DNA from: a bacterium
GTDB lineage: Bacteria; Chloroflexota; Chloroflexia; Chloroflexales; Kallotenuaceae
Assembly: GCA_016781505.1 (NCBI GenBank)
Contig: JADDQF010000024.1
Coordinates: forward strand, 1-64,000
Direction: 5' to 3'
Length of the DNA stretch: 64,000 nt
The notes under the pieces are model-generated. The model worked only from the letters and a program-made list of their open reading frames with translations, made no database searches and was not told where the DNA came from. The position numbers were made by a program, and so were the translations under genes. Positions 1 through 64,000 of the stretch are shown piece by piece; the first letter of the stretch is position 1; each line of letters opens with the position of its first letter.

Positions 1-102
1 ACTGCCCAACAGCCAAAAATATGCTAGCATACGCGCCTGGTGCAACCAGCGTTGCTCCGATACGACACATACGCGTTGTTCTTGTTTGTCATGGAGTCGC
101 CC

Positions 103-480
103 ATGCAATCCTCCCCTATCCTCGTGATCGAGGATAACGCCGATTTTGCCGCAATTCTGGAAACCGTGCTGCGCCTGTGGGGGTACAACATCCAACATTA
201 CGATACGCTTGCAGGCGGCCGTAAAGCTTTGTCTCGGCTGCGTCCAGCGATGCTGATTCTGGATGGTCAGCTACCGGATGGTGAGGGCATCGACTTGTAC
301 CGTGAGCTGCGCAAGATGGCGGCAACATGCACCTTGCCGATTCTGCTCCTTTCAGTTTCCGACGATGTCTACCAAGCGGCGCGGGCGGCAAGTGATGCCG
401 ACCCGCATCTGCATGTTGGACTCAAGCCAATGCCACTCGACGAGATCCAGGCAATTGTTCAACGTTTGGTAGCCGTCTAG
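103..480 (+). CDS. Single-domain response regulator receiver protein
   Basis: A stand-alone CheY-like receiver domain of 125 aa that would pass a phosphoryl signal by protein contact, since no output domain follows. Visible family marks are the acidic pair ED (residues 10-11, IEDNADF), the phospho-acceptor Asp 54 in LILDGQLPD and the conserved Lys 108 in LKPMP. The ATG at 103 is chosen because GGAG lies 6 nt upstream. An ATG at 91 and a GTG at 40 are in frame but have no ribosome site. No histidine kinase is visible nearby, and the partner is unknown. The gene ends just before the polA promoter. Confidence 0.8.
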   Translation: MQSSPILVIEDNADFAAILETVLRLWGYNIQHYDTLAGGRKALSRLRPAMLILDGQLPDGEGIDLYRELRKMAATCTLPILLLSVSDDVYQAARAASDADPHLHVGLKPMPLDEIQAIVQRLVAV

Positions 481-488
481 TCCCCGGT

Positions 489-517
489 TTGCCCACGATT
501 CGTGGCTCCGCTATAAT
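489..517 (+). promoter_or_regulatory. Probable polA promoter
   Basis: TTGCCC at 489-494 and a perfect TATAAT at 512-517 are separated by 17 nt. The expected start of transcription is about 25 nt before the polA ATG, leaving just room for the AAAGAGGAG ribosome site. Confidence 0.65.
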
Positions 518-542
518 GGGTTTATAGCTAAAAGAGGAGTGG

Positions 543-3407
543 ATGTCACGGAAAAAATTGGCGCTGGTCGACGGTCATGCCGTCGCCTTTCGGGCATTTC
601 ATGCGCTGCGCGATGCTCATTTGCGCGCCTCGACCGGTGAGCCAACCTTTGCGGTATTTGGCTTTTGCCAGATTTTGCTGACAACCCTGCAACAACTTCA
701 GCCCCAGTATGCCGCCGTAGCCTTTGATGTCGGACGCACGTTTCGCGATGAGCTGTATGCCGAATACAAGGCTGGGCGCGGCGAAGCTCCCGACGATTTT
801 CACTCGCAGCTTGCGCGGATCAAAACCATCGTCAACGCGCTCAATATCCCGGTGTACACCAAAGAAGGCTACGAGGCCGACGACGTGATTGGCACGCTGT
901 CGCGGCAAGCGACGGCCTTGGACGTCGATACGTACATCATCACGGGCGATAGCGATACGCTGCAGCTCGTCGACGAGCATGTGCGCGTGCTGCTGGCTGT
1001 GCCGTATGGCAAGCGGCAAGAAGCCAAAGAATACGATCTAGCGGCGGTCATAGAGCGCTACAAAGGTTTACGGCCCGCGCAACTAGCCGACCTGCGCGGG
1101 CTCAAAGGCGATGTGTCGGACAACATCCCCGGCGTCAAGGGCATCGGCGAGGCCGGCGCGATCACGCTGCTTAACCAGTTCGATACGATCGAGGGCATCT
1201 ATGCCCATCTGGATGACGTGCCGAATCGGTATCGCAAGGTTTTAGATGGCCAGCAAGAGCAGGCGCTCTTTTCCAAACGCCTGGCCACAATCGAGTGCAA
1301 CGTGCCGGTGCAGCTCAATCTGGAAGATTGCCGGCTGGCCGGGTACAACCGCGATGCGGTGATCGCGCTGTTTCAAGAGCTGCAGTTTGGCAGCCTGGTG
1401 CGCAAGCTGCCGCCCAGCGATCAGCCGTCGACCTCAGCAGTCGCGGAGGAGTCGGGCAACGGCGCGACGAATGGCCGCAATCCGGCCAATGGAGCTCCGG
1501 CTCAAATGGGTTTGTTTGACACGGATGCGGCTGGGGAAGCCAGTCCCCAACGTCCAGCTCCAGCCGTCGTCCCGCCGACGCTCGGTACCTACCATGCCGT
1601 GCGTACCCCGGACGAGCTGGCAGCGCTGGTGCAGCGGCTCGAAGGCGCACCGTCGATTGCGTTTGATGCGGAGACGAGCGGCCTGGGGTTTGTGGATGCC
1701 GAAGTAGTGGGGCTGTCGTTTGCGGTGCAGCCTGGCGAAGCCTGGTATGTGCCGATCGGTCATCAGGGCGCGGATGGGGGGCCACAGCTGGACCGCGCAG
1801 CGGTCCGTGATGCCCTGCTGCCGGTGCTGGAAGACGGAGGGAAGCCCAAGGTTGCCCACAACGGCAAATTCGACGTGCTGGCGCTGCGCAAGATGGATAT
1901 TCAGGTGCGGGGCTTGCAGTTCGATACCATGATTGCCGCCATACTGCTGGGTAACCTGAGCGTTGGGCTCAAAGATTTGGCGTTCAATGTGCTGAAGCTG
2001 CGGGAGCCGATGACCGAGATCACGGAGCTGATTGGGAGCGGCAAACAGCAAATCACCTTTGACTATGTGCCGATCGAACGGGCCACGCCCTATGCGGCGG
2101 CGGATGCCGACATGACGCTGCGGCTGCGCGATCATCTGGACCAAGAGCTAGACAAGGTGCCGCGGATCCGCAAACTATTCGAAACGATCGAGATGCCGCT
2201 GCTGCCGGTGCTAGCCGATATGGAGTGGCACGGCATCAAGGTGGACGTGGATATTTTGCAGCAGCTGGCTGTGGGTATGCAGCAGCGGCTGCACGAGATC
2301 GAGCGACAAATGTTTGAGATCGCAGGCGGGCCGTTCAACACAGGCTCTGGCCAACAGTTGAACACAATTCTGTTTGAAAAATTGCAAGTCCCGACGGCTG
2401 GCCTAAGCAAGACCAAAACGGGGCTGTACTCGATCACAGCCGAAGTGCTGGATAAGCTCAGCGGTGTGCATCCCATCATCGACTTGATTTTGGAGCATCG
2501 GCAGCTGACCAAGCTGAAGTCAACCTATCTTGATGCGCTGCCCCAGCTGGTGGATCGCCAGAGCCGCCTGCATACCGAGTTTAAGCAGCTGGGCGCGGCG
2601 ACCGGTCGGCTAAGCAGCAACAATCCCAACCTGCAAAATATTCCGGTGCGGACCGAGCAGGGCCGTGAGATTCGCCGGGCGTTTGTGGCTGAGCAGGGCT
2701 ACTATCTGATGTCGGCCGACTACTCGCAGGTTGAGCTGCGGATTCTGGCCCATATCACGCACGACCCGGCGCTGGTGGAAACCTTCAAAGAAGGTCGGGA
2801 TATTCACGCGGCCACGGCGGCACGCTTGTTTGGAGTGCCGATCAATCAGGTGACCAAAAATCAGCGGCGGATCGCCAAAACAACGGTTTTCGGTACGATT
2901 TATGGCATCTCGTCATTCGGCTTGGCCGCCCGCACCGATCTCAGCCGCGCCGAGGCTCAGCAGCTGATCGACGGTTTGTTCGAGACTTATCCCGGCTTGA
3001 AGCGGCTTTTTGACGAAACGCTGGAGTTTGGGCGACAGCACGGGTATGTGGAAACGCTCTTCGGGCGGCGGCGCTACTTCGGCAGCGGCCAAAGCAATGC
3101 GCTGAACTCCAAGGGACCCGGCCGGGCAGCAGCCGAACGGGAAGCGAAAAACGCGCCGATCCAAGGCACCAGCGCCGATCTGATCAAGCTTGCCATGGGC
3201 CAGCTCTTCGCCGAGCTCCGCCGCCGTGGGCTCCAAGCGCGAATGCTGCTGCAAGTGCATGATGAGCTGGTGCTGGAAGTGCCCGACGACGAGCTGGACG
3301 AGGTGCAGCAGCTGGTCCGCGAGATTATGGAGGGAGTGTATCCCGAGCTAACCGTTCCGCTGGAGGTGGAGGTCAGCACGGGCCGGAACTGGGAAGAGAT
3401 GCGTTGA
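543..3407 (+). CDS. polA: DNA polymerase I
   Basis: Replication and repair polymerase of 954 aa, with a 5'-nuclease (about 1-290), a low-complexity linker (about 295-340), a 3'-5' exonuclease (about 345-530) and the A-family polymerase. Proofreading looks active: the D-x-E of FDAETSGL, NGKFD and the Exo III YAAADAD motif are all present. The polymerase shows motif A (DYSQVELRI), motif B (RRIAKTTVFGTIYG) and motif C (VHDELVLE). Motif B has KTTVFGT where many homologues have KAINFG, and the Phe linked to ddNTP discrimination is kept. AAAGAGGAG precedes the ATG. The gene has its own promoter and reads alone. Confidence 0.97.
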   Translation: MSRKKLALVDGHAVAFRAFHALRDAHLRASTGEPTFAVFGFCQILLTTLQQLQPQYAAVAFDVGRTFRDELYAEYKAGRGEAPDDFHSQLARIKTIVNALNIPVYTKEGYEADDVIGTLSRQATALDVDTYIITGDSDTLQLVDEHVRVLLAVPYGKRQEAKEYDLAAVIERYKGLRPAQLADLRGLKGDVSDNIPGVKGIGEAGAITLLNQFDTIEGIYAHLDDVPNRYRKVLDGQQEQALFSKRLATIECNVPVQLNLEDCRLAGYNRDAVIALFQELQFGSLVRKLPPSDQPSTSAVAEESGNGATNGRNPANGAPAQMGLFDTDAAGEASPQRPAPAVVPPTLGTYHAVRTPDELAALVQRLEGAPSIAFDAETSGLGFVDAEVVGLSFAVQPGEAWYVPIGHQGADGGPQLDRAAVRDALLPVLEDGGKPKVAHNGKFDVLALRKMDIQVRGLQFDTMIAAILLGNLSVGLKDLAFNVLKLREPMTEITELIGSGKQQITFDYVPIERATPYAAADADMTLRLRDHLDQELDKVPRIRKLFETIEMPLLPVLADMEWHGIKVDVDILQQLAVGMQQRLHEIERQMFEIAGGPFNTGSGQQLNTILFEKLQVPTAGLSKTKTGLYSITAEVLDKLSGVHPIIDLILEHRQLTKLKSTYLDALPQLVDRQSRLHTEFKQLGAATGRLSSNNPNLQNIPVRTEQGREIRRAFVAEQGYYLMSADYSQVELRILAHITHDPALVETFKEGRDIHAATAARLFGVPINQVTKNQRRIAKTTVFGTIYGISSFGLAARTDLSRAEAQQLIDGLFETYPGLKRLFDETLEFGRQHGYVETLFGRRRYFGSGQSNALNSKGPGRAAAEREAKNAPIQGTSADLIKLAMGQLFAELRRRGLQARMLLQVHDELVLEVPDDELDEVQQLVREIMEGVYPELTVPLEVEVSTGRNWEEMR

Positions 3408-3415
3408 GCAACAGC

Positions 3416-3589
3416 TCACAGGTCGAAGGCCATGCGCCTTTGACTCCCGAGGGGTCGGCCAGCCTTCAACTCGTTGAGATAATACACGTTGCCCCAGTTC
3501 AGCGTTTCCGTCGCCACACCGTGGATGCCGAAGACCAACTCGTGGCCGAAAAAACCGAGCGCGCCGGCCGGATCAAGGCCATGCAGATG
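3416..3589 (-). pseudogene. Fragment of an unidentified protein gene (C-terminal end)
   Basis: Between polA and the ABC transporter, about 345 bp hold no convincing intact gene. On the minus strand a 57-codon frame ends at a TGA and reads like real protein (ending in LGFFGHELVFGIHG, then ETLNWGNVYYLNELKAG). It begins directly after an in-frame TAG at 3590-3592 with no start codon or ribosome site. I read it as the 3' remnant of a decayed gene. The family is not recognised. A 64-codon plus-strand frame across the same bases looks like its shadow. Confidence 0.35.
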
Positions 3590-3708
3590 CTATTGTAGCA
3601 TTCATCAGCGCAGGTGGCGCAGGACGAGCCGTAGCGCTCCAGCACTCGAACGAAAGGTGAGCGCCACAGGCTGCTTCCTGATCAGGCCAACGCAGGTGTA
3701 CATGGAGC

Positions 3709-3729
3709 AGCCCGACAAGACGTCGGGCT
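3709..3729 (-). terminator. Hairpin downstream of the ABC transporter genes
   Basis: A perfect 8-bp inverted repeat (AGCCCGAC / GTCGGGCT, loop AAGAC) lies 24 nt past the permease stop codon. There is no T-run, so an intrinsic terminator is possible but not proven. Confidence 0.4.
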
Positions 3730-3753
3730 CCTGATGCTGCGCCTACGCGGTAG

Positions 3754-4506
3754 CTATTGGTTACGGAGAATAATGTCGCGGCGCTTGAATGAGCTGAGCG
3801 CGAGGCTGATCAGCAGCACCGTCAGGGCGAGCTGCGCCAGCGGAATATAGCGCGCGCCGCCCACAAACTCACGGGTCGTGGCGAGCTTAAAGCCGGCGAT
3901 AGCCGGATACAGCGGCCAGCTAAACAAGGATTGGAGCGGCTGGATCGTTGGAAAGATCGGCGACAAGTGCCAAGCCTGGCTGTACAGCGCAATCGCCAAA
4001 ATGGCCAGCACCACTAAGCGCAGGATATTGGTCAGCACCAGCGAAGAAAGCAGCACCATTAAAGAGGAGAGCAGCGCAACGTTGAGCAGCAGCGGCAGCG
4101 CGCCCTTCAGCACCTCGCCGAGGCCAAACGTGTAGCCTGCCTTGAAGACGAGCTGATCGTACAACACGGTGATGAACGTGATCAGCACAAACATCATAAT
4201 GACAACCAAGAGGGCGACAAAGTAATGGCTGAGCAAGTAGCCATGCCGGCCCAGCGGCCGGGTTACAATTGTGTAGCCTTGCGGACGCTCGCCGAGGCTA
4301 AGCAAGGACGAGGTGGTGTACAACGTTAACAGCAGCGTAAAGATGCCGGTGAGCGAAAAGAACTGGCTGAGGTCGACCGGATATTGACGCAAAAACAACG
4401 CCCAAAACAGCATTGTCGCCACGATCTCGATGATAATCCGACCACTCCGCACATATTCGGTAAAGGTAAAGTGCGTAAAGGTTAGGATGCGGCGTAGCGC
4501 AAGCAT
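3754..4506 (-). CDS. ABC-2 type transporter permease subunit
   Basis: Integral membrane protein of 250 aa with about six hydrophobic segments spread over its whole length, the layout of ABC-2 exporter permeases. It should form the channel for the ATPase encoded just upstream: the last base of the ATPase gene is the first of this one, so the two are translationally coupled. The substrate cannot be read from the sequence. A gliding, natural-product or multidrug type exporter are all possible. Confidence 0.8.
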   Translation of the reverse strand: MLALRRILTFTHFTFTEYVRSGRIIIEIVATMLFWALFLRQYPVDLSQFFSLTGIFTLLLTLYTTSSLLSLGERPQGYTIVTRPLGRHGYLLSHYFVALLVVIMMFVLITFITVLYDQLVFKAGYTFGLGEVLKGALPLLLNVALLSSLMVLLSSLVLTNILRLVVLAILAIALYSQAWHLSPIFPTIQPLQSLFSWPLYPAIAGFKLATTREFVGGARYIPLAQLALTVLLISLALSSFKRRDIILRNQ

Positions 4507-5486
4507 TAGCGATCCTCGATCAATGTTTCCAATAATTCTTCTGAAGCGTCGGGTGTGGCAGGAGGTTGGCTGCCGTTCGACTTGGCATCGTTGACCGCGT
4601 TGAGATAAAACTGTTCCAGCGCATCCGCCTCCGGCATCACCGACTGCACAGCCACGCCATCGTCCAACAATTGCCGCAACACGGCTTGCAACAACTGGCC
4701 CGAGGTAGGAAAGAGCGTGACGGCAGTACGCTCGCAGCGGACCTGGGGGCCGAGCGCCTGCAGCTTGTTCGCGGTATCGAAGGGCAAATCATCGACGTTG
4801 ACTGTGACGCTTTGGCCATACTTGCGTAGTTCGGCCATGGAGGTGGTTTGGGCGATATGGCCACCGACCAGCACGCCGATCTGATCGCACAATCGGGCTA
4901 CATCAGTCAGCTGGTGGGTGCACAGAAAGAGCGTATGGCCGGCCTGGCTCAGCGTGCGCAGCAGGGCTGCCATTTCGCGCTGGCCGCCCGGATCGAGCCC
5001 CGACGCCGGCTCGTCAACGATCAGCAGCTCGGGCTCGTGCAGCACGGCTTGGGCGATCCCGACGCGCTGCAGCATGCCTTTGGAGTAGGTGCCGATGCGC
5101 CGATCCGCCGCCTGGGCCAGTCCGACAAGGTCGAGCACGGCGTCAACTCGGTCGTGCAGCTGCTTGCCGCTGAGATCCGACAGGCGGCCTACGCTGGACA
5201 AGTATTCCCGCCCAGTGAATTGGCCATGGTAGCGCGGCCGTTCTGGGAGATACCCGATCTGGGCGCTGTGTATGTCGCGGTTCTCGCTGCCTAGCAGGCG
5301 AACGGTACCGTCGTCGGGCTTGAGCAACCCGAGGATGGTGTGGATCAGGGTGGTTTTACCCGCGCCATTGGGCCCGAGCAGGCCAAAAACATCGCCGCGT
5401 GCGACCTCTAGATTAACGCCGCGCAATACCTGCAACGAGCCATACGCTTTATAAAGATTGCTAACCGATACCGCTAGATTGGACAT
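4506..5486 (-). CDS. ABC transporter ATP-binding protein
   Basis: Cytoplasmic ATPase of 326 aa energising the adjacent ABC-2 permease. It has Walker A (GPNGAGKT, residues 38-45), a signature region SKGMLQR and Walker B (LLIVDEPASGLDP). It also has the C-terminal tail of about 90 residues common in CcmA/NatA-like export ATPases. The start is set at ATG 5486 (MSNLAVSVSN) because AAGGCG precedes it and a good promoter lies 38 nt upstream. The frame stays open to 5600, but that extension contains the promoter. Confidence 0.9.
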   Translation of the reverse strand: MSNLAVSVSNLYKAYGSLQVLRGVNLEVARGDVFGLLGPNGAGKTTLIHTILGLLKPDDGTVRLLGSENRDIHSAQIGYLPERPRYHGQFTGREYLSSVGRLSDLSGKQLHDRVDAVLDLVGLAQAADRRIGTYSKGMLQRVGIAQAVLHEPELLIVDEPASGLDPGGQREMAALLRTLSQAGHTLFLCTHQLTDVARLCDQIGVLVGGHIAQTTSMAELRKYGQSVTVNVDDLPFDTANKLQALGPQVRCERTAVTLFPTSGQLLQAVLRQLLDDGVAVQSVMPEADALEQFYLNAVNDAKSNGSQPPATPDASEELLETLIEDR

Positions 5487-5523
5487 GCCGTCGCCTTGCA
5501 ATGGGTTAAAGCTTATGAAGCTA

Positions 5524-5552
5524 ATAATACTGCACGCGCTATAAGGGGTCAA
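5524..5552 (-). promoter_or_regulatory. Promoter of the ABC exporter operon
   Basis: Read on the minus strand, TTGACC and TATTAT are separated by exactly 17 nt. The position would give a leader of about 30 nt before the ATPase ATG at 5486. Confidence 0.7.
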
Positions 5553-5892
5553 TCGAAAGCGCTTGGTGCGCTTGTACATCGGCTGGCGAACGTGCCGCAT
5601 TACTTCGGCATCGCCGGTTATGTGCGGCTGTGCCGCCTTGGTCTTGCTCTTGCTTAACTAATGTCGTGCGAAGAGGCAGGCTTTTTCACGGAAGCGCGAG
5701 AGAGGGAGTCTGCGCAGGCTGCTTGGCGCCCCGTTCCCTACTCCCATCGATTCCGCACATCTGCGACGGAGTAGGAGCAGCAACCATGAAGGATCGTCCG
5801 CGTGTCCTGATCGTTCAGGATCGGACGCAGGAGCGACTTGTGGTCGGGCAGCTCACCCACAAGCTGGCGTCGCCGCAGGCCACCGCTGGTCG
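5553..5892. other. Non-coding or decayed stretch with one small frame
   Basis: No convincing gene. A 58-codon plus-strand frame (5785-5962) opens after GGAG and begins like a receiver domain (PRVLIVQDRTQERLVV). It lacks the rest of that fold and runs out of frame into the remnant described next. An imperfect hairpin (CGTCCG...TCCTGA / TCAGGA...CGGACG) lies at 5795-5827. The word TTCGGCATCGCCGGT occurs near 5607 and again near 5914. Confidence 0.35.
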
Positions 5893-6133
5893 GCCACTAC
5901 CAATCTGGCGCCCTTCGGCATCGCCGGTCATCACATTCCGACGACCTTCAATATCTTTATGAATGTGATTATGCAGCCTTCGGTCGAGCTCCGAATCGAC
6001 CCGCCCCGGTCAAACAGGCGACTATCTCCTGCTGTGAGCCGAGATGGATGTGATCGTCGGGCTAACGGCTTGCTCAGTCGAAATGTCGAACAATTACCGC
6101 TTCAAGCCCATCGACGCGGAAGTGTATGGTTGA
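5893..6133 (+). pseudogene. Decayed urea-carboxylase-associated (DUF1989) family gene, 3' part
   Basis: Reading one frame from 5893 gives APFGIAGHHIPTTFNIFMNV and then LRIDPPRS. After a one-base frameshift near 6010 the next frame continues GQTGDYLLL-stop-AEMDVIVGLTACS and ends in YRFKPIDAEVYG at the TGA 6131-6133. From memory, this order matches the C-terminal half of the DUF1989 family (APFGI...H.VP...N.FMNV...PP.S..GDY..LRAEMD). The in-frame TGA at 6035-6037 sits where Arg (CGA) is expected. No intact start or N-terminal half was found, so the gene is dead. Confidence 0.7.
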
Positions 6134-6201
6134 GTGTATAGCGCGGTCTTGGCTCCGCCAGGGTATAGTCGTCCAATGCAAGTAGGAGGAAAGCGTAACA
6201 C

Positions 6202-6822
6202 ATGGTTGAGTGGATCAAGAATTTGATGGAGTCGTTGGGCTACGCGGGAATTGTGTTTCTGATGTTTTTGGAGAATATCTTTCCACCGATCCCGTCCGAG
6301 CTGATCATGCCGTTAGCAGGATTTACCTCAACGCAGGGCGAACTGAGCTATGTCGGCGTTGTGCTCGCAGGTTCGCTTGGATCGGTTCTGGGCGCGATCC
6401 CGTTATATTATCTTGGCCGGCTGGTGGGCGAAGAGCGGCTGAAGGAATGGGCCGACCGCCATGGCAAATGGCTGACGGTATCGTCCAAGGAGATCGAGAA
6501 GGTCGACAGATGGTTTGACCAGCACGGCAATAAAGCAGTCTTTTTCGGACGACTTGTGCCCGGTATTCGCTCGTTGATCTCGATTCCCGCCGGCATTTCC
6601 GGCATGAACCTGGCCACATTTCTGCTGTACTCGGCCTTAGGTGCCAGCCTGTGGACTGCCATGTTGGCCTACCTTGGGCGGCTACTGGGCGAAAATTACG
6701 AAAAAGTTGATGCCTACCTGGGGCCGGTCTCCTACATCGTACTCGGCGCGCTTGCGATTGCCGGTATCGCCTGGGTTTGGCAGCGTCGAAAGCAACGCAC
6801 CACGGGCAGGGAAGCGACATAA
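6202..6822 (+). CDS. DedA family membrane protein (SNARE-associated/VTT fold)
   Basis: Inner-membrane protein of 206 aa. DedA proteins are implicated in lipid carrier (undecaprenyl phosphate) or phospholipid translocation and membrane homeostasis. Family marks are the N-terminal ENIFPPIPSE segment and the central FFGRLVPGIRSLISIPAG motif with its conserved Gly and Arg residues. About four to five hydrophobic segments follow the usual plan. AGTAGGAGG precedes the ATG at 6202. A TATAGT element at 6164-6169 may be its -10, but no good -35 is seen. The alkyltransferase-like gene follows after 30 nt. Confidence 0.9.
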   Translation: MVEWIKNLMESLGYAGIVFLMFLENIFPPIPSELIMPLAGFTSTQGELSYVGVVLAGSLGSVLGAIPLYYLGRLVGEERLKEWADRHGKWLTVSSKEIEKVDRWFDQHGNKAVFFGRLVPGIRSLISIPAGISGMNLATFLLYSALGASLWTAMLAYLGRLLGENYEKVDAYLGPVSYIVLGALAIAGIAWVWQRRKQRTTGREAT

Positions 6823-6852
6823 AACAAGCTGGAGCCTAAACTGGAGGCGACG

Positions 6853-7263
6853 ATGCGAGCTTCGCGACAGACCGATCTGCCCGATGTGCTCAAGCTGCGC
6901 ATCTACGAGGTGGTGCAGCAGGTGCCGGCCGGAGCGGTCAGTACGTATGGCGATATTGCGGCTATCGTCGGCGGAGGCATCGACGCGTGGACCATCGGCC
7001 AAGCCTTGAACCAGATTCCGAAGCAGGGCGCCGAGGCGGTGCCCTGGCAGCGGATCGTTAACGCGCAGGGCGGCATCAGCACCAAGGGTTTGCTGCAGCG
7101 CAAGTTGCTCCAAGACGAGGGCATCCTGTTCGACGACCGCGGCCGGATCGACCTGCGGCGCTTCCGCTGGACCGGTCCTTCCGCGGAGTGGGCAGCCGAA
7201 CACGGGTATCAGCCCCTGCCTCCTCCCGATGAGCCAGCGGCCGAGCAGCTTTCGTTGCTGTAA
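6853..7263 (+). CDS. Alkyltransferase-like protein (MGMT fold, Trp for Cys)
   Basis: A 136-aa relative of O6-methylguanine-DNA methyltransferase. The acceptor motif PCHRV is replaced by PWQRIV (Trp 65), so it cannot take the alkyl group. Proteins with PWHRV in this place (ATL/eAtl) bind O6-alkylguanine and flag it for nucleotide excision repair, and I infer that role. The helix-turn-helix part (TYGDIAAIVG...AWTIGQALNQIP) is intact. The Gln 66 for His is a further departure from PWHRV. CTGGAGG precedes the ATG. It lies 30 nt after dedA on the same strand. Confidence 0.88.
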   Translation: MRASRQTDLPDVLKLRIYEVVQQVPAGAVSTYGDIAAIVGGGIDAWTIGQALNQIPKQGAEAVPWQRIVNAQGGISTKGLLQRKLLQDEGILFDDRGRIDLRRFRWTGPSAEWAAEHGYQPLPPPDEPAAEQLSLL

Positions 7264-7302
7264 GGCAAATGATTGCCGGGGGACTTAAGTTCCCGTCTAC
7301 GC

Positions 7303-7346
7303 AGCGGGTGCCCGCTGGGAGGAAAGCAAGCCCGCCTTAGCGGGCT
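7303..7346. terminator. Two adjacent hairpins between convergent genes
   Basis: AGCGGG-TG-CCCGCT (7303-7316) and AGCCCGC-CTTA-GCGGGCT (7329-7346) are both perfect inverted repeats. They lie between the alkyltransferase-like gene and the converging acetoacetyl-CoA synthetase gene. There is no T-run, and bidirectional termination is inferred from position. Confidence 0.45.
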
Positions 7347-7426
7347 GTCATAGGCAGACAGGCTTCGTTTTGCATAGCGCCGCTTAAGCCCCACGGATCT
7401 CGGCAGTTCGCTACGGTGCAATGAGC

Positions 7427-9439
7427 TTACCCAGGCGCTGTTTCTGCTTCACCTTTGTTTGCGTTACGGCTTTTAGCCAGCTCGGCAAAATAGGCAATCG
7501 TGTGCGGGTTGCTCATTGAGTCGGGATTGGCCGCTTTTTCTACCGGCACGCCCAGAAACAGCTTTTTGATCGGGACCTCCAGCTTCTTGCCGTTGAGCGT
7601 GCGCGGCACCTCGGGGATCGCAAAGATCTCGTCGGGAATGTGCCGGGGTGATAGGGCAGTGCGAATCCGCTGCTTAATGGTCTTTTTGAGGGCATCGTCC
7701 AGCTGATGGCCGGGCTTGAGCACCACAAAGAGGGGCATATACGAAGCGCGGCCCAGGCCTTCCAGGTCGATCACCAGACTATCCAGCACCTCGGGAATAT
7801 CCTCCACCACCCGGTAAAACTCGCTGGTGCCCATGCGCACGCCCTGGCGATTGATCGTTGAATCGGAGCGGCCATAAATGATGGCGCTGCCTCGTGGCGT
7901 AATCTTGATCCAATCGCCGTGACGCCAGATGCCGGGATACATCTCGAAGTAGCTTTCGCGGTAACGTGTGTGATCAGGGTCGTTCCAGAAAAAGAGCGGC
8001 ATCGACGGCATCGGATCGGTGATGACCAGCTCGCCGACCTGAGCGATCAAGGGCTGGCCCTGCTCGTCTAATGCTTGAACGTTTGCGCCCAGGCAGCGGC
8101 ACTGGAGCTCACCGGCATACACGGGCAACAGCGGACAGCCACCTACAAAGGCGGTACACAGATCCGTCCCGCCGCTGATCGATGCCAGCCATAGGTCGGA
8201 CTTGACCTGCTGGTAGGCCCACTGGAAGCCTTCGGGCGGCAAGGGCGAGCCGGTCGAGCCGATGCCTTTCAGCTGCGGTAGGTCGAACGACAGGCCGGGG
8301 GTCAGGCCTGCCTTCATGCACGAGGTGAGGTAGGGCGCGCTGGTGCCGAAAAAGGTCATACCTGTGTCGTGCGCAAATTGCCACAGAATGCCCAGATCGG
8401 GATAGGCGGGACTGCCATCGTACAGCAGGATCGTCGCGCCGACGAGCAAACCGCCCACCAAAAAGTTCCACATCATCCAGCCGGTGGTGGTGAACCAGAA
8501 GAAGCGGTCACCCCTTTTAAGGTCGAGATGGAGGCTAAGCGATTTCAGATGCTCCAGCAAAATGCCGCCCTGCCCTTGCACAATCGGCTTGGGCAAGCCC
8601 GTCGTGCCGGACGAGTACAGGATCCACAGCGGGTGGTCAAAGGGAACGGGCGTAAACGTCGGCTCGACCTCGCTCGCCAGCAGATCATCCCAAACCACTG
8701 TGTTACGCAGGCTCGCGGCCGTGGCTTGGGGGTCGAGGTACGGAATCAGAATGGTTTGGCGCACCGTGGGCAGGGCGCGCTGAAGTTCGGCGATGGTGGA
8801 ATAGCGCTCAAAGGCCTTGCCGCCATACTGGTAGCCATCGACGGCAAACAGCACCACGGGCTCGATCTGGGTAAAGCGGTCGATCACGCTGGGGCTGCCA
8901 AAATCGGGCGAACAGCTTGACCAGACTGCGCCGACGCTGGCACAGGCCAGAAACGCGACCACGGCCTGGGGAATGTTCGGCAGATAGCCCACGACGCGGT
9001 CGCCGGGTTGCACATTCATGCCCCGCAGTGCCGCGGTGATCGCGCCAACGTGCCGTCGCAGCTCCGCCCAGCTGATCTCGACGGCTGGCTGCCGCTCGGA
9101 TTGAAAAACGATCGCGGGGGTGTCTGAGTTGGCATGGCGCAACGCGTGCCGGGCGTAGTTAAGCGTCGCACCGCTGAACCATTGGGCGCCGGGCATTGCC
9201 CGACGCGGCAGCACGGCGTCATATGGCGTGGCCGCCTCCACGTCAAAATATTCCCATAGCGACGCCCAAAAGCCTTCAAGGTCGCTTACCGACCAATCCC
9301 ACAACGCTCCGTAGCTGGTAAAGCTGTGCCCGCGTTGTTTGAGCCATGTAAGATAATCGGTGATGGCGGCCTGGGATTGAAGGGCAGCCGGCGGCTCCCA
9401 CAGAATAGTGCCAGGCGTAGCTTCTGTATCCGCGGACAT
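7427..9439 (-). CDS. Acetoacetyl-CoA synthetase
   Basis: ANL-superfamily ligase of 670 aa that activates acetoacetate to acetoacetyl-CoA through an acyl-adenylate. This lets ketone bodies or polyhydroxybutyrate breakdown products enter CoA metabolism. Visible marks are the ATP motif (LYSSGTTGLPKPIVQ), an N-terminal region typical of acetoacetate ligases (WDWSVSDLEGFWASLWEYF) and the C-terminal NGKKLEVP loop with the catalytic Lys. The start at 9439 (MSADTEATPG) follows GGGGAGGAC, and the frame is open 36 codons further without a ribosome site. It reads alone, divergent from the pterin operon. Confidence 0.88.
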   Translation of the reverse strand: MSADTEATPGTILWEPPAALQSQAAITDYLTWLKQRGHSFTSYGALWDWSVSDLEGFWASLWEYFDVEAATPYDAVLPRRAMPGAQWFSGATLNYARHALRHANSDTPAIVFQSERQPAVEISWAELRRHVGAITAALRGMNVQPGDRVVGYLPNIPQAVVAFLACASVGAVWSSCSPDFGSPSVIDRFTQIEPVVLFAVDGYQYGGKAFERYSTIAELQRALPTVRQTILIPYLDPQATAASLRNTVVWDDLLASEVEPTFTPVPFDHPLWILYSSGTTGLPKPIVQGQGGILLEHLKSLSLHLDLKRGDRFFWFTTTGWMMWNFLVGGLLVGATILLYDGSPAYPDLGILWQFAHDTGMTFFGTSAPYLTSCMKAGLTPGLSFDLPQLKGIGSTGSPLPPEGFQWAYQQVKSDLWLASISGGTDLCTAFVGGCPLLPVYAGELQCRCLGANVQALDEQGQPLIAQVGELVITDPMPSMPLFFWNDPDHTRYRESYFEMYPGIWRHGDWIKITPRGSAIIYGRSDSTINRQGVRMGTSEFYRVVEDIPEVLDSLVIDLEGLGRASYMPLFVVLKPGHQLDDALKKTIKQRIRTALSPRHIPDEIFAIPEVPRTLNGKKLEVPIKKLFLGVPVEKAANPDSMSNPHTIAYFAELAKSRNANKGEAETAPG

Positions 9440-9617
9440 CTTTGTCCTCCCCGGTAGTGTAAGGGTAACAGCAGTGCAGCGCGCCGCGGCACTACGATAG
9501 CATGATGCACTGCCGAGCGTCAACGGCATGCATCCTTCGTCGGGCAATTAGCGTACTATATTTTAGTAAGTGAACAGACGGCTTAAGCCCGGCGCGTTTC
9601 GCGCAGAAAGGATTGGT

Positions 9618-10436
9618 ATGGAAGTCTTAACCAGCAAGCGCTTCGAGTTTTCCGCAGCCCACCGGTATTGGAACCCGGAATGGAGCGCCGAGCGGAACAT
9701 CGAAGTCTTTGGGAAATGCACCAACTCCCACGGCCACGGGCATAACTATGTGCTGGAAGTAACCGTAGCGGGAGCGGTAGATCCCGTGACGGGGATGGTG
9801 ATCAACGTTTCCGAGCTCAAGCGTATCGTCGGGCGCGTGCTGGAAGGCTTTGACCATAAGCATCTCAACGAGGACACGCCCTACTTCCGCGATTGTCAGC
9901 CGACCACGGAAAATATTGTGCAGGTGCTGTGGTCGCTGATTGCGCCGGAGCTGCCCGCCGGTGTGCGGCTGCATCGCCTGCGTCTGTATGAGACTGCCGA
10001 CATCTTCGCCGACTTTTACGGCGGCGCCACGGCAAACTTTGGGCGTAACTACCAGTTTTCGGCGGCGCATCGGCTTGACAGTCCGCAGCTAAGCCCCGCG
10101 GAAAATACGGAATTGTACGGCAAATGTAATAATCTCAAAGGCCATGGTCACGATTATCGCTTCGAGGTAACGGTGGAGGGACCGGTCGAGCGCGAAACCG
10201 GAATGGTGATAAACTTGGTTGAGCTTGACGCCGCTGTGCGTCCACTGCTGGACGAACTGGATCACACGCACTTGGACCTCCAGCACGCGTTTTTTGTTGA
10301 ACGGCCATCAACTGCCGAACATGTTGTCGCGTATCTGTGGCAGCGACTAGCCGCAGCACTCGGGCTGCGTCTACGGTGGATCAAGCTTTGGGAAACACCC
10401 AATAATATCTTTGAATATGGAGTGCACGAGCCATGA
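9618..10436 (+). CDS. Tandem-domain 6-pyruvoyl-tetrahydropterin synthase
   Basis: Two PTPS domains in one 272-aa chain. PTPS converts dihydroneopterin triphosphate to 6-pyruvoyl-tetrahydropterin. Half one has zinc ligands His15, His40 and His42, catalytic Cys34 (FGKCTN), Asp79-His80 and Glu125. Half two has His151, His176, His178, Cys170 (YGKCNN), Asp215-His216 and Glu259, so both halves look active. The GKCNN...GHGH wording is closer to animal PTPS than to QueD, which fits biopterin rather than queuosine synthesis. The start at ATG 9618 follows AGAAAGGA. The stop overlaps folE as ATGA. Confidence 0.85.
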
Positions 10437-11149
10437 GCAGCGATACAGAAATACACGGGGCTACACCTGCGCCGTTGGTGATTGATGCCGAGGCGGCGGC
10501 GATTCAAGGCGATCATCCGCTCAACTATCTGGTTGACGCCGATGAGCGCACCGGCAAGCTCGAAGGTCTGCGCTTTCGGTCCAATCCGGAGATCGAGCGT
10601 GCGGTCGCCACAATTTTGCGGGAAATCGGCGAAGATCCCGAGCGCGAAGGCTTGCTCAATACGCCATCGCGTTTTTCCAAAGCGCTATCAGAGCTGACGG
10701 CGGGCTACCGCGTCGATCCCGAGGCGCTGATCAATGATGCGATCTTCACGGTGCACTACGACGAAATGGTGGTCGTGCGCGATATTCATTTTTACAGCAT
10801 CTGTGAACATCATATGCTGCCGTTTTATGGGCATGCGCATGTCGCGTACATTCCTAATGGCAAGGTGATCGGCCTGTCGAAGATTCCGCGGATTGTGGAA
10901 ATGTTTGCGCGCCGGCTTCAAGTGCAAGAGCGGATGACGGTCGAGATTGCCGATTTTATCGATCAGCATCTCAGTCCTACCGGCGTGGCGGTCGTCGCCG
11001 AAGGCACGCATCTGTGCTCGGTGATGCGTGGTGTGCGCAAAGAAAACGCCAGCATGGTTACCAGCGCGATGCGCGGCCACTTCAAGACCGACTCAAAGAC
11101 GCGCGGGGAGTTTCTGGAGCTGATCCGGAGCAGCCGCCATAATGACTGA
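10433..11149 (+). CDS. folE: GTP cyclohydrolase I
   Basis: 238 aa. Converts GTP to 7,8-dihydroneopterin triphosphate, the first step to folate and biopterin-type pterins. The zinc site is clear: Cys124 and His127 in CEHHMLPF, and Cys195 in [11 protein letters not shown]. The catalytic core starts near residue 50, and the first 50 residues are a variable extension. The ATG overlaps the stop of the PTPS gene (ATGA), and its own end overlaps the following SDR by 8 nt. This tight packing says its product feeds the neighbouring PTPS. Confidence 0.95.
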
Positions 11150-11846
11150 GCGCGTGGTCGTGATTACAGGTGCTGGCCGTGGGATTGGCCGGGCTACGGC
11201 GGAAGCGTTTGCGCAACACGGCACGCATGTTGTGGTCGCTGCCCGCTCACAGGCCGAGCTTGCGGCCACAGCTGAGGCTGTCCGGGCAGGAGGCGGCGAG
11301 GCAACCAGTGTGCCCTGCGATGTCACGGCTGAGCCGCATGTTAAGCGGCTTGTCACGGCGGCTGCCGGTATCACCGGGCGGATCGACATTGTGGTCTGTA
11401 ATGCGGGCGTGGCTGCGGTCGCGCCCTTCACCCAGCTCACGATGACGGATTGGGAGCAGACACTGCGGGTGACGCTGACCGGTACGTTTTTGGTGTGCAA
11501 GCATGCAGTTGCCCACATGCAGTCCGGCGGCCAGCTGTTTACGCTCGGCTCGATCGCCGGACGAAGTGGTTTTCCCCATTGGTCGGCATACTCGGCCGCG
11601 AAATTTGGCGTTTTAGGCTTTAGTGAGGCGATTCGGGCGGAGCTACGGCAGCGTGGTATTCGGGTGACCGCCGTTATTCCAGGCGCGGTCAACACGCCGC
11701 TGTGGGATACCGTTCCCGGCGAGTGGAGCCGGGCTAACATGCTGCAGCCGGCTGATGTTGCCCGCGCTATTGTGCGCGCTGCTGCCGAGCCGCCGCATGT
11801 GTCGGTTGACGAGATCGTGCTGGGGCACATTGCGGGTGTGTTGTGA
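11142..11846 (+). CDS. Short-chain dehydrogenase/reductase, possible sepiapterin reductase
   Basis: Classical SDR of 234 aa with TGAGRGIG (9-16), NAG (87-89) and the catalytic Ser137, Tyr150 and Lys154 (GSIAGRSG...YSAAK). The NRAARS-like region after beta-2 (VVAARS) suits NADP(H). By sequence alone it is a general reductase. Its overlap with folE and linkage to PTPS make reduction of 6-pyruvoyl-tetrahydropterin (sepiapterin reductase role) the best guess. A FolM-like dihydropterin reductase is the main alternative. Confidence 0.8.
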
Positions 11847-11907
11847 TCCGAACGCCACAGAGCTTCAAGGAGCGAGGCGGTGTGCTTGGGATTGGGGTGG
11901 AAAGTCG

Positions 11908-12762
11908 ATGACCCAACCGCGCGGGCCGGGTGCGCCCTTCGTTACCTTGTTCGACGAGCAGAGCCGCAGCGAACGAACGCTGCCGCCAGCGTTTCAGGCG
12001 CTGTACGCCCCCTGGCCACTGCCCGAACCGACCGACCGGCCGTTTACCTACGTCAATTTTGTGATGTCCCACGATGGCCGTGTCTCGTTCAACGAGCCTG
12101 ACCACCTCGGAGGCGGCGATATTAGCCGGCGCGATCCGCACGACCGTTGGCTGATGGCGCTGCTGCGTGCCCGAGCGGATGCCGTACTGGTCGGCGGATC
12201 GTCCATTGAGGCGGCCGGCAACCATGTGTGGACGCCCCAGGCGGTCTTTCCCGCGGACGCCTCAGCCTTTGCCGCATTGAGGTCGCATGAAGGCCGCTCG
12301 TCGATTCCGTTGATGGTGGTGCTGACGCGGAGCGGCCGGATGCCTGCCCATGCACCTTCCTTGGACGACCCCCAAATTCCTGTTCTGATAGCCACGACGA
12401 GCACTGGCGCAGCAACTGCTCAACGTATTTTGGACCAGCGGGAGCATGTGCGCTACCTGGTTGTCGGCGACAAGCTTGATCAGCCGAGTGTGATGCGTGC
12501 TCTGCGCTACGAGTACGAGGTAACAACCCTGCTCTGCGAGGCTGGACCCCAAGTGTACGGCGCGCTGCTCCAAGACAAGCTGATCGACGAAGCATTTGTC
12601 ACGATCAGCCCGATCATGGTCGGCCGTACCGACGAGCAGCAGCGGCCCAGCTTAGTTGAAGGGGCCGCATTTCCTCCCGCCGATCCACCGCAACTCCGCC
12701 TGCTGAGCGTGCATCGGCAGGGCAGCTATCTGTACCTCCATTCCCGCTACCAGCAAACCTGA
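11908..12762 (+). CDS. RibD C-terminal domain (DHFR-like) reductase
   Basis: 284-aa protein of the RibD-C/dihydrofolate-reductase-like fold, which reduces pteridine- or pyrimidine-type substrates with NADPH. Marks are VNFVMSHDGRVSF near the start, VLVGGSSIEAAG, and LLCEAGPQVYGALL with the Gly-rich loop usual in RibD-C. No deaminase domain is attached. It closes the pterin operon 61 nt after the SDR, so a dihydropteridine-reducing or pterin-related role is likely. A riboflavin reductase role is less likely because no rib genes are near. The ATG at 11908 follows GTGGAAAG. Confidence 0.75.
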   Translation: MTQPRGPGAPFVTLFDEQSRSERTLPPAFQALYAPWPLPEPTDRPFTYVNFVMSHDGRVSFNEPDHLGGGDISRRDPHDRWLMALLRARADAVLVGGSSIEAAGNHVWTPQAVFPADASAFAALRSHEGRSSIPLMVVLTRSGRMPAHAPSLDDPQIPVLIATTSTGAATAQRILDQREHVRYLVVGDKLDQPSVMRALRYEYEVTTLLCEAGPQVYGALLQDKLIDEAFVTISPIMVGRTDEQQRPSLVEGAAFPPADPPQLRLLSVHRQGSYLYLHSRYQQT

Positions 12763-12788
12763 GTATGGATATACGCGGGGTGCATTGG

Positions 12789-13064
12789 CTACAATGCTTC
12801 AACGGCCCGTGCCAGATCCAGATCTTTCTGTGTCACCTGATTGCCGGCATCATGCGTGACGAGCGCGAGTGTGATGCGGTTGTAGCGGATATCGATATCG
12901 GGGTGATGGCCATGCGCTTCAGCCAAAAAGCCAACCCGTACCGTCCAGCCAACCGCATCGACGAAATTTGGGAAGCGGAAAGTTTTCCGCAGCATTCCGC
13001 CCTCAAAAGCCCAGCCAGGTAAGTCGCGCAGCTGTTGCTGCAGAATCTTTGTATCCATCATCAC
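12789..13064 (-). CDS. Pterin-4a-carbinolamine dehydratase
   Basis: 91-aa PCD/DCoH fold enzyme that dehydrates 4a-hydroxytetrahydrobiopterin formed by aromatic amino acid hydroxylases, so the cofactor can be recycled. The family signature is visible: E-x-HGHHPDIDIRY, then LVTHDAGNQVTQKDLDLA. AAAGGAG precedes three consecutive ATGs, and the first (13064) is taken. It lies 30 nt after the glycosyltransferase gene on the same strand and converges on the folE operon with only 26 nt between stops. No aromatic hydroxylase is in the window. Confidence 0.92.
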   Translation of the reverse strand: MMMDTKILQQQLRDLPGWAFEGGMLRKTFRFPNFVDAVGWTVRVGFLAEAHGHHPDIDIRYNRITLALVTHDAGNQVTQKDLDLARAVEAL

Positions 13065-13094
13065 GGCTCCTTTGCCTTGGGTGCCGCATGCTGT

Positions 13095-14237
13095 TCAGTG
13101 CTGTGCTGCCCCGCATGCAGCTAGATCGTGCACTGCGGATAAAAAACGATTCGTAACCCGATTCCAGTCATAGTCCATGACCGCGGTATGGGCAGCTGCG
13201 CTGTATCGCGCTCGACGCTCGTGGTCCGTCAGCAGCAGCAGGAGGGCGCCTGCAAGACTGTGGGGCTCACTTGGCGGCACCAGAATGCCTGTCACGCCAT
13301 GCTGCACGACCTCCGGAATCGCTGCTGCGGTCGTTGACACAACGGGTACGCCCGCCACCATGGCTTCCAGCAGCACAATCCCAAAGCCCTCCTGGACGCT
13401 AGGCAGACAAAACAGATCACAGTGACTATACTCATGGCGGACTGCCGGATCGGGAATGCCGCCCAAAAACACCACCTGCTCCGCAACGCCAAGCGCTTGG
13501 GCCAGCGCCACCAGCGCAGCATGCTCGGGGCCATCCCCCACGATCCGCAGGCGGGCATCCGGCACATGGGCACACAGCAGCGCAAAGGCTGCGATCAGAT
13601 CGGCGACGTGCTTGCGGGGATACTGGCGCGCAACGCACAAAATCGTTGGCCGCAGGTCCCGGCGTGGGGGTGCGGCGACCAGGGCTGCTCGCCATTCATC
13701 CACGTCGATGCCCTCGGGCACGATGGCGATGTTGGCTGCTGGCACACGGTAATGGCGAGCAATACGGTCTCGGCAATAGCGGCTCGTGGTTAGCACCCGG
13801 TCGGCGCGCCGTGCATTCATGCCTTCGAGCCGTGCCAGCAGGCTGAACAGCAGCCGAATCCGCCCACGCTCGTGTTGCAATTCTTCGGCAATGATGCCCT
13901 TAATCGAGCAGACAAAGGGCGTGCGTCCGCGGCGCAGCCACACTCCGTCCCAGTCGAACCCAACCACGAGGTCGTAGGCGGAGGGCCGCAGCCGCTGCGG
14001 CAGCAGCAGATTAAAGCACAGCCGCCGGGCGGTAATGGGCAGTCGGCGCCACAGGCCATGGGTGGGCGGCGCGATGCGGTCAACCGTGTGGCCCTGCCGC
14101 CGCAGGGTCTGCTCCAGGCCGCCGATCCCGACCGCGGTGCCGCTGCCGTCAACGGCCGATTGCAGCCACGAGTCAAGAAACGCGATGCGGAGACTAGTGC
14201 CGACATCGCGCGGTCGTACTGTGTTAGCGTGTTCCAC
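13095..14237 (-). CDS. Glycosyltransferase family 4 protein
   Basis: GT-B fold retaining glycosyltransferase of 380 aa. The C-terminal nucleotide-sugar half shows RQYPRKHVADLI, FLGGIPD and the E-x7-E motif (EGFGIVLLE). The N-terminal acceptor half has a glycine-rich loop (GSGTAVGIGGLEQ). It heads a two-gene unit with the carbinolamine dehydratase, opposite the biopterin-type operon. That setting raises the possibility that it glycosylates a pterin, as known pteridine glucosyltransferases do in cyanobacteria. Cell-surface or lipid glycosylation is the default alternative. Confidence 0.85.
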   Translation of the reverse strand: MEHANTVRPRDVGTSLRIAFLDSWLQSAVDGSGTAVGIGGLEQTLRRQGHTVDRIAPPTHGLWRRLPITARRLCFNLLLPQRLRPSAYDLVVGFDWDGVWLRRGRTPFVCSIKGIIAEELQHERGRIRLLFSLLARLEGMNARRADRVLTTSRYCRDRIARHYRVPAANIAIVPEGIDVDEWRAALVAAPPRRDLRPTILCVARQYPRKHVADLIAAFALLCAHVPDARLRIVGDGPEHAALVALAQALGVAEQVVFLGGIPDPAVRHEYSHCDLFCLPSVQEGFGIVLLEAMVAGVPVVSTTAAAIPEVVQHGVTGILVPPSEPHSLAGALLLLLTDHERRARYSAAAHTAVMDYDWNRVTNRFLSAVHDLAACGAAQH

Positions 14238-14254
14238 TTGCCGACCTGTTGGGC

Positions 14255-15175
14255 TTAATCGTCTTTCAGTTCGGGCGGATACAAGAAATAGTTGGCCGCC
14301 GATGCCGCGGTCCCGCCTTCGTGCACAGCTGTGGTAACCTGATGCGAATGGAGCCGAGTCACGTCGCCGGCGGCATACACACCCGCTACATTGGTTTTTT
14401 GCTCCGTATCGACGCAGATGTACCCTTCGGCGCTCAACAGGACCCCCACATCTTGGGCTAGCTTGGTTTGTGGTGTGGCGCCGTGCTGGCAGAAGAGTTG
14501 ATCGACCTCAATGCGCTGGCCGCCTTTGGTGATGATCGCCTCGAATTGTCCATCCGCCCCAATTGCCGTATCGATTTTGTCGTGGATGAGCGGAATATTG
14601 TGCCGCTGCAAGCGCTGCTGAAAGGATTCGTCGATGTAACAGTCGCGGCTGTCGGTGAGTACCCTCAAGTGGGAGGTGAAGCGTTGCAGCTGGAGCGCCT
14701 CGGAGGCGGCCGCATTGGTGTTGCCAGTTACGACTACCCGTGCATCTTTGCAGCCATAGCCGTCACAGGTGATGCACCAAAACATGCTGCGGCCGACATA
14801 CTCATCCCAGCCTGGAAAGTGCGAGTAATGATCTATCACACCTGTGCACAGAATAACAGCCCGGCCGCGCCATGCGCCAGCTTGGCCTTGAGCGGTAAAG
14901 ATGCCGTTTTCGCGCTTGAGCGTATCGATCTTATGCTCCAGCACCGTCACCTGCTCGTACTCGGCCAGCTGCTGGCGACCGCGCTCCCGCAGCTCACGCG
15001 CGGCAATGCCACCCGGAAAGCCGAGGTAGTTGTGATTGATCTGATGCCAGGTTGAACGGCCGCGTCCCGTATCAAAGAGCGCTACCTGGCGATCATAGCG
15101 GGCCAGATACAGCGCCGCCGACAGGCCAGCCGGGCCGCCCCCGACGACCAGTACCTCATACTCTTGTTCGGTCAT
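14255..15175 (-). CDS. Thioredoxin-reductase-like flavoprotein with degenerate NADPH site
   Basis: 306-aa FAD-dependent disulfide reductase fold. The FAD site (VVGGGPAGLSA) and redox pair Cys134-Ile-Thr-Cys137 are intact. The second dinucleotide motif, normally GxGxSA, reads GNTNAAASEA, and the usual HRR/RR phosphate-binding loop reads LTDSRD, so NADPH use is doubtful. Thioredoxin reductases that take electrons from ferredoxin or other flavins show similar loss. The neighbouring ferredoxin-NADP reductase may be relevant. AAAGAGGAGAGGAACAC precedes ATG 15175. Another 32 in-frame codons upstream lack a ribosome site. Confidence 0.82.
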   Translation of the reverse strand: MTEQEYEVLVVGGGPAGLSAALYLARYDRQVALFDTGRGRSTWHQINHNYLGFPGGIAARELRERGRQQLAEYEQVTVLEHKIDTLKRENGIFTAQGQAGAWRGRAVILCTGVIDHYSHFPGWDEYVGRSMFWCITCDGYGCKDARVVVTGNTNAAASEALQLQRFTSHLRVLTDSRDCYIDESFQQRLQRHNIPLIHDKIDTAIGADGQFEAIITKGGQRIEVDQLFCQHGATPQTKLAQDVGVLLSAEGYICVDTEQKTNVAGVYAAGDVTRLHSHQVTTAVHEGGTAASAANYFLYPPELKDD

Positions 15176-15325
15176 GTGTTCCTCTCCTCTTTTGCCGGGC
15201 CTTTGCTTACCAAAAAGCGGACCATAACCTAGGGGAGAGATACCAGACGCAACGACGCGCGACATATCCAACAGTCACACTACGACACCTTGGCCCCTAC
15301 AGCTACGCGTCGTTGCACAACGGCG

Positions 15326-16342
15326 TTACACGGCTGCCTTGGCAGGTGCTTCACTCTTTTCCGAAGAATGGCCGGGAAACAAGCGCGCCTTGGGATCGAC
15401 ATAGGTCTTGATTGCGTTGACCGCTACGGCCGCCTGCCCGAAGCCAACCGCGATCAGGTCCAGCTTAACCTCGGCGGCCGCAATATCGCCGGCCGCGTAC
15501 ACACCTGGCATACTTGTGGCGAACTTGCCGTCCACTTTCAGCGAGCGCTTTTCCAGCGACAAGCCCCAGTTCTTGATCGGCCCCATGTCGGCCTTGAAGC
15601 CGAGCGTGAGCAATACCGCGTCCATGGGCAGCTCGCGCTCCTCGCCGGTCTGGTTGTTGACAATGGTTACCGCTTCAACCTGATTCTCGCCGTGCACTTC
15701 CTTAAGCTCCCAAAAGGTCAGCACATTGGTCGGCGAGGCGTACAAATCTTTGATCGAGCCTTCGTGCGCCCGGAACTGATCGCGCCGGTGGATCAGGGTG
15801 ATCGATTTGGCGGTGTCTTGGAGGTTGAGCGCCCAGTCGATGGCCGAGTCGCCGCCGCCCACGATCAGCAGATTTTTGCCGGCAAACTCCGCCTTGGAAC
15901 GGACAAAATAAAAGACGCCTTTGTTTTCCAGCCGCGCAACGCCGGGAGCATCGAGCTTGTTAGGTGCGAAGGCACCCACTCCCGCCGCAATCAACACCGC
16001 CTTGGTCTGGTACTCGCCGCGCGTCGTTGCAAGCGTGATCTGCTTGTCGCCGTTGGGCACCAGATTGGTTACCTGCTCCTCAAGACGGATCGTTGGCTCG
16101 GACTGAGTCGCCTGCTCAACCAAGTTTTTGACCAAATCTTTCGCCAAGATCTTAGGAAAGCCCGGCACGTCGTAAATATATTTTTCAGGATATAGAACGG
16201 CCAGCTGGCCGCCGAGCTCAGGTAGTGCGTCCACCAATAGCGTCTTCATGCCGCGTAAGCCGGCATAGAAGGCGGCAAATAGTCCGGCCGGCCCGCCGCC
16301 AATAATTGTGACATCGTAGATTTCGTTGCCCATCTCAGACAT
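15326..16342 (-). CDS. Ferredoxin-NADP+ reductase, thioredoxin-reductase-like type
   Basis: 338-aa flavoprotein of the YumC/FNR2 family, which exchanges electrons between NADPH and ferredoxin. It has an FAD motif (IIGGGPAGLFAAFYAG), an intact NADPH motif (LIVGGGDSAIDWAL) and the HRRDQFRAH phosphate loop. There is no CxxC, and the C-terminal extension is the one that distinguishes FNR2 from thioredoxin reductase. The start at 16342 (MSEMGNEIYD) is chosen because GAAAGGATGG sits about 8 nt upstream. The open frame continues 20 codons. The thioredoxin-reductase-like gene follows 150 nt downstream. Confidence 0.88.
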   Translation of the reverse strand: MSEMGNEIYDVTIIGGGPAGLFAAFYAGLRGMKTLLVDALPELGGQLAVLYPEKYIYDVPGFPKILAKDLVKNLVEQATQSEPTIRLEEQVTNLVPNGDKQITLATTRGEYQTKAVLIAAGVGAFAPNKLDAPGVARLENKGVFYFVRSKAEFAGKNLLIVGGGDSAIDWALNLQDTAKSITLIHRRDQFRAHEGSIKDLYASPTNVLTFWELKEVHGENQVEAVTIVNNQTGEERELPMDAVLLTLGFKADMGPIKNWGLSLEKRSLKVDGKFATSMPGVYAAGDIAAAEVKLDLIAVGFGQAAVAVNAIKTYVDPKARLFPGHSSEKSEAPAKAAV

Positions 16343-16457
16343 TACGCCCATCCTTTCGCGGACGTTGGGAGCATCAGCTCCACTATTTGTTATGTCCTTC
16401 ACATTGTAGCCCTAAATTCCCGCAGCTGTCGAGCAGGACGCACTGGCAGCGCCCAGC

Positions 16458-18311
16458 TTACGGCTGCTCGTCGCTCAAGGCCGCGTCAAAAAAGGTGGCC
16501 AGGCAACGATACAAACGCTCCTGGTTCGCCGGCTTGCTGATGCCGTGGCCTTCGTCGTCAAAGACCAACAGCTCATAGGGTATCTGCGCCGCGTCGAGCT
16601 GTTGCACCACCTGGCGCACGTTTTCCGGCGTCACGTTCGGATCTTGCCCGCCCTGGATAATCAGCAAGCGGCCGCGAATCTGATGGACGAAGTTGATCGG
16701 CGAGCGCTCGCGGTAGCGCTCAGGCACTTGAGCCGGACTGCCGCCGAGCATTTCTTCGCTGTAGGGTCGCAGGTCTGGCCGCGTTGTCTCGTAATCAACC
16801 ACCAGATCGGTCATGCCACAGATCGGCGCGGCTGCCGCAATGAGCTCGGGTGGGTAGTGGGTAATCAGACACCAAGAGCTATAACCGCCATACGAGGTGC
16901 CGGTAACGCCTACCCGGCCGGGAGCCGCTAGTCCAGCCGCGATCAGCGCTTGAGCCCCGGCGGCGATATCAGCCTGTTCCCGGCCACCCCAACCATCCTC
17001 CTTGATCGCTTCGCGGAAGCGTAGGCCAAAGCCCGTGCTGCCGCGGTAATTAACGTCGAGCACGTTGAAGCCTTGGGCAACCAGATACTGGATCTGCGGG
17101 TTGAGGCGGTCTTCGGAATGATAGGTTGGTCCTCCATGAATATACAGGATGGCGCGGCGCTGGTTAGTCTCGGCCCGGTACAGCCAGCCCTGGATCGGCA
17201 GCCCATCAGTCGACGTCCAGCGAAAATCTTCCGCCGCCACCAGTTGCGCTTGATCCAGCTCCGTCCGCTCCCACCCGCGCGTCAGCGAGACGAGATCGGC
17301 TGGCGTGTGGGCGTCCAGCTTGAAGCGCACAATATCGGTAGGTGTGGTCGCCGCGCTGTACAGCCCGAGCCATGTGCCGTCAGGCGCCCGTCCCAGCGGG
17401 ACGATGTTGCCGGGAAGGGCTGGAAACGGCGTTTCGTGGTCCGCTTGAGGGCTGCGAAAGGTGGGCAGGTGGCGGGCATCCGCCATCTCGTCCACGACGA
17501 TTAAGCCGTCCGGCGTACACCAGGCCTGCTCAATATTGCGTGCGGGATCGTCGATCAGCCAGCGCAGCTCACCCGTGGGCCAATGGTAGATCCCCATGCT
17601 TTTATGCTCCTGCGCTGCGCCCGTTCGCGACTCAGACAGCACCAGGATTTGTTCGCCGTCCGGCAGCCACTTAGCGGCAACTTTCACCGTGTCGCCAAAG
17701 TTAAGGATTTCGCGGTCATGGAGCCCTTCCGCGTCGACGAGGTGGATCTGCCGGCCAGCTGGATGGCGATCTTGCCGGGCGTACAGCAGATGAGTTCCTT
17801 GGCGATTAAGGCTCGGCCCACCCCAGGCGGGTCGCTCGGGACGGGCAATTGGCCTGCGGTCGCCGGTATGGAGATCGTGGCGGTACACCCACGTCGGCTC
17901 GATCAGCTGGCCCGTGCTGGTGTCGACGTTCGCGCCGTAAAACAGAGTCGTGTTATCGGGATGCAGCTCGCCGCCGCGGATAAAGAACGCCGGCCGATCT
18001 TCGGTCAGTGGTTCCAGCACCTGGGGTTGATCCAACGCTACGCGATACAGCCGCACGTGCTCGTCGCCGTCGTGGTCCTCGGCCACAATCACCACGCGCC
18101 CGTCCCTGGCCCATCCGACAAGCATGGTCGCCTGTGGTGTATGGGTCAGTGCAACCGGCGGCTGTGTGCCATCGGTCGGTGCGTAAAACACGTCGATGTG
18201 CTGATGCACCCCCCGCCACATCCAGGCTATCCAGCGGCTATCAGGCGATAGCTGGGCGGCCAGTACGGTTGGCAGGTGTAATAGCTGGTGCAAAAATTGG
18301 TCGTTGGACAT
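16458..18311 (-). CDS. S9 family prolyl oligopeptidase-like serine peptidase
   Basis: 617-aa cytoplasmic-type peptidase (no signal peptide) of the acylaminoacyl-peptidase/dipeptidyl-peptidase group. An N-terminal beta-propeller (about 1-350, with repeats such as DSRWIAWMWRG and DNTTLFYGA) precedes the alpha/beta hydrolase domain. The triad is visible: Ser in GTSYGGYSSW, Asp in QGGQDPNV and His in DEGHGISKP. It should trim short peptides or act on acylated N-termini. The start at ATG 18311 follows GGAAGAA. A perfect 11-bp hairpin lies in its leader. Confidence 0.9.
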   Translation of the reverse strand: MSNDQFLHQLLHLPTVLAAQLSPDSRWIAWMWRGVHQHIDVFYAPTDGTQPPVALTHTPQATMLVGWARDGRVVIVAEDHDGDEHVRLYRVALDQPQVLEPLTEDRPAFFIRGGELHPDNTTLFYGANVDTSTGQLIEPTWVYRHDLHTGDRRPIARPERPAWGGPSLNRQGTHLLYARQDRHPAGRQIHLVDAEGLHDREILNFGDTVKVAAKWLPDGEQILVLSESRTGAAQEHKSMGIYHWPTGELRWLIDDPARNIEQAWCTPDGLIVVDEMADARHLPTFRSPQADHETPFPALPGNIVPLGRAPDGTWLGLYSAATTPTDIVRFKLDAHTPADLVSLTRGWERTELDQAQLVAAEDFRWTSTDGLPIQGWLYRAETNQRRAILYIHGGPTYHSEDRLNPQIQYLVAQGFNVLDVNYRGSTGFGLRFREAIKEDGWGGREQADIAAGAQALIAAGLAAPGRVGVTGTSYGGYSSWCLITHYPPELIAAAAPICGMTDLVVDYETTRPDLRPYSEEMLGGSPAQVPERYRERSPINFVHQIRGRLLIIQGGQDPNVTPENVRQVVQQLDAAQIPYELLVFDDEGHGISKPANQERLYRCLATFFDAALSDEQP

Positions 18312-18333
18312 ATGTGCGTTCTTCCAAGTCAGG

Positions 18334-18359
18334 GGCGGCTGCACTCCGGTGCAGCCGCC
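18334..18359. promoter_or_regulatory. Perfect inverted repeat in the leader of the S9 peptidase gene
   Basis: GGCGGCTGCAC-TCCG-GTGCAGCCGCC is an 11-bp perfect palindrome with a 4-nt loop, 22 nt before the peptidase start codon. It lies in the divergent region shared with the deacetylase gene. It has no T-run, so an operator or a 5' stem-loop is more likely than a terminator. Confidence 0.5.
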
Positions 18360-18505
18360 TACCGGCAGCGTTGGCTAACAATTTCAGCGGTTCGTGAGCG
18401 GTCATATTTGCCGCATCATACCATTCTTCCCCTGCCGATTGCCAGGGCGCTCAAAGTTGCCGCCGCGGTCGTTTCGTGCTACGCTGCCGCCAAAAGGACG
18501 TCTCC

Positions 18506-19540
18506 ATGAACACCGCCTATCTTGTCGACGATCGTTTTTTGCTCCACGACGATTTCGACCATCCCGAAAATGCGGCGCGCTTGCGCTCGGTTCTGCGGAC
18601 ACTTGAAAGCAGCCAGATCCTGCCGGAACTAACGCGGCTGGAGCCGCGCGACGCAACCATGGATGAAATCGTTGCTGTGCATCATCCGCGCATGATCCAG
18701 CACACCCAGCGCATGGCGCTGTTCGGCGGCGGCCGGCTCAACCCGGATACCTACGTGGTGCCCGAGTCGTGGGAGGTTGCCACGCTTGCGGCCGGTGCGG
18801 TTGCGCGGGCGGTGGAAGCGGTCGTCGGCGGCGAGGTGCGGAACGCTTTTGCACTGGTGCGGCCTCCCGGTCATCACGCAACGCCGAGTACGGCGATGGG
18901 GTTTTGCCTGATCAACCATGTTGCGGTGGCGGCGCAGGTCGCCCGGCAGCAGCTTGGTATTCAGCGCGTCGCCATCATCGATTGGGATACGCACCACGGC
19001 AACGGCACGCAAGATATCTTTTACGACGATCCCCAGGTGCTGTATGTCTCGTCACATACCTACCCGTTTTATCCCGGCACAGGTCATTGGCGTGAGCTAG
19101 GCAGCGGCGCCGGTGAAGGCACGACGCTCAACATTCCCCTGCCGGCCCATACGGGCGATAGGGCGTTCGAGCGGGTGTACGAAACGCTTGTGGCGCGAGC
19201 GGTCCGCCGCTTTGCACCGGAGCTGATCATCGTCTCGGCCGGTTATGATTGTCATTGGCGCGATCCGCTGGCACCGATGGCGATGAGCGTTACCGGGTTT
19301 GCCCGGCTGGCCCAGCTGGTCGTTGCTCTGGCCGACGAGGTGTGCAACGGCCGGCTCGTGTGTGCGCTTGAGGGTGGGTACGACCTCCAAGCGCTGGCCG
19401 AGGGCGTGTTGGCCACGTTGCGCGTGCTCCAGGGCAAGCCCGAGCTCGTAGCGGATTCGCTGGGAACGCATCCCGAAGCCAAGCTCGATCTTGAGCCCAT
19501 GATCGCCGCGATTGCCCGAATTCATCCATTATTGACATAA
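18506..19540 (+). CDS. Histone deacetylase family protein (AcuC/HdaH-like)
   Basis: 344-aa zinc amidohydrolase of the arginase/deacetylase fold. Bacterial members remove acetyl groups from proteins, polyamines or acetoin-pathway enzymes, and the substrate here is unknown. The conserved PGHHATPSTAMGFCLINH (His123-His124), the metal site DWDTHHGNGTQDIFY (Asp161, His163) and SAGYDCHWRDPLAPM are all intact. AAAGGACG precedes ATG 18506. It is divergent from the S9 peptidase and ends 79 nt before hisH. Confidence 0.9.
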   Translation: MNTAYLVDDRFLLHDDFDHPENAARLRSVLRTLESSQILPELTRLEPRDATMDEIVAVHHPRMIQHTQRMALFGGGRLNPDTYVVPESWEVATLAAGAVARAVEAVVGGEVRNAFALVRPPGHHATPSTAMGFCLINHVAVAAQVARQQLGIQRVAIIDWDTHHGNGTQDIFYDDPQVLYVSSHTYPFYPGTGHWRELGSGAGEGTTLNIPLPAHTGDRAFERVYETLVARAVRRFAPELIIVSAGYDCHWRDPLAPMAMSVTGFARLAQLVVALADEVCNGRLVCALEGGYDLQALAEGVLATLRVLQGKPELVADSLGTHPEAKLDLEPMIAAIARIHPLLT

Positions 19541-19565
19541 TGCGTTTTTCTTTCGGTGCAAAACC

Positions 19566-19582
19566 GGCTATAATGTATAGCC
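19566..19582 (+). promoter_or_regulatory. hisH promoter -10 inside a palindrome
   Basis: A perfect TATAAT (19569-19574), 45 nt before hisH, is embedded in the inverted repeat GGCTATA-ATG-TATAGCC. A TTGACA at 19532-19537 is too far (31 nt) to be its -35, and the correctly spaced hexamer (TTTTCT) is poor. Such a weak promoter with a symmetric -10 could be an operator. This is inference. Confidence 0.5.
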
Positions 19583-19619
19583 ACATGATGCAAACAATAA
19601 ACGTTCCAGAGATAATCCG

Positions 19620-20285
19620 ATGATTGCAGTGATTGATTATGGCGCCGGCAACCTGCGCTCGGCGGTGCGCGCGTTGCAACATGTTGGCGCGGACCTGGTT
19701 GTGACCGACGATCCCGCGCTGATTACAGGTGCAGCGGGCGTGGTATTGCCGGGCGTCGGCGCCACACGCGACACGATGCAGGAGCTCGAGCGGCGCGGCT
19801 TAGCCACGATTATTCCGCAGATTATTGCCGCTGGGACGCCGTTTTTGGGCATTTGTGTCGGCATGCAAGTGCTGGCACAAACAAGCGAAGAATGGAGCGA
19901 CCATGCCTGTCTTGGCGTCGCTCCCGGTGCGGTGCGGCGCTTCCCGGCCGAGGTAGGCAAAGTGCCGCAGATCGGGTGGAATCAGGTATGCTTCACCACT
20001 GAGCATCCCATCTTTGCCGGCATTCCCAACGGCGCGGATTTTTATTTTGTCCATTCCTTTTACGTTGACACCCCTGACGAGCGGTATGTTGCCGGACGAA
20101 CGGAATATGGTTTGTCGTTTCCGTCTGTGCTTGCGTTCGGATCCGTGGTCGCCACGCAGTTCCACCCGGAAAAGAGTGGCCGCTGGGGTTTAGCCCTGCT
20201 GCGTAATTTTGTGCGTCTGGTGGCAGCGCATGACGCTGGCAATGGGGAGCGGTTGGCCGAGACGGCAGCCGCGAAGGCATCCTAG
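19620..20285 (+). CDS. hisH: Imidazole glycerol phosphate synthase, glutaminase subunit
   Basis: 221-aa class I glutamine amidotransferase that supplies ammonia to HisF in histidine synthesis. The nucleophile Cys sits in [11 protein letters not shown], and the His-Glu pair is in QFHPEKSG. Length and order match HisH over about 200 residues, with a short extra C-terminal tail (about 15 residues). hisA follows after 74 nt, and hisF lies two genes on. The ribosome site is weak (GAGATAATCCG). Confidence 0.95.
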
Positions 20286-20359
20286 ACGTGGGAGTTGGCC
20301 GACCACATCAACGTGCAGCGTCGCACGCCCCTGTGTACCTGCTGCGTATGTGAGGTTTC

Positions 20360-21091
20360 ATGCAAATTATTCCCGCGATTGATATCAAGGATGGCCGCTG
20401 TGTTCGACTGTTCCAAGGCGATTACGATCAAATCACCGTGTTTGATCACGATCCGGTTGCCGTTGCGCGTAAATGGCAGCGACTGGGGGCCGAGCGGATC
20501 CATGTCGTCGACCTGGATGGTGCCAAGGTCGGTCGGCCGGTCAATGCCCAGGTCGTGTTCGCGATTGTCCGCGCCATCTCGATTCCGGTGCAGCTCGGGG
20601 GCGGTCTGCGGGACCAAGCAGCCGTGGACGCGGCGCTTAACCTCGGGGTTGAGCGGGTTGTGTTGGGCACCGCCGCGGTGCGCGATCCGCAGCTGATTAG
20701 CCGGCTGGTGCAGCACTACGCTGCACGCATCGTGGTGGGGGTGGATGCCCGTGATGGTTGGGTAGCGGCTCAGGGGTGGACCGAAACTTCCCAGATCAAG
20801 ACCGATGATCTGGTGCGGCGAATGGGTGTGCTTGGGGTGCGGACCATTATCTATACCGACATTGGTCGTGATGGCACCCTGACCGGGCCGGACGTCAAAG
20901 GTGTCGCGGAGCTGGTTCAGGTGAACGGGCCCGACATTATTGCCTCGGGTGGTGTTGCCAACCTCGACGATTTGGTGGCGCTTGGGAAAACTGGCGCGGC
21001 AGGTGTGATCGTGGGCAAGGCGCTGTACACAGGTGCATTTGATCTGCCGCAGGCTATCGACGCTGCCAAAGGACTGCGGGCTGAAGCGTAA
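20360..21091 (+). CDS. hisA: ProFAR isomerase
   Basis: 243-aa (beta/alpha)8 barrel catalysing the Amadori rearrangement of ProFAR to PRFAR in histidine synthesis. The N-terminal phosphate and catalytic region PAIDIKDGRCVRLFQGDY contains the general-base Asp. VQLGGGLRD and the second catalytic Asp region TDIGRDGTLTGPD follow, and IASGGVANLDDL closes the barrel. The half-barrel repeat resembles hisF downstream. GTGAGG precedes the ATG. A gene for a coiled-coil protein separates it from hisF. Confidence 0.95.
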   Translation: MQIIPAIDIKDGRCVRLFQGDYDQITVFDHDPVAVARKWQRLGAERIHVVDLDGAKVGRPVNAQVVFAIVRAISIPVQLGGGLRDQAAVDAALNLGVERVVLGTAAVRDPQLISRLVQHYAARIVVGVDARDGWVAAQGWTETSQIKTDDLVRRMGVLGVRTIIYTDIGRDGTLTGPDVKGVAELVQVNGPDIIASGGVANLDDLVALGKTGAAGVIVGKALYTGAFDLPQAIDAAKGLRAEA

Positions 21092-21148
21092 CGTCCATCT
21101 ATTCTAGGCGATTCCAATGTTGTGGGTCGGGGTTTAACAGAGGCGCGC

Positions 21149-22270
21149 ATGTCGACAAACAAGAACGAAATCACGGCTAAGTACGAAGAAGAAAAGCTGC
21201 GTGTGCAAGAACAGTCGCAGCTGATTTATTTGCAAAATCAAATCGACGAGCTGCGGCGGCTGCTCAAAGAGCAAAACAATAAATATGCGTGGTCGATGGA
21301 GCAGGTGCGCCGGGTTGAGGCGCTTAACGCCCAGCTCAAAGGCGAGATCGACCGGCATGCGCAGGACACGCAGCTGGTGCAGGAGTCGTATAAGCGCGAG
21401 CTGTCGGCGCTGCGGCGCGATGTCGCCAATGCGCTGGTCCGGGCCGAAGACTCGGTCAAGCCGGTGCGTGAAATGCAGGCGGTCATTCACCAGCTCGGCG
21501 AGTCGCGCCGCAATGATCGCGAGCATGTCGCACCATTGTTTGGCCGGATTGACGAGCTTGAGCGCCGCGAGCGCGAGCTGCTGCCGCATATTCGGGAAAC
21601 CGATGATCGTTTCCGCGTGGTGATGACGCAGCTGGAGCAGCTCCGTCTGGCCGACATGGATACGCTGGACGATCTGCGCGTGCTGAGCGATGAGATCAAG
21701 GCCGAAAAACAGGCGTTGCGCCGGCAGGCGATCGAGGCTCAGCAAATGGTGGCCGACGCGCGCAGCTCCTTGCAAGCGCCGGTCGCGCGCATCAAGCATC
21801 TTGAAGAGCAGTACAAACAGTTGGAGGAGCGGATCAAGCCGCTGCCGGAGGCGATTGAGGACGTGGCCCAAGTGCTGCCCGGGATCAAGGAAGACGTGCG
21901 CCGGGTCGAAATTATCAGCACTGAGCGGTTCATGATGACGCAGGAGCGCCTTGAGGAGCTCCGGCATCAGAACGAAGAGCGGTTGATTAACCTGCACGAC
22001 ACAGATGAAGAGCATTTACGGCATGTGACAAGCTGGCTGGAGCGCATTGATGCCTGGTGCCGTGAAGAAGAAGGGCGCGTAGGACGGCTCGGCAATCGGC
22101 TTGACTTAGTGATCCAGCGGCATGAAGGTCGTCTGGCCGATGTTGAAAGCCAGGGGCTGCAAGTGCTGGAAGAGCTGGCCGCCTCGTGGAACTCGCTGCT
22201 GGAGACGCGCCGCGCCCAGGATCTGGAGCGCAGAGATACCACCAAGTCCCAAGAGCAGCCGAGGCCGTAA
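21149..22270 (+). CDS. Long coiled-coil protein of unknown function inside the his operon
   Basis: 373-aa hydrophilic protein without signal or membrane segment, almost wholly helical. Heptad-like Leu/Ile spacing with many Glu, Arg and Gln residues runs from about residue 8 to 350 (for example [15 protein letters not shown] and [15 protein letters not shown]). No known domain was recognised. A cytoskeletal, scaffold or SMC-like hinge-less role is possible. ATG 21149 follows AGAGGCG, and a GTG at 21122 is in frame. The stop overlaps the hisF start as TAATG, so it is co-translated with histidine genes. Confidence 0.8.
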
Positions 22271-23049
22271 TGCTGACTCGTCGAATTATTCCCTGCCTGG
22301 ATGTTAAGAATGGCCGTGTGGTCAAAGGTGTGACCTTTGTTAACCACCTGGATGCTGGCGATCCGGTCGCGCTGGCCGAGCTGTACGACCGTGAGGGCGC
22401 CGACGAGCTGGTCTTTTACGATATCACAGCCTCGTCGGATGAGCGCGCGATCATGGCGGATGTGGTCGAACGGACCGCGGCCCAGGTCTTTATTCCCCTG
22501 ACTGTTGGCGGCGGCATTCGCACCGTCGAAGATATGTACCGTATGCTGCGGGCCGGCGCGGATAAAGTGTCGATCAACACCGCTGCGTTCTACAATCCAC
22601 AGCTGATCGCCGACGGCGCGCAGCGCTTTGGCAGCCAGTGCATCGTGCTGTCGATCGATGCGCGGCGGGTCAACGAGGCGGGCGCACCACCGCGCTGGGA
22701 AGTTTTTACCCATACCGGCGGCGCTGGGCGGGCTACTGCCACGGATGCTGTGGAGTGGGCGCGGCAAGGCGCCGAGCTTGGCGCGGGCGAGATCGTGATC
22801 AACAGCATCGACGCCGATGGGACGCGCGCTGGCTATGACTTGGAGCTGTTGCAGGCGGTGGCGGATGTGGTAGGTGTGCCGGTGATCGCGTCTGGCGGCG
22901 CTGGTTCGTTGCAGCACATGCTTGAGGCCGTGACCATTGGCCGAGCGGATGCGGCGCTCGCGGCATCGATCTTTCATTTCGGAACTCATTCCATTGGGGA
23001 AGCCAAGACGTTTTTTGCCGATCACGGAGTGCCGATCCGCAAGCTTTAG
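22270..23049 (+). CDS. hisF: Imidazole glycerol phosphate synthase, cyclase subunit
   Basis: 259-aa (beta/alpha)8 barrel forming imidazole glycerol phosphate and AICAR from PRFAR and ammonia from HisH. Catalytic Asp residues are visible in [15 protein letters not shown] (barrel N-terminus) and [14 protein letters not shown]. The phosphate sites are VGGGIR and ASGGAGS. The ATG shares its A with the TAA of the coiled-coil gene upstream. The three his genes here form the HisA-HisH-HisF branch point, and other his genes are not in the window. Confidence 0.95.
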
Positions 23050-23120
23050 GGAATGCCTGCGGCAAGTGCAAGCACAGGCCGTGCTGCGTGCTCCTCGGAT
23101 CAACCTGGTACAGATAGATT

Positions 23121-23810
23121 ATGAAGATCACTGCACGTTTTTTTGCCGTCCATCGGGATATTGTGGGAGCGCCCGAGCTGGTGGTTGAGGTGCCTGCTGG
23201 CACGACGCTTGGGCAACTTTGGGCGAAGCTGGGCGAGCAATACCCGGCGCTGGTGCCGGCTACCCGCAGCATCATGTTTGCCCGTAATGAGGCCTATGCC
23301 GATCCTGCCACGGAGCTGGCTGACGGCGACGAGGCCGCCTTCATTCCACCGGTTAGCGGCGGTCAGGACGACATCGCGCCGTTCATGGTCACGGAACAGC
23401 CTCTGAATGGCGCGGCCTTGCAGCGCTACGTCCAAACAGCGCAGGACGGCGCAGTGGTGCTCTTCACCGGCGTTGTGCGCGACAACTTTGGTGGCCGCGC
23501 AACGGACTATCTGGTGTACGAAGCCTACGCCGCGATGGCCGTGCCGGTGCTGGCGCAGCTAGCGGCCGACGCCCAAAAGCAGTGGGAGATCGGCCGGGTG
23601 GCCGTGCATCATCGGGTGGGACGGCTGGCCATTGGCGAGACCGCGGTAATCGTCGCGGTGGCTGCGCCGCATCGACACGCCGCGTTTGCGGCCGCTGAGC
23701 AGATCATGGACCGGATCAAAGAGGTCGCGCCGATCTGGAAGCGTGAGCATTGGCAGGATGGGGCTGCGGAATGGGTCGGCGATGAGCGGGAGCGCAAGGG
23801 CCTGGCGTAG
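23121..23810 (+). CDS. Fused MoaD-MoaE molybdopterin synthase
   Basis: 229-aa single chain joining both subunits that insert two sulfurs into precursor Z to make molybdopterin. Residues 1-81 are a beta-grasp MoaD ending in PPVSGG (Gly80-Gly81), the tail that must carry the thiocarboxylate. Residues about 86-229 are MoaE with VLFTGVVRDNF, EAYAAMA and the catalytic Lys region KEVAPIWKREHW. Because the di-glycine is internal, cleavage after Gly81 is expected, as reported for mycobacterial MoaX. It follows hisF by 71 nt. moeA lies 2.4 kb away on the other strand. Confidence 0.9.
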   Translation: MKITARFFAVHRDIVGAPELVVEVPAGTTLGQLWAKLGEQYPALVPATRSIMFARNEAYADPATELADGDEAAFIPPVSGGQDDIAPFMVTEQPLNGAALQRYVQTAQDGAVVLFTGVVRDNFGGRATDYLVYEAYAAMAVPVLAQLAADAQKQWEIGRVAVHHRVGRLAIGETAVIVAVAAPHRHAAFAAAEQIMDRIKEVAPIWKREHWQDGAAEWVGDERERKGLA

Positions 23811-23842
23811 CGCCGAGCAAATCAGATCACCAGCTCAACACG

Positions 23843-23873
23843 CAGCCCGGGGCGGACGCCTAGCCCCTGGCTG
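23843..23873. terminator. Hairpin between convergent genes
   Basis: CAGCC-C-GGGGC and GCCCC-T-GGCTG form a 10-pair stem with one mismatch and a 9-nt loop. It lies between the fused MoaD-MoaE gene and the converging acylphosphatase gene. Only a weak T-rich tract (TGGTTTGG) follows on the plus strand. Confidence 0.5.
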
Positions 23874-23929
23874 TGGTTTGGTATCAAATGTTGTCTGACG
23901 ACGTAGTTCGACCAGCCGGCGCCGAGCTG

Positions 23930-24220
23930 CTACCACAAGATCGCGAACGGCCCTTCCCGGTTGGTGGCGGTCTCCCACTCGACGTCCACATGCTCGACGT
24001 CGGCGGCGGTCGGCCCGCTGTAGCACCAGCTGATCAAGCGCTGGACTGCTCCGCGGCTGCCTTCAAAGATGGCCTCGACCCGGCTATCGGCCAGATTGCG
24101 CACCCAGCCTTCAACTTCGCCCCGCCGTGCTTGGTCCCGCAGATGGGTCCGAAAATTAACGCCCTGAACCTTGCCCGAGATAAAAACATGCGCCCGCACG
24201 CGCTCCGCGCTGATTGCCAT
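23930..24220 (-). CDS. acyP: Acylphosphatase
   Basis: 96-aa enzyme hydrolysing acyl phosphates such as acetyl phosphate and carbamoyl phosphate. The signature KVQGVNFRTHLRDQA contains the phosphate-binding Arg24, and GWVRNLADSRVEAIFEG contains the catalytic Asn42. The family usually has GVGFR, so the Asn for Gly is a small departure. GTAGGTG precedes ATG 24220. A longer frame to 24307 exists without a ribosome site. It lies 107 nt from the end of mnmE, in the same direction. Confidence 0.93.
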   Translation of the reverse strand: MAISAERVRAHVFISGKVQGVNFRTHLRDQARRGEVEGWVRNLADSRVEAIFEGSRGAVQRLISWCYSGPTAADVEHVDVEWETATNREGPFAILW

Positions 24221-24327
24221 TGAAACACCTACTTCAAATACATGCTGTTTGCAACAGTTAACCAGGGTGTACGCCTCAAGCGCAGCTGCGGGGCGTATAT
24301 ATATCAACGATTGCGGCCAGTGTGAAG

Positions 24328-25695
24328 TTACTTGCCGATGCAGAACCGACTAAAGATCGTCGCTAACAAGTCCTCGCCAACGGTTTCTCCCGTTACTTCG
24401 CCAAGTGCCTGCACTGCCGCCGTAACATCAACTGCCACTAAATCGATCGGAATGCCAGCTTCGAGCGCCGCCACTGCGCTGCGTAGATGTTCTACGCTGC
24501 GGTACAGAGCCTCACGATGGCGCGGGTTTGTTACAAGTGTTTCGCCTGTCAAATCCGAATGACCAAGCAGCGTATGTGCCACCGTTTCGCCAAGTTCAGC
24601 CAGCCCAGTTCCCGTTGCAGCCGAGGTCACGACATGCGCCTGCAAGGTGGGGTGCGCCGCCAGCAGTGGCTGGGGATCGAGCTGGCTGGGCTGATCTGCC
24701 TTATTCCCCACCAGCACCGTCGGTCTCCCATGGGTCAACGCCGCGATAGCCAGGTCCTCAGCTGTGAGTGGCGCGGATTGATCGACGACCAACAGCACAA
24801 TGTCTGCCGTGGCCAAGGCGCGGCGGCTGCGCTCCACGCCGATCCGCTCCACCGGATCGTCCGTTTCCGTTATCCCGGCCGTATCAATTAACACCACCGG
24901 CACCCCATGAAGGTTCGCCGTTTCTTCCAATGTATCGCGGGTGGTGCCCGCTACCGGCGTGACAATCGCGCGCTCGACCTGCAGCAGCGCGTTCAACAGG
25001 CTGGACTTGCCCGCGTTAGGCCGCCCGACCAGAACCGCCCGCGCGCCGTAGCGGTACAACATGCCTTGTTCGGCGCCGCGGTACAACCGCTCCGTTTGGG
25101 CCAGCGCGGTTCGCAGCGGGCGCAGCACCTCTTGCTCCGGCACGTCGTCTTCCGGAAAGTCCACCAGCGCCGTCAAATAGGCCAATGCGCCAATCAGCTC
25201 GTCCCGCGCTGCCTGGACTTGCCGCGACAAGCCGCCGCCCAGTTGGTCCAATGCAAGCTGGAGGCCGGTTTGCGTCCGGGCCTGAATCAGATCGAGCGTG
25301 GCTTCTGCCTGGGCCAGGTCGATCCGCCCATTCAAAAACGCCCGCAGTGTAAACTCGCCGGGTTCGGCTAGCCGTGCTCCGGCGTGCAGCGCAAGCTCCA
25401 GCGTGCGCCGTAGGGGGAGCGCGCCGCCATGACAATGTACTTCGACCACATCTTCGCGGGTGTACGAGTGCGGCGCTTTGAAATACACGGCCAGCGCTTC
25501 GTCTATGCTTTGGCCCTGCTCGTCGACGATCTTGCCATAACGCAGCAGCTGCGGCTGGTACTGCTCGCCGCCGCGGCGTGGCCGAAAGATGCGCCGGGCA
25601 ATCGTGAGCGCATCGCCGCCACTCAGCCGCACAATGCCGACGCCGCCTTCGCCGACCGGCGTTGCAACTGCTGCAATCGTATCTGTGTATAACAT
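24328..25695 (-). CDS. mnmE: tRNA-5-carboxymethylaminomethyluridine modification GTPase MnmE
   Basis: 455-aa GTPase that with MnmG modifies wobble U34 of tRNAs. It has the N-terminal folate-binding domain (DTIAAVATPVGEGGVGIVRLSG), a helical domain, an inserted G domain with G1 GRPNAGKSS (224-232), G3 DTAGI and G4 NKAD, and the invariant C-terminal CIGK. All parts are intact and of usual length. It starts 9 nt after the cytochrome gene and so is probably co-transcribed with it. AGCAGGA is the likely ribosome site. Confidence 0.97.
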   Translation of the reverse strand: MLYTDTIAAVATPVGEGGVGIVRLSGGDALTIARRIFRPRRGGEQYQPQLLRYGKIVDEQGQSIDEALAVYFKAPHSYTREDVVEVHCHGGALPLRRTLELALHAGARLAEPGEFTLRAFLNGRIDLAQAEATLDLIQARTQTGLQLALDQLGGGLSRQVQAARDELIGALAYLTALVDFPEDDVPEQEVLRPLRTALAQTERLYRGAEQGMLYRYGARAVLVGRPNAGKSSLLNALLQVERAIVTPVAGTTRDTLEETANLHGVPVVLIDTAGITETDDPVERIGVERSRRALATADIVLLVVDQSAPLTAEDLAIAALTHGRPTVLVGNKADQPSQLDPQPLLAAHPTLQAHVVTSAATGTGLAELGETVAHTLLGHSDLTGETLVTNPRHREALYRSVEHLRSAVAALEAGIPIDLVAVDVTAAVQALGEVTGETVGEDLLATIFSRFCIGK

Positions 25696-25704
25696 ATGGT
25701 CCTG

Positions 25705-26079
25705 CTACGGAACGGTTGGCCGCGCCCAGCCATTGCCCAGACCGGTCGGCGGCAGGCCTTGCAGATGGCAAAAGCCACAGCTGGGCGCACTTGGGTGATT
25801 CATCGACGGTGCATTATTGGCAGCCGCACCGGTTGTATGGCAGCTGATGCATTGCTGCGTCGGGACGGTGATGTCGTGCCCTGGCAAACGCTCAACATCG
25901 GGGGCGACAGCCGCCGCAATACCCCAGGCCCAGGCAAACAAAATGGTGAGCGCGAGCAGCACATAGGTCATACGCATCGGCCATGAGCGCATCAGCTTGC
26001 GGTAGCGCGCGCGTGCTGCCTCGCGGTCAAACGGCTTGGGCTCGCGCGGCGTGGCGTCGAACGGTGGTGTCGGAGACAT
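25705..26079 (-). CDS. Membrane-anchored diheme c-type cytochrome
   Basis: 124-aa protein with a basic cytoplasmic N-terminus (1-35), one membrane segment (about 38-58) and a short extracytoplasmic tail. The tail carries two heme-binding motifs, CISCH (77-81) and CGFCH (101-105). It probably passes electrons at the outer face of the membrane. The partner is unknown. No other respiratory gene is adjacent, and the gene is 9 nt upstream of mnmE. I do not recognise a named family. Confidence 0.75.
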   Translation of the reverse strand: MSPTPPFDATPREPKPFDREAARARYRKLMRSWPMRMTYVLLALTILFAWAWGIAAAVAPDVERLPGHDITVPTQQCISCHTTGAAANNAPSMNHPSAPSCGFCHLQGLPPTGLGNGWARPTVP

Positions 26080-26215
26080 CGATTTCGTTTCGTTCTAGGT
26101 TTCAGTGCTCACGTTGCTTAACGATATACTCAACAAACCTGTTAGGCTTGACAGGCATTGATTAAGGCTTGGAAAAATGACGGGGAAAGACCCCAAATTC
26201 CCAGCTGTCCGGCCG

Positions 26216-27529
26216 TCAACAACAGTCCGCGCCGGCATCTGCTGCGCCGAAGCTTTGATCCGGCGCGACTTCGGGCCAGTTGAGCATCATCACCGGCAGC
26301 CGCGTGCCCGGCTCGACCAGCGTCATCCCTTCCGGCACGATCATCAGGCCATCGGCGTACATCATGGAGGTCAGTACGCCACTGCCTTGCTCGCCGGTCA
26401 GATGGGCCAGCCATATGCCGTCGCGCTGTTGGACGCGCACCCGCACGTACTGGCGTCGATCCGCGCGGTCGCTCAGCGTCCCAGTAAATGTGGCTTCCAG
26501 CGTCGGGCGGCTCCAACCCGTCCGCCCTTGCATCTTGAGCAGTGCCGGCCGTCCAAAAAGCTCAAAGCCCACCATGGCCGAGACGGGATTGCCAGGCAGT
26601 CCCAGCAGCGGCACGCCGTCGATCACGCCAAACGCAACCGGCTTGCCCGGCTTCATCTTGACGCGCCAAAACTCCATCTGGCCGCGCTGCATCAGCACCT
26701 TCTTGACCACATCGTAATCGCCGACCGATACGCCGCCAGACGTGAGAAACAGCTCGGCGCCCCACTGCAGCCCTTCGTCCAGCCGGGCCATCAGCTCCCG
26801 TTCGGTATCCCGCGCGATAGGCAGCTGTAATGGCTCGCCACCGGCGGCCAACACTTGCGCCGCATTCGAGTAGCCGTTAGCGTTGCGAATCTGGCCCGGC
26901 CCGGGCCGCTCCCCAACGTCGACCAATTCGTCGCCGGTGGCCAGGATCGCTACTTTGGGCCGGCGGTACACCGCAACCTGGGCTGCACCCACCGTCGCAA
27001 GCACACCAATTTCTGCGGCCCGTACCAGCGTTCCCGTCGGTACGACCACTGCGCCGGCTTGCACATCCTCGCCGGCCGCGCGGACGCTCGCACCGGTTGG
27101 GACCCGCTTGAAGATGCGCACCAGCCCTGCCGCGTGCAGCGCGTCCGCTTGGCCTTCGTCCGTTTCCTCGAATGGCACAACCGTATCGGCCTGCGGCGGC
27201 ATGGGCGCGCCCGTCATGATCCGGATCGCGGTGCCGGGCGTTACCGGCAGGTCGGTCATGCCCCCTGCGGGGACTTCCGCCACGATCCGTAACGTCACCG
27301 GCGCGTCGGGCGTGGCGCTTTGCACATCCGCGCCCAACACCGCATAGCCGTCCATCGCCGAGTTGGCGAACGGCGGAACGCTGATGTCGGCTGCGATTGG
27401 CGCTGCCGTCACTCGACCAAGCGCTTGCAGCAGCGGAACACGTTCCGCCGGACCCGGCTGGAAATAGCGCAAAATTTCGTCGCGTGCCTCTTCGACCGAG
27501 CGCAGCACGATCGTATCAGGTGATTGCAT
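26216..27529 (-). CDS. moeA: Molybdopterin molybdenumtransferase
   Basis: 437-aa MoeA that inserts molybdate into adenylylated molybdopterin. Marks are PPFANSAMDGYAV, the VPFEET active-site loop, the IRNANGYS and TSGGVSVGDYDVVK motifs of the MogA-like domain, and LPGNPVSAMVGFE. The chain ends in an unusual Cys-Cys (AGADCC). With the MoaD-MoaE fusion nearby it supplies two steps of molybdenum cofactor synthesis. Its own promoter lies at 27588-27616, back to back with that of mraZ. Confidence 0.95.
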   Translation of the reverse strand: MQSPDTIVLRSVEEARDEILRYFQPGPAERVPLLQALGRVTAAPIAADISVPPFANSAMDGYAVLGADVQSATPDAPVTLRIVAEVPAGGMTDLPVTPGTAIRIMTGAPMPPQADTVVPFEETDEGQADALHAAGLVRIFKRVPTGASVRAAGEDVQAGAVVVPTGTLVRAAEIGVLATVGAAQVAVYRRPKVAILATGDELVDVGERPGPGQIRNANGYSNAAQVLAAGGEPLQLPIARDTERELMARLDEGLQWGAELFLTSGGVSVGDYDVVKKVLMQRGQMEFWRVKMKPGKPVAFGVIDGVPLLGLPGNPVSAMVGFELFGRPALLKMQGRTGWSRPTLEATFTGTLSDRADRRQYVRVRVQQRDGIWLAHLTGEQGSGVLTSMMYADGLMIVPEGMTLVEPGTRLPVMMLNWPEVAPDQSFGAADAGADCC

Positions 27530-27587
27530 ACACTATCGCTTGCCGCCTAAAGCGGTCTTCATCCTACTAATTCAAGGTCATGGTAGC

Positions 27588-27616
27588 AGTATAGCAGTGG
27601 GGTAATCGCCCGGCAA
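27588..27616 (-). promoter_or_regulatory. moeA promoter
   Basis: On the minus strand TTGCCG and TATACT are separated by exactly 17 nt. Transcription would begin about 50 nt before the moeA ATG. The region 27617-27731 shows no gene. Confidence 0.6.
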
Positions 27617-27731
27617 GGACCATTTACAACACAGGCTTGAGGAACGCCTCGACACCGAAGGATAGCCGGAAATGTGTAAATAGTTTCATAAATCATGAAA
27701 AGATTGGTCCCAAACTTGCGCTGAATCTCCC

Positions 27732-27760
27732 TTGTTTTGAATCGGGTCCTGCGCTATAAT
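27732..27760 (+). promoter_or_regulatory. Promoter of the mraZ-ftsZ cluster
   Basis: TTGTTT (27732-27737) and a perfect TATAAT (27755-27760) have a 17-nt spacer. It is immediately followed by the MraZ boxes, so bound MraZ would cover the transcription start. Confidence 0.75.
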
Positions 27761-27770
27761 CGGCCCACCG

Positions 27771-27800
27771 GTGGGGAAAAGTGGGGTGAAGTGGGGAATA
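27771..27800 (+). promoter_or_regulatory. MraZ operator: three GTGGGG boxes at 10-bp period
   Basis: GTGGGGAAAA, GTGGGGTGAA and GTGGGGAATA begin at 27771, 27781 and 27791, one helical turn apart. MraZ is known to bind TGGGN direct repeats separated by about 5 nt upstream of its own gene. Here the repeats lie just downstream of the -10, a position suited to repression by MraZ. Confidence 0.85.
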
Positions 27801-27853
27801 AGTACAAATGTTCTATTCCCGTATCTTTACACCCGTAGCTTAAATGGCACGCA

Positions 27854-28285
27854 ATGTTTTTGGGTGAGTACGAGCACAGCGTCGATGCCAAGGGCCGCAT
27901 TGCGGTGCCAGCCAAGTTTCGCACTCAACTTGAGGGTGGGCTGGTGGTTACCCGCGGTTTTGAGCGCTGTTTGCAAGTGTATCCGATGGAACAGTGGCAG
28001 ACGCTGTCGGAGCGGGTCAGCAGTTTGTCGATCGCTCCCGCCGAAGCGCGGCAACTCCGCCGGTTGCTGTTTTCCAGCGCGTTTGATACCGAGGTCGATA
28101 AGCAGGGCCGCATTGTGCTGCCGACAGGCCTGCGCGAATATGCCGGCATTGGCGATAACGCGGTAGTCGCCGGCATGAATACCTACTTTGAAATCTGGTC
28201 GCAAACTGATTGGGATGCGGCAATGGAAGCGCTGGATAACGTGGACGCAAGCATTGCCGCCCAAATGGCCGAGATCGGCATCTAG
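27854..28285 (+). CDS. mraZ: Transcriptional regulator MraZ
   Basis: 143-aa AbrB-like protein with two swapped-hairpin halves, each carrying the DxKGR motif (HSVDAKGRIAVPAKF and TEVDKQGRIVLPTGL). It forms ring-shaped oligomers and represses the dcw operon through repeated TGGGN boxes, which are found directly upstream of this gene. Length is normal. It opens the cluster. The ATG starts MFLGEYEHS. The stop lies 3 nt before the earliest possible rsmH start. Confidence 0.96.
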   Translation: MFLGEYEHSVDAKGRIAVPAKFRTQLEGGLVVTRGFERCLQVYPMEQWQTLSERVSSLSIAPAEARQLRRLLFSSAFDTEVDKQGRIVLPTGLREYAGIGDNAVVAGMNTYFEIWSQTDWDAAMEALDNVDASIAAQMAEIGI

Positions 28286-28288
28286 CTG

Positions 28289-29359
28289 TTGGAGCAGCTC
28301 GGCGTGGCGTGGAGCACAGGCTCGGCCGCCGCAGTACTGAAGCTAAACATTGTGCAAAGCTTTGAACACATCCCGGTGCTGTACGAGGCGACGCTTGCTG
28401 GCCTGGCTGTTCGCGAAGGGGGCGCCTACATTGATGGGACGCTGGGTGGCGGTGGACACACGGCCGGGATGCTGGAGCGGGGTGCGGCCCGGGTGCTGGG
28501 CATCGACCAAGATCCCCAAGCGCTGCAAGCGGCGGCGGAGCGGCTGCGGTCCTACGGGAATCGCCTGACGCTGGTCCATGGCAACTTTCGGCAGCTAGGG
28601 GAGCTTGCGGCCAAGCATGGCTTTGTTGGCGTCGACGGCGTCCTGTTGGACATCGGAGTATCGTCGCATCAGCTGGATACCGGAGCACGTGGGTTTTCGT
28701 TTGCGCAGGACGCGCCGTTGGATATGCGCATGAACCCGACGGCAGGCCACACGGCAGCCGAGCTGGTCAATACGCTGCCCGAAGCGGAGCTCGCCGACAT
28801 CATCTTTCAGTACGGCGAGGAGCGGGCGTCGCGGCGGATTGCACGGCGGATTGTCGAGCGACGGCAGAGCGCCCCGATCACGCGCACGTCCGAGCTTGCC
28901 GAAGTGGTAACGCGGGCACTCGGTGGCCGCAAGGATGAGCGCATTCATCCGGCTACCCGTACGTTTCAAGCGTTGCGGATTGCGGTGAACGACGAGCTGG
29001 GCGCGTTGGAGGAGACGCTGCCGGCTGCAACTGAATGTTTACGAGTGGGCGGCCGGCTCGCCGTGATCACGTTTCATTCGTTGGAGGATCGGATCGTCAA
29101 AGAGTTTATGCGTCGGGAATCGGCAATCTGCCTGTTGCCACCGCGGCTCTTTGCTGAGCAGTGCCCGCATCTGGGCGAGCGTGGCACAGGTCCACGTCCC
29201 TGCATCTACCTTGGCAGCCGCGACTGCGACTATGCCCCCCGGCTGGAGCCGGTAACCCATAAGCCGGTTGTGGCTGCCGAGGACGAGCTCAAAGCTAATC
29301 CCCGCAGTCGCAGCGCTAAGCTGCGGGTAGCCGAACGGATCGCGGTTGAGACACGTTAG
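28289..29359 (+). CDS. rsmH: 16S rRNA (cytosine(1402)-N4)-methyltransferase
   Basis: SAM-dependent methyltransferase of up to 356 aa acting on C1402 of 16S rRNA, the usual second gene of the dcw cluster (mraW). Motifs are [20 protein letters not shown] (SAM site), [29 protein letters not shown] and [14 protein letters not shown]. The start is uncertain: TTG 28289 is the longest choice, but GGAG at 28290 points to GTG 28304. Its end nearly reaches ftsL. Confidence 0.95.
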
Positions 29360-29402
29360 ACAACGAGAAGCGACCAACGAGAAGCACAAGGAGATTATCC
29401 CG

Positions 29403-29780
29403 ATGGCAATCAGTCAGCGTCTTCTGCCACTCCAAACCGCACGGGTCCGTCGCGCCCAGCTGCCGATTGGCTATTTTAAGTTGGGCGAGGCCGGCATGAT
29501 CGCGGGTGCCGTGGCGATCGTGTGCATCCTGAGCATCTTGTTTCTGGCTCAGACAGGACGGGTCGCTACCGCCGGTTACCGGCTCCAGGAGCTTGAACAG
29601 CAGCATACCCAATTGCTGCGCGAGGCCGAGCAGTATGAGTTCCGCATTGCTCAGGCCAGTCGCCTCGACTCGATTGCCGCGCGCGCCCAAACGCTGGGCA
29701 TGCGTCCCGCGACGAGCGAGCAGCTGCGCTACGCCACGATCGAATTGCCTGCCGTACCAGTCGTTGCCTCCAATAATTAG
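29403..29780 (+). CDS. ftsL: FtsL-like cell division protein
   Basis: 125-aa bitopic membrane protein with a short cytoplasmic N-terminus, one membrane segment (about 28-52) and an outside coiled coil (YRLQELEQQHTQLLREAEQYEF), the plan of FtsL/DivIC. It has no motif strong enough to separate FtsL from DivIC, and position between rsmH and ftsI decides. It would join FtsQ (and a DivIC/FtsB partner) in the divisome activating FtsW-FtsI. AAGGAGAT precedes ATG 29403. Confidence 0.8.
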   Translation: MAISQRLLPLQTARVRRAQLPIGYFKLGEAGMIAGAVAIVCILSILFLAQTGRVATAGYRLQELEQQHTQLLREAEQYEFRIAQASRLDSIAARAQTLGMRPATSEQLRYATIELPAVPVVASNN

Positions 29781-29832
29781 CTGCACATACTGAGCAGCGT
29801 GAGCGGCCTAGCCGTGCTCTGCTCAGTGTGGC

Positions 29833-31665
29833 ATGGTCATTGATGCTATGGCTCAACTAACTGCGTCCCGCGGAACGCCCATCACTCGTAGTCGGATCAA
29901 CGTGTTGCTGCTGCTGGTTGCCATCATGACAGTGTTGCTGGGCCAGCAGCTCGTCAAAGTCCAGGTCTATCAGCAACACAAGGGCCGGCAGCTGGGCACC
30001 ATGGCCCAGGATGAGCTGACCCGCCACGAAGTGTTGCAGCCTCGCCGTGGCACCATCTATGACCGCAATGGCGTTGCACTGGCCATGAACGTCAACATGC
30101 CCAGCCTGTACGTCGACTCGACCCAGATCAAGGAGCCCGAGAAGCTGGCGCTGTTGCTCGCGCCGTTGATCAACAAAGATCCGGCTGAAGTGCTGGCCAT
30201 TTTGAGCGATAAAGAGCGCGAGTGGACCCGCCTGGCCCGGTGGATCGCGGTTGACACCGCTCAGCAAATCGAGAAGCTCACCGCGGATGGCGACTTTGGC
30301 GCGGGCATCTGGCTCATTCCGGAGGCGCAGCGGGCCTATCCGCAGGGCGAGTTTGCTTCCCGGATCGTGGGTGTTGCAAACCATGAAGGTGTGGGCATCT
30401 CGGGCGTGGAAGCCTACTACGATGAAGAGATCAAAGGTATTTCCGGCAAGCTGCAAGCCGAGCGCAGTGGTAGCGCCGATCAGCAGCCGATCTGGATCGC
30501 GCCCAAGGAAATTGTGGAGCCGCAAGACGGCATCGCCGTCAAGCTGACGATCGATAGCACGGTGCAGAAGCTGGTTGAGGATGAGCTTCGCCGCGTGGTC
30601 GACGAGCAGCAAGCCGAAGGCGCCACGATCCTGGTGATGGATCCCAACAACGGTGAAGTGCTGGGCATGGCCACCTGGCCCGTCTACGATCCCAATAAAT
30701 ATACCGACTACCCGGCCGAGATTGTGAACCGCAACAATGCACTGACCGATGTGTACGAGCCCGGCTCGACCATGAAGGTCATTGTGACGGCGATCGGGCT
30801 GCAAACCGGGGCGTTCACGCCGGATACCGTGGTGCATGACGGCGGCGTCGTCCACCGCTATGGTTGGGATATTGGCAACTGGAACCGCGCCGGGAATGGT
30901 CCGCAGACGCCTGGCCAGATGCTGTACAACTCATCCAACGTGGCAGCGCTGCAGTTTGGCGAAATGATTGGCCGGGATAATTTTTACAAGTATCTGAAGC
31001 TCTTCGGCTACGGCCAACAAACCGGCATCGATTTGGGCGGTGAAGGCGAAGGGATTGTTAAGTGGCCGGAAGACCTTGGGGATGAATGGACCGACCTGAC
31101 GCTTGACCAGAATAGCTTCGGGCAGGGTATCGCCGTCACGCCCATGCAGCATGTGGCTGCGATCTCGGCCATTGCCAACGGCGGCCTGCTGATGTGGCCG
31201 CATGTGGTCAGGGAAAAATGCCAGGGCGCGCAGTGCGAGCCGGTCAAGCCGCGCGTTGTGCGGCGGGTGCTCGACAAGCCGGTCACGGATGCGATCCGCC
31301 AGATGATGACCACCAACGCCGAGCACTACGCCAACCTGATCTGGGGTCCCAGCACCGGCAATTGGGCCGACCAGCCGCTGGTGCCGGGCTACCATGTGAG
31401 TGCCAAGACCGGTACATCGCAGATCGCCGTGAATGGCGGCTACGATAACAATGCGGTCATCGGTTCGGTGATCGGCTTCGCGCCCAGTGATAACCCGCGC
31501 ATCTCCATCCTGGTCAAGATTGACCGTCCCAAGAAAGCGCAGTGGGGTATTGAAGCGGCGATTCCGGTCTACCAACGAGTCGTAACCAAGCTGATGTCGC
31601 ACTTCCGCATTCCACCGGACCCAAATTACAAGACCGAGGGCCAGGTGATTGGTGGACCGCAGTAG
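29833..31665 (+). CDS. ftsI: Septal peptidoglycan transpeptidase (PBP2/FtsI type)
   Basis: 610-aa class B penicillin-binding protein that cross-links septal peptidoglycan. It has an N-terminal membrane anchor (about 22-42), a pedestal domain beginning RRGTIYDRNGVALA, and a transpeptidase domain with Ser312-x-x-Lys315 (GSTMK), Ser367-Ser-Asn369 and Lys525-Thr-Gly527. No PASTA domains are present. ATG 29833 or 29848 may be the start, and neither has a strong ribosome site. It is usually followed by murE, which is missing here. Confidence 0.95.
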   Translation: MVIDAMAQLTASRGTPITRSRINVLLLLVAIMTVLLGQQLVKVQVYQQHKGRQLGTMAQDELTRHEVLQPRRGTIYDRNGVALAMNVNMPSLYVDSTQIKEPEKLALLLAPLINKDPAEVLAILSDKEREWTRLARWIAVDTAQQIEKLTADGDFGAGIWLIPEAQRAYPQGEFASRIVGVANHEGVGISGVEAYYDEEIKGISGKLQAERSGSADQQPIWIAPKEIVEPQDGIAVKLTIDSTVQKLVEDELRRVVDEQQAEGATILVMDPNNGEVLGMATWPVYDPNKYTDYPAEIVNRNNALTDVYEPGSTMKVIVTAIGLQTGAFTPDTVVHDGGVVHRYGWDIGNWNRAGNGPQTPGQMLYNSSNVAALQFGEMIGRDNFYKYLKLFGYGQQTGIDLGGEGEGIVKWPEDLGDEWTDLTLDQNSFGQGIAVTPMQHVAAISAIANGGLLMWPHVVREKCQGAQCEPVKPRVVRRVLDKPVTDAIRQMMTTNAEHYANLIWGPSTGNWADQPLVPGYHVSAKTGTSQIAVNGGYDNNAVIGSVIGFAPSDNPRISILVKIDRPKKAQWGIEAAIPVYQRVVTKLMSHFRIPPDPNYKTEGQVIGGPQ

Positions 31666-31741
31666 GCTGCCACTCGTTGAATTTCCGTGGCTGGAGTGCG
31701 TGCTACAATGCGCCGCGCTTGATGCCGGAGCATAAGCCATT

Positions 31742-33199
31742 GTGATTGAGTTTGCCGACATCGTTGCGAGTATGAATCTGCCGGGGAGCGTCGATGGGGC
31801 GCTCCCGTCGTTGCATGATCAGGCGCCGTTCAGCGCGGTGGCTATCGATTCGCGCCAGGTAACCGTTGGCGATCTGTTTGTCGCGCTGCCTGGCGAGCAT
31901 GTCGACGGTCATCAGTTTGTGGGCGATGCGTTGCGCCGCGGTGCACGGGGAGCGCTGGTCCGACGCGATTGGGCAGCTGGGCATGTGCATGAGCTTGACC
32001 AATCCGTGGCGCTCCTGGTCGACGGCGACTCGCTGGCGTTGGTGCAGCCTGGGCAGCAGGTCGTCTTTGCCGTCGATGATCCGTTAGCGACCTTGCAGCA
32101 GCTGAGCGCGATCCATCGCCGGCGCATGCCAGCGCGCATGATCGGCATTACCGGCAGCGTCGGCAAAACGAGCACCAAAGAAGCCACGGCCGCCGTGCTG
32201 CGGCAGGGGTATAAAACGCATTACAGCGGCAAGTCGTACAACAACGAGATCGGCGTGCCGCTTACGCTGCTCGGCCTTCAGCCCGAGCACGAGGTGGCGG
32301 TAGTCGAGATGGGCACGTACGGGCCGGGTGAGATCGCCCTGCTGTGCCGTTTGGCGCAGCCCATGTACGGCATTGTGACCAATGTCGGCGTGTCGCACCT
32401 GGACCGGATGAAGACACAGGCGGTGATCGCGCAGTCCAAGGGCGAGCTGGTCGAGGCCCTGCCGGCTGATGGCGTTGCCATCCTGAACGGCGACGATGTG
32501 CTGGTTCGCGGCATGGCTACGCGCACCGCAGCCCGCCCGCTCTTTTACGGGTTCGATCCCGGCTGCGAGCTGTGGGCGGATCAGGTCGAAAACCATGGGC
32601 TAGGCGGTGTTTCGTTTACGGCGCACTATGCGGGCGAAGCGCGGAGGGTCGACGTGCCGCTGCTTGGTCGGCATGCCGTGTACATCGCTTTGCCGAGCAT
32701 TGCGGCAGGGCTTGTGCTTGGCCTCCCTTGGGATGCGATCTGTGCCGGCTTGCGCGACGGCGGGTTGCAGTCGCGGCTGGTGGTGGTGCGCGGCGTTAAC
32801 GGTGCCACCATCCTGGACGACTCGTACAACGCTGCGCCGGCCTCGTGCAAAGCTGCCCTGGATGTGCTGGCCGCGGTACCAGGACGCCGCATCGCGGTCT
32901 TTGGGGACATGGCCGAGCTCGGGCCGGTGGAAGAGTCGGGGCATCGTGAGGTTGGCATCGCCGCGGCGGGTGTTGTGGAGCGTTTGGTCGTGGTGGGCAA
33001 CAAGGCTCGCTGGATCGGGGAGGCCGCCCGCGAGCAGCCCAACGCGCCGGAGGTGGACTTTGCGCGCAGCAACGCTGAAGCGGTCGACCTGCTTAAGCCG
33101 CTGCTCGCGCCCAGCGCTGTGGTGCTCGTCAAAGGTGCGCGGGTTGCGCAGACGGAGGAGATTGTGAACGGGTTACGTGCGCAGGAAGTTGGGCGGTAA
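31742..33199 (+). CDS. murF: UDP-MurNAc-tripeptide-D-Ala-D-Ala ligase
   Basis: 485-aa Mur ligase that adds the D-Ala-D-Ala dipeptide in the last cytoplasmic step of the muropeptide. The ATP site is GITGSVGKTSTKE. MurF-type signatures NNEIGVPLTLLGL, DDSYNAAPASCKAAL and FGDMAELG separate it from MurE. It starts with GTG 31742. Only 76 nt follow ftsI, with a TACAAT at 31704 that might be an internal promoter. mraY begins 2 nt after its stop. Confidence 0.95.
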   Translation: MIEFADIVASMNLPGSVDGALPSLHDQAPFSAVAIDSRQVTVGDLFVALPGEHVDGHQFVGDALRRGARGALVRRDWAAGHVHELDQSVALLVDGDSLALVQPGQQVVFAVDDPLATLQQLSAIHRRRMPARMIGITGSVGKTSTKEATAAVLRQGYKTHYSGKSYNNEIGVPLTLLGLQPEHEVAVVEMGTYGPGEIALLCRLAQPMYGIVTNVGVSHLDRMKTQAVIAQSKGELVEALPADGVAILNGDDVLVRGMATRTAARPLFYGFDPGCELWADQVENHGLGGVSFTAHYAGEARRVDVPLLGRHAVYIALPSIAAGLVLGLPWDAICAGLRDGGLQSRLVVVRGVNGATILDDSYNAAPASCKAALDVLAAVPGRRIAVFGDMAELGPVEESGHREVGIAAAGVVERLVVVGNKARWIGEAAREQPNAPEVDFARSNAEAVDLLKPLLAPSAVVLVKGARVAQTEEIVNGLRAQEVGR

Positions 33200-33201
33200 C
33201 T

Positions 33202-34323
33202 GTGCAAGAAACGCTCCGCTCGATAACTGTTTCGGAAGCAGCCCGGTCGTTGCTGCTGGCTGGCGGCGCATTTGTGCTGACGCTGTTCACCGGTCGCTAC
33301 TGGGTTGCCTGGCTTAAGTCCAAAAAGATTGGCAAGCAAGTTCGGGCCGACGGGCCCCAGAGCCACCTGGGCAAGACGGGCACGCCCACGATGGGCGGCA
33401 TCATGATTGTGGTCAGCGCTGCGATCATGACAGTGCTCTTTAATCTCCGCGGCCGGCCCTCGATGCTGCTGCCGCTGGCGGTGCTGATCTCGTTCGGTAT
33501 TTTGGGCGGCTATGACGATTTTTTGTCGCTGACGGGCACGCGCTCCAAGACCCATGGGCTAACGGCTCGGCTTAAGTTTGTTTCGCTGTTGTTGATTGCC
33601 CTGATTGCGGCGCTGGCGTTGTATCTGCCGCGGGAATATTTCGGCTTGGCCAACGAGGGCTGTGTGCAGGTGCCGTTTTACGGCCCGATCAATATCGGCT
33701 ACTTTTACATTCCGATCGCGGTCTTTGTGATCCTGGCGACGTCAAACGCGGTCAATATCACCGATGGTCTGGATAGTCTGGCGGCCTGGACGCTGGCGAT
33801 CTCGTTTGCGGCGTACGGCATTATTTCGTTTATCGCCTATCCGCGCCTGGTCTATCTGCACGCCTTTTGCTTCACGATGGTGGGCGCCAACGCGGCCTTC
33901 CTGTGGTACAACGCTCATCCCGCGCAAGTCTTTATGGGCGATACCGGAGCCCTGGCTATGGGCGCGGCGCTGGCGGTGGTGGCGTTGATCTCGCAGCACT
34001 GGCTGCTGCTGCCGCTGATCGGCATCGTGTTTGTGGCCGAGGCCGCCTCGTCCGGGCTCCAAACGCTGTACTTTAAATGGACCCGCTGGCGCACCGGTAC
34101 TGGCCGACGCTTGTTCAAGATGGCGCCGCTGCATCATCATTTCGAGCTCAGCGGCTGGTCCGAAACGCAGGTCATGCAGCGCTTTGTGTTGATCGCGATG
34201 ATTGCCGCGATCATCGGGATCTCGTTGACGCTGACAACGCGGTTGTCGCGCGGCCTGCCGGTTGGGCCGGTCTCGGGGCCGTGTGTGGCGCAGCCGGTTC
34301 CCGGGTCGGGACAGTCATCATGA
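33202..34323 (+). CDS. mraY: Phospho-N-acetylmuramoyl-pentapeptide transferase
   Basis: 373-aa polytopic enzyme that links UDP-MurNAc-pentapeptide to undecaprenyl phosphate, giving lipid I. Family motifs are [13 protein letters not shown], the Mg-binding [24 protein letters not shown] and [16 protein letters not shown]. About ten membrane segments are present. GTG start 33202 is 2 nt after murF. The end overlaps murD as ATGA. Confidence 0.96.
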
Positions 34324-35765
34324 CACGGGGTGCTATGGCTGAGCTGCGCGGCAAGCGGGTGCTGGTGATGGGCCTCGGGGTGCACGGGGGTGGCCTGGGC
34401 GTTGCGCGCTTTCTGGTAGAGCAGGGAGCTGACGTTACCGTTACCGACCTGCGCACAGCCGAGCAGCTCCAGCCAACGTTGGACCAGCTCGGGGAGCTGC
34501 CCGTGCGCTATGTGTTGGGTGAGCACCACGAGGCGGACTTTCGCCAAGCCGACATGGTTGTCCGCAATCCTGGCGTCCCCCGTGAATCGCGCTACTTGCA
34601 GATCGCGCGTGCGGTCGGCGCGGCCATCGAGATGGAGATGACGCTCTTCTTTCGGCTCTGCCCTGGCCCTATCATAGGGATCACCGGCACCAAAGGCAAG
34701 ACCACGACTACTCTGCTGACGGGCGCGATGCTTCGGCAGCAGCATCCCGATACGGTGGTAGCGGGCAATCTGCGCATCTCGGCCCTGGAGCAGCTGCCCA
34801 AGGTCGGGCGCGACACGCCGGTGGTGCTAGAGCTGTCGTCGTGGCAGCTGGAGGGCTTGGGCGAGGCCAAGCTGAGCCCACAGTACGCGTGCTTCCTGAA
34901 CCTTTCGCCGGATCACCTGGACCGTTATGGCTCCATGGCAGACTACGCGGAGGCCAAAGCGCAGATCTTTTTGCATCAGGGTCAGGCTGATACGGTGATC
35001 TTCAACGCCGACGATCCCCTGGTGCGCGGCATGAGCGCGCGCGCCAGGGGCAAGGTGGGCTGGTTCCGTGGACCAGCCGCTTCCTTGGAGGCTAAACCAG
35101 CCCCCGTGGTTGAGCGAGGTACACAGTCCATGGCGACCTGGCAGGCTGACACGCTGGTTTGGCAGGACGGCGCGGTGGTTGAAACGATCTGTCACAGATC
35201 GGATATCAAGCTCGTCGGTGAGCATAATCGGGCAAATGTAGCGGCGGCGGCGGCACTGGCAAAAGCATTTGGAGCAGAAACGGAGCGGATCAGGAATGCG
35301 ATTACGAACTTCACGGGCGTGTCGGATCGTATGGAGGATGTGCGCACAGTCGATGGCGTGCGATATATCAACGACACGACGGCGACGGCGCCGGCAGCGG
35401 CCATTGCGGCCCTACGTAGTCTCGACGTGCCAGCCATCGTTATTGCAGGTGGAGCGGACAAGCAGCTAGCGTTTGATGATCTCGCGCAAACATTGGTGGA
35501 ACGCGCCAAAGCGATCGTGCTGCTGCAAGGAACAGCCACGCCCAGGCTGCAAGCTGCCTTGGCTGACGTCCTGCGGTGCAGCGACCGTCAACCCTGGATC
35601 AGCGAGCCGCAGCCCGCGCTCAAGCCCGCGGTGGAAGCAGCGCGGGAGCACGCGGCGCCCGGCGACGTGGTCCTGCTGTCGCCCGGCTGTGCCAGCTTCG
35701 GTATGTTCAGGAATGAGTTTGATCGCGGTGAGCAGTTTCGCCAGATAGTGCGAGCCCTACCATGA
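34320..35765 (+). CDS. murD: UDP-MurNAc-L-Ala-D-Glu ligase
   Basis: 481-aa Mur ligase adding D-Glu to UDP-MurNAc-L-Ala. It has the N-terminal Rossmann fold ([19 protein letters not shown]), the ATP loop [12 protein letters not shown], the [13 protein letters not shown] region and the C-terminal motif [16 protein letters not shown]. The ATG at 34320 overlaps the mraY stop (ATGA). ATG 34335 (MAELRGKRV) is a possible alternative. The end overlaps the rhomboid gene, again as ATGA. Confidence 0.95.
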
Positions 35766-36625
35766 TGGATGAGCGCCGGCCGGACGACGAGATGCGTGAG
35801 ATGCTGGCACGCCTGGAGCGTGAGTTCCAGGCGCGTGCGCAACCGCCCGACGAGGGCACAGTTGCGCGCACGCCGGAAGCTGTCCCACCCTACCGGCCGG
35901 TGCAGCGCGTACGGCTCACGCTGCCCCTGCATCGGCCCAGGGCGGTCTATGCGCTGCTGGCAATAAATGTGATCATGTTTGGGATCACGTTGTTGCTGGC
36001 GAGTCGCTTAGCTAGCAATGGTGCGGCCTTGTATATTCTGGGCGCCAAAGAAAATCAGGCCATCGACAGCGGCCAATGGTGGCGGCTGCTCACGCCCATG
36101 GTGCTGCACGGCAATCTGACGCATCTGTTGTTTAACTCGTGGGCGCTGTACTCGCTGGGCATGGAAGCGGAGCGCATGTTTGGCACAGCCCGCTTCCTGG
36201 CCGTGTACCTGCTGGCCGGGCTGGCCGGCAGCATTGCCAGCTACATGTTCAATCCCGCGGCGCTGTCGGTCGGTGCGTCAGGGGCGATCTTTGGCTTATT
36301 GGGAGCGCTCGCGGCGTTTTCGTTCTCGGCGCGCTCCTTGATCGGCTGGGAAGCATCCAAGATGCAGCTGGGACAGATGGCCACGTTGGTCGTGATTAAC
36401 CTGGCCTTTGGCCTGGCGGTGCCGAATATCGATAACTCGGCGCATATTGGTGGATTGCTCGTAGGCGGAGTGGCGGGGCTTGGGCTAGCGCCGCGCTACG
36501 GTGTGGATCGGCGCAGCTTCACACCCACCTTGGAACGGCGTGATCGGCCATTCGCTGGCTGGTTCATGGCGGGCGGCTTGTTGGTCGGCTTGATTGTCTG
36601 GTTTCTGGTTGCGCGCTCGGCGTAG
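35762..36625 (+). CDS. Rhomboid family intramembrane serine protease
   Basis: 287-aa membrane protease with a cytoplasmic N-terminal tail of about 58 residues and six to seven membrane segments. The dyad is Ser173 in GASGAIFG and His228 in NSAHIGGL. His121 and Asn125 of the oxyanion region (HLLFN) are also present, so it should be active. Substrates are unknown. It is coupled to murD by an ATGA overlap and sits in front of ftsW. That suggests a link to envelope or division proteins, although rhomboids are not standard dcw members. Confidence 0.93.
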
Positions 36626-36689
36626 GGTCGCCGGAGATTGAGGAGAAGCGCGATGGCTTGGCTGCGGGTTGCCGAAAGAAGGTCTGCCG

Positions 36690-38096
36690 ATGTTTGACAC
36701 GAATCGCCGTCCGCCGGATCGTACGCTGCTCGCGTTGGTGCTGGGCCTGTCCGTGTTCGGTCTGGTGATGGTGTATAGCTCCAGCTTTTATATTGCCGTC
36801 AGCGAGGGCAATCCGCAGACCTACTACCTGCTGCGGCAGCTGGCCTGGATGCTGATCGGCGGCGTCGGACTGCTGGTGGCGCAGCGGATCGATTACCGGG
36901 TGTGGCGCCGGGTTGCACTGCCGTTGCTTGCCTTTACCGTGGGTCTGCTGATCTTGGTGGTGCTGTTGCCGGACCATATTTCGGGCAGCAACGGCGCCAA
37001 GCGCTGGATTCGCATCGGCGGCTTCCAGTTTCAGCCAACCGAGCTGGCAAAGTTTGCGCTGTGCGTGTATCTGGCTGCTTGGCTCATGACGCGCGGCGAT
37101 AAGCTCAAGTCGATGACGGCGGGCTTGATCCCGTTCGGCATGGTGCTGGGTCTGTTCTGCGGCATTATGTACCTGCAAAGCAACGTGAGCTCGGCGTTTA
37201 TGCTGATCATCATCGCCACTGCGATCTATTTTGCGGCAGGGGCCAACATTCTGCATATCATCGCGGGCATGATCGCTGCCGGCACGCTTGGCTCGCTGGT
37301 GATCCAAACGCTTGGCCACGCCGGTACGCGGCTCAAAGTCTTCAACGATCCGTGGGCCTATCCCCGCGACGGCGGCTGGCAGCCGGTGCACTCGCTGTAT
37401 GCGCTGGCCTCCGGTAACTGGTTTGGCCGCGGGCTAGGCCAGGGCCGCCAAAAATTCTTATGGCTACCCTACGCGCACTCAGACGCCATCTTCAGTGTGA
37501 TCGGCGAAGAGCTGGGCTTGATCGGGACATTTGTGCTGGTGGGCGCATTCCTGCTGTTGGCCTATCGGGGCTTTCGCATTGCCGCGCGCTCACAAGACCC
37601 GTTTGCGGCCCTGATGGCGGTCGGTATTACCAGCTGGGTCACGTTCCAGGCATTCTTGAACATGGCGGTCGTGTCGTCGCTGATCCCGTTTACCGGCCAA
37701 ACGCTGCCGTTCATCTCCTACGGTGGCACCTCCTTGGCGATGTGTTTGTTCGCCATGGGCGTGCTGCTCAATATCTCGAAACATGTTGATGATCAACGAC
37801 CCGAACCTGTCGTCAGTCCCGCCGTCGAGCGACCAGCCGCGCGGCCACCTGCGCGGCGGCCAATCAGCCTCGTCCCCAATCTCGCTGCTCTTGTGCGGCG
37901 GCGGAACCGGGGGCCACGTGTATCCGGCGCTGGCAGTCGCTTCAGTTTTGCCCGCGCGGACAGGCGCGCAGAGGTTGCCGTCAGCGGACGCGGCTGGCGT
38001 AAATACAGCTCCACCAGCAAGCCGGCAGCTACCAGACGTACCTCGGGCAAGCGTGTCAGCGCCAGCCAAAGCGGCGGCACCTGGCGCAGCCGCTGA
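36690..38096 (+). CDS. ftsW: Septal peptidoglycan glycosyltransferase FtsW, with long C-terminal extension
   Basis: SEDS-family polymerase of septal glycan strands acting with FtsI. The conserved core, about ten membrane segments, runs from MFDTNRRPPDRTLLALVLG to FISYGGTSLAMCLFAMGVLLNISKHV (near base 37790). WFGRGLGQGRQKFLWLPYAHSDAIFSVIGEE-type motifs lie inside it. The frame then stays open for about 100 further codons, rich in Arg, Pro and Ser, that overlap murG in another frame. The tail may be translated or may be the result of a lost stop. AGAAGGTC precedes ATG 36690. Confidence 0.93.
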   Translation: MFDTNRRPPDRTLLALVLGLSVFGLVMVYSSSFYIAVSEGNPQTYYLLRQLAWMLIGGVGLLVAQRIDYRVWRRVALPLLAFTVGLLILVVLLPDHISGSNGAKRWIRIGGFQFQPTELAKFALCVYLAAWLMTRGDKLKSMTAGLIPFGMVLGLFCGIMYLQSNVSSAFMLIIIATAIYFAAGANILHIIAGMIAAGTLGSLVIQTLGHAGTRLKVFNDPWAYPRDGGWQPVHSLYALASGNWFGRGLGQGRQKFLWLPYAHSDAIFSVIGEELGLIGTFVLVGAFLLLAYRGFRIAARSQDPFAALMAVGITSWVTFQAFLNMAVVSSLIPFTGQTLPFISYGGTSLAMCLFAMGVLLNISKHVDDQRPEPVVSPAVERPAARPPARRPISLVPNLAALVRRRNRGPRVSGAGSRFSFARADRRAEVAVSGRGWRKYSSTSKPAATRRTSGKRVSASQSGGTWRSR

Positions 38097-39183
38097 CCCA
38101 ACGCTACGCTTGATGTACGTTGGCTCGTATGGCGGAATGGAGGAAGGACTGGTGGCGCGTGAAAGTGGGCTGCCCTTTCGCGCAATCACGGCAGCGGCGG
38201 TGCGTGGACGTGGTCCGCGCGAGCTGGCTCGGAACAGTGTGCTGATTGCGCGGGGAATGGGGGAAGCGCGGGCACTGCTTCGACAGGTGCGGCCGGCGGC
38301 GATCCTGGGCACGGGCGGTTATGTTGTCTTTCCGCTCTTTGTGGCGGCGCGACAGCTCGGCGTGCCCACGATGATCTATCTGCCCGACATCGTGCCGGGC
38401 CTGGCGGTCAAAGCGTTGTCGCGGATCGCCACGCGGGTAGCTTGCTCGTTCGAGCCGTCGCTCAAATACCTGCCACGGGCCAAAACGGTTGTCACGGGCT
38501 ATCCCGTACGCCCGGAGCTGTTTGGGGTGAACACGCCGGCGGCCAAGGCGGAGTGTCGCGCGGCGCTTGGGGTGACGGCTGAGCTGCCGGTGCTGCTGGT
38601 GTATGGCGGCAGTCGCGGCGCGCGCAATATTAATCGGGCGGTCGAGGCGTTGCTGCCGGAGCTGCTGGAGCTGGCGCAGATCATTCATGTGTGTGGACGT
38701 GAAGGCGACGACGTGTGGCTGCGGGCTGCGGCAGAGCGTTTGCCGGCGCCACTGCAGGCGCGCTACCACCTGTTCCCGTATTTGCATGGTGGAGGTGCAG
38801 GAACTACCGCTTCATCTGCGGACGGCGTGGCGACCATGGTGCAGGCGTTTGGGGCTGCCGATCTGGCGATTGCGCGGGCGGGTGCGTCGACGCTGGCCGA
38901 GCTGCCCGCCGCGGGCTTGCCCGCGGTGCTGGTACCATTGCTCGCCGTTAAGCAGGACGAAAACGCGAACTATCTGGTGGAACGGGGGGCGGCGGTCAGC
39001 GTCCCCGACGAGGCGATGCTGGGGATGGGAGCGGCGGTGGACGGGCCGCTTTTTCGGGAGGTACGGCGGTTGCTCACGGATACACAGGCGCGCGAAAGCA
39101 TGGCGCAGCAGAGTGCCGCACTGGCACGACCGGACGCCGCCATCCGGCTCGCCGACGAGCTGCTGCATCTCGCCGGTGTTTGA
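37783..39183 (+). CDS. murG: UDP-GlcNAc--undecaprenyl-PP-MurNAc-pentapeptide transferase, with insertion
   Basis: GT-B enzyme converting lipid I to lipid II at the membrane. It has 466 aa, against about 360 usual. The N-terminal CGGGTGGHVYPALA loop, GTGGYVVFP, VYGGSRGARNINRA and ARAGASTLAELPA motifs are intact. The extra length is a 35-residue tail before the first strand and a Pro/Ala/Ser-rich insertion at residues 58-107, between VLPART and LRLMYVGSYGGMEE. There is also a small insert near HGGGAGTTASSADG. The only plausible starts, ATG 37783 or 37789, lie inside ftsW. Confidence 0.92.
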   Translation: MLMINDPNLSSVPPSSDQPRGHLRGGQSASSPISLLLCGGGTGGHVYPALAVASVLPARTGAQRLPSADAAGVNTAPPASRQLPDVPRASVSAPAKAAAPGAAADPTLRLMYVGSYGGMEEGLVARESGLPFRAITAAAVRGRGPRELARNSVLIARGMGEARALLRQVRPAAILGTGGYVVFPLFVAARQLGVPTMIYLPDIVPGLAVKALSRIATRVACSFEPSLKYLPRAKTVVTGYPVRPELFGVNTPAAKAECRAALGVTAELPVLLVYGGSRGARNINRAVEALLPELLELAQIIHVCGREGDDVWLRAAAERLPAPLQARYHLFPYLHGGGAGTTASSADGVATMVQAFGAADLAIARAGASTLAELPAAGLPAVLVPLLAVKQDENANYLVERGAAVSVPDEAMLGMGAAVDGPLFREVRRLLTDTQARESMAQQSAALARPDAAIRLADELLHLAGV

Positions 39184-39195
39184 AGGAGTCCGCCG

Positions 39196-39771
39196 ATGAC
39201 CATTCCGTACCAGCTCCTGATCCTTATCCCGTTCCTGATCATGGGCGTCTTTGGGGGCTTGCGCCGTGGCTGGATCGAAGAAGCGATCACCACGATCGGT
39301 TTGATCTTTGCCCTGGTCTTTTTCAGCAATGTCGAGCGGACCAGCTTGCTGGGCGTGCTGATTAATCGAGTGGTGCAGGCATTCGCGCTGTTTTTCGGCG
39401 CGCTGCTGGGCACGACCTTTGAGGCCCAGGGCTTGGTCGAGATCGGCAATCCCAATGTGTTTCAGTTCGTTGGCTTTGTCCTGACGGTTATTCTGGCGTA
39501 CATTGTCGGCAGCGCTGTCGGTCGGCGCCGCGGCCTAACCCGGCTCGGGTATGCGATGGGCGGCATTCTAGGAGCGATTAATGTCTTTTTGGTTGCATCG
39601 CAGCTGATTACGTTTATCACACAATACTTTCCGAACTTTTTCGAGCGGACGGTGACGGTTACATCGGAAGGTGGAAACGTTCTACGAGAATATCTGCCGT
39701 CAATCTTCGCGCTGTTGTTTATCTTATTGCTGGTAATATTTTTTCTACGTTTGCCCAAGATTCGAAGCTGA
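39196..39771 (+). CDS. CvpA-like membrane protein
   Basis: 191-aa protein with four to five membrane segments. The first hydrophobic stretch is followed by GGLRRGWIEEAITTIGLIFAL, the pattern seen in CvpA (colicin V production) proteins, whose role in envelope stability is poorly understood. The match is by layout, so the name is tentative. TGAAGGAG precedes the ATG. It is wedged between murG and murC with 12 nt and 0 nt spacing, so it is part of the dcw transcript. Confidence 0.7.
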   Translation: MTIPYQLLILIPFLIMGVFGGLRRGWIEEAITTIGLIFALVFFSNVERTSLLGVLINRVVQAFALFFGALLGTTFEAQGLVEIGNPNVFQFVGFVLTVILAYIVGSAVGRRRGLTRLGYAMGGILGAINVFLVASQLITFITQYFPNFFERTVTVTSEGGNVLREYLPSIFALLFILLLVIFFLRLPKIRS

Positions 39772-41160
39772 ATGACACACTATCATGTTATCGGGATCGC
39801 CGGCCTCGGCATGAGCGGCATCGCGCATATCCTGCTTGACCAGGGCCAGACCGTAAGCGGCTGTGACCAGCAGACGAATGGGCTGACCCGTGAGCTGGAA
39901 GCGCGGGGCGCTGTGATTCATCAGGGTCACGCCGCCGACCACTTGTCCCCTGTGGATGTTGTGGTGACAAGCTCGGCGCTCAAGGCGGAGCATCCCGAGC
40001 TGGTAGCCGCGCGCGAACAGGGTATTCCGGTGCTTAAGCGGGCCGACCTGTGGCGCGAATGGTCGCTCCAAAAGCCGACGCTGGCGATTGCGGGTACCCA
40101 TGGCAAGACGACCACCACGGCTATGTGCGCGCTGATTTTGCAGCAGCTCGGCTACGATCCGGCTTATCTGGTGCCGGCGGGTGGGCCAGTGCCAGGGTTG
40201 GAGCGCTTTGCGCGTTGGGGGAGTGGTCCATTTGTGATCGAGGCCGACGAATATGATCGCTTGTTTTTGGGTTTGCAGCCCAGTGTGTCGATCATCACCA
40301 GCGTGGACTGGGATCATGTCGACATCTACCCAACGCGCCAGGACGTGGAAACGGCATTTGTGCAATTTGCCCAGCAGACCGGCAAGGCAGTCGTCGCATG
40401 TAGCGATGATGCCGGCGTGCGGCAGTTGAGCGCGGAGGAGCGGCTCGGCCGCGTGATCCGGTATGGCCTGGGCCCAAACAGTGGGTGGCAGGCCAAGCAT
40501 ATCCGGGTTGAAGATGGGTGGACGCATTTCACTGTTTCCTTCGGCTCCGAGCCGGGTGGGCCGTCGTTGACCGCGCGGCTGCAGGTGCCGGGGCGGCATA
40601 ATGTGCAAAACGCCCTGGGCGCGGCGGTCGGCGTGCTGGAACTGGTCGGCGATACTTCGCTAGAACAAATCTTAACGGCGTTACAAGCATTTCGGGGAGC
40701 GGCCCGCCGCTTTGAGCTCAAGGGCGAGGCAGGCGGCGTGACCGTAATCGACGATTACGCGCATAATCCGCCCAAGGTACGCGCCGCCATTCAGGCTGCC
40801 AAGATGCGTTATCCCGACCGGCGGCTGGTGGTGTACTTTCAGCCGCACACCTTTAGCCGGACGGCCGCGCTGATCGACGAGTTTGCTCACGTCTTTGCCC
40901 AAGCCGATGTGGTGCGGATTGGCGAGATTTATCCGTCGCGGGAGCGGGCTGCCGACTTTCCAGGCATCGACGCGGCCTGGCTGGCGCGTCACATCCAGCA
41001 GCCCTCAGCTCTGGTGTCGGGCAATGTACACCAATCGACGGAGGTCATGCTCCAGGTTGTCCAGCCCGGCGACGTGCTGCTAACGCTCGGCGCCGGCGAT
41101 GGCAATCAGGTTGGCGACGCGGTGCTGGCAGCCCTCGCGCCACACGCGCAGAAATTGTAG
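39772..41160 (+). CDS. murC: UDP-MurNAc-L-alanine ligase
   Basis: 462-aa Mur ligase that adds L-Ala to UDP-MurNAc, the first peptide step. It has the N-terminal IGIAGLGMSGIAHILL nucleotide fold, the ATP loop IAGTHGKTTTTAM, DEYDRLFL, VDWDHVDIYP and the C-terminal DDYAHNPPKVRAAI and FQPHTFSRT motifs typical of MurC. Its ATG directly follows the stop of the CvpA-like gene (TGAATG). murB follows after 8 nt. Confidence 0.96.
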   Translation: MTHYHVIGIAGLGMSGIAHILLDQGQTVSGCDQQTNGLTRELEARGAVIHQGHAADHLSPVDVVVTSSALKAEHPELVAAREQGIPVLKRADLWREWSLQKPTLAIAGTHGKTTTTAMCALILQQLGYDPAYLVPAGGPVPGLERFARWGSGPFVIEADEYDRLFLGLQPSVSIITSVDWDHVDIYPTRQDVETAFVQFAQQTGKAVVACSDDAGVRQLSAEERLGRVIRYGLGPNSGWQAKHIRVEDGWTHFTVSFGSEPGGPSLTARLQVPGRHNVQNALGAAVGVLELVGDTSLEQILTALQAFRGAARRFELKGEAGGVTVIDDYAHNPPKVRAAIQAAKMRYPDRRLVVYFQPHTFSRTAALIDEFAHVFAQADVVRIGEIYPSRERAADFPGIDAAWLARHIQQPSALVSGNVHQSTEVMLQVVQPGDVLLTLGAGDGNQVGDAVLAALAPHAQKL

Positions 41161-41168
41161 AAGCAGGA

Positions 41169-42134
41169 ATGTTGCATTTGAAACAGCCACCGCAAAACGT
41201 AAAACTGCTGGAGCACGAGCCGTTGGCTCGCTACACATCGTGGCGCATCGGCGGGCCGGCGCGCTACTTCGCGGCGGCGACGAAGACGGATGATCTGCGC
41301 AGTCTGATGGCGTGGGCAGCGGCAGAGGCGCTGCCGGTGTTTATGCTGGGCGGTGGGACCAATATTCTGGTGGCGGATGGTGGCTATCCCGGCCTGGTCA
41401 TTCGCAACCGGGCCACACAGCATCGTATCGAGGAGCACGGCGACGATGTGCGGCTGTGGGTCGAATCCGGCGCGCCAACGGCGGGAACCGCTCGCCGGCT
41501 GGCTGCCCAGGGTATTGGCGGCCTAGTCTGGGCGGAGGGCTTACCCGGTACGATTGGCGGCGCGATCTTCGGCAACGCGGGCTGTTATGGCTCCGAGATC
41601 ACTGTCAACTTGATGCGGGCCTGGGTGCTGCGCGATGGTGCTGTCGAGGAGTGGCCCAAGGCGCGCTTTGAGCATGGCTACCGGACCAGTGTTCTGAAAC
41701 GAGCGGAAGGCGTCGGGGAGTCGCGAGCTGCGCCGACAGTCGAGGTAAGCGCTAACGCCCAGTCCGATCTGCCGACGCTGATCTTGGCGGCGGAGCTCCA
41801 CATGTTTCGCGACGATCCGCGCAAGCTGGAGGCCGACATGGCGGCGATTGCCGAGTCGCGCAAAAGCAAAACGCCGTCCGGCTCGTCGTGCGGCTCCGTC
41901 TTCAAAAATCCGCCCGGCACTACGGCTGGTATGCTGCTCGACCAGGCCGGGCTGAAAGGGACGCAGGTCGGCGCGGCGATTGTGTCGGACAAGCACGCGA
42001 ACTACATCGTCAACCTGGGCGGTGCAACAGCTGGCGATGTGCTGCGGCTAACCGAGGTGATGCGCGAGCGCGTGCTGGCGACGTTCGGCGTCGAAATGCA
42101 GCTCGAAGTGCAGGTGGTGGGGAAGCAGGTATGA
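41169..42134 (+). CDS. murB: UDP-N-acetylenolpyruvoylglucosamine reductase
   Basis: 321-aa FAD enzyme reducing enolpyruvyl-UDP-GlcNAc to UDP-MurNAc. Motifs are [22 protein letters not shown] (FAD), [19 protein letters not shown] and the C-terminal [14 protein letters not shown] with the catalytic Ser. It is the shorter type II-like layout. GAAGCAGG precedes the ATG. It overlaps ddl by 4 nt (ATGA). Confidence 0.95.
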
Positions 42135-43288
42135 CGCGCAAGCTACGGGTTGGCGTGGTTTTCGGCGGGCGTAACAGCGAGCACGAAGTGTCGCTGAAGT
42201 CGGCGCGCGCGGTGATGAATGCGCTTGACCAGAGCAAATACGAGATCGTGCCCATCGGCATCGACAAGCAGGGCCGTTGGATCGTTGGGAACGACCCGCT
42301 GTATGCGCTGGAGCAGGCGGCCGATCCCAAGTTGCTGAATCGTCCTCCCGAGCCAGGCGTGGTGCAGACTGCATTGCCGCTACACACCACCAGTGGCCGG
42401 CTGCCCGACGAGTCGACACCGCTGGCTGCTGCAGCCTTGGCGGTAGCTGACAACAACGAGGCTGAAACCGATAGCCTGGGGCAGCTCGACGTGATTTTGC
42501 CGGTGTTGCATGGCATGTATGGCGAGGATGGGGCGCTGCAAGGTTTGCTCGAGATCGCCGATGTCGCCTACGTCGGCTGTGGCGTTTTGGCCGCATCGGT
42601 GGGCATGGACAAGGGCGTGATGAAGGCGGCGTTTGCCGCGGCGGGTTTGCCCCAGGTGCCGTATCTGCTGGTGCGCCGGCGTGATTGGGAGCGTGAGCGC
42701 GCGGCGGTGATTGCGCAGGTGGAGGCAACCCTGCGCTATCCCGTCTTCACCAAGCCGGCCAACGCCGGATCGAGTGTGGGTGTCAGCAAGTGCCGCGATC
42801 AGGACGAGCTGGCTGCGGGCCTGCATTTAGCCGCGCAGCAGGACCGGCGGCTGGTGGTTGAGCAGGGGATCAATCCGCGCGAGGTCGAGGTGGCCGTGCT
42901 GGGCAACGACGATCCCCAGGCGTCGGTGGTGGGCGAGATCGTGCCGGCCAACGAGTGGTACGACTACGCCGATAAGTATCTTGACGGCCGGACCGGGTAT
43001 CTTATTCCGGCGCCGCTGGACGAGGCAACCAGCGCCCGTGTGCGGCAGCTAGCCGTCGCCGCGTTCAAAGCCATCGATGGCGCCGGCCTGGCCCGGGTCG
43101 ATTTTCTGATCGATAAAGACTCCGGCGCGCTGTATCTCAACGAGGTCAACACCTTGCCTGGCTTCACCGCCGGCTCGATGTATCCCAAGCTGTGGGAAGC
43201 AACCGGATTACCCTATCGGCAGCTGCTGGACCGATTGATCGAGCTGGCGCTGGAACGGCACGTTGACCGGCGCGTCCGGAACGCATGA
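42131..43288 (+). CDS. ddl: D-alanine--D-alanine ligase
   Basis: 385-aa ATP-grasp ligase producing the D-Ala-D-Ala substrate of MurF. Motifs are [17 protein letters not shown] at the N-terminus, [31 protein letters not shown] and [22 protein letters not shown]. There is an insert of about 35 residues before the LHG motif, as in many Gram-positive VanA-like Ddl proteins. The start at ATG 42131 overlaps the murB stop. The terminal residue choice for substrate is not readable. Confidence 0.95.
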
Positions 43289-43308
43289 ACAGCACGTAAA
43301 GGAATTTC

Positions 43309-44187
43309 GTGGGAAATGTAGCGGACAAACGACCGCAGGCCTCGCAAGCTCGTCCTGGATTCAGACGTGTGCTCCAGTGGAGCGTGCGGAGCGGCAAGCT
43401 CTTTGCGCTGGTCGTGCTGGGCGTTACGGGCTGGCTTTTGTATGACGCAATCACCTCCGATCAGTATGTGGTGCGTGCGGTGCGGGCCGAAGGGACACTG
43501 GCGCTAACGCCGGATGATGTGCAGGCACTGGCTGATGTTGATGGCGACCCGATCTGGTTTGTGCGCGACGCCGAGGTGGAGGAACGCGTCCGCCAAAGTC
43601 CATACGTTGAAGGCGTGCGGGCCCGCGTGGAGCTGCCAGACACGGTTGTGGTTGAGGTCAAGGAGCGCCGTCCCGATGTGCGCTGGGTCCATGCGGGCGT
43701 GACCTACGCCGTAGCCTGGGATGGGCTGGTGTTGGCGGTTGCGGGCGAGCCGCCCGCTAATCCGGCGGCACCCGCAACGCAGCCGATCACGGTTGAGGGC
43801 GCAATTGGTCCACTGACCATTACGCAAACCGAGACCATTTCGCCCACGCAAGCGGCAGACCTGCGCGGACCGGTCTTTGTGAGCAGCGTTGCGATCATGG
43901 ATACGACGCCCAACCGCCAGCTCAAGCCGGGTGAGCGCGTCGATCCGGATGCCCTGGAGATCGCCCGGCGGGTAACACTGCGCGCGGCCGAGCTACCCGC
44001 GCCGCTGCAACGGATCGAGTGGGATGCGGGCCTGGGTGTGTCCTTGATTGTGGGCGATACCAAGCAGGCGGTGATCGGCAAAAGCGAACGGCTCGACGAG
44101 AAACTTGCCATTCTGGTGGCGCTTTTGCGGGACGGCACGCCCTTCACCTACCTAGACCTGCGCCCGACAACGCCGTACTACCGTTGA
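43309..44187 (+). CDS. ftsQ: Cell division protein FtsQ
   Basis: 292-aa bitopic protein with a basic cytoplasmic tail, one membrane segment (about 33-50), a POTRA domain beginning YVVRAVRAEGTLALTPDDVQ, and the FtsQ/DivIB beta domain (VEVKERRPDVRWV). A Pro/Ala-rich spacer of about 20 residues interrupts the beta domain. It connects early divisome parts to FtsL. It begins with GTG 43309 after AAAGGAA. About 265 nt with a new promoter separate it from ftsA. Confidence 0.88.
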   Translation: MGNVADKRPQASQARPGFRRVLQWSVRSGKLFALVVLGVTGWLLYDAITSDQYVVRAVRAEGTLALTPDDVQALADVDGDPIWFVRDAEVEERVRQSPYVEGVRARVELPDTVVVEVKERRPDVRWVHAGVTYAVAWDGLVLAVAGEPPANPAAPATQPITVEGAIGPLTITQTETISPTQAADLRGPVFVSSVAIMDTTPNRQLKPGERVDPDALEIARRVTLRAAELPAPLQRIEWDAGLGVSLIVGDTKQAVIGKSERLDEKLAILVALLRDGTPFTYLDLRPTTPYYR

Positions 44188-44338
44188 TTAACCGGGCACA
44201 ACGCCATGACCGTGGAGGATGCCGGCAGCTCAGCTGAATCGTAAAGAATATCGTCCTGGGAGCGCAACAGCAACTGTTCAACAATCACTGGATGGAGCGT
44301 CAGATTTTTCTTGTAATGTTGAGTTAACACGTCGGGCA

Positions 44339-44367
44339 TTGCACAGAGTAATCGCGTATCGTATAAT
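44339..44367 (+). promoter_or_regulatory. Promoter for ftsA-ftsZ
   Basis: TTGCAC and TATAAT are separated by exactly 17 nt (44345-44361). It lies 87 nt before the ftsA ATG in the only large gap of the late dcw cluster, so ftsA and ftsZ can be expressed apart from the upstream genes. Confidence 0.75.
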
Positions 44368-44453
44368 CGCGGGCAGGCGTGCACCTAGCTTTACAGTTTT
44401 AGCCCAAAACGCTTTCCGCCGCCCCCTTGATACGATCGCCGAAAGGATGAAAT

Positions 44454-45701
44454 ATGAATCGAACTGTCGTCGGCATCGACGTTGGCACCACCAAAATTTG
44501 CACCATGGTCGCCGAGGTCCGCCCCGATGGTCGAGTGAATATCCTGGGCATTGGGCTTACGCCGTCCAAAGGCTTAGATAAAGGCGTTGTGGTCAACATT
44601 GATGATGCTGTCAACGCGATCTCGACCTCGGTCGAAAAGGCGGAACGACTAAGCGGCTACCGCATCGGAACTGCATATGTTGGGATTGCCGGCAAACATG
44701 TACAGTCGCTCAACAGCCGCGGCGTGGTTGCGATCTCACGGCAAGACCATGAGATTACGGGCACGGATGTATCGCGGGCAGTTGAGTCGGCCCAGGCTGT
44801 GGCGATCCCCACGCAACGCGAAATTATTCATGTTATCCCGCGGGCGTATATTGTGGATGGTCATGAGAACATTCGCGATCCAGTTGGTATGTCCGGCTAC
44901 CGGCTGGAGGTCGAAACGCATATTGTCACCGGCGAGGTGATGGCGATTCAAAACCTGATCAAAAGCGTTGAGCGCGCGGGGGTGATCATCGACGATCTGG
45001 TGCTGCAACCGTTGGCCAGCGGCCAGGCCGTGCTCACGCCCGAGGACAAAGATCGGGGCGTGGTGCTGGTCGATATCGGCGGCGGCACCACCGATATCGC
45101 AATCTTTATTCAGGGCGGTATCTGGCATAGCGTGGTGTTGCCGGTCGGCGGGAATCATCTGACCAATGATATCGTGGTCGTGCTGCACACGCCGCACAAC
45201 ACGGCCGAGTACCTGAAGCTCAAGTACGGCTCGGCCATCGCGGAAGAGCCGGAGGAAGGCGAGGACGACACGATCAAGACCGAGTCGTTCGCGCCTGGCG
45301 AACAGTTGGAGGTTAGCCGCTACTACCTTAATCAAATTATTCAGGCGCGGTCCGAGCAGATCGTCGAGCTGATCGCGACCGAAATTCGGCGCTCCGGCTA
45401 CGATGGGCTGCTGCCGGCGGGCATTGTGCTGACGGGTGGCTCATCGTTGTTGCCGCGCTTCGACGAGCTTGTGCGCGATATGCTGGGCATGCCGGTGCGT
45501 ATCGGCAGTCCCACCGGCCTGTCGGGCTTGTCGGATGCCGTGGACTCGCCGCCCTACGCGACGGGAGTAGGCCTGGTTAAGTGGGGCATGACGCATGGCT
45601 TGCGGCATCCTAGTGGCGGCCCGCTTCCCGGGGGTGAAGTCGGAAACTGGCGCAATGTGTATGATCGTTTCAAAGGTTGGCTCAGAGAATTTTTACCATA
45701 A
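44454..45701 (+). CDS. ftsA: Cell division protein FtsA
   Basis: 415-aa actin-like ATPase that tethers FtsZ to the membrane. It has phosphate 1 (VGIDVGTTKICTMVAE), the 1C domain (IGTAYVGIAGKHVQSLNSRG), phosphate 2 (VVLVDIGGGTTDIAIF) and the adenosine motif (GIVLTGGSSLLPRF). A C-terminal amphipathic helix, WRNVYDRFKGWLREFLP, is the membrane-targeting sequence. An acidic insert (EEPEEGEDDT) lies mid-protein. GAAAGGATG precedes the ATG. ftsZ follows after 82 nt with a hairpin between. Confidence 0.96.
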   Translation: MNRTVVGIDVGTTKICTMVAEVRPDGRVNILGIGLTPSKGLDKGVVVNIDDAVNAISTSVEKAERLSGYRIGTAYVGIAGKHVQSLNSRGVVAISRQDHEITGTDVSRAVESAQAVAIPTQREIIHVIPRAYIVDGHENIRDPVGMSGYRLEVETHIVTGEVMAIQNLIKSVERAGVIIDDLVLQPLASGQAVLTPEDKDRGVVLVDIGGGTTDIAIFIQGGIWHSVVLPVGGNHLTNDIVVVLHTPHNTAEYLKLKYGSAIAEEPEEGEDDTIKTESFAPGEQLEVSRYYLNQIIQARSEQIVELIATEIRRSGYDGLLPAGIVLTGGSSLLPRFDELVRDMLGMPVRIGSPTGLSGLSDAVDSPPYATGVGLVKWGMTHGLRHPSGGPLPGGEVGNWRNVYDRFKGWLREFLP

Positions 45702-45717
45702 CATATAATATAGCGGG

Positions 45718-45761
45718 AAGTGGACAGCGGGCAGAGCTGCGGCTCTGCGCACTGCCCACTT
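45718..45761 (+). promoter_or_regulatory. Long hairpin at the predicted 5' end of the ftsZ leader
   Basis: Twenty-base arms starting AAGTGG and ending CCACTT pair with three mismatches around a TGCG loop, with a perfect 7-bp apex (GCAGAGC/GCTCTGC). A TATAAT at 45704-45709 just before it could start a transcript at the foot of the hairpin. AGCGGAGGTC, the ftsZ ribosome site, follows. It may stabilise or modulate ftsZ mRNA. Confidence 0.6.
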
Positions 45762-45783
45762 CACACTGCAAGCGGAGGTCGGC

Positions 45784-46950
45784 ATGGATGGGCGGAACGG
45801 GTTCGAGATGGTTGGAACCGGACAGGCTATGATCAAAGTGGTCGGCGCGGGCGGCGGCGGGTCGAATGCGGTCGACCGCATGATCGAGATGGGCGTGCAG
45901 GGTGTTGACTTTATCACGGTCAATACCGACAAACAAGCATTAGGACACTCCAAGGCTCCGGCGCGGATTCCGATCGGCGATAAGCTGACCAAGGGCCTGG
46001 GCTCGGGTGGCAATCCGGTCATCGGCCAAAAGTCGGCCGAGGAGACCACCGAGGAGCTGTATGACGAGCTTAAGGGCTCCGATATGGTGTTTATTACCGC
46101 GGGCATGGGCGGCGGCACCGGCACGGGATCGTCGCCGGTGATTGCGGGCATCGCGCAGGAGCTGGGCGCGCTCACCGTGGGTGTTGTAACCAAGCCCTTC
46201 ACCTTTGAGGGCGCGCATCGGCGCAAAGTGGCCGAGCAGGGCATCGAGCAGCTCAAGCCGGTGGTCGACACGCTGATCGTTATTCCCAACGACCGGCTGC
46301 TGCAGATCACCAGCCGCAACACGTCGATGATGGAAGCCTTCCGCATGGCCGACGAAGTGCTGCGCCAAGGCATCCAGGGCATCTCCGACTTGATCATGAT
46401 GCCTGGTCTGATCAACCTGGACTTTGCCGACGTCAAGGCGATCATGACTCAGGCCGGCTCGGCGCTGATGGCGATCGGCCGCGGCACGGGCGATACGCGC
46501 ATGGTCGACGCCGCAAACATGGCGATCTCATCGCCGCTGTTGGAAATGTCGATCGACGGCGCGAAGGGCGTGCTGTACAACATCTCGGGCGGGTCGGACC
46601 TGGGCATTCAGGAAGTGTACGAGGCGGCCGACATTATTGCGCGCGCCGCCGACCCGGATGCCAACATTATCTTTGGCGCCACGATCGATCCGAACCTGCA
46701 CGACGAGGTGCGGATCACCCTGATCGCCACCGGCTTCGAGAACGTGCCGCGCCAAAACCAGCGCTCACGGGCATTCCCGAATGTCGCCAGCAACGTCATG
46801 CCCAGCCAAGCGCCGCAGATGCCGACGCCAGCCTTCCAGCAACGTCAGCCACAGCCGCCGGCGCAGCAGCCACAGCGGCCGCAGCCGTCGTTCAACAACG
46901 GCTCGGATGATCTGGATATTCCGCCGTTCCTGCGCAACCGCCGGCGGTAG
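45784..46950 (+). CDS. ftsZ: Cell division protein FtsZ
   Basis: 388-aa tubulin-like GTPase forming the Z ring. The GTP motif GGGTGTG lies at 109-115, the N-terminal loop is [15 protein letters not shown], and the T7 catalytic loop is [14 protein letters not shown] Gln/Pro-rich linker (about 330-370) leads to the C-terminal peptide [13 protein letters not shown] that binds FtsA. It is the last gene of the cluster, followed by a terminator hairpin. Confidence 0.98.
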
Positions 46951-46981
46951 GTTGAACTTTTCGACTCCGCTTACAAGCCCG

Positions 46982-47013
46982 AACGCCGCCCCAGCCTGTG
47001 TTGGGGCGGCGTT
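46982..47013 (+). terminator. Terminator after ftsZ
   Basis: A perfect 12-bp stem (AACGCCGCCCCA / TGGGGCGGCGTT) with an 8-nt loop starts 31 nt past the ftsZ stop, between convergent genes. There is no T-run, but the stem is very stable. Confidence 0.7.
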
Positions 47014-47055
47014 GCATTTCAGCGCCATAAGCTGCATTCCAGGACGTACCAAACG

Positions 47056-47865
47056 TTAGGTAATCAGCGTCGGGCGGCACGCGTCGCAGGGCGCTAATCC
47101 GGCATTAGTTGCCTCATGCTCGGAGTGGAGCTTGAGCAGCTGAGGATCGTTGCGGCGATGCATCCCCGCACACGTCGGTAAACAAAACGTTCCATCCGAT
47201 GGGTCGCCCAGGTAGCGCACGCCGGCCCGGCCCAGCTCTTCCAGAATATCCGGTGCAGCGCCCTCTTCATCCAGCACCGCGCGCTTCAGCGCCTGGCCAA
47301 AGATGTAGTCGCCGATACGGTAATCGCTGCGCACCACACGATGACACGGGATCAACAGGGGCACCGGGTTATTGCCCAAGGCGGTGCCAACCGCTCGCAC
47401 CGCCTGGGGTCGGCCGATTTCACGCGCAATCCAGGCATAAGGCCGCACCTCACCGCGGGGAATTTCCAGCGCTTTGTGCAGCACCGCGCGCTCAAAGGGC
47501 TTGAGACTGCGCAGATCAAACGGCAGCTCGCCCGCTTGCTCGCCCCGCATATGTGCCTGAATGGCGTCGGCTAGCGGCGGCGGTAGGGCCTGCACCTGGC
47601 GGATCGGTCGGGCAAAACGCAGCCGAAAGGCACGCTCGAAATCGTGGGGCGTGGTGTCCAGGCGAATGGTTGAAATCCCGATGTCGTTGTACGCGACAAG
47701 CAGCGCGCCGAGCGGCGTTTGGAGCACGGCATAGCTGTCGCCCGGGCCAAGCTGCGTCCGTACATTCTCCAACAGCGACGGAGGGGCGCTCACCGTGCTC
47801 AGTGCCCGGAGCTCACGCAGCCGGTGCCGAGCCTCCGTGAGCGGATTGTTTTTTTGTGGCGTCAT
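47056..47865 (-). CDS. O6-alkylguanine-DNA alkyltransferase with C-terminal Ada-type zinc domain
   Basis: 269 aa in three parts. Residues 1-43 are a helical leader (LRELRALSTVSAPPSLLENV). Residues about 45-200 are an active-looking alkyltransferase with IPCHRVV (Cys174). Residues about 215-266 form a four-cysteine domain: Cys228-x3-Cys232-x27-Cys260-x2-Cys263 (GTFCLPTC...APCDACRP). This spacing matches the Ada N-terminal domain, which takes methyl groups from DNA phosphotriesters. In Ada that domain comes first and is followed by an AraC-type DNA-binding part, whereas here the order is reversed and the AraC part is absent. The ATG overlaps the sigma factor stop (ATGA), so the two are made together. 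Confidence 0.85.
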   Translation of the reverse strand: MTPQKNNPLTEARHRLRELRALSTVSAPPSLLENVRTQLGPGDSYAVLQTPLGALLVAYNDIGISTIRLDTTPHDFERAFRLRFARPIRQVQALPPPLADAIQAHMRGEQAGELPFDLRSLKPFERAVLHKALEIPRGEVRPYAWIAREIGRPQAVRAVGTALGNNPVPLLIPCHRVVRSDYRIGDYIFGQALKRAVLDEEGAAPDILEELGRAGVRYLGDPSDGTFCLPTCAGMHRRNDPQLLKLHSEHEATNAGLAPCDACRPTLIT

Positions 47866-48497
47866 GAGCGTACCTCTTCGACCGGCTCGTCGAGCGCTTT
47901 CCGCAGCAGCTCGACGCCGCGGTGAACATTCGATTTCACAGTGCCTACCGGCTGGTTCAGCAAGGCGGCCAGCTCACCATAGCCAAAGCCTGCAACATGT
48001 CGCAGCACCAGCGCCACCCGATAGCGTTCCGGCAGCCTGGCTATCACCGCGCTCAGCTCACGCTCACGCTCGGCGCGCGCAACGATCGCCTCGGGCTCGG
48101 CTTGCTGGTCGGCTGCCGGTTCGGGAGCATTTGCGCCCAGATCATCCAGTGGTACCAGCTTGAGCCGCTGGCCACGCACGCGGTTCCGGAAAATGTTAAG
48201 GGTGATCTGATACAACCAGGCGCGCAACATCAAGGTCTGCACTTGCTCCGGGGAGTAGCTGGCCAGCGCTCGGTAGGCGCGTACAAAGGCATCCTGCGCG
48301 ATCTCCTCGGCATCCTGAGGATTGCCGGCGATGCGGAGCGCGAAGGTGTAAAGCTGATTTTGATAACACAAAACCAGCTGCTCGAAGTAGCCGTCCAAAT
48401 CTTGCGCCAGCGCCGATCGGAGATCGGTCGTATCAAGCAGGCGCGGCACAGGTTGTCCTCCCATTTTCACCGGAGCCACTGTTTGGGCAACAGTCAC
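47862..48497 (-). CDS. ECF-type RNA polymerase sigma factor
   Basis: 211-aa sigma-70 family protein with only regions 2 (about 37-108, with GNPQDAEEIAQDAFVRAYRAL) and 4 (about 145-201, LPERYRVALVLRHVAGFGYGELAALL...GTVKSNVHRG). It starts with GTG 48497 after TAGGAGGTT. It is third in a four-gene unit and overlaps the alkyltransferase-Ada gene by ATGA. There is no classical zinc-finger anti-sigma gene. The small membrane protein upstream or the alkyltransferase fusion might control it (inference). Confidence 0.93.
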   Translation of the reverse strand: MTVAQTVAPVKMGGQPVPRLLDTTDLRSALAQDLDGYFEQLVLCYQNQLYTFALRIAGNPQDAEEIAQDAFVRAYRALASYSPEQVQTLMLRAWLYQITLNIFRNRVRGQRLKLVPLDDLGANAPEPAADQQAEPEAIVARAERERELSAVIARLPERYRVALVLRHVAGFGYGELAALLNQPVGTVKSNVHRGVELLRKALDEPVEEVRS

Positions 48498-48506
48498 GCG
48501 AACCTC

Positions 48507-48749
48507 CTACAAGAGCATGCCGAGCACCAGGAACGACAGCAGGATCAATCCAGGCAGGTATATGGCCGGGTTGCTCCAGCGCCAGTGACTTTCGCTGTCA
48601 AGGACCATCCGTGCTTCATGCGCATCGTCTGGGGCGAAAAGCCGAGCATAGATCGCTCGCCGCTCCACGGAGTCTGCGCTGCGCGCTCCGTTCGCGATGG
48701 TGTGCCGTTCGCGGCGATGGCGCATCGGTGTAGGTGAAAGCAACGACAT
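48507..48749 (-). CDS. Small single-span membrane protein upstream of the sigma factor
   Basis: 80 aa. A basic, polar N-terminal part (about 1-57) is followed by one membrane segment at the extreme C-terminus (IYLPGLILLSFLVLGMLL), a tail-anchor layout. No domain was recognised. The start is fixed by a full consensus AAGGAGGT 6 nt before ATG 48749. Only 9 nt separate it from the sigma gene, so it could sequester or signal to the sigma factor, but no anti-sigma motif is seen. Confidence 0.7.
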   Translation of the reverse strand: MSLLSPTPMRHRRERHTIANGARSADSVERRAIYARLFAPDDAHEARMVLDSESHWRWSNPAIYLPGLILLSFLVLGMLL

Positions 48750-48772
48750 ACCGGTACCTCCTTGCATTGCTG

Positions 48773-49000
48773 CTACATGTTGCACGAATGCTTGCTCATG
48801 GGTTGCGGCTGGTAGCGGGTTTGCAGCTCCAAGCCCCATGTGCTCAAATGGCGCCCAAGCCAGAGCAGCACGGGCGCGTACCTTGCGCTCCGGCGTGGTT
48901 TACTTGCCAATGCGAGGGCTATGCGCTGCTGTTGTTCCGCATGCGCCAGTAGGTCATGCTGTCGCGCTTGCACTTGCCATTCGTCTTGCAAAGGCCACAT
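48773..49000 (-). CDS. Small hypothetical protein heading the sigma factor operon
   Basis: 75-aa soluble protein. The N-terminal half is Gln/Ala-rich helix (WQVQARQHDLLAHAEQQQ), followed by KPRRSARYAPVLLWLGRHLSTWGLELQTRY, an amphipathic stretch of a kind seen after other Chloroflexota sigma operons (from memory, unverified). AGGAGG lies 5 nt before ATG 49000. Upstream in-frame ATGs lack such a site. It precedes the small membrane protein by 23 nt. Confidence 0.6.
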   Translation of the reverse strand: MWPLQDEWQVQARQHDLLAHAEQQQRIALALASKPRRSARYAPVLLWLGRHLSTWGLELQTRYQPQPMSKHSCNM

Positions 49001-49161
49001 ACCTGCCTCCTGCTGTGCTGATGCTTGCATCCGCATCTGTATACTGAAACACAAGGATGTTGATTTTGGTTGCAACTAAAGCCGCTCGCAGCGCAGGCCA
49101 TATTGCCTATCTTGCCGTGGTGCTTCACAGGCGGATAGCCTGGAGGTAGGTGTGCTGTGGC

Positions 49162-49902
49162 TTATGCTTGGGGTTGGAGGGCTAGGCCGAGCTTGGCTGT
49201 GATCGCTTCAAGCAACGGAAACGCGGCTTGGTTGACGGTCCATGGCTCGTCTTTGTCGCGGGCGAGGAGCGCGATGACTGCGCCGTGTGGGGGTGGCAGC
49301 AATGCCTGGTTCTGTGGCAGGTGCGTGGTCTCGGCGCGCAGGGTGTAGCGCAGAACCGCAGGGGAGCCGGAGTGCGCGATCTGCGCGTAGGCATGCAGCA
49401 ACGCGCCCGTCTCGTTGACGGGCAGCAAGTTGATCTGGCGGTCGCCCGCGATAGTCGCAAGGTAATAGTCGCCGGAACCTCGACCTTTTCGGCGGCGTAG
49501 CGCTTCACCGGCGCGGAGCTGGACGGCTTGCTTGCCGTTGTGCTCGATCACGGGCACATCCTGCCAATGCAGTGTTTTGGGATCAAAGACGGCGAAGCGT
49601 TCCTTGGCTTGACTCAAAATCCGCAGGCCAAGCTCGCCGGGCGGCGGAACAGGCTGGATGTGCGGCAGGGCTGCGATGCGGTCGGCAATCGTGCGGACGT
49701 TGAAGCCGCGCTCGCGAATGCGGGCGAGCAAACCGTCGCGGCGCCACGTGCCCAGCTCAAAGAATTTGCCCGCGGTTACGCCCTCGCCGCGGAGCAGCGG
49801 CCGGACCTTGTCATTGTGGATCACAAAGCGATCCGGCCTGATTTCATCGAGATCGATTGCCAAAATCGTCCAACCATGAACAAAGAGCTGTCGGCGGAGC
49901 AC
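49162..49902 (-). CDS. Protein of unknown function downstream of ruvC
   Basis: 246-aa soluble protein (no signal or membrane segment). I do not recognise a family. Conserved-looking segments are AIDLDEIRPDRFVIHNDKVRPL and, mid-protein, LRAGEALRRRKGRGSGDYYLA, a basic Gly/Arg-rich patch that might meet nucleic acid. It starts at GTG 49902, 24 nt after ruvC ends, so it is likely co-transcribed with yebC-ruvC. A role in DNA metabolism is suggested only by this position. Confidence 0.65.
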   Translation of the reverse strand: MLRRQLFVHGWTILAIDLDEIRPDRFVIHNDKVRPLLRGEGVTAGKFFELGTWRRDGLLARIRERGFNVRTIADRIAALPHIQPVPPPGELGLRILSQAKERFAVFDPKTLHWQDVPVIEHNGKQAVQLRAGEALRRRKGRGSGDYYLATIAGDRQINLLPVNETGALLHAYAQIAHSGSPAVLRYTLRAETTHLPQNQALLPPPHGAVIALLARDKDEPWTVNQAAFPLLEAITAKLGLALQPQA

Positions 49903-49926
49903 CGCTCATTGTCCAGTACTTCGTTG

Positions 49927-50421
49927 TTATTCCCCGTACCGCGCCATGATTGGGCCGGTGTACGCATGGCAGATCGCGATTGCCAGCGCATCGGCGGCGT
50001 CGTCGGGCTTGGGAATGGAGTCCAAGCCCAGCGTCAGCCGCACCATCTCCTGCATCTGCTTTTTGTCGGCGTGTCCATAGCCCGCCACGGCCTGCTTGAT
50101 CGCCATGGGCCGGTACTCCTGGACCGTCACTTTGCCGTCGGCCAATGCCAGCAGCGCAACGCCACGCGCGTGGCCAACCGCCAGCGCCGTGGTGACGTTC
50201 TTGGAGAAGAAGAGCTCTTCGATGCCGGCCGTCTCCGGCTGGTACTGCTCGATCAGCGCGACCAAGCCGCGATGGAGGATTTGCAGTCGTTGGGCGAGTG
50301 GTAACTCCTTGGCGGTTGTCAGCACGCCATAGCCGACCGGCCGTAAGCCGCCCTGCCCATCTTCTTCGACGATGCCCCAGCCCATGATCGCTGTGCCTGG
50401 ATCGATGCCTAGTGTGCGCAT
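49927..50421 (-). CDS. ruvC: Holliday junction resolvase RuvC
   Basis: 164-aa endonuclease that cuts four-way junctions. It has the first catalytic Asp in LGIDPGTAIMGWG, GIEELFFSKNVTTALAVGHARGV with the catalytic Glu, and the C-terminal DDAADALAIAICHAY with the last two acidic residues. All catalytic residues are present. The ATG 50421 start (MRTLGIDPG) is chosen by homology. The frame opens 9 codons earlier at a TTG. No ruvA or ruvB is in the window. Confidence 0.95.
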   Translation of the reverse strand: MRTLGIDPGTAIMGWGIVEEDGQGGLRPVGYGVLTTAKELPLAQRLQILHRGLVALIEQYQPETAGIEELFFSKNVTTALAVGHARGVALLALADGKVTVQEYRPMAIKQAVAGYGHADKKQMQEMVRLTLGLDSIPKPDDAADALAIAICHAYTGPIMARYGE

Positions 50422-50508
50422 GTAGGTGGTGTGAATAGTAAACCGCAAAGGGCGCCAGCAACGTATGCTCGGCGTGTAGGCGCAAATCCTTAAGCCCTTA
50501 GCCGAACG

Positions 50509-51279
50509 TTAGGCCGACTCCGCAAACTTATCGGCGAGCTCTTCCGAAACGTCCAGGTTGGTATAAACCTTCTGCACGTCGTCCAAATCTTCCAATTTTT
50601 CAAGCAACCGCAGGGCGCCCATCGCAGTCGTCTCGTTGTCGGGCGTGAAGGGCGTTGTGGGCTTCATCAGCCGCTCGACGTTGGTGATCGGTAGCCCCGC
50701 CTGCTGCAGTGCCACTCGCACCGTGTTCAAATCTTCAAACGCGGTGTAGACCTCGACCTCGTTGCCGTCGACCTCGACGTCGTCCGCGCCGGCATCGATG
50801 GCTTGCAGCATGACTTCATCCGGATCGAACTGCTTACCCTCGGGAAACTCAATCGTGATCAAGCCTTTATTGGCGAACATCCACCCAACCGAGCCGCTTT
50901 CGCCGAGGTTCCCGCCGCCCTTGCTGAAGGTGGAGCGGACTTCCGCGGCTGTACGATTTCGATTATCCGTCGCGGCCTGCACAATGATCGCAATACCACC
51001 GGGCGCGTAGCCCTCGTAGGTTACTTCGTCTAGTTGGGCTTCGCCGCCTTTGCCCATGCCGCGTTCGATTGCGCGCTGAATGTTATCGCTGGGCATGTTC
51101 GCCTGGCGGGCTTTATCCACGGCCAGGCGCAGCCGGAAATTCAAATCTGGATCGCCGCTGTTGCCTTCGCGGGCTGCCACGGTGACTTCACGCGCAAGCT
51201 TGGTAAAAAGCGCGCCACGTTTCTGGTCAAGAAGACCTTTACTGCGCCGGATAGAATGCCATTTAGAATGGCCGGACAT
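50509..51279 (-). CDS. yebC: YebC/PmpR (TACO1) family protein
   Basis: 256-aa protein of the YebC family, originally named as a DNA-binding regulator and more recently tied to translation of proline stretches. It begins with the hallmark [15 protein letters not shown]. It contains [19 protein letters not shown]-like and [12 protein letters not shown] motifs and the [14 protein letters not shown] segment. AAGGAG precedes the ATG. It is the first of a unit with ruvC and the unknown gene. YebC next to RuvC is a common arrangement. Confidence 0.95.
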
Positions 51280-51366
51280 AACTACAACTCCTTGATCACG
51301 CTTGGACGCTCATTATAACGAGGCGCGGGCGGATGGGCAACCACGGTAGTTGCGGCCAAATAAAGC

Positions 51367-51395
51367 GTGGGGACGACGCTATGCGCCGCCCCCAC
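51367..51395 (-). terminator. Terminator after ftsH
   Basis: Read on the minus strand, GTGGGG-GCGGCGC / GCGTCGT-CCCCAC form a 13-bp stem with two G-U pairs and a 3-nt loop, 19 nt past the ftsH stop. A moderately T-rich tail (GCTTTATTTGG) follows. Confidence 0.65.
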
Positions 51396-51414
51396 ATTCC
51401 TGCTGGTCTCGAGC

Positions 51415-53409
51415 TTACAGCTCGGTGGCGATTGACGAGCCCGGCGCGACGATAACGCCGGTCTGCGGTGTTGGTGCTTGCTCGACACGGCCATTCCCGT
51501 CGACGTTCAACGGCCGGACCTTGGCCAAAATCTCACGCATCTCCTCGCCGCCAAGCGTCTCGACCTCGAGCAGCTTGTTGGCCATCTCGTGCAGCACCTC
51601 GATGTTTTCTTCCAGGATGCGGCGAGCGCGCAGATGCGCCGTTTCAACCAACCGCTTGACCTCGGCGTCGATCTCGCGCGCCGTTTCCTCGGAGTAGTTG
51701 CGCTGCTCCGAAATTTCGCGGCCCAGGAAGATCATCTCCTGCGTCTCACCCAGCTGCACCGGGCCAAGCTTCGAGCTCATGCCGTAGCGCGTGACCATCC
51801 CACGCGCCATGCGGGTGATCTGCTGGATGTCGCCACTGGCGCCGGTGGTAAAGTCGACCAGGATCAGCTCTTCCGCGGCCCGGCCACCCATGGCTGCCGC
51901 CATCTGAGCCTCGAACTGCTTCACCGTCAGGTTCATCTGGTCATCTTCGGGCAGGTACAGCGTGTAGCCACCTGCGCGACCACGCGGCACGATCGTGATC
52001 TTGTGGACGGGCATCGCCTTGGGCATGGCCGTGCCGACGATGGCATGGCCAGCCTCGTGATACGCCGTCAGCTTTTTCTGCTCCGGCGTCATCACGCGCG
52101 AGCGGCGCTCCGGTCCACCCAGCATCATGCGCTCGGTCGCATCCTCAAGATCCAGCATGCTGATGCGCTTCTTGCCGCGCCGCGCCGCCAGGATCGCGCC
52201 CTCGTTGATGATGTTGGAAAGGTCGGCGCCGGATGCTCCAGGCGTGACTTTCGCAATCGCTTCGAGGTTAACATCCTCGGCCAGCGGCTTGCCCTTGGTG
52301 TGCACCTTCAGGATATCCAGACGGCCGCGAATGTCGGGCGAGTCCAGAATAACCTGGCGGTCGAAACGGCCGGGGCGCACCAAGGCCGGGTCGAGCACGT
52401 CGGGCCGGTTGGTTGCGGCGATCACGATCACGTTGGTGTTGGTGTCGAAGCCGTCCATCTCAACCAGGATCTGGTTAAGCGTCTGCTCGCGCTCGTCGTG
52501 AGAACCGCCCAAACCCGCGCCACGCTGCCGCCCCACCGCATCGATTTCGTCGATAAAGATGATGCAGGGCGAGTTGCGCTTGGCCTGGTCGAACAGGTCG
52601 CGCACGCGGCTGGCGCCAACGCCGACAAACATTTCCACGAACTCCGAGCCCGAGATCGAGAAGAACGGCACGCCCGCCTCGCCGGCCACGGCCCGGCTGA
52701 GCAAGGTTTTACCGGTTCCTGGAGGGCCCACCATCAGCACGCCGCGCGGAATACGCGCGCCTAGCTGGGCAAACTTATCCGGGAACTTCAAAAACTCTAC
52801 GACTTCGGTCAGGTCTTGCTTGCCTTCTTCCTGGCCGGCCACATCCGCAAAGGTCACGGTTGGCTTGTCGCTGTTGAACATTTTAGCGCGGCTTTTGCCG
52901 AAGCTCAGCGCCTGGTTATTCGAGCCCTGCGCTTGGCGCATAAAGAAGACAAAGAAGCCGATCAACAGCAGCATCGGCAGCACCACCGTAAACGCGCTGA
53001 GGAGCCCGCCCCACGCCGGTGGCTTGTCGATAATGATCTCGGGCTGCTTGAATTCGATCGGCGTGACGGTCTGCCCGGCCGCCTGCTGGGCCAGCACCGC
53101 CTGATAGCGCGTGTTGCGCTCTTCACGCAGCGCCTGGTCCACCGACACCAAGGGGCTCTTGGTGACGCGGCCCGTCGGCTTGGCGTTGTCGGTACGCGTC
53201 CCCGAGTAATACGACACCGTGTTGCCGTCGGCCGATTCGACCAGACGGTAGATGTCACCCGTCAATGCCTCATCAATCACCTGATTGAACGTTTTGGCCT
53301 GTGCGCCCGCAGGATTCGAGCTCGAAATGTACTGCGCGATCAGGGCAAGTGCCGCAACCAGGATAATGAGATACACAAAGCTGTTACGTAACCAGCGATT
53401 GTCCCCCAT
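51415..53409 (-). CDS. ftsH: ATP-dependent zinc metalloprotease FtsH
   Basis: 664-aa membrane AAA protease that degrades misfolded and regulatory proteins. There are two membrane segments (about 11-28 and 137-157) around an outer domain. The AAA module has Walker A GPPGTGKT (228-235), Walker [12 protein letters not shown], and the second region of homology [13 protein letters not shown]. The protease site is HEAGH (451-455). AAAGGAACGG precedes the ATG. hpt and tilS lie upstream on the same strand, the widespread tilS-hpt-ftsH order. Confidence 0.97.
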
Positions 53410-53485
53410 GACCGTTCCTTTCCCTTCCGGGTCCGCTTGTGTGCCAGGTTATGATCCCGGCAGTGTATCTGTATCGGCTAAAAGA

Positions 53486-54052
53486 TTAGCTTTCGGCGTT
53501 TTGCGTGTACACCGCGGGCCGTAACACGCCGATGTACGGTAAGTTGCGGTAGCGCTCGGCAAAATCTAGGCCATAGCCCACCACAAATTCATTTGGAATA
53601 TCGAAGCCCGTGTAATCAACCGTCACATCAGCCTGCCGACGTTCGGGCTTGCTCAACAGGGCGCATATCCGCAGGCTTGCTGGGTTGCGTCGCTGAAAGC
53701 TTTCACGCAGATAGGCGAGGGTTAAGCCGCTGTCAACGATATCTTCCACAATCAACACGTGCCGCCCACCGATGTCTGTGTCCAAATCCTTGAGCAAGCG
53801 TACAACGCCGCTTGTTTGCGTTGACTGCCCATAGGAAGAGATCGCAATAAAGTCGAGTGCTACATGCCGTTGCAAAGAGCGTGCCATGTCGACCATAAAC
53901 ATGACCGAACCTTTAAGCACTCCCACCAGCAACAAATCCTGGGTGTTGGCGTAGTCGCGGGTGATCTCGTCCGCAAGCGCTTGGACGCGTTGCTGAATGC
54001 GTTCGTGTTCCAATAGAACATACGCAATATCGGGATGCACGGTTCTGTCCAT
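53486..54052 (-). CDS. hpt: Hypoxanthine phosphoribosyltransferase
   Basis: 188-aa purine salvage enzyme joining hypoxanthine or guanine to PRPP. Its motifs are LVGVLKGSVMFMVDM, the PRPP signature HVLIVEDIVDSGLTL, and VGYGLDFAERYRNLPYIGVL near the C-terminus, which contacts the base. The start at ATG 54052 (MDRTVHPD) is placed after GAGGGAG, and a GTG at 54076 would put that site inside the gene. It sits between tilS and ftsH. Confidence 0.95.
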   Translation of the reverse strand: MDRTVHPDIAYVLLEHERIQQRVQALADEITRDYANTQDLLLVGVLKGSVMFMVDMARSLQRHVALDFIAISSYGQSTQTSGVVRLLKDLDTDIGGRHVLIVEDIVDSGLTLAYLRESFQRRNPASLRICALLSKPERRQADVTVDYTGFDIPNEFVVGYGLDFAERYRNLPYIGVLRPAVYTQNAES

Positions 54053-54089
54053 GCGCTCATCGTCTCCCTCGATCACCCTGCAGCCTACC

Positions 54090-55106
54090 TTAATCAGCTT
54101 GCCCCCGCATCGTTAGTCGCACATCCGTCCCCGAGATCAGGAGCCATAAGCCACGCGGTAATTGCAGCCGCTTCCGTCCAGCCTTGATCGCTGCCAACGC
54201 CAGATCGACATGCTTGGCTTCCAGCTCAACCGCTCCCCCGACACAAGCCACGGCCTGGCGCAATACACGCCGCTGCAGGGCCGGGTGCAAGCGCTCAAAC
54301 TGTGCCCGGCTCAGGGTCACGCCGGCATGGTCCTCCCTTGCCAGCGTCGGCCAAGCCGCTGCGACCAGCTGGTTGAGAAAATCATCCTCCTCGGCGCAAA
54401 CACGAGCTGTTCGTCCCAATGTTGTGACGATACGAGGATTATACGATTTTAGCAGCGGCAAAATGTAACCCCGCACACTATTTCGGAGATGAATCGGCGA
54501 CTCGTTAGAAGCATCGTGCCGGGGTGCTAGCCCATGTGCCGCACAATAGGCTTCCACCTCGCTCCGGCTCGTCGCCAAAAGTGGCCGAATCAACAGCGTT
54601 GCCGGCTCGGCGAGCTGGGTCGCGTCCGCCGGGCGGCTGGGGCGCATCGCAGCCAGCCCGCTCGGTCCAGCGCCGCGCAGCAGGCGCAGCAGCACTGTTT
54701 CGGCTTGATCGTCGGCGGTATGCCCAAGCGCAATGGTTGTGGCACCAATCCCGTGGGCGGTTTCAAGCAGGAAACGTAAGCGTACCGTACGGGCTGTGGC
54801 CTCGATGCCGGTGCGTTCCCGACGGCTGATGGCGGCAATATCGGCCTGCGCCAGTGTAATCGGCAGATCCCACCCAGCGGCCGTGTCGGCCACAAAGCGG
54901 GCGTCAGCGGCCGACTCTGGACGAAGCTGGTGGTCCAGGTGGGCGACATGGAAGCGCAGCCGCCAGTGTGGCGCGAGCTGCAGCAGCACATGCAGCAGGC
55001 ACAGCGAGTCCGGCCCGCCCGAAACGGCGACCACCACGGTGCTTCCCGGCGTGAGCAGCGCATGTCGCTCGCAAAACGCGGCGACCTGGTCATGCAAACG
55101 ATCCAT
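54090..55106 (-). CDS. tilS: tRNA(Ile)-lysidine synthetase
   Basis: 338-aa N-type PP-loop ATPase that converts C34 of CAU-anticodon tRNA-Ile to lysidine, so AUA is read as Ile. The PP-loop SGGPDS is at 29-34. LGHTADDQAETVLLRLLRG and the LIRPLL...EVEAYC region follow. The chain is short and lacks most of the C-terminal substrate domain seen in the longer E. coli type, as in thermophile TilS. Two CAT-anticodon tRNA genes lie just upstream. Confidence 0.93.
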   Translation of the reverse strand: MDRLHDQVAAFCERHALLTPGSTVVVAVSGGPDSLCLLHVLLQLAPHWRLRFHVAHLDHQLRPESAADARFVADTAAGWDLPITLAQADIAAISRRERTGIEATARTVRLRFLLETAHGIGATTIALGHTADDQAETVLLRLLRGAGPSGLAAMRPSRPADATQLAEPATLLIRPLLATSRSEVEAYCAAHGLAPRHDASNESPIHLRNSVRGYILPLLKSYNPRIVTTLGRTARVCAEEDDFLNQLVAAAWPTLAREDHAGVTLSRAQFERLHPALQRRVLRQAVACVGGAVELEAKHVDLALAAIKAGRKRLQLPRGLWLLISGTDVRLTMRGQAD

Positions 55107-55158
55107 GCCTTATTGTACAAAAACAAACAAGCCAGCTCCTTGAGGAACCGACCTGCTG

Positions 55159-55235
55159 TGGTGGTGGGGGAGGGAGTCGAACCCTCGACCTTGGGGTTAT
55201 GAATCCCACGCTCTAACCATCTGAGCTACCCCACC
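55159..55235 (-). tRNA. tRNA with CAT anticodon (Met elongator or Ile2)
   Basis: 77-nt cloverleaf with encoded CCA. The acceptor stem GGTGGGG pairs fully with CCCCACC, the D arm is GCTC/GAGC, the anticodon loop is TTCATAA and the T arm is GAGGG-TTCGACT-CCCTC. The anticodon stem TGGGA/CCCCA has one A-C mismatch at its inner end. The CAT anticodon could be Met or, after lysidine modification by the adjacent TilS, Ile. I cannot decide from the identity bases. Confidence 0.9.
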
Positions 55236-55304
55236 ATATTCGTTTTTCAATGTTATTGCTCATGCCGTGACGCGAAACGCATCAACAACATGAGCAATAA
55301 GGTT

Positions 55305-55379
55305 TGGTAGCGGCGGATGGATTCGAACCATCGACCTTCGGGTTATGAGCCCGACGAGCTGCCACTGCTCCACGCCGCG
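55305..55379 (-). tRNA. Initiator tRNA-fMet (CAT)
   Basis: 75-nt cloverleaf with encoded CCA. The initiator hallmarks are visible: an unpaired first acceptor position (C1 opposite U72) and three consecutive G-C pairs next to the anticodon loop (TCGGG-CTCATAA-CCCGA). The T arm is GATGG-TTCGAAT-CCATC. It lies 69 nt upstream of the other CAT tRNA on the same strand. Confidence 0.93.
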
Positions 55380-55416
55380 CCAACGAAACATATAGTACCA
55401 CGTGGCGGGCAGCTTG

Positions 55417-56712
55417 TCAAACGGCCATGCGCTGCAGTAATTCCAGCACCAGTCGCGCGTGGGCCTCGATGTCGGCTAACGGCACATGTTCGTCCGCGCC
55501 AAACAGGGCGCTGTCCGGTCGCTCCAGCCCACAGCTCAAAAACGGCTTGTTTGGGGCGACCAGGGCGGCCGGAGCGGCAAATGGCGCTAGCGGCACAAGC
55601 TGCGCATACTTGCCGAAGATGCCGACGGCGGCCTGGCCGGGGTTAAAGGCGAGTTCGGACGATTGCAGTGGTCCGTATGCGCCCGGCAGCTGCGTCACCT
55701 TGAGCGAGGTAAAGCCGAGAGTTGCCAGATGGGTTGTCAGTAACTCAAACAGGCGCTGGGGCTGTAGCTCGGGAACCAGCTGAAAGTGCAAGGTTGCACT
55801 GGCGCGCTGTGGGATGGACGGCAGGTCGCTGCCCGCAACGTTGATTGCGCTGATATTGCAGGTAGGCGAAAATGTTTCGGTACGGGTCAGCATGGCTCCG
55901 CTGACGTTGGTGATAAACTGGCCCACTTGCCACGCCGTCCGCCGCGCTTGATCGCCAACATCCAAGCGTTGCACGGCGTTGAGCGCCGCCCGGCTGGGCG
56001 GCACAATCTCGTCGTAAAAGCCCTCGATCAAAATTTCTTCAAATTCGCTCTTGATGCTGGCAAGGGCGAGCACCAACGTCCAGATCGGATTAGGCACCGT
56101 GGCCGCATAGGTTGCTGGTAGAACTGTATTGGCCGTTGCCGCTTGCAGCTCTACCTGCAGCAAGCCTTTCACGCCCGTGTACAGCAGCGGCATGTTGTCG
56201 GCGTCAAAGCTGCCGCCGCTCCACAAACACGCGTCAACGCGGGCAGTCGCATCCTGCAGCTCGCTGAGATGCGGGCTACCGATCAGGCTTTCACCCTCAA
56301 CCACCATGACGATGTTGACAGGCACTCGTTGCTTAATCAAGATGCGCAGCGCGGCCGCGCGCGCTGCAAGCTCGGCCTTAACCACTGCGCCGCGAGCATA
56401 CAGTGCGCCATCACGGATAGCTGGTTGAAAAGGATCATGCGTCCAGCTTCGCGGCAGACCTGGCGGTGGCACATCGTAACGGCCATACACAAGGAGTGTG
56501 CGGGATGCTCCCACATCGTAACGACCGAGCACGATGGGCGCGCCGGCTGTTTGAACAATGCGGCAATCCAGGCCGACATCACGCAAAATGGAGGCTACAC
56601 TATCAGCTCCGTCGTTCAAGCCGCGGACCTGACCCACGACGGATGGCTGAGCGCACAACAGCTTGAGATTATTCAGCAAGGCTTCCCAATCAAGGCTGGG
56701 GGCAGCGTTCAC
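55417..56712 (-). CDS. M20 family peptidase homologue lacking metal ligands
   Basis: 431-aa protein with the full M20/ArgE-DapE length and order, including a dimerisation domain. The usual GHYDVQP reads GRYDVPPP (Arg78 for the ligand His), GRGA-DDKG reads ARGAVVKAE (no bridging Asp), and EGEEEIGS reads EGESLIGS (catalytic-position Glu141 kept, ligand Glu lost). The SD ligand reads SGGS. Only the last His (GADEHVP) remains. It is probably not a metallopeptidase and may bind peptides. GTG 56712 follows AAAGGAG. Confidence 0.85.
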   Translation of the reverse strand: MNAAPSLDWEALLNNLKLLCAQPSVVGQVRGLNDGADSVASILRDVGLDCRIVQTAGAPIVLGRYDVGASRTLLVYGRYDVPPPGLPRSWTHDPFQPAIRDGALYARGAVVKAELAARAAALRILIKQRVPVNIVMVVEGESLIGSPHLSELQDATARVDACLWSGGSFDADNMPLLYTGVKGLLQVELQAATANTVLPATYAATVPNPIWTLVLALASIKSEFEEILIEGFYDEIVPPSRAALNAVQRLDVGDQARRTAWQVGQFITNVSGAMLTRTETFSPTCNISAINVAGSDLPSIPQRASATLHFQLVPELQPQRLFELLTTHLATLGFTSLKVTQLPGAYGPLQSSELAFNPGQAAVGIFGKYAQLVPLAPFAAPAALVAPNKPFLSCGLERPDSALFGADEHVPLADIEAHARLVLELLQRMAV

Positions 56713-56772
56713 GTGCAACTCCTTTGTGCAGGCTTGTAGTATGATTGAGCGCTATCGGGCTGTCAAGCGCAC

Positions 56773-56807
56773 AGCTATCAGCTATCAGCTGTCAGTTATC
56801 AGCTGTC
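56773..56807. repeat. Five-copy heptamer repeat (AGCTRTC)
   Basis: Tandem AGCTATC, AGCTATC, AGCTGTC, AGTTATC, AGCTGTC in the gap before thpR. Nothing else is seen in 56740-56964. Similar AGCTGTC words recur near 57966. Confidence 0.8.
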
Positions 56808-56964
56808 ACGTATTAATCATCAACCTGGAATAGTCGCGAGCGCAGGGAAATTTCACTGATTACGGATGGCGTGGGACTCGCGGCCTGTTTTGCGAGGATA
56901 TTCAATTACATATGCGGCCGGGGAGCTGACCGCTGTCGGCTGACGGCCGAGAGCTAGACCACCC

Positions 56965-57555
56965 ATGGCGAATGAAACGTTGCGCTTATTCGTTGCCATC
57001 GACCTGCCACCGGAGGTGAAAAGGCTGCTCGGTGAGCTCCAGGCTCAGCTGCGGCAGCACACCGATGCGGTGCGCTGGAGCGATCCTGCTGGAACCCATT
57101 TGACGCTCAAATTTCTGGGCAGTGTGCCCGCACCGCGCGTCGATGCAATTGTGGCTGCGTTACGCCGGTCGGCTGGTCCGCTTGGAAGCTTTCAGTTGCA
57201 GACCGGGGCGCTTGGCGTGTTTCCCAATCCGCGCCGGCCGCGGGTGATCTGGCTCGGCGTGGGCGGAGAGCTCCCAGCACTGCACCAGTTGCAGTCCGCA
57301 GTGGAGCAGGAGATTGCGCCCTTAGGCTTTCCAACGGAAGAACGAGCGTTTAGCCCCCACCTAACCCTTGGACGCAGCCCGAAAGATCCATCACCGGCTG
57401 CGTTCGCCGCCATGCGGCACGCCGTGGAACAGACAAAGGTACTACGGACGGTCGGGTGGCAGGTTGCCGAGGCAGTGCTGATGCGGTCGGAGCTGCTGCC
57501 AGGCGGGGCTCGGTACACTCCGGTGGAGCATGTGCGTCTTGACGGACAAAGCTGA
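56965..57555 (+). CDS. thpR: RNA 2',3'-cyclic phosphodiesterase
   Basis: 196-aa 2H phosphoesterase that opens 2',3'-cyclic phosphates on RNA and was first known as 2'-5' RNA ligase. Both catalytic HxTx motifs are present: His45-Leu-Thr-Leu in GTHLTLKFLG and His132-Leu-Thr-Leu in SPHLTLGRS. The N-terminal LRLFVAIDLPPEVK is typical. No strong ribosome site is seen, and ATG 56965 matches the family start. A good promoter for downstream DNA overlaps its last codons. Confidence 0.93.
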   Translation: MANETLRLFVAIDLPPEVKRLLGELQAQLRQHTDAVRWSDPAGTHLTLKFLGSVPAPRVDAIVAALRRSAGPLGSFQLQTGALGVFPNPRRPRVIWLGVGGELPALHQLQSAVEQEIAPLGFPTEERAFSPHLTLGRSPKDPSPAAFAAMRHAVEQTKVLRTVGWQVAEAVLMRSELLPGGARYTPVEHVRLDGQS

Positions 57556-57566
57556 GTTGGTATAAT
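57539..57566 (+). promoter_or_regulatory. Strong promoter overlapping the end of thpR
   Basis: TTGACG (57539-57544) and TATAAT (57561-57566) with a 16-nt spacer. Transcription would start near 57573, just before the uncertain frame at 57586, and might run toward the glycosidase-like gene or make an RNA. Confidence 0.65.
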
Positions 57567-57585
57567 TGCGGCGCTGATTGACCCA

Positions 57586-57963
57586 TTGGTCCCCAACTAT
57601 CCAGAAAGCATCCAGTCGTTGGTCTTACCACTCCGTATTGCCATGTGTGCTACCGAAGCGGAGACACCCCCCGTACCGCTTGTTGAAACCGTTAGCCATC
57701 CGTTGGCCGGCGCTGGCGGTAGTGTCGTTTGCGGCGCACTCGGCCCCGTGCACATGGGATCTGGTGCTGCTCGGGGAGCGGCTAGCTATGCTGTCCAGAT
57801 CCTACCAACGGCGGATGCGCCCACTGCGGGTTCTCGTATCATGCTGACAGTCTCCCCCCGAATAGGCGACACGTGCAACCTGGTACTGCAGCGGCGTGCC
57901 GAGCCAGTCATGGTCGCTGGCCGTGGAGAGCATCAGCTTCGTGGGACTGCATCGGCAAGCTGA
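57586..57963 (+). CDS. Uncertain open frame, hypothetical protein
   Basis: A 125-codon frame (TTG start, or 106 codons from ATG 57643) lies downstream of a strong promoter. It contains no recognised domain. Parts read like protein (VQILPTADAPTAGSRIMLTVSP) but there is no good ribosome site, and in GC-rich DNA such frames arise by chance. It may be a small extracytoplasmic protein, a decayed gene or non-coding RNA. The remaining gap to 58183 holds a perfect palindrome (GCAGCCAA-AA-TTGGCTGC, 57988-58005) and a promoter. Confidence 0.3.
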   Translation: MVPNYPESIQSLVLPLRIAMCATEAETPPVPLVETVSHPLAGAGGSVVCGALGPVHMGSGAARGAASYAVQILPTADAPTAGSRIMLTVSPRIGDTCNLVLQRRAEPVMVAGRGEHQLRGTASAS

Positions 57964-58097
57964 TAGCTGTCGGTTAGGGGCGAGAGCGCAGCCAAAATTG
58001 GCTGCCGTGGCTTGAAGCCGCGTCCGGTGCTTGAGGTGAGATACGCCGGACGGGGCTCGTCAGGGCCGTGGCAGAGCTGGCTCAGTGAGGTATCACA

Positions 58098-58124
58098 TTG
58101 GCATCACCGCGCCAAACATATAAT
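58098..58124 (+). promoter_or_regulatory. Promoter of the secreted glycosidase-like gene
   Basis: TTGGCA (58098-58103) and a perfect TATAAT (58119-58124) have a rather short 15-nt spacer. The leader of about 52 nt contains CAAGGAGG before the ATG at 58184. Confidence 0.55.
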
Positions 58125-58183
58125 GGGGGCGCGACACCGCAACGTGTTGATTATGGGCCGACGGCGGCCCCAAGGAGGAATTC

Positions 58184-59974
58184 ATGCGACGTCGTGTGTC
58201 CGTCAGCGCAATGCTGGTTCTGGTCGCAGCAATGCTGGCGATCCCGGGTTTGACAAAGGCTAGCCCCCCGCCGGCACAAGTCCAGTACTTTAAAGAAACT
58301 GGCCACGCTGCCCACAATTATTACTGGCAGTTTTGGAAGAACACGCCGAACGCGCTGCGAGTCTTGGGGTATCCGATCTCGGAGCCCTTTATGCAGGAAA
58401 GCTTCACTGAGCCGGGCAAGTTCTACCGCGTGCAATACTTCGAGCGGGCGGTGTTGGAAGAGCATCCTGAAAACTTTGGCCGCGACGGCAACCGCTTTTA
58501 TGTGCTCGGCCGGCTGCTGGGCAACGAGCTGATCAAGAACCGCCGCGGCGAAGCGCCGTTCCAGCCCGTCCCGTCCATTCCCGGCAACGCCAACCAGACG
58601 TGGTTCCGCGAAACACAGCACACCCTGCGCAACGACCCCACCACCGGCCCGTTCAAGTCCTTCTGGGAACAGTACGGCGGCCTGCTGGTTTTTGGCTATC
58701 CCACCTCGGAGCCGTTCCAGGAACGGAACGCCGATACCGGTGAAACCTACTGGGTGCAGTACTTCGAACGCAACCGCTTCGAGCATCATCCCAACGAGAA
58801 AGATCCGACCTTCCGCGTGCTGCTCGGCCGCTTGGGCGACCAGTATGCCAAGCAGAATCCGGGCCTGGTTAACGCCGATGCCTTCCGTTTCCGGCAGCCC
58901 GCCGAGTCGATGCCCGAGCCGTTTATCTATGGCGCCAACGCGCAGCTCTACTATGTTGACCGCGACCGCGCCCTGGCGCTGGCCAAGATCGGGCTTGAGT
59001 CGAACAACACCAGCGGCGGCGGTGCCTGGCTGCGGCAGCAGATTCCGTGGCAGGACCACATGAACCGCGATGGTTCCATTGCTTGGGGCGAGATGGACCG
59101 GGTGGTGGAGGCGGCGAGCGCCAAGGGTGTTAAGCTGCTCTTCAGCGTCGTCCGTGCGCCGGGCTGGGCCACGGTCAATGGTGGTCATGGCATGCCCACC
59201 AAGGCGAACTTCGGTCGCTTCGGGGAGTTCATGAGCGCGATGGCCGAGCGCTACAAGGGCCGCGTCCATGCCTACGAAATCTGGAACGAGCAGAACTATG
59301 CCGTCGAAAACGGTGGCGTAGTCGCCGACGCGCCCTTCTATGTAGACCTGCTGGTAGCCGGCTACGACGCGGTCAAGTCGAAGGACCCCAACGCGATTGT
59401 GGTGTCGGGCTCGCCAACGCCGACCGAGACCAACAAGCGCAACGTGGCCTTCAGCGATCTTGACTACCTGCGCGCTATGTTCCGCGATCCGCGCTTCCGG
59501 ACTCACATGGATGTTGTGGGTGTGCATCCGGCCGGCACGCTTAATCCGCCCGACGCGCTGCCGCAGCCAAATCGGCCGCAGAACAGCGTGTGCGACGGCT
59601 GGAACGGCAACACCGAGTTCTACTTCCGCCGCTTGGAGCAGATCCGCGACATCATGGTGCAGGAGAACCTGGGCGACCGCCAGATGTGGGTCACCGAGTT
59701 TGGCTGGGCCACCCAGAATAATACGCCGGGCTACGAGTACGGTCAGTGCAATACCATGGAAGAGCAGGCGGAATTCACCCGCCGCGGCATCGAGCTGGCT
59801 CGGTACAACTATGCGCCGTGGGTTGGTGCGATGTTCGTTTGGAACCTGAACTTTGCGGTAACGTGGGGCTCGGCCGGTAATCCGCAGCACGAGCAGGCTT
59901 CGTTCGGTATTCTCAACCCCGACTGGAGCCCGCGCCCGGCCTTTACCGCCATTCAAAACATGCCGAAGCCATAA
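58184..59974 (+). CDS. Secreted glycoside-hydrolase-like protein with two N-terminal repeats
   Basis: 596 aa. A signal peptide (1-26, MRRRVSVSAMLVLVAAMLA) is followed by two repeats of about 80 residues (34-113 and 138-221), each with the pattern YFxETxH...FW...LGYPxSEPF...VQYFER...LGRLG. Next comes a TIM-barrel domain (about 245-596). WNEQ (Glu369) and WVTEFGWAT (Glu505) are in the acid/base and nucleophile positions of clan GH-A (GH39/GH5-like). The substrate is unknown. The repeats probably bind sugar or cell wall. A paralogue lies downstream. Confidence 0.8.
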   Translation: MRRRVSVSAMLVLVAAMLAIPGLTKASPPPAQVQYFKETGHAAHNYYWQFWKNTPNALRVLGYPISEPFMQESFTEPGKFYRVQYFERAVLEEHPENFGRDGNRFYVLGRLLGNELIKNRRGEAPFQPVPSIPGNANQTWFRETQHTLRNDPTTGPFKSFWEQYGGLLVFGYPTSEPFQERNADTGETYWVQYFERNRFEHHPNEKDPTFRVLLGRLGDQYAKQNPGLVNADAFRFRQPAESMPEPFIYGANAQLYYVDRDRALALAKIGLESNNTSGGGAWLRQQIPWQDHMNRDGSIAWGEMDRVVEAASAKGVKLLFSVVRAPGWATVNGGHGMPTKANFGRFGEFMSAMAERYKGRVHAYEIWNEQNYAVENGGVVADAPFYVDLLVAGYDAVKSKDPNAIVVSGSPTPTETNKRNVAFSDLDYLRAMFRDPRFRTHMDVVGVHPAGTLNPPDALPQPNRPQNSVCDGWNGNTEFYFRRLEQIRDIMVQENLGDRQMWVTEFGWATQNNTPGYEYGQCNTMEEQAEFTRRGIELARYNYAPWVGAMFVWNLNFAVTWGSAGNPQHEQASFGILNPDWSPRPAFTAIQNMPKP

Positions 59975-60152
59975 GGCTGACGCTATGTCCTTGGACTAAC
60001 TGCTAAACCTCGGTTTTAGGGATGAGCGGGAAGAGCGTAGGGCAGATGAGCAACATCGCTCGCGCACTTCCCGTTTCGGTTATCGAGTACACTACAAACG
60101 ATAACAGGACGGTTCGCCGTCCATGTTGGGTGTATCACGAGGAGACATGTTT

Positions 60153-61565
60153 GTGAAAAACCTTTGGTTACGGCGGCGGGTAGCGAGCGGGCTGCTGCTG
60201 CTCGGGCTGCTGCTGCCACTGCTCGCCGCGTGTGGCGGTGCAGTCGATACCGCGACCTCAAGCACGGTTGCTGGTGCCAGTTCAAGCGCATCCACCCCTG
60301 CCGCCACATCCGCAACAGCGGCTTCAGCTTCCGCTGTTGCATCCCCTTCGACTGCTCCGTCGGCTTCGGCCGCAACCACAGATACCACGGCTGCTCCGCC
60401 CGCTGTGACTGCTACCGCCAGTGAAGCTGCCAGCGCAGCTGCGAACGCCAGCGCTGGGGCGACGGAAACGCCAGCCCAGGGCGCGAATCCGAACCTTCCC
60501 ACGACCCTGGAATACGGCGCGGTGGCTCAGCTCTACTATACGGATGCGGATCGCGTCGTCACGCTGGCCGGGATCGCGGGCTTTGATTGGGTGCGGCAGC
60601 AGGTGCCATGGAAGGATACGGCCCTGCCGGACGGTACATTTGGCTTTCAGGAGCTTGACAAGGTCGTTGAAAGTGTGGCCAAGCAGAACAAAAAGCTCCT
60701 GTTGAGCGTGGTTAAGTCGCCGGAGTGGGCCACGGGCCGGGCCGGGGATAATGGGCTGCCCCGCGACAACGCCGATTACGGGCGCTTTGTGGAAGAGATC
60801 GCCAGGCGCTACAAAGGCAAAGTCCACGCGATCGAGGTGTGGAACGAGCAAAACCTGGCCTTCGAAAATGGTGGCCGCGTGGTGCCGGAAGACGCTGGGC
60901 GCTATGTTGAGCTGTTGAAGGAAGCCTATGGTCGCATCAAGGCGGTTGATCCGACCATCGTGGTGGTGGCGGGCGCACTGTCGTCGTCCGGTGAAAACAA
61001 TCCCGAGCGGGCAGTGGATGATATCACCTACTACAAGGCGATGTACACCTATAACAATGGTGAGATCAAAAACTATATGGATGCCCAGGGCTTTCACCCG
61101 GCTTCCACGCTCAATCCGCCGGACGCGCTGTACCCCGAAGCGCCCGGCCCTGGCTGCGAGTTGCCGAACAAGCCATGGTGTGAAGATCGGACCCACTACT
61201 TCCGCCACATCGAGGATGTGCGCCAGGTCATGGTTGATACCGGTGTTGCCGACAAGCAGATCTGGATTACCGAGATGGGCTGGGCAACGGAAAACACCAC
61301 GCCCGGCTACGAGTACGGTAACTCGATCTCGTTTGACCAACAGGCCGAGCACCTGGAAGGCGCGCTGTATCGCATCTTGTCGCAATACGACTATGTGGGC
61401 GTCGCCTTTATCTGGAACCTGAACTTCGCCGTTACCTGGGGCCAGTCCGGCGACCCGCTGCATGAGCAGGCCTCGTTCGGGCTGCTCAACCCCGACTGGA
61501 GCCCGCGCCCGGCCTTTACCCGCATTCAGGGATTTATCAACGCACGCCGACAGGGCAGTCAGTAG
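60153..61565 (+). CDS. Lipoprotein glycoside-hydrolase-like protein, paralogue of the preceding gene
   Basis: 470 aa. A lipoprotein signal (LPLLAAC, Cys27) is followed by a Ser/Ala/Thr-rich linker (about 30-110) and then the same TIM-barrel domain as the upstream gene. It has VWNEQN (Glu232) and ITEMGWATEN (Glu374), so both catalytic Glu are kept. It lacks the N-terminal repeats, so this copy is lipid-anchored where the other is free. GTG 60153 is preferred: GAGGAG lies 8 nt before it but only 2 nt before ATG 60147. A strong terminator follows. Confidence 0.8.
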   Translation: MKNLWLRRRVASGLLLLGLLLPLLAACGGAVDTATSSTVAGASSSASTPAATSATAASASAVASPSTAPSASAATTDTTAAPPAVTATASEAASAAANASAGATETPAQGANPNLPTTLEYGAVAQLYYTDADRVVTLAGIAGFDWVRQQVPWKDTALPDGTFGFQELDKVVESVAKQNKKLLLSVVKSPEWATGRAGDNGLPRDNADYGRFVEEIARRYKGKVHAIEVWNEQNLAFENGGRVVPEDAGRYVELLKEAYGRIKAVDPTIVVVAGALSSSGENNPERAVDDITYYKAMYTYNNGEIKNYMDAQGFHPASTLNPPDALYPEAPGPGCELPNKPWCEDRTHYFRHIEDVRQVMVDTGVADKQIWITEMGWATENTTPGYEYGNSISFDQQAEHLEGALYRILSQYDYVGVAFIWNLNFAVTWGQSGDPLHEQASFGLLNPDWSPRPAFTRIQGFINARRQGSQ

Positions 61566-61586
61566 GTCCGCTACAGATCTTGGCGG

Positions 61587-61626
61587 ACCGGCCCAGGCAA
61601 GCAGCGCTTGCTTGGGCCGGTTTTTT
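61587..61626. terminator. Strong intrinsic terminator
   Basis: A 16-bp stem (ACCGGCCCAGGCAAGC / GCTTGCTTGGGCCGGT, one G-U pair) with an AGC loop is followed by TTTTTT on the plus strand. It ends the glycosidase-like gene and may also block the converging DUF58 transcript. Confidence 0.92.
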
Positions 61627-61628
61627 GC

Positions 61629-62939
61629 CTACAAAACGCCGCGGGTTTTAAGCTCGAGGTATTTGTTGATCACCGCGATCGACAGCTTGTCGGCGGGCAC
61701 GTCCAGCGTCAGCACGCCGGCCCGGTCAAGCGTATCCAGGATCACGCGGCGCTCGGCCAGCATCTGCTCGGCGACCGCTCGTTGATACACATCCGTGGTT
61801 GTGCTGGGCGGCTGCGCGACCAGCCGGGTGATGTTGGGGTCGTTCATCGTCACCAGCAGCGGCAAGTGATGACGCGCCAGGCGGCCCATGTAGGCGATCA
61901 GCGGCTGAGCGGCGTCGAGCGTGACCACGTCGCTGAACACCACGATCAGCGAGCGCCGCTTGTTTTTGACGCTGAGATATCCCAGGGCGCGGCCATAATC
62001 GGATTCGACCGGCTGAGACTGGAGGTTGTACAACAGCTCCAACATCGTGTAGAACTGCCCGCGGCCTTTGCCGGGCGCTAAATACACGCCGACCTCGTCG
62101 GCAAAGGTGAGCATCCCAATCTGGTCGCCGCGCAGCGACGCCACGTAGCTGGTCAACAACGCCGCGTTGATGGCATAGTCCAGCTTTTGGATGTCGCCCA
62201 GCTGGGGCCGCATCAAACGCCCTGCATCCAGCACACACAGCACATGTTGGGAGCGCTCCGTCTCGTATTCCACCGCGATCGGCTTGCTGCGGCGGGCGGT
62301 CGCTTTCCAGTTGATGCGCTTGAACTCATCGTCGGGCGTGTAGTCGCGCAGCCGCTCGAACTCGGTGCCGGCGCCAAACACTTTGGCGTTGCGCAGGCCA
62401 AGCTCGGTCAGCAGCCCTTTGCGGGCCAGCAGATCGTACTTGCGCACGTCGAGCACATTGGGGTAGACCCGCACGTCGGCGGCGGCAGGATAGCGCGCCT
62501 GGCGAATAAAGGTGCCCAGCGTCGAGCGATACCGCAGATTAATGTCGCTCCAGCGGTAGTCGCCGCGCGCAACCGGTGTGACATGGTAGCGTAGTTCAAC
62601 GCCGTCCAATGGGGGCAAGCGGCCATGAAGCAGCTCGGCGTCGGCCCGAAACTGGTACGGATATTCATCCCGCAGCTGGAAGCGCACCACCCGAGGCGTG
62701 GCGTTGTCGAGCTGGATGGATACCAGATTGGGCACGCCCAGCGACAGCTTCGCCTCGTTGCTGCGGGCCACGCTGATCTGATCGGGCTTGGTGGTCACGG
62801 CATAGTCGGCAACCATCAGCCCCAACAGCGCGATGAAATACAGCACAGCCACCCACGTTAGCGGCTGGGCAAAGCTCGCCCCGGCCACCACGACGGCGCC
62901 AAGCAGCAGCAAAACGAGCAATCTGCGAGTAGGTATCAT
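61629..62939 (-). CDS. DUF58 domain-containing protein
   Basis: 436-aa membrane-linked protein. Two N-terminal membrane segments (about 7-25 and 28-46) precede a beta-rich part, the DUF58 signature (GTEFERLRDYTPDDEFKRINWKATAR) and a von Willebrand A-like domain (VLDAGRLM, IVVFSDVVTLD). Such proteins work with MoxR ATPases in assembling or activating other proteins, though exact targets are unknown. moxR is directly upstream with 71 nt between. No transglutaminase partner is visible inside the window. Confidence 0.9.
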   Translation of the reverse strand: MIPTRRLLVLLLLGAVVVAGASFAQPLTWVAVLYFIALLGLMVADYAVTTKPDQISVARSNEAKLSLGVPNLVSIQLDNATPRVVRFQLRDEYPYQFRADAELLHGRLPPLDGVELRYHVTPVARGDYRWSDINLRYRSTLGTFIRQARYPAAADVRVYPNVLDVRKYDLLARKGLLTELGLRNAKVFGAGTEFERLRDYTPDDEFKRINWKATARRSKPIAVEYETERSQHVLCVLDAGRLMRPQLGDIQKLDYAINAALLTSYVASLRGDQIGMLTFADEVGVYLAPGKGRGQFYTMLELLYNLQSQPVESDYGRALGYLSVKNKRRSLIVVFSDVVTLDAAQPLIAYMGRLARHHLPLLVTMNDPNITRLVAQPPSTTTDVYQRAVAEQMLAERRVILDTLDRAGVLTLDVPADKLSIAVINKYLELKTRGVL

Positions 62940-63010
62940 AAACCATCCAGAACGAGCAACACAGACCCGGGAACGCGCACGCAGCTAGCCTGACATATGG
63001 CGAAACGTTG

Positions 63011-63958
63011 TTAGCGGGGCACTTCTACTCGCGCCAAAATCCGGTCCACGGCGCTGTCGGGCGTGAGTCCTTCGATCTCCGCTTCGGGTCGCAGAATCAC
63101 CCGGTGACGATATACTGGTTTGACCAAGAACTTCACATCATCCGGCACCACGAAGTCACGTCCTTGCATTCCGGCCCAGGTCTTAGCGGTGCGCAACAAG
63201 CTTATGGAGGCGCGGGTTGAGCCGCCCAGAATCAAGTCGGGCAGGCGGCGCGACTCCTGCGCAATGTCGGAGATGTATTTGAAAATGCCTTCTTCGACCC
63301 GAATCTCGGCGACCTCTGCTTGGCAGCGCGCAAGCGTTTGGGGCGTTACCGACGCTTGCAGGTTAGCACGCTCCAGATGCCGGGCGTCAAAGCCCTTGGC
63401 ATACCGGCGCAGAACCTCGATCTCAACCGCCTCCGGCGCGTAGTCCACCAGCACCTTGAACAAGAATCGGTCAAGCTGCGCTTCCGGCAGGGGATAGGTG
63501 CCCTCGTACTCAACCGGATTTTGTGTAGCAACCACAAAGAAGGGCTCGTCCAACGGCAGCCGGTCGCCCTCGATCGTGACTTGCCGTTCTTCCATCGCTT
63601 CCAGCAGCGCGGCCTGTGTTTTAGCCGGCGCGCGGTTAATCTCGTCGGCTAGCAGCACCTGGGTAAAGACCGGGCCTTTGCGCAGCGTGAACTCGCCTTT
63701 ATGCATCTCATACACGGTGGTGCCGAGCACATCGGAGGGCATCAGGTCGGGCGTGAATTGGATCCGCTTGAAGTCGGCCTGAACCAACGTCGCCAGCGTT
63801 TTGGCCATCAAGGTTTTGGCAGTTCCTGGTACGCCTTCAAGCAGCACATGGCCGCCAGTCAGCAATGCGATCAGGACGTGCGTAAACGGGTCTTCTTGTC
63901 CGACCAGCACCTTGCCGGCCTCACGCCGAATATGTTCGGCGACTTGTTGAATCAGCAT
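63011..63958 (-). CDS. MoxR family AAA+ ATPase
   Basis: 315-aa chaperone-like ATPase. It has Walker A GVPGTAKT, Walker [24 protein letters not shown], sensor 1 [24 protein letters not shown] with the Arg finger region, and the C-terminal lid ([19 protein letters not shown]). It works with the DUF58 protein encoded next. The start at ATG 63958 (MLIQQVAEH) follows AAAGGATACTCC. An upstream in-frame ATG at 63979 would place that site inside the gene. The window ends just upstream, so its promoter is not seen. Confidence 0.95.
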
Positions 63959-64000
63959 GGAGTATCCTTTGTGCGTCATAGTTGAACGTTAAGCCGAAGG

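Follow-up and report, generated by a model that had tools for sequence, protein, structure and literature searches.

The peptidoglycan genes ftsW and murG are essential in model bacteria. In the 64,000-nt stretch of Kallotenuaceae DNA analysed here (the window; contig JADDQF010000024.1, assembly GCA_016781505.1) the two genes appear to share several hundred nucleotides, which raises the question of whether one stretch of DNA encodes parts of both proteins or whether ftsW has simply lost its stop codon, the two options left by the original prediction. Overlaps of this size are not expected: Palleja et al. (2008; PMC2478687) found no real co-directional overlap longer than 60 bp among 715, accepted 56 bp as the longest and proposed that longer cases are errors. 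For long same-strand overlaps, the phase seen here is expected to occur more often than the other phase (PMC3887535, PMC2542354). The source genome is a draft of 159 contigs; Chloroflexota and Roseiflexaceae MAGs are among its named relatives. We consider it very probable that this is a genuine, conserved dual-coding overlap, in which murG is initiated internally and MurG carries a disordered spacer that codes for the tail of another protein, both products presumably being translated.

The genes lie in a mur cluster with the order mraY, murD, a rhomboid gene, ftsW, murG, a weakly CvpA-like gene, murC and murB (features of the overlap are listed in Table 1). The rhomboid gene, between murD and ftsW (35762–36625), encodes a rhomboid-family membrane protease (PF01694). 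The gene between murG and murC (39196–39771) encodes a small membrane protein with a weak CvpA/Colicin_V-like match of 24.6 bits, under the Pfam cut-off of 29.3.

Table 1. Features of the ftsW–murG overlap (window coordinates)
Feature	Position	Strand	Description and basis
ftsW CDS	36690..38096	+	468 aa; ATG 36690, TGA 38094-38096; TIGR02614 and Pfam PF01098
murG CDS	37789..39183	+	464 aa (37783 as alternative start); MurG structures are the top PDB matches in both sequence and fold; start kept in family
Dual-coding overlap	37789..38096	+	308 nt; murG +1 relative to ftsW; codes entire FtsW tail, residues 367-468; selection in both frames
Internal murG start region, inside ftsW	37767..37791	+	AU-rich, without Shine-Dalgarno, least structured part of the region; MFE and GC
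Overlap segment 1	37789..37896	+	MurG N-terminal extension (disorder predicted at residues 1-26) / FtsW linker; AlphaFold2 pLDDT <50 at 1-26; constraint mixed
Overlap segment 2	37897..37947	+	MurG GGGTGGH loop and helix 1 / FtsW basic stretch RNRGPRVSG; substitution counts
Overlap segment 3	37948..38093	+	MurG insert (disorder predicted at residues 64-102) / end of the FtsW tail, containing RGWR and SGGTWRSR; FtsW-dominated substitutions

The upstream product belongs to the FtsW (SEDS) family, as a putative septal peptidoglycan polymerase: it scores 359.2 bits against TIGR02614 (cut-off 337.5) over residues 10–365, the membrane core, and 309 bits against Pfam PF01098. The TIGR02614 match ends at residue 365 (base 37784), in agreement with the original prediction, which put the end of the conserved core near 37790 in a frame that stays open to 38096. 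Because this NCBIfam model ends at residue 365, the 102 overlap-coded residues constitute the entire cytoplasmic tail. The downstream product scores 216.4 bits against TIGR01133, under the equivalog cut-off of 250.25; the score is 230.9 bits with the insert computationally removed, and the MurG of an insert-free relative (G049) scores 254.5 bits. The protein is nevertheless the sole strong TIGR01133 match in the genome (the runner-up has 53 bits), and five out of 14 control genomes likewise score under the cut-off. Both GT28 domains are found (PF03033, 76.5 bits; PF04101, 75.9 bits) and the six best fold matches are all MurG crystal structures. Since the TIGR01133 cut-off was missed, we identify the product as a MurG orthologue by fold, motif and synteny, with a predicted lipid II synthase activity.

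We surveyed 82 genomes of the order, of which 75 have ftsW and 72 have a readable ftsW–murG pair. The overlap is found in all 72 readable adjacent pairs; its length is 110–320 nt, with a median of 137, and murG is in the +1 frame in every case. Both frames are thus open and kept in relatives, and in no genome of the order with an adjoining murG does ftsW terminate directly behind the core. The whole order has the overlap as a fixed trait; it is not a peculiarity of one species. In all five other genomes of the source genome's family FtsW is matched over its full length including the tail (57–80% identity). The longest overlaps as a group are found in the clade (99/89 support) that unites this family with its sister family: 15 out of 15 genomes are long-tailed, reaching 185–254 nt past the MurG loop, and some other long-tail cases are found elsewhere in the order's tree. 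Outside the order, a Caldilineales MAG has the overlap in the same relative frame, extending 191 nt past the loop; some other Chloroflexota have no overlap. Among other Chloroflexota loci (L035, L198–L217 and others), +1-phase ftsW–murG overlaps of 62–191 nt past the MurG loop are seen in several other families. Loci from E. coli and from Bacillota and Actinomycetota are weak controls (murG adjoins ftsW in very few of the latter).

Similarity of the tail by itself was set aside as evidence: the GGGTGGH loop of MurG forces a RGPRVSG-like stretch in the FtsW frame. Because conservation of the loop thus forces part of the similarity of the FtsW tails, we sorted the differences in 20 independent pairs of genomes according to which of the two proteins they alter. 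Within the MurG insert, changes that alter only MurG (62/1028) occur at the neutral rate, whereas those that alter only FtsW are reduced (30/1025; Fisher P = 9e-4). For the source genome's family, the relative rate over the insert is 0.48 for MurG-only-altering changes, similar to the silent rates in ftsW (0.44) and murG (0.51), as compared with 0.26 for FtsW-only-altering and 0.17 for both-altering changes (Fisher P = 0.02). In the sister family the contrast is strong, with 13/405 MurG-only, 0/422 FtsW-only and 1/743 both-altering changes (Fisher P = 8e-5). Over the loop segment the asymmetry is reversed (6/1149 MurG-altering versus 53/1218 FtsW-altering changes), and here the MurG-silent rate is about half that of the remaining murG (P = 8e-10), which fits a constraint from FtsW as well, although lower silent rates near gene starts could add to this reduction. 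Divergence by codon position gives the same picture: it is FtsW-like in ftsW and MurG-like in murG, and within the overlap the MurG pattern holds for 51 nt counted from the start of the loop, giving way to the FtsW pattern over the remainder in most genera. Taken one pair at a time, the tests are weaker and not significant (P = 0.08 and 0.14 for the two pairs of the source genus; P = 0.41, with no contrast, for a single wide sister-family pair). Purifying selection therefore acts on both proteins within the overlap, but the constraint is divided: MurG dominates over its catalytic loop, and FtsW dominates over the MurG spacer, which is predicted to be disordered and in which MurG drifts. The codon-position comparison among relatives that the original prediction had suggested supports the first of its two options, two encoded proteins, and its expectation that so long an overlap constrains both genes holds, with each gene protected in a different part. 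Conservation in 72 out of 72 pairs and this substitution pattern are the main evidence for the overlap.

The tail itself has features of its own. It is predicted to be disordered except for a short helix (396–405) and is basic, with 24 R+K versus 6 D+E in 104 residues; an RGW motif is conserved across the family, and SGGTWRSR across the genus. In each of the four families the loop segment has more arginine and lysine than would be predicted from the codon usage of MurG alone. In two relatives in which murG does not adjoin ftsW, G080 (L229) and Kouleothrix aurantiaca (L040), a basic tail of similar length is kept, free of the constraint imposed by MurG; both may be natural cases in which murG was replaced and the overlap thereby lost. 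G080 has a divergent, insert-free MurG match elsewhere, resembling the MurGs of sister families. The tail probably serves FtsW, perhaps via acidic partners or the membrane, and by analogy with what is generally known of FtsW tails it might bind FtsZ, the membrane or MurG.

The least improbable alternative is a neutral overrun: loss of the stop by an ancestral ftsW, with the −1 frame of murG open by chance at high GC, would leave a useless tail that is still translated. Long overlaps of this phase are indeed expected without selection (PMC3887535), and when MurG codons are resampled synonymously the ftsW frame stays open by chance with P = 0.56 in the source genome, unsurprising at its high GC, so that frame openness was rejected as evidence in this genome. 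In the sister family, however, the same openness is improbable (P = 0.0005–0.25; six out of nine genomes ≤0.0035); the mirror test, MurG-frame openness under resampling of FtsW codons, is weak (P = 0.05–0.9). The depletion of FtsW-altering changes over the insert (strong in the sister family), the excess of arginine and lysine, and the persistence of basic tails in the two relatives without an adjoining murG all speak against a useless tail, and we regard a neutral overrun as improbable.

We next consider the site at which murG starts. The GGGTGGH loop begins at 37897, as originally placed, and murG-frame ATGs are found upstream at 37783 and 37789, giving an overlap of 314 or 308 nt, respectively (about 314 nt had been predicted). 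Five relatives in the source genome's family keep a murG ATG 31–39 codons upstream of the loop, and as one of them (G002) has just the ATG equivalent to 37789, this is the likelier start. The earlier claim that MurG can only start at 37783–37789 was correct as to the two ATGs but too strict, as a TTG at 37891 also precedes the loop; initiation there would remove MurG strand beta-1. In the other three families SD-like motifs are written into the FtsW codons at the internal murG start (in 9/9, 30/37 and 9/20 genomes; 48 out of 66 together, against a background of 2–4% of ftsW positions). No Shine-Dalgarno sequence was found at the murG start in the source genome's family; the start region there is weakly structured (MFE −3.1 versus a mean of −11.0, with just 2% of windows weaker) and has a GC content of 0.44 versus 0.63. 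Translational coupling would call for an upstream stop near the downstream start, but here 305 nt separate the murG start from the ftsW stop downstream of it (110–320 nt in all relatives), and classical termination–reinitiation is therefore unlikely. The SD-like motifs in relatives and the unstructured start in the source genome's family point to independent initiation of murG at an internal site as the best inference.

A start past ftsW, at the ATG at 38113, would abolish the overlap and make the upstream reading in the MurG frame spurious. This ATG is in frame and only 17 nt past the ftsW stop, the family HMM match begins at about 38062, and annotated long overlaps arise more often from mispredicted downstream starts than from any other cause (PMC2478687). 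However, a protein starting with MYVGSYGG would be deprived of strand 1, the GGGTGGH loop and helix 1, which are well modelled and conserved with the MurG-type substitutions counted above, and the MurG starts of other families have their SD-like motifs inside ftsW; we therefore hold this start to be very unlikely. The same ATG is an annotation trap, as overlap-averse gene callers could shorten MurG to MYVGSYGG..., without the loop. Equally slight is the chance that the overlap is the window of a programmed +1 frameshift in ftsW producing an FtsW–MurG fusion: murG is in the +1 frame and an in-frame ftsW/murG fusion is known in one actinomycete (PMC4929429), but most relatives have an ATG and SD-like motifs at the internal start, the MurG start is conserved, and no conserved slippery site was noticed on casual inspection. 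An assembly or sequencing indel near the 3' end of ftsW, conceivable in a 159-contig draft, has a negligible probability, as both frames stay open for the same length in five independent family genomes, the tail is uninterrupted and has conserved motifs in six out of six family genomes, and the arrangement recurs in 72 genomes of the order; relatives thus reject both an indel and a lost ftsW stop.

The part of MurG that shares its DNA with the end of the FtsW tail has the features of a spacer. The best solved MurG aligns to residues 33–57 and then from residue 110 onward, and the insert between them is absent from solved MurGs. In the AlphaFold2 model of MurG (mean pLDDT 81) confidence is low at residues 1–26, 64–102 and 334–346 (the last being a loop beyond the overlap); the disorder of the MurG insert, like that of the FtsW tail, is a prediction. 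The ftsW stop falls at MurG residue 102–103, just upstream of strand 2 (106–113), and it precedes this strand in 69 out of 70 genomes. The lengths of tail and insert co-vary (Spearman 0.81), also in phylogenetic contrasts (r = 0.62, P = 8e-9; 27 out of 31 non-zero contrasts in the same direction), and a longer tail and a longer insert occur together on several separate branches: f1+f2, G013/G048, G055, G076, G066/G068 and G067/G036/G070, as well as the Caldilineales locus L035. In five readable MurGs that do not adjoin ftsW this stretch has 27–32 residues, i.e. it is insert-free. In one genome (G059, locus L026) the MurG insert is long and the FtsW tail short, so the tail cannot account for every insert. 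The L026 insert, between MurG helix 1 and strand 2, is a long low-complexity repeat (RGTEEQRGRGTGG...).

The arrangement would work as follows. Ribosomes translating ftsW would stay in frame 0 across the entire start region of murG, extending FtsW by a basic, disordered tail of ~102 residues; MurG would be initiated independently at the internal ATG at 37789 and read in the +1 frame, its start presumably uncoupled from termination of ftsW. Over the GGGTGGH loop and helix 1 MurG would be the protected product, the FtsW tail getting what remains; downstream of helix 1, where the extra disordered loop of MurG would be nearly free in sequence, the tail would be the protected one. MurG would thus tolerate a spacer that serves largely to code the end of FtsW. 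We suggest, tentatively and as something we think rather less likely than its opposite, a broader reading: that MurG has repeatedly been given a disordered loop mainly as coding room for the tail of the upstream gene, and that the overlap is also regulatory, with FtsW ribosomes crossing the murG start and setting the ratio of MurG (the lipid II synthase) to FtsW (the polymerase that uses its product).

Among known systems, the dcw cluster of E. coli K-12 has the same two genes in the same order, also with the ftsW stop past the murG start, but there the overlap is the usual 4-nt start–stop overlap (ftsW 98403–99647, murG 99644–100711) that can couple translation, and MurG has no insert, as compared with 308 nt here. 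The 56-bp overlap accepted in PMC2478687 is likewise a conserved same-strand terminal overlap of two functional genes, but it is much shorter than the 110–320 nt found here, and no spacer domain of the downstream protein was reported for it. The closest precedent found for two housekeeping genes is Thermus rnpA–rpmH (Feltens et al. 2003, as described in PMC9841429), in which one stretch likewise encodes two housekeeping proteins in two frames of one strand; according to that description, rpmH is wholly nested in rnpA and the two have one shared start site, unlike the terminal overlap with a separate internal start seen here. In the actinomycete K. flavida the same neighbours are physically joined by an in-frame ftsW/murG fusion (PMC4929429), but as one polypeptide in one frame, not as two proteins in two frames. 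Our search of the open-access literature found no description of an ftsW–murG overlap in Chloroflexi. The overlap is a same-strand overlap of a known type, but an unusually long, old and well-supported one, with a spacer in the downstream protein.

The overlap, in which both frames are presumably translated, contradicts the 2008 claim that there is no real co-directional overlap longer than 60 bp (PMC2478687). According to the widely cited rule, same-strand overlaps longer than about 60 bp are annotation errors; here they are 110–320 nt long, order-wide, and under measurable selection in both frames. One practical consequence is a warning that annotated FtsW tails and MurG N-termini of Chloroflexota may be too short. 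The locus also offers a natural system for the effect of one gene's ribosomes on internal initiation of the next gene, and it illustrates a mode of sharing DNA in which the fold of one protein has priority where it is needed, and elsewhere its disordered insert absorbs the constraint of the other.
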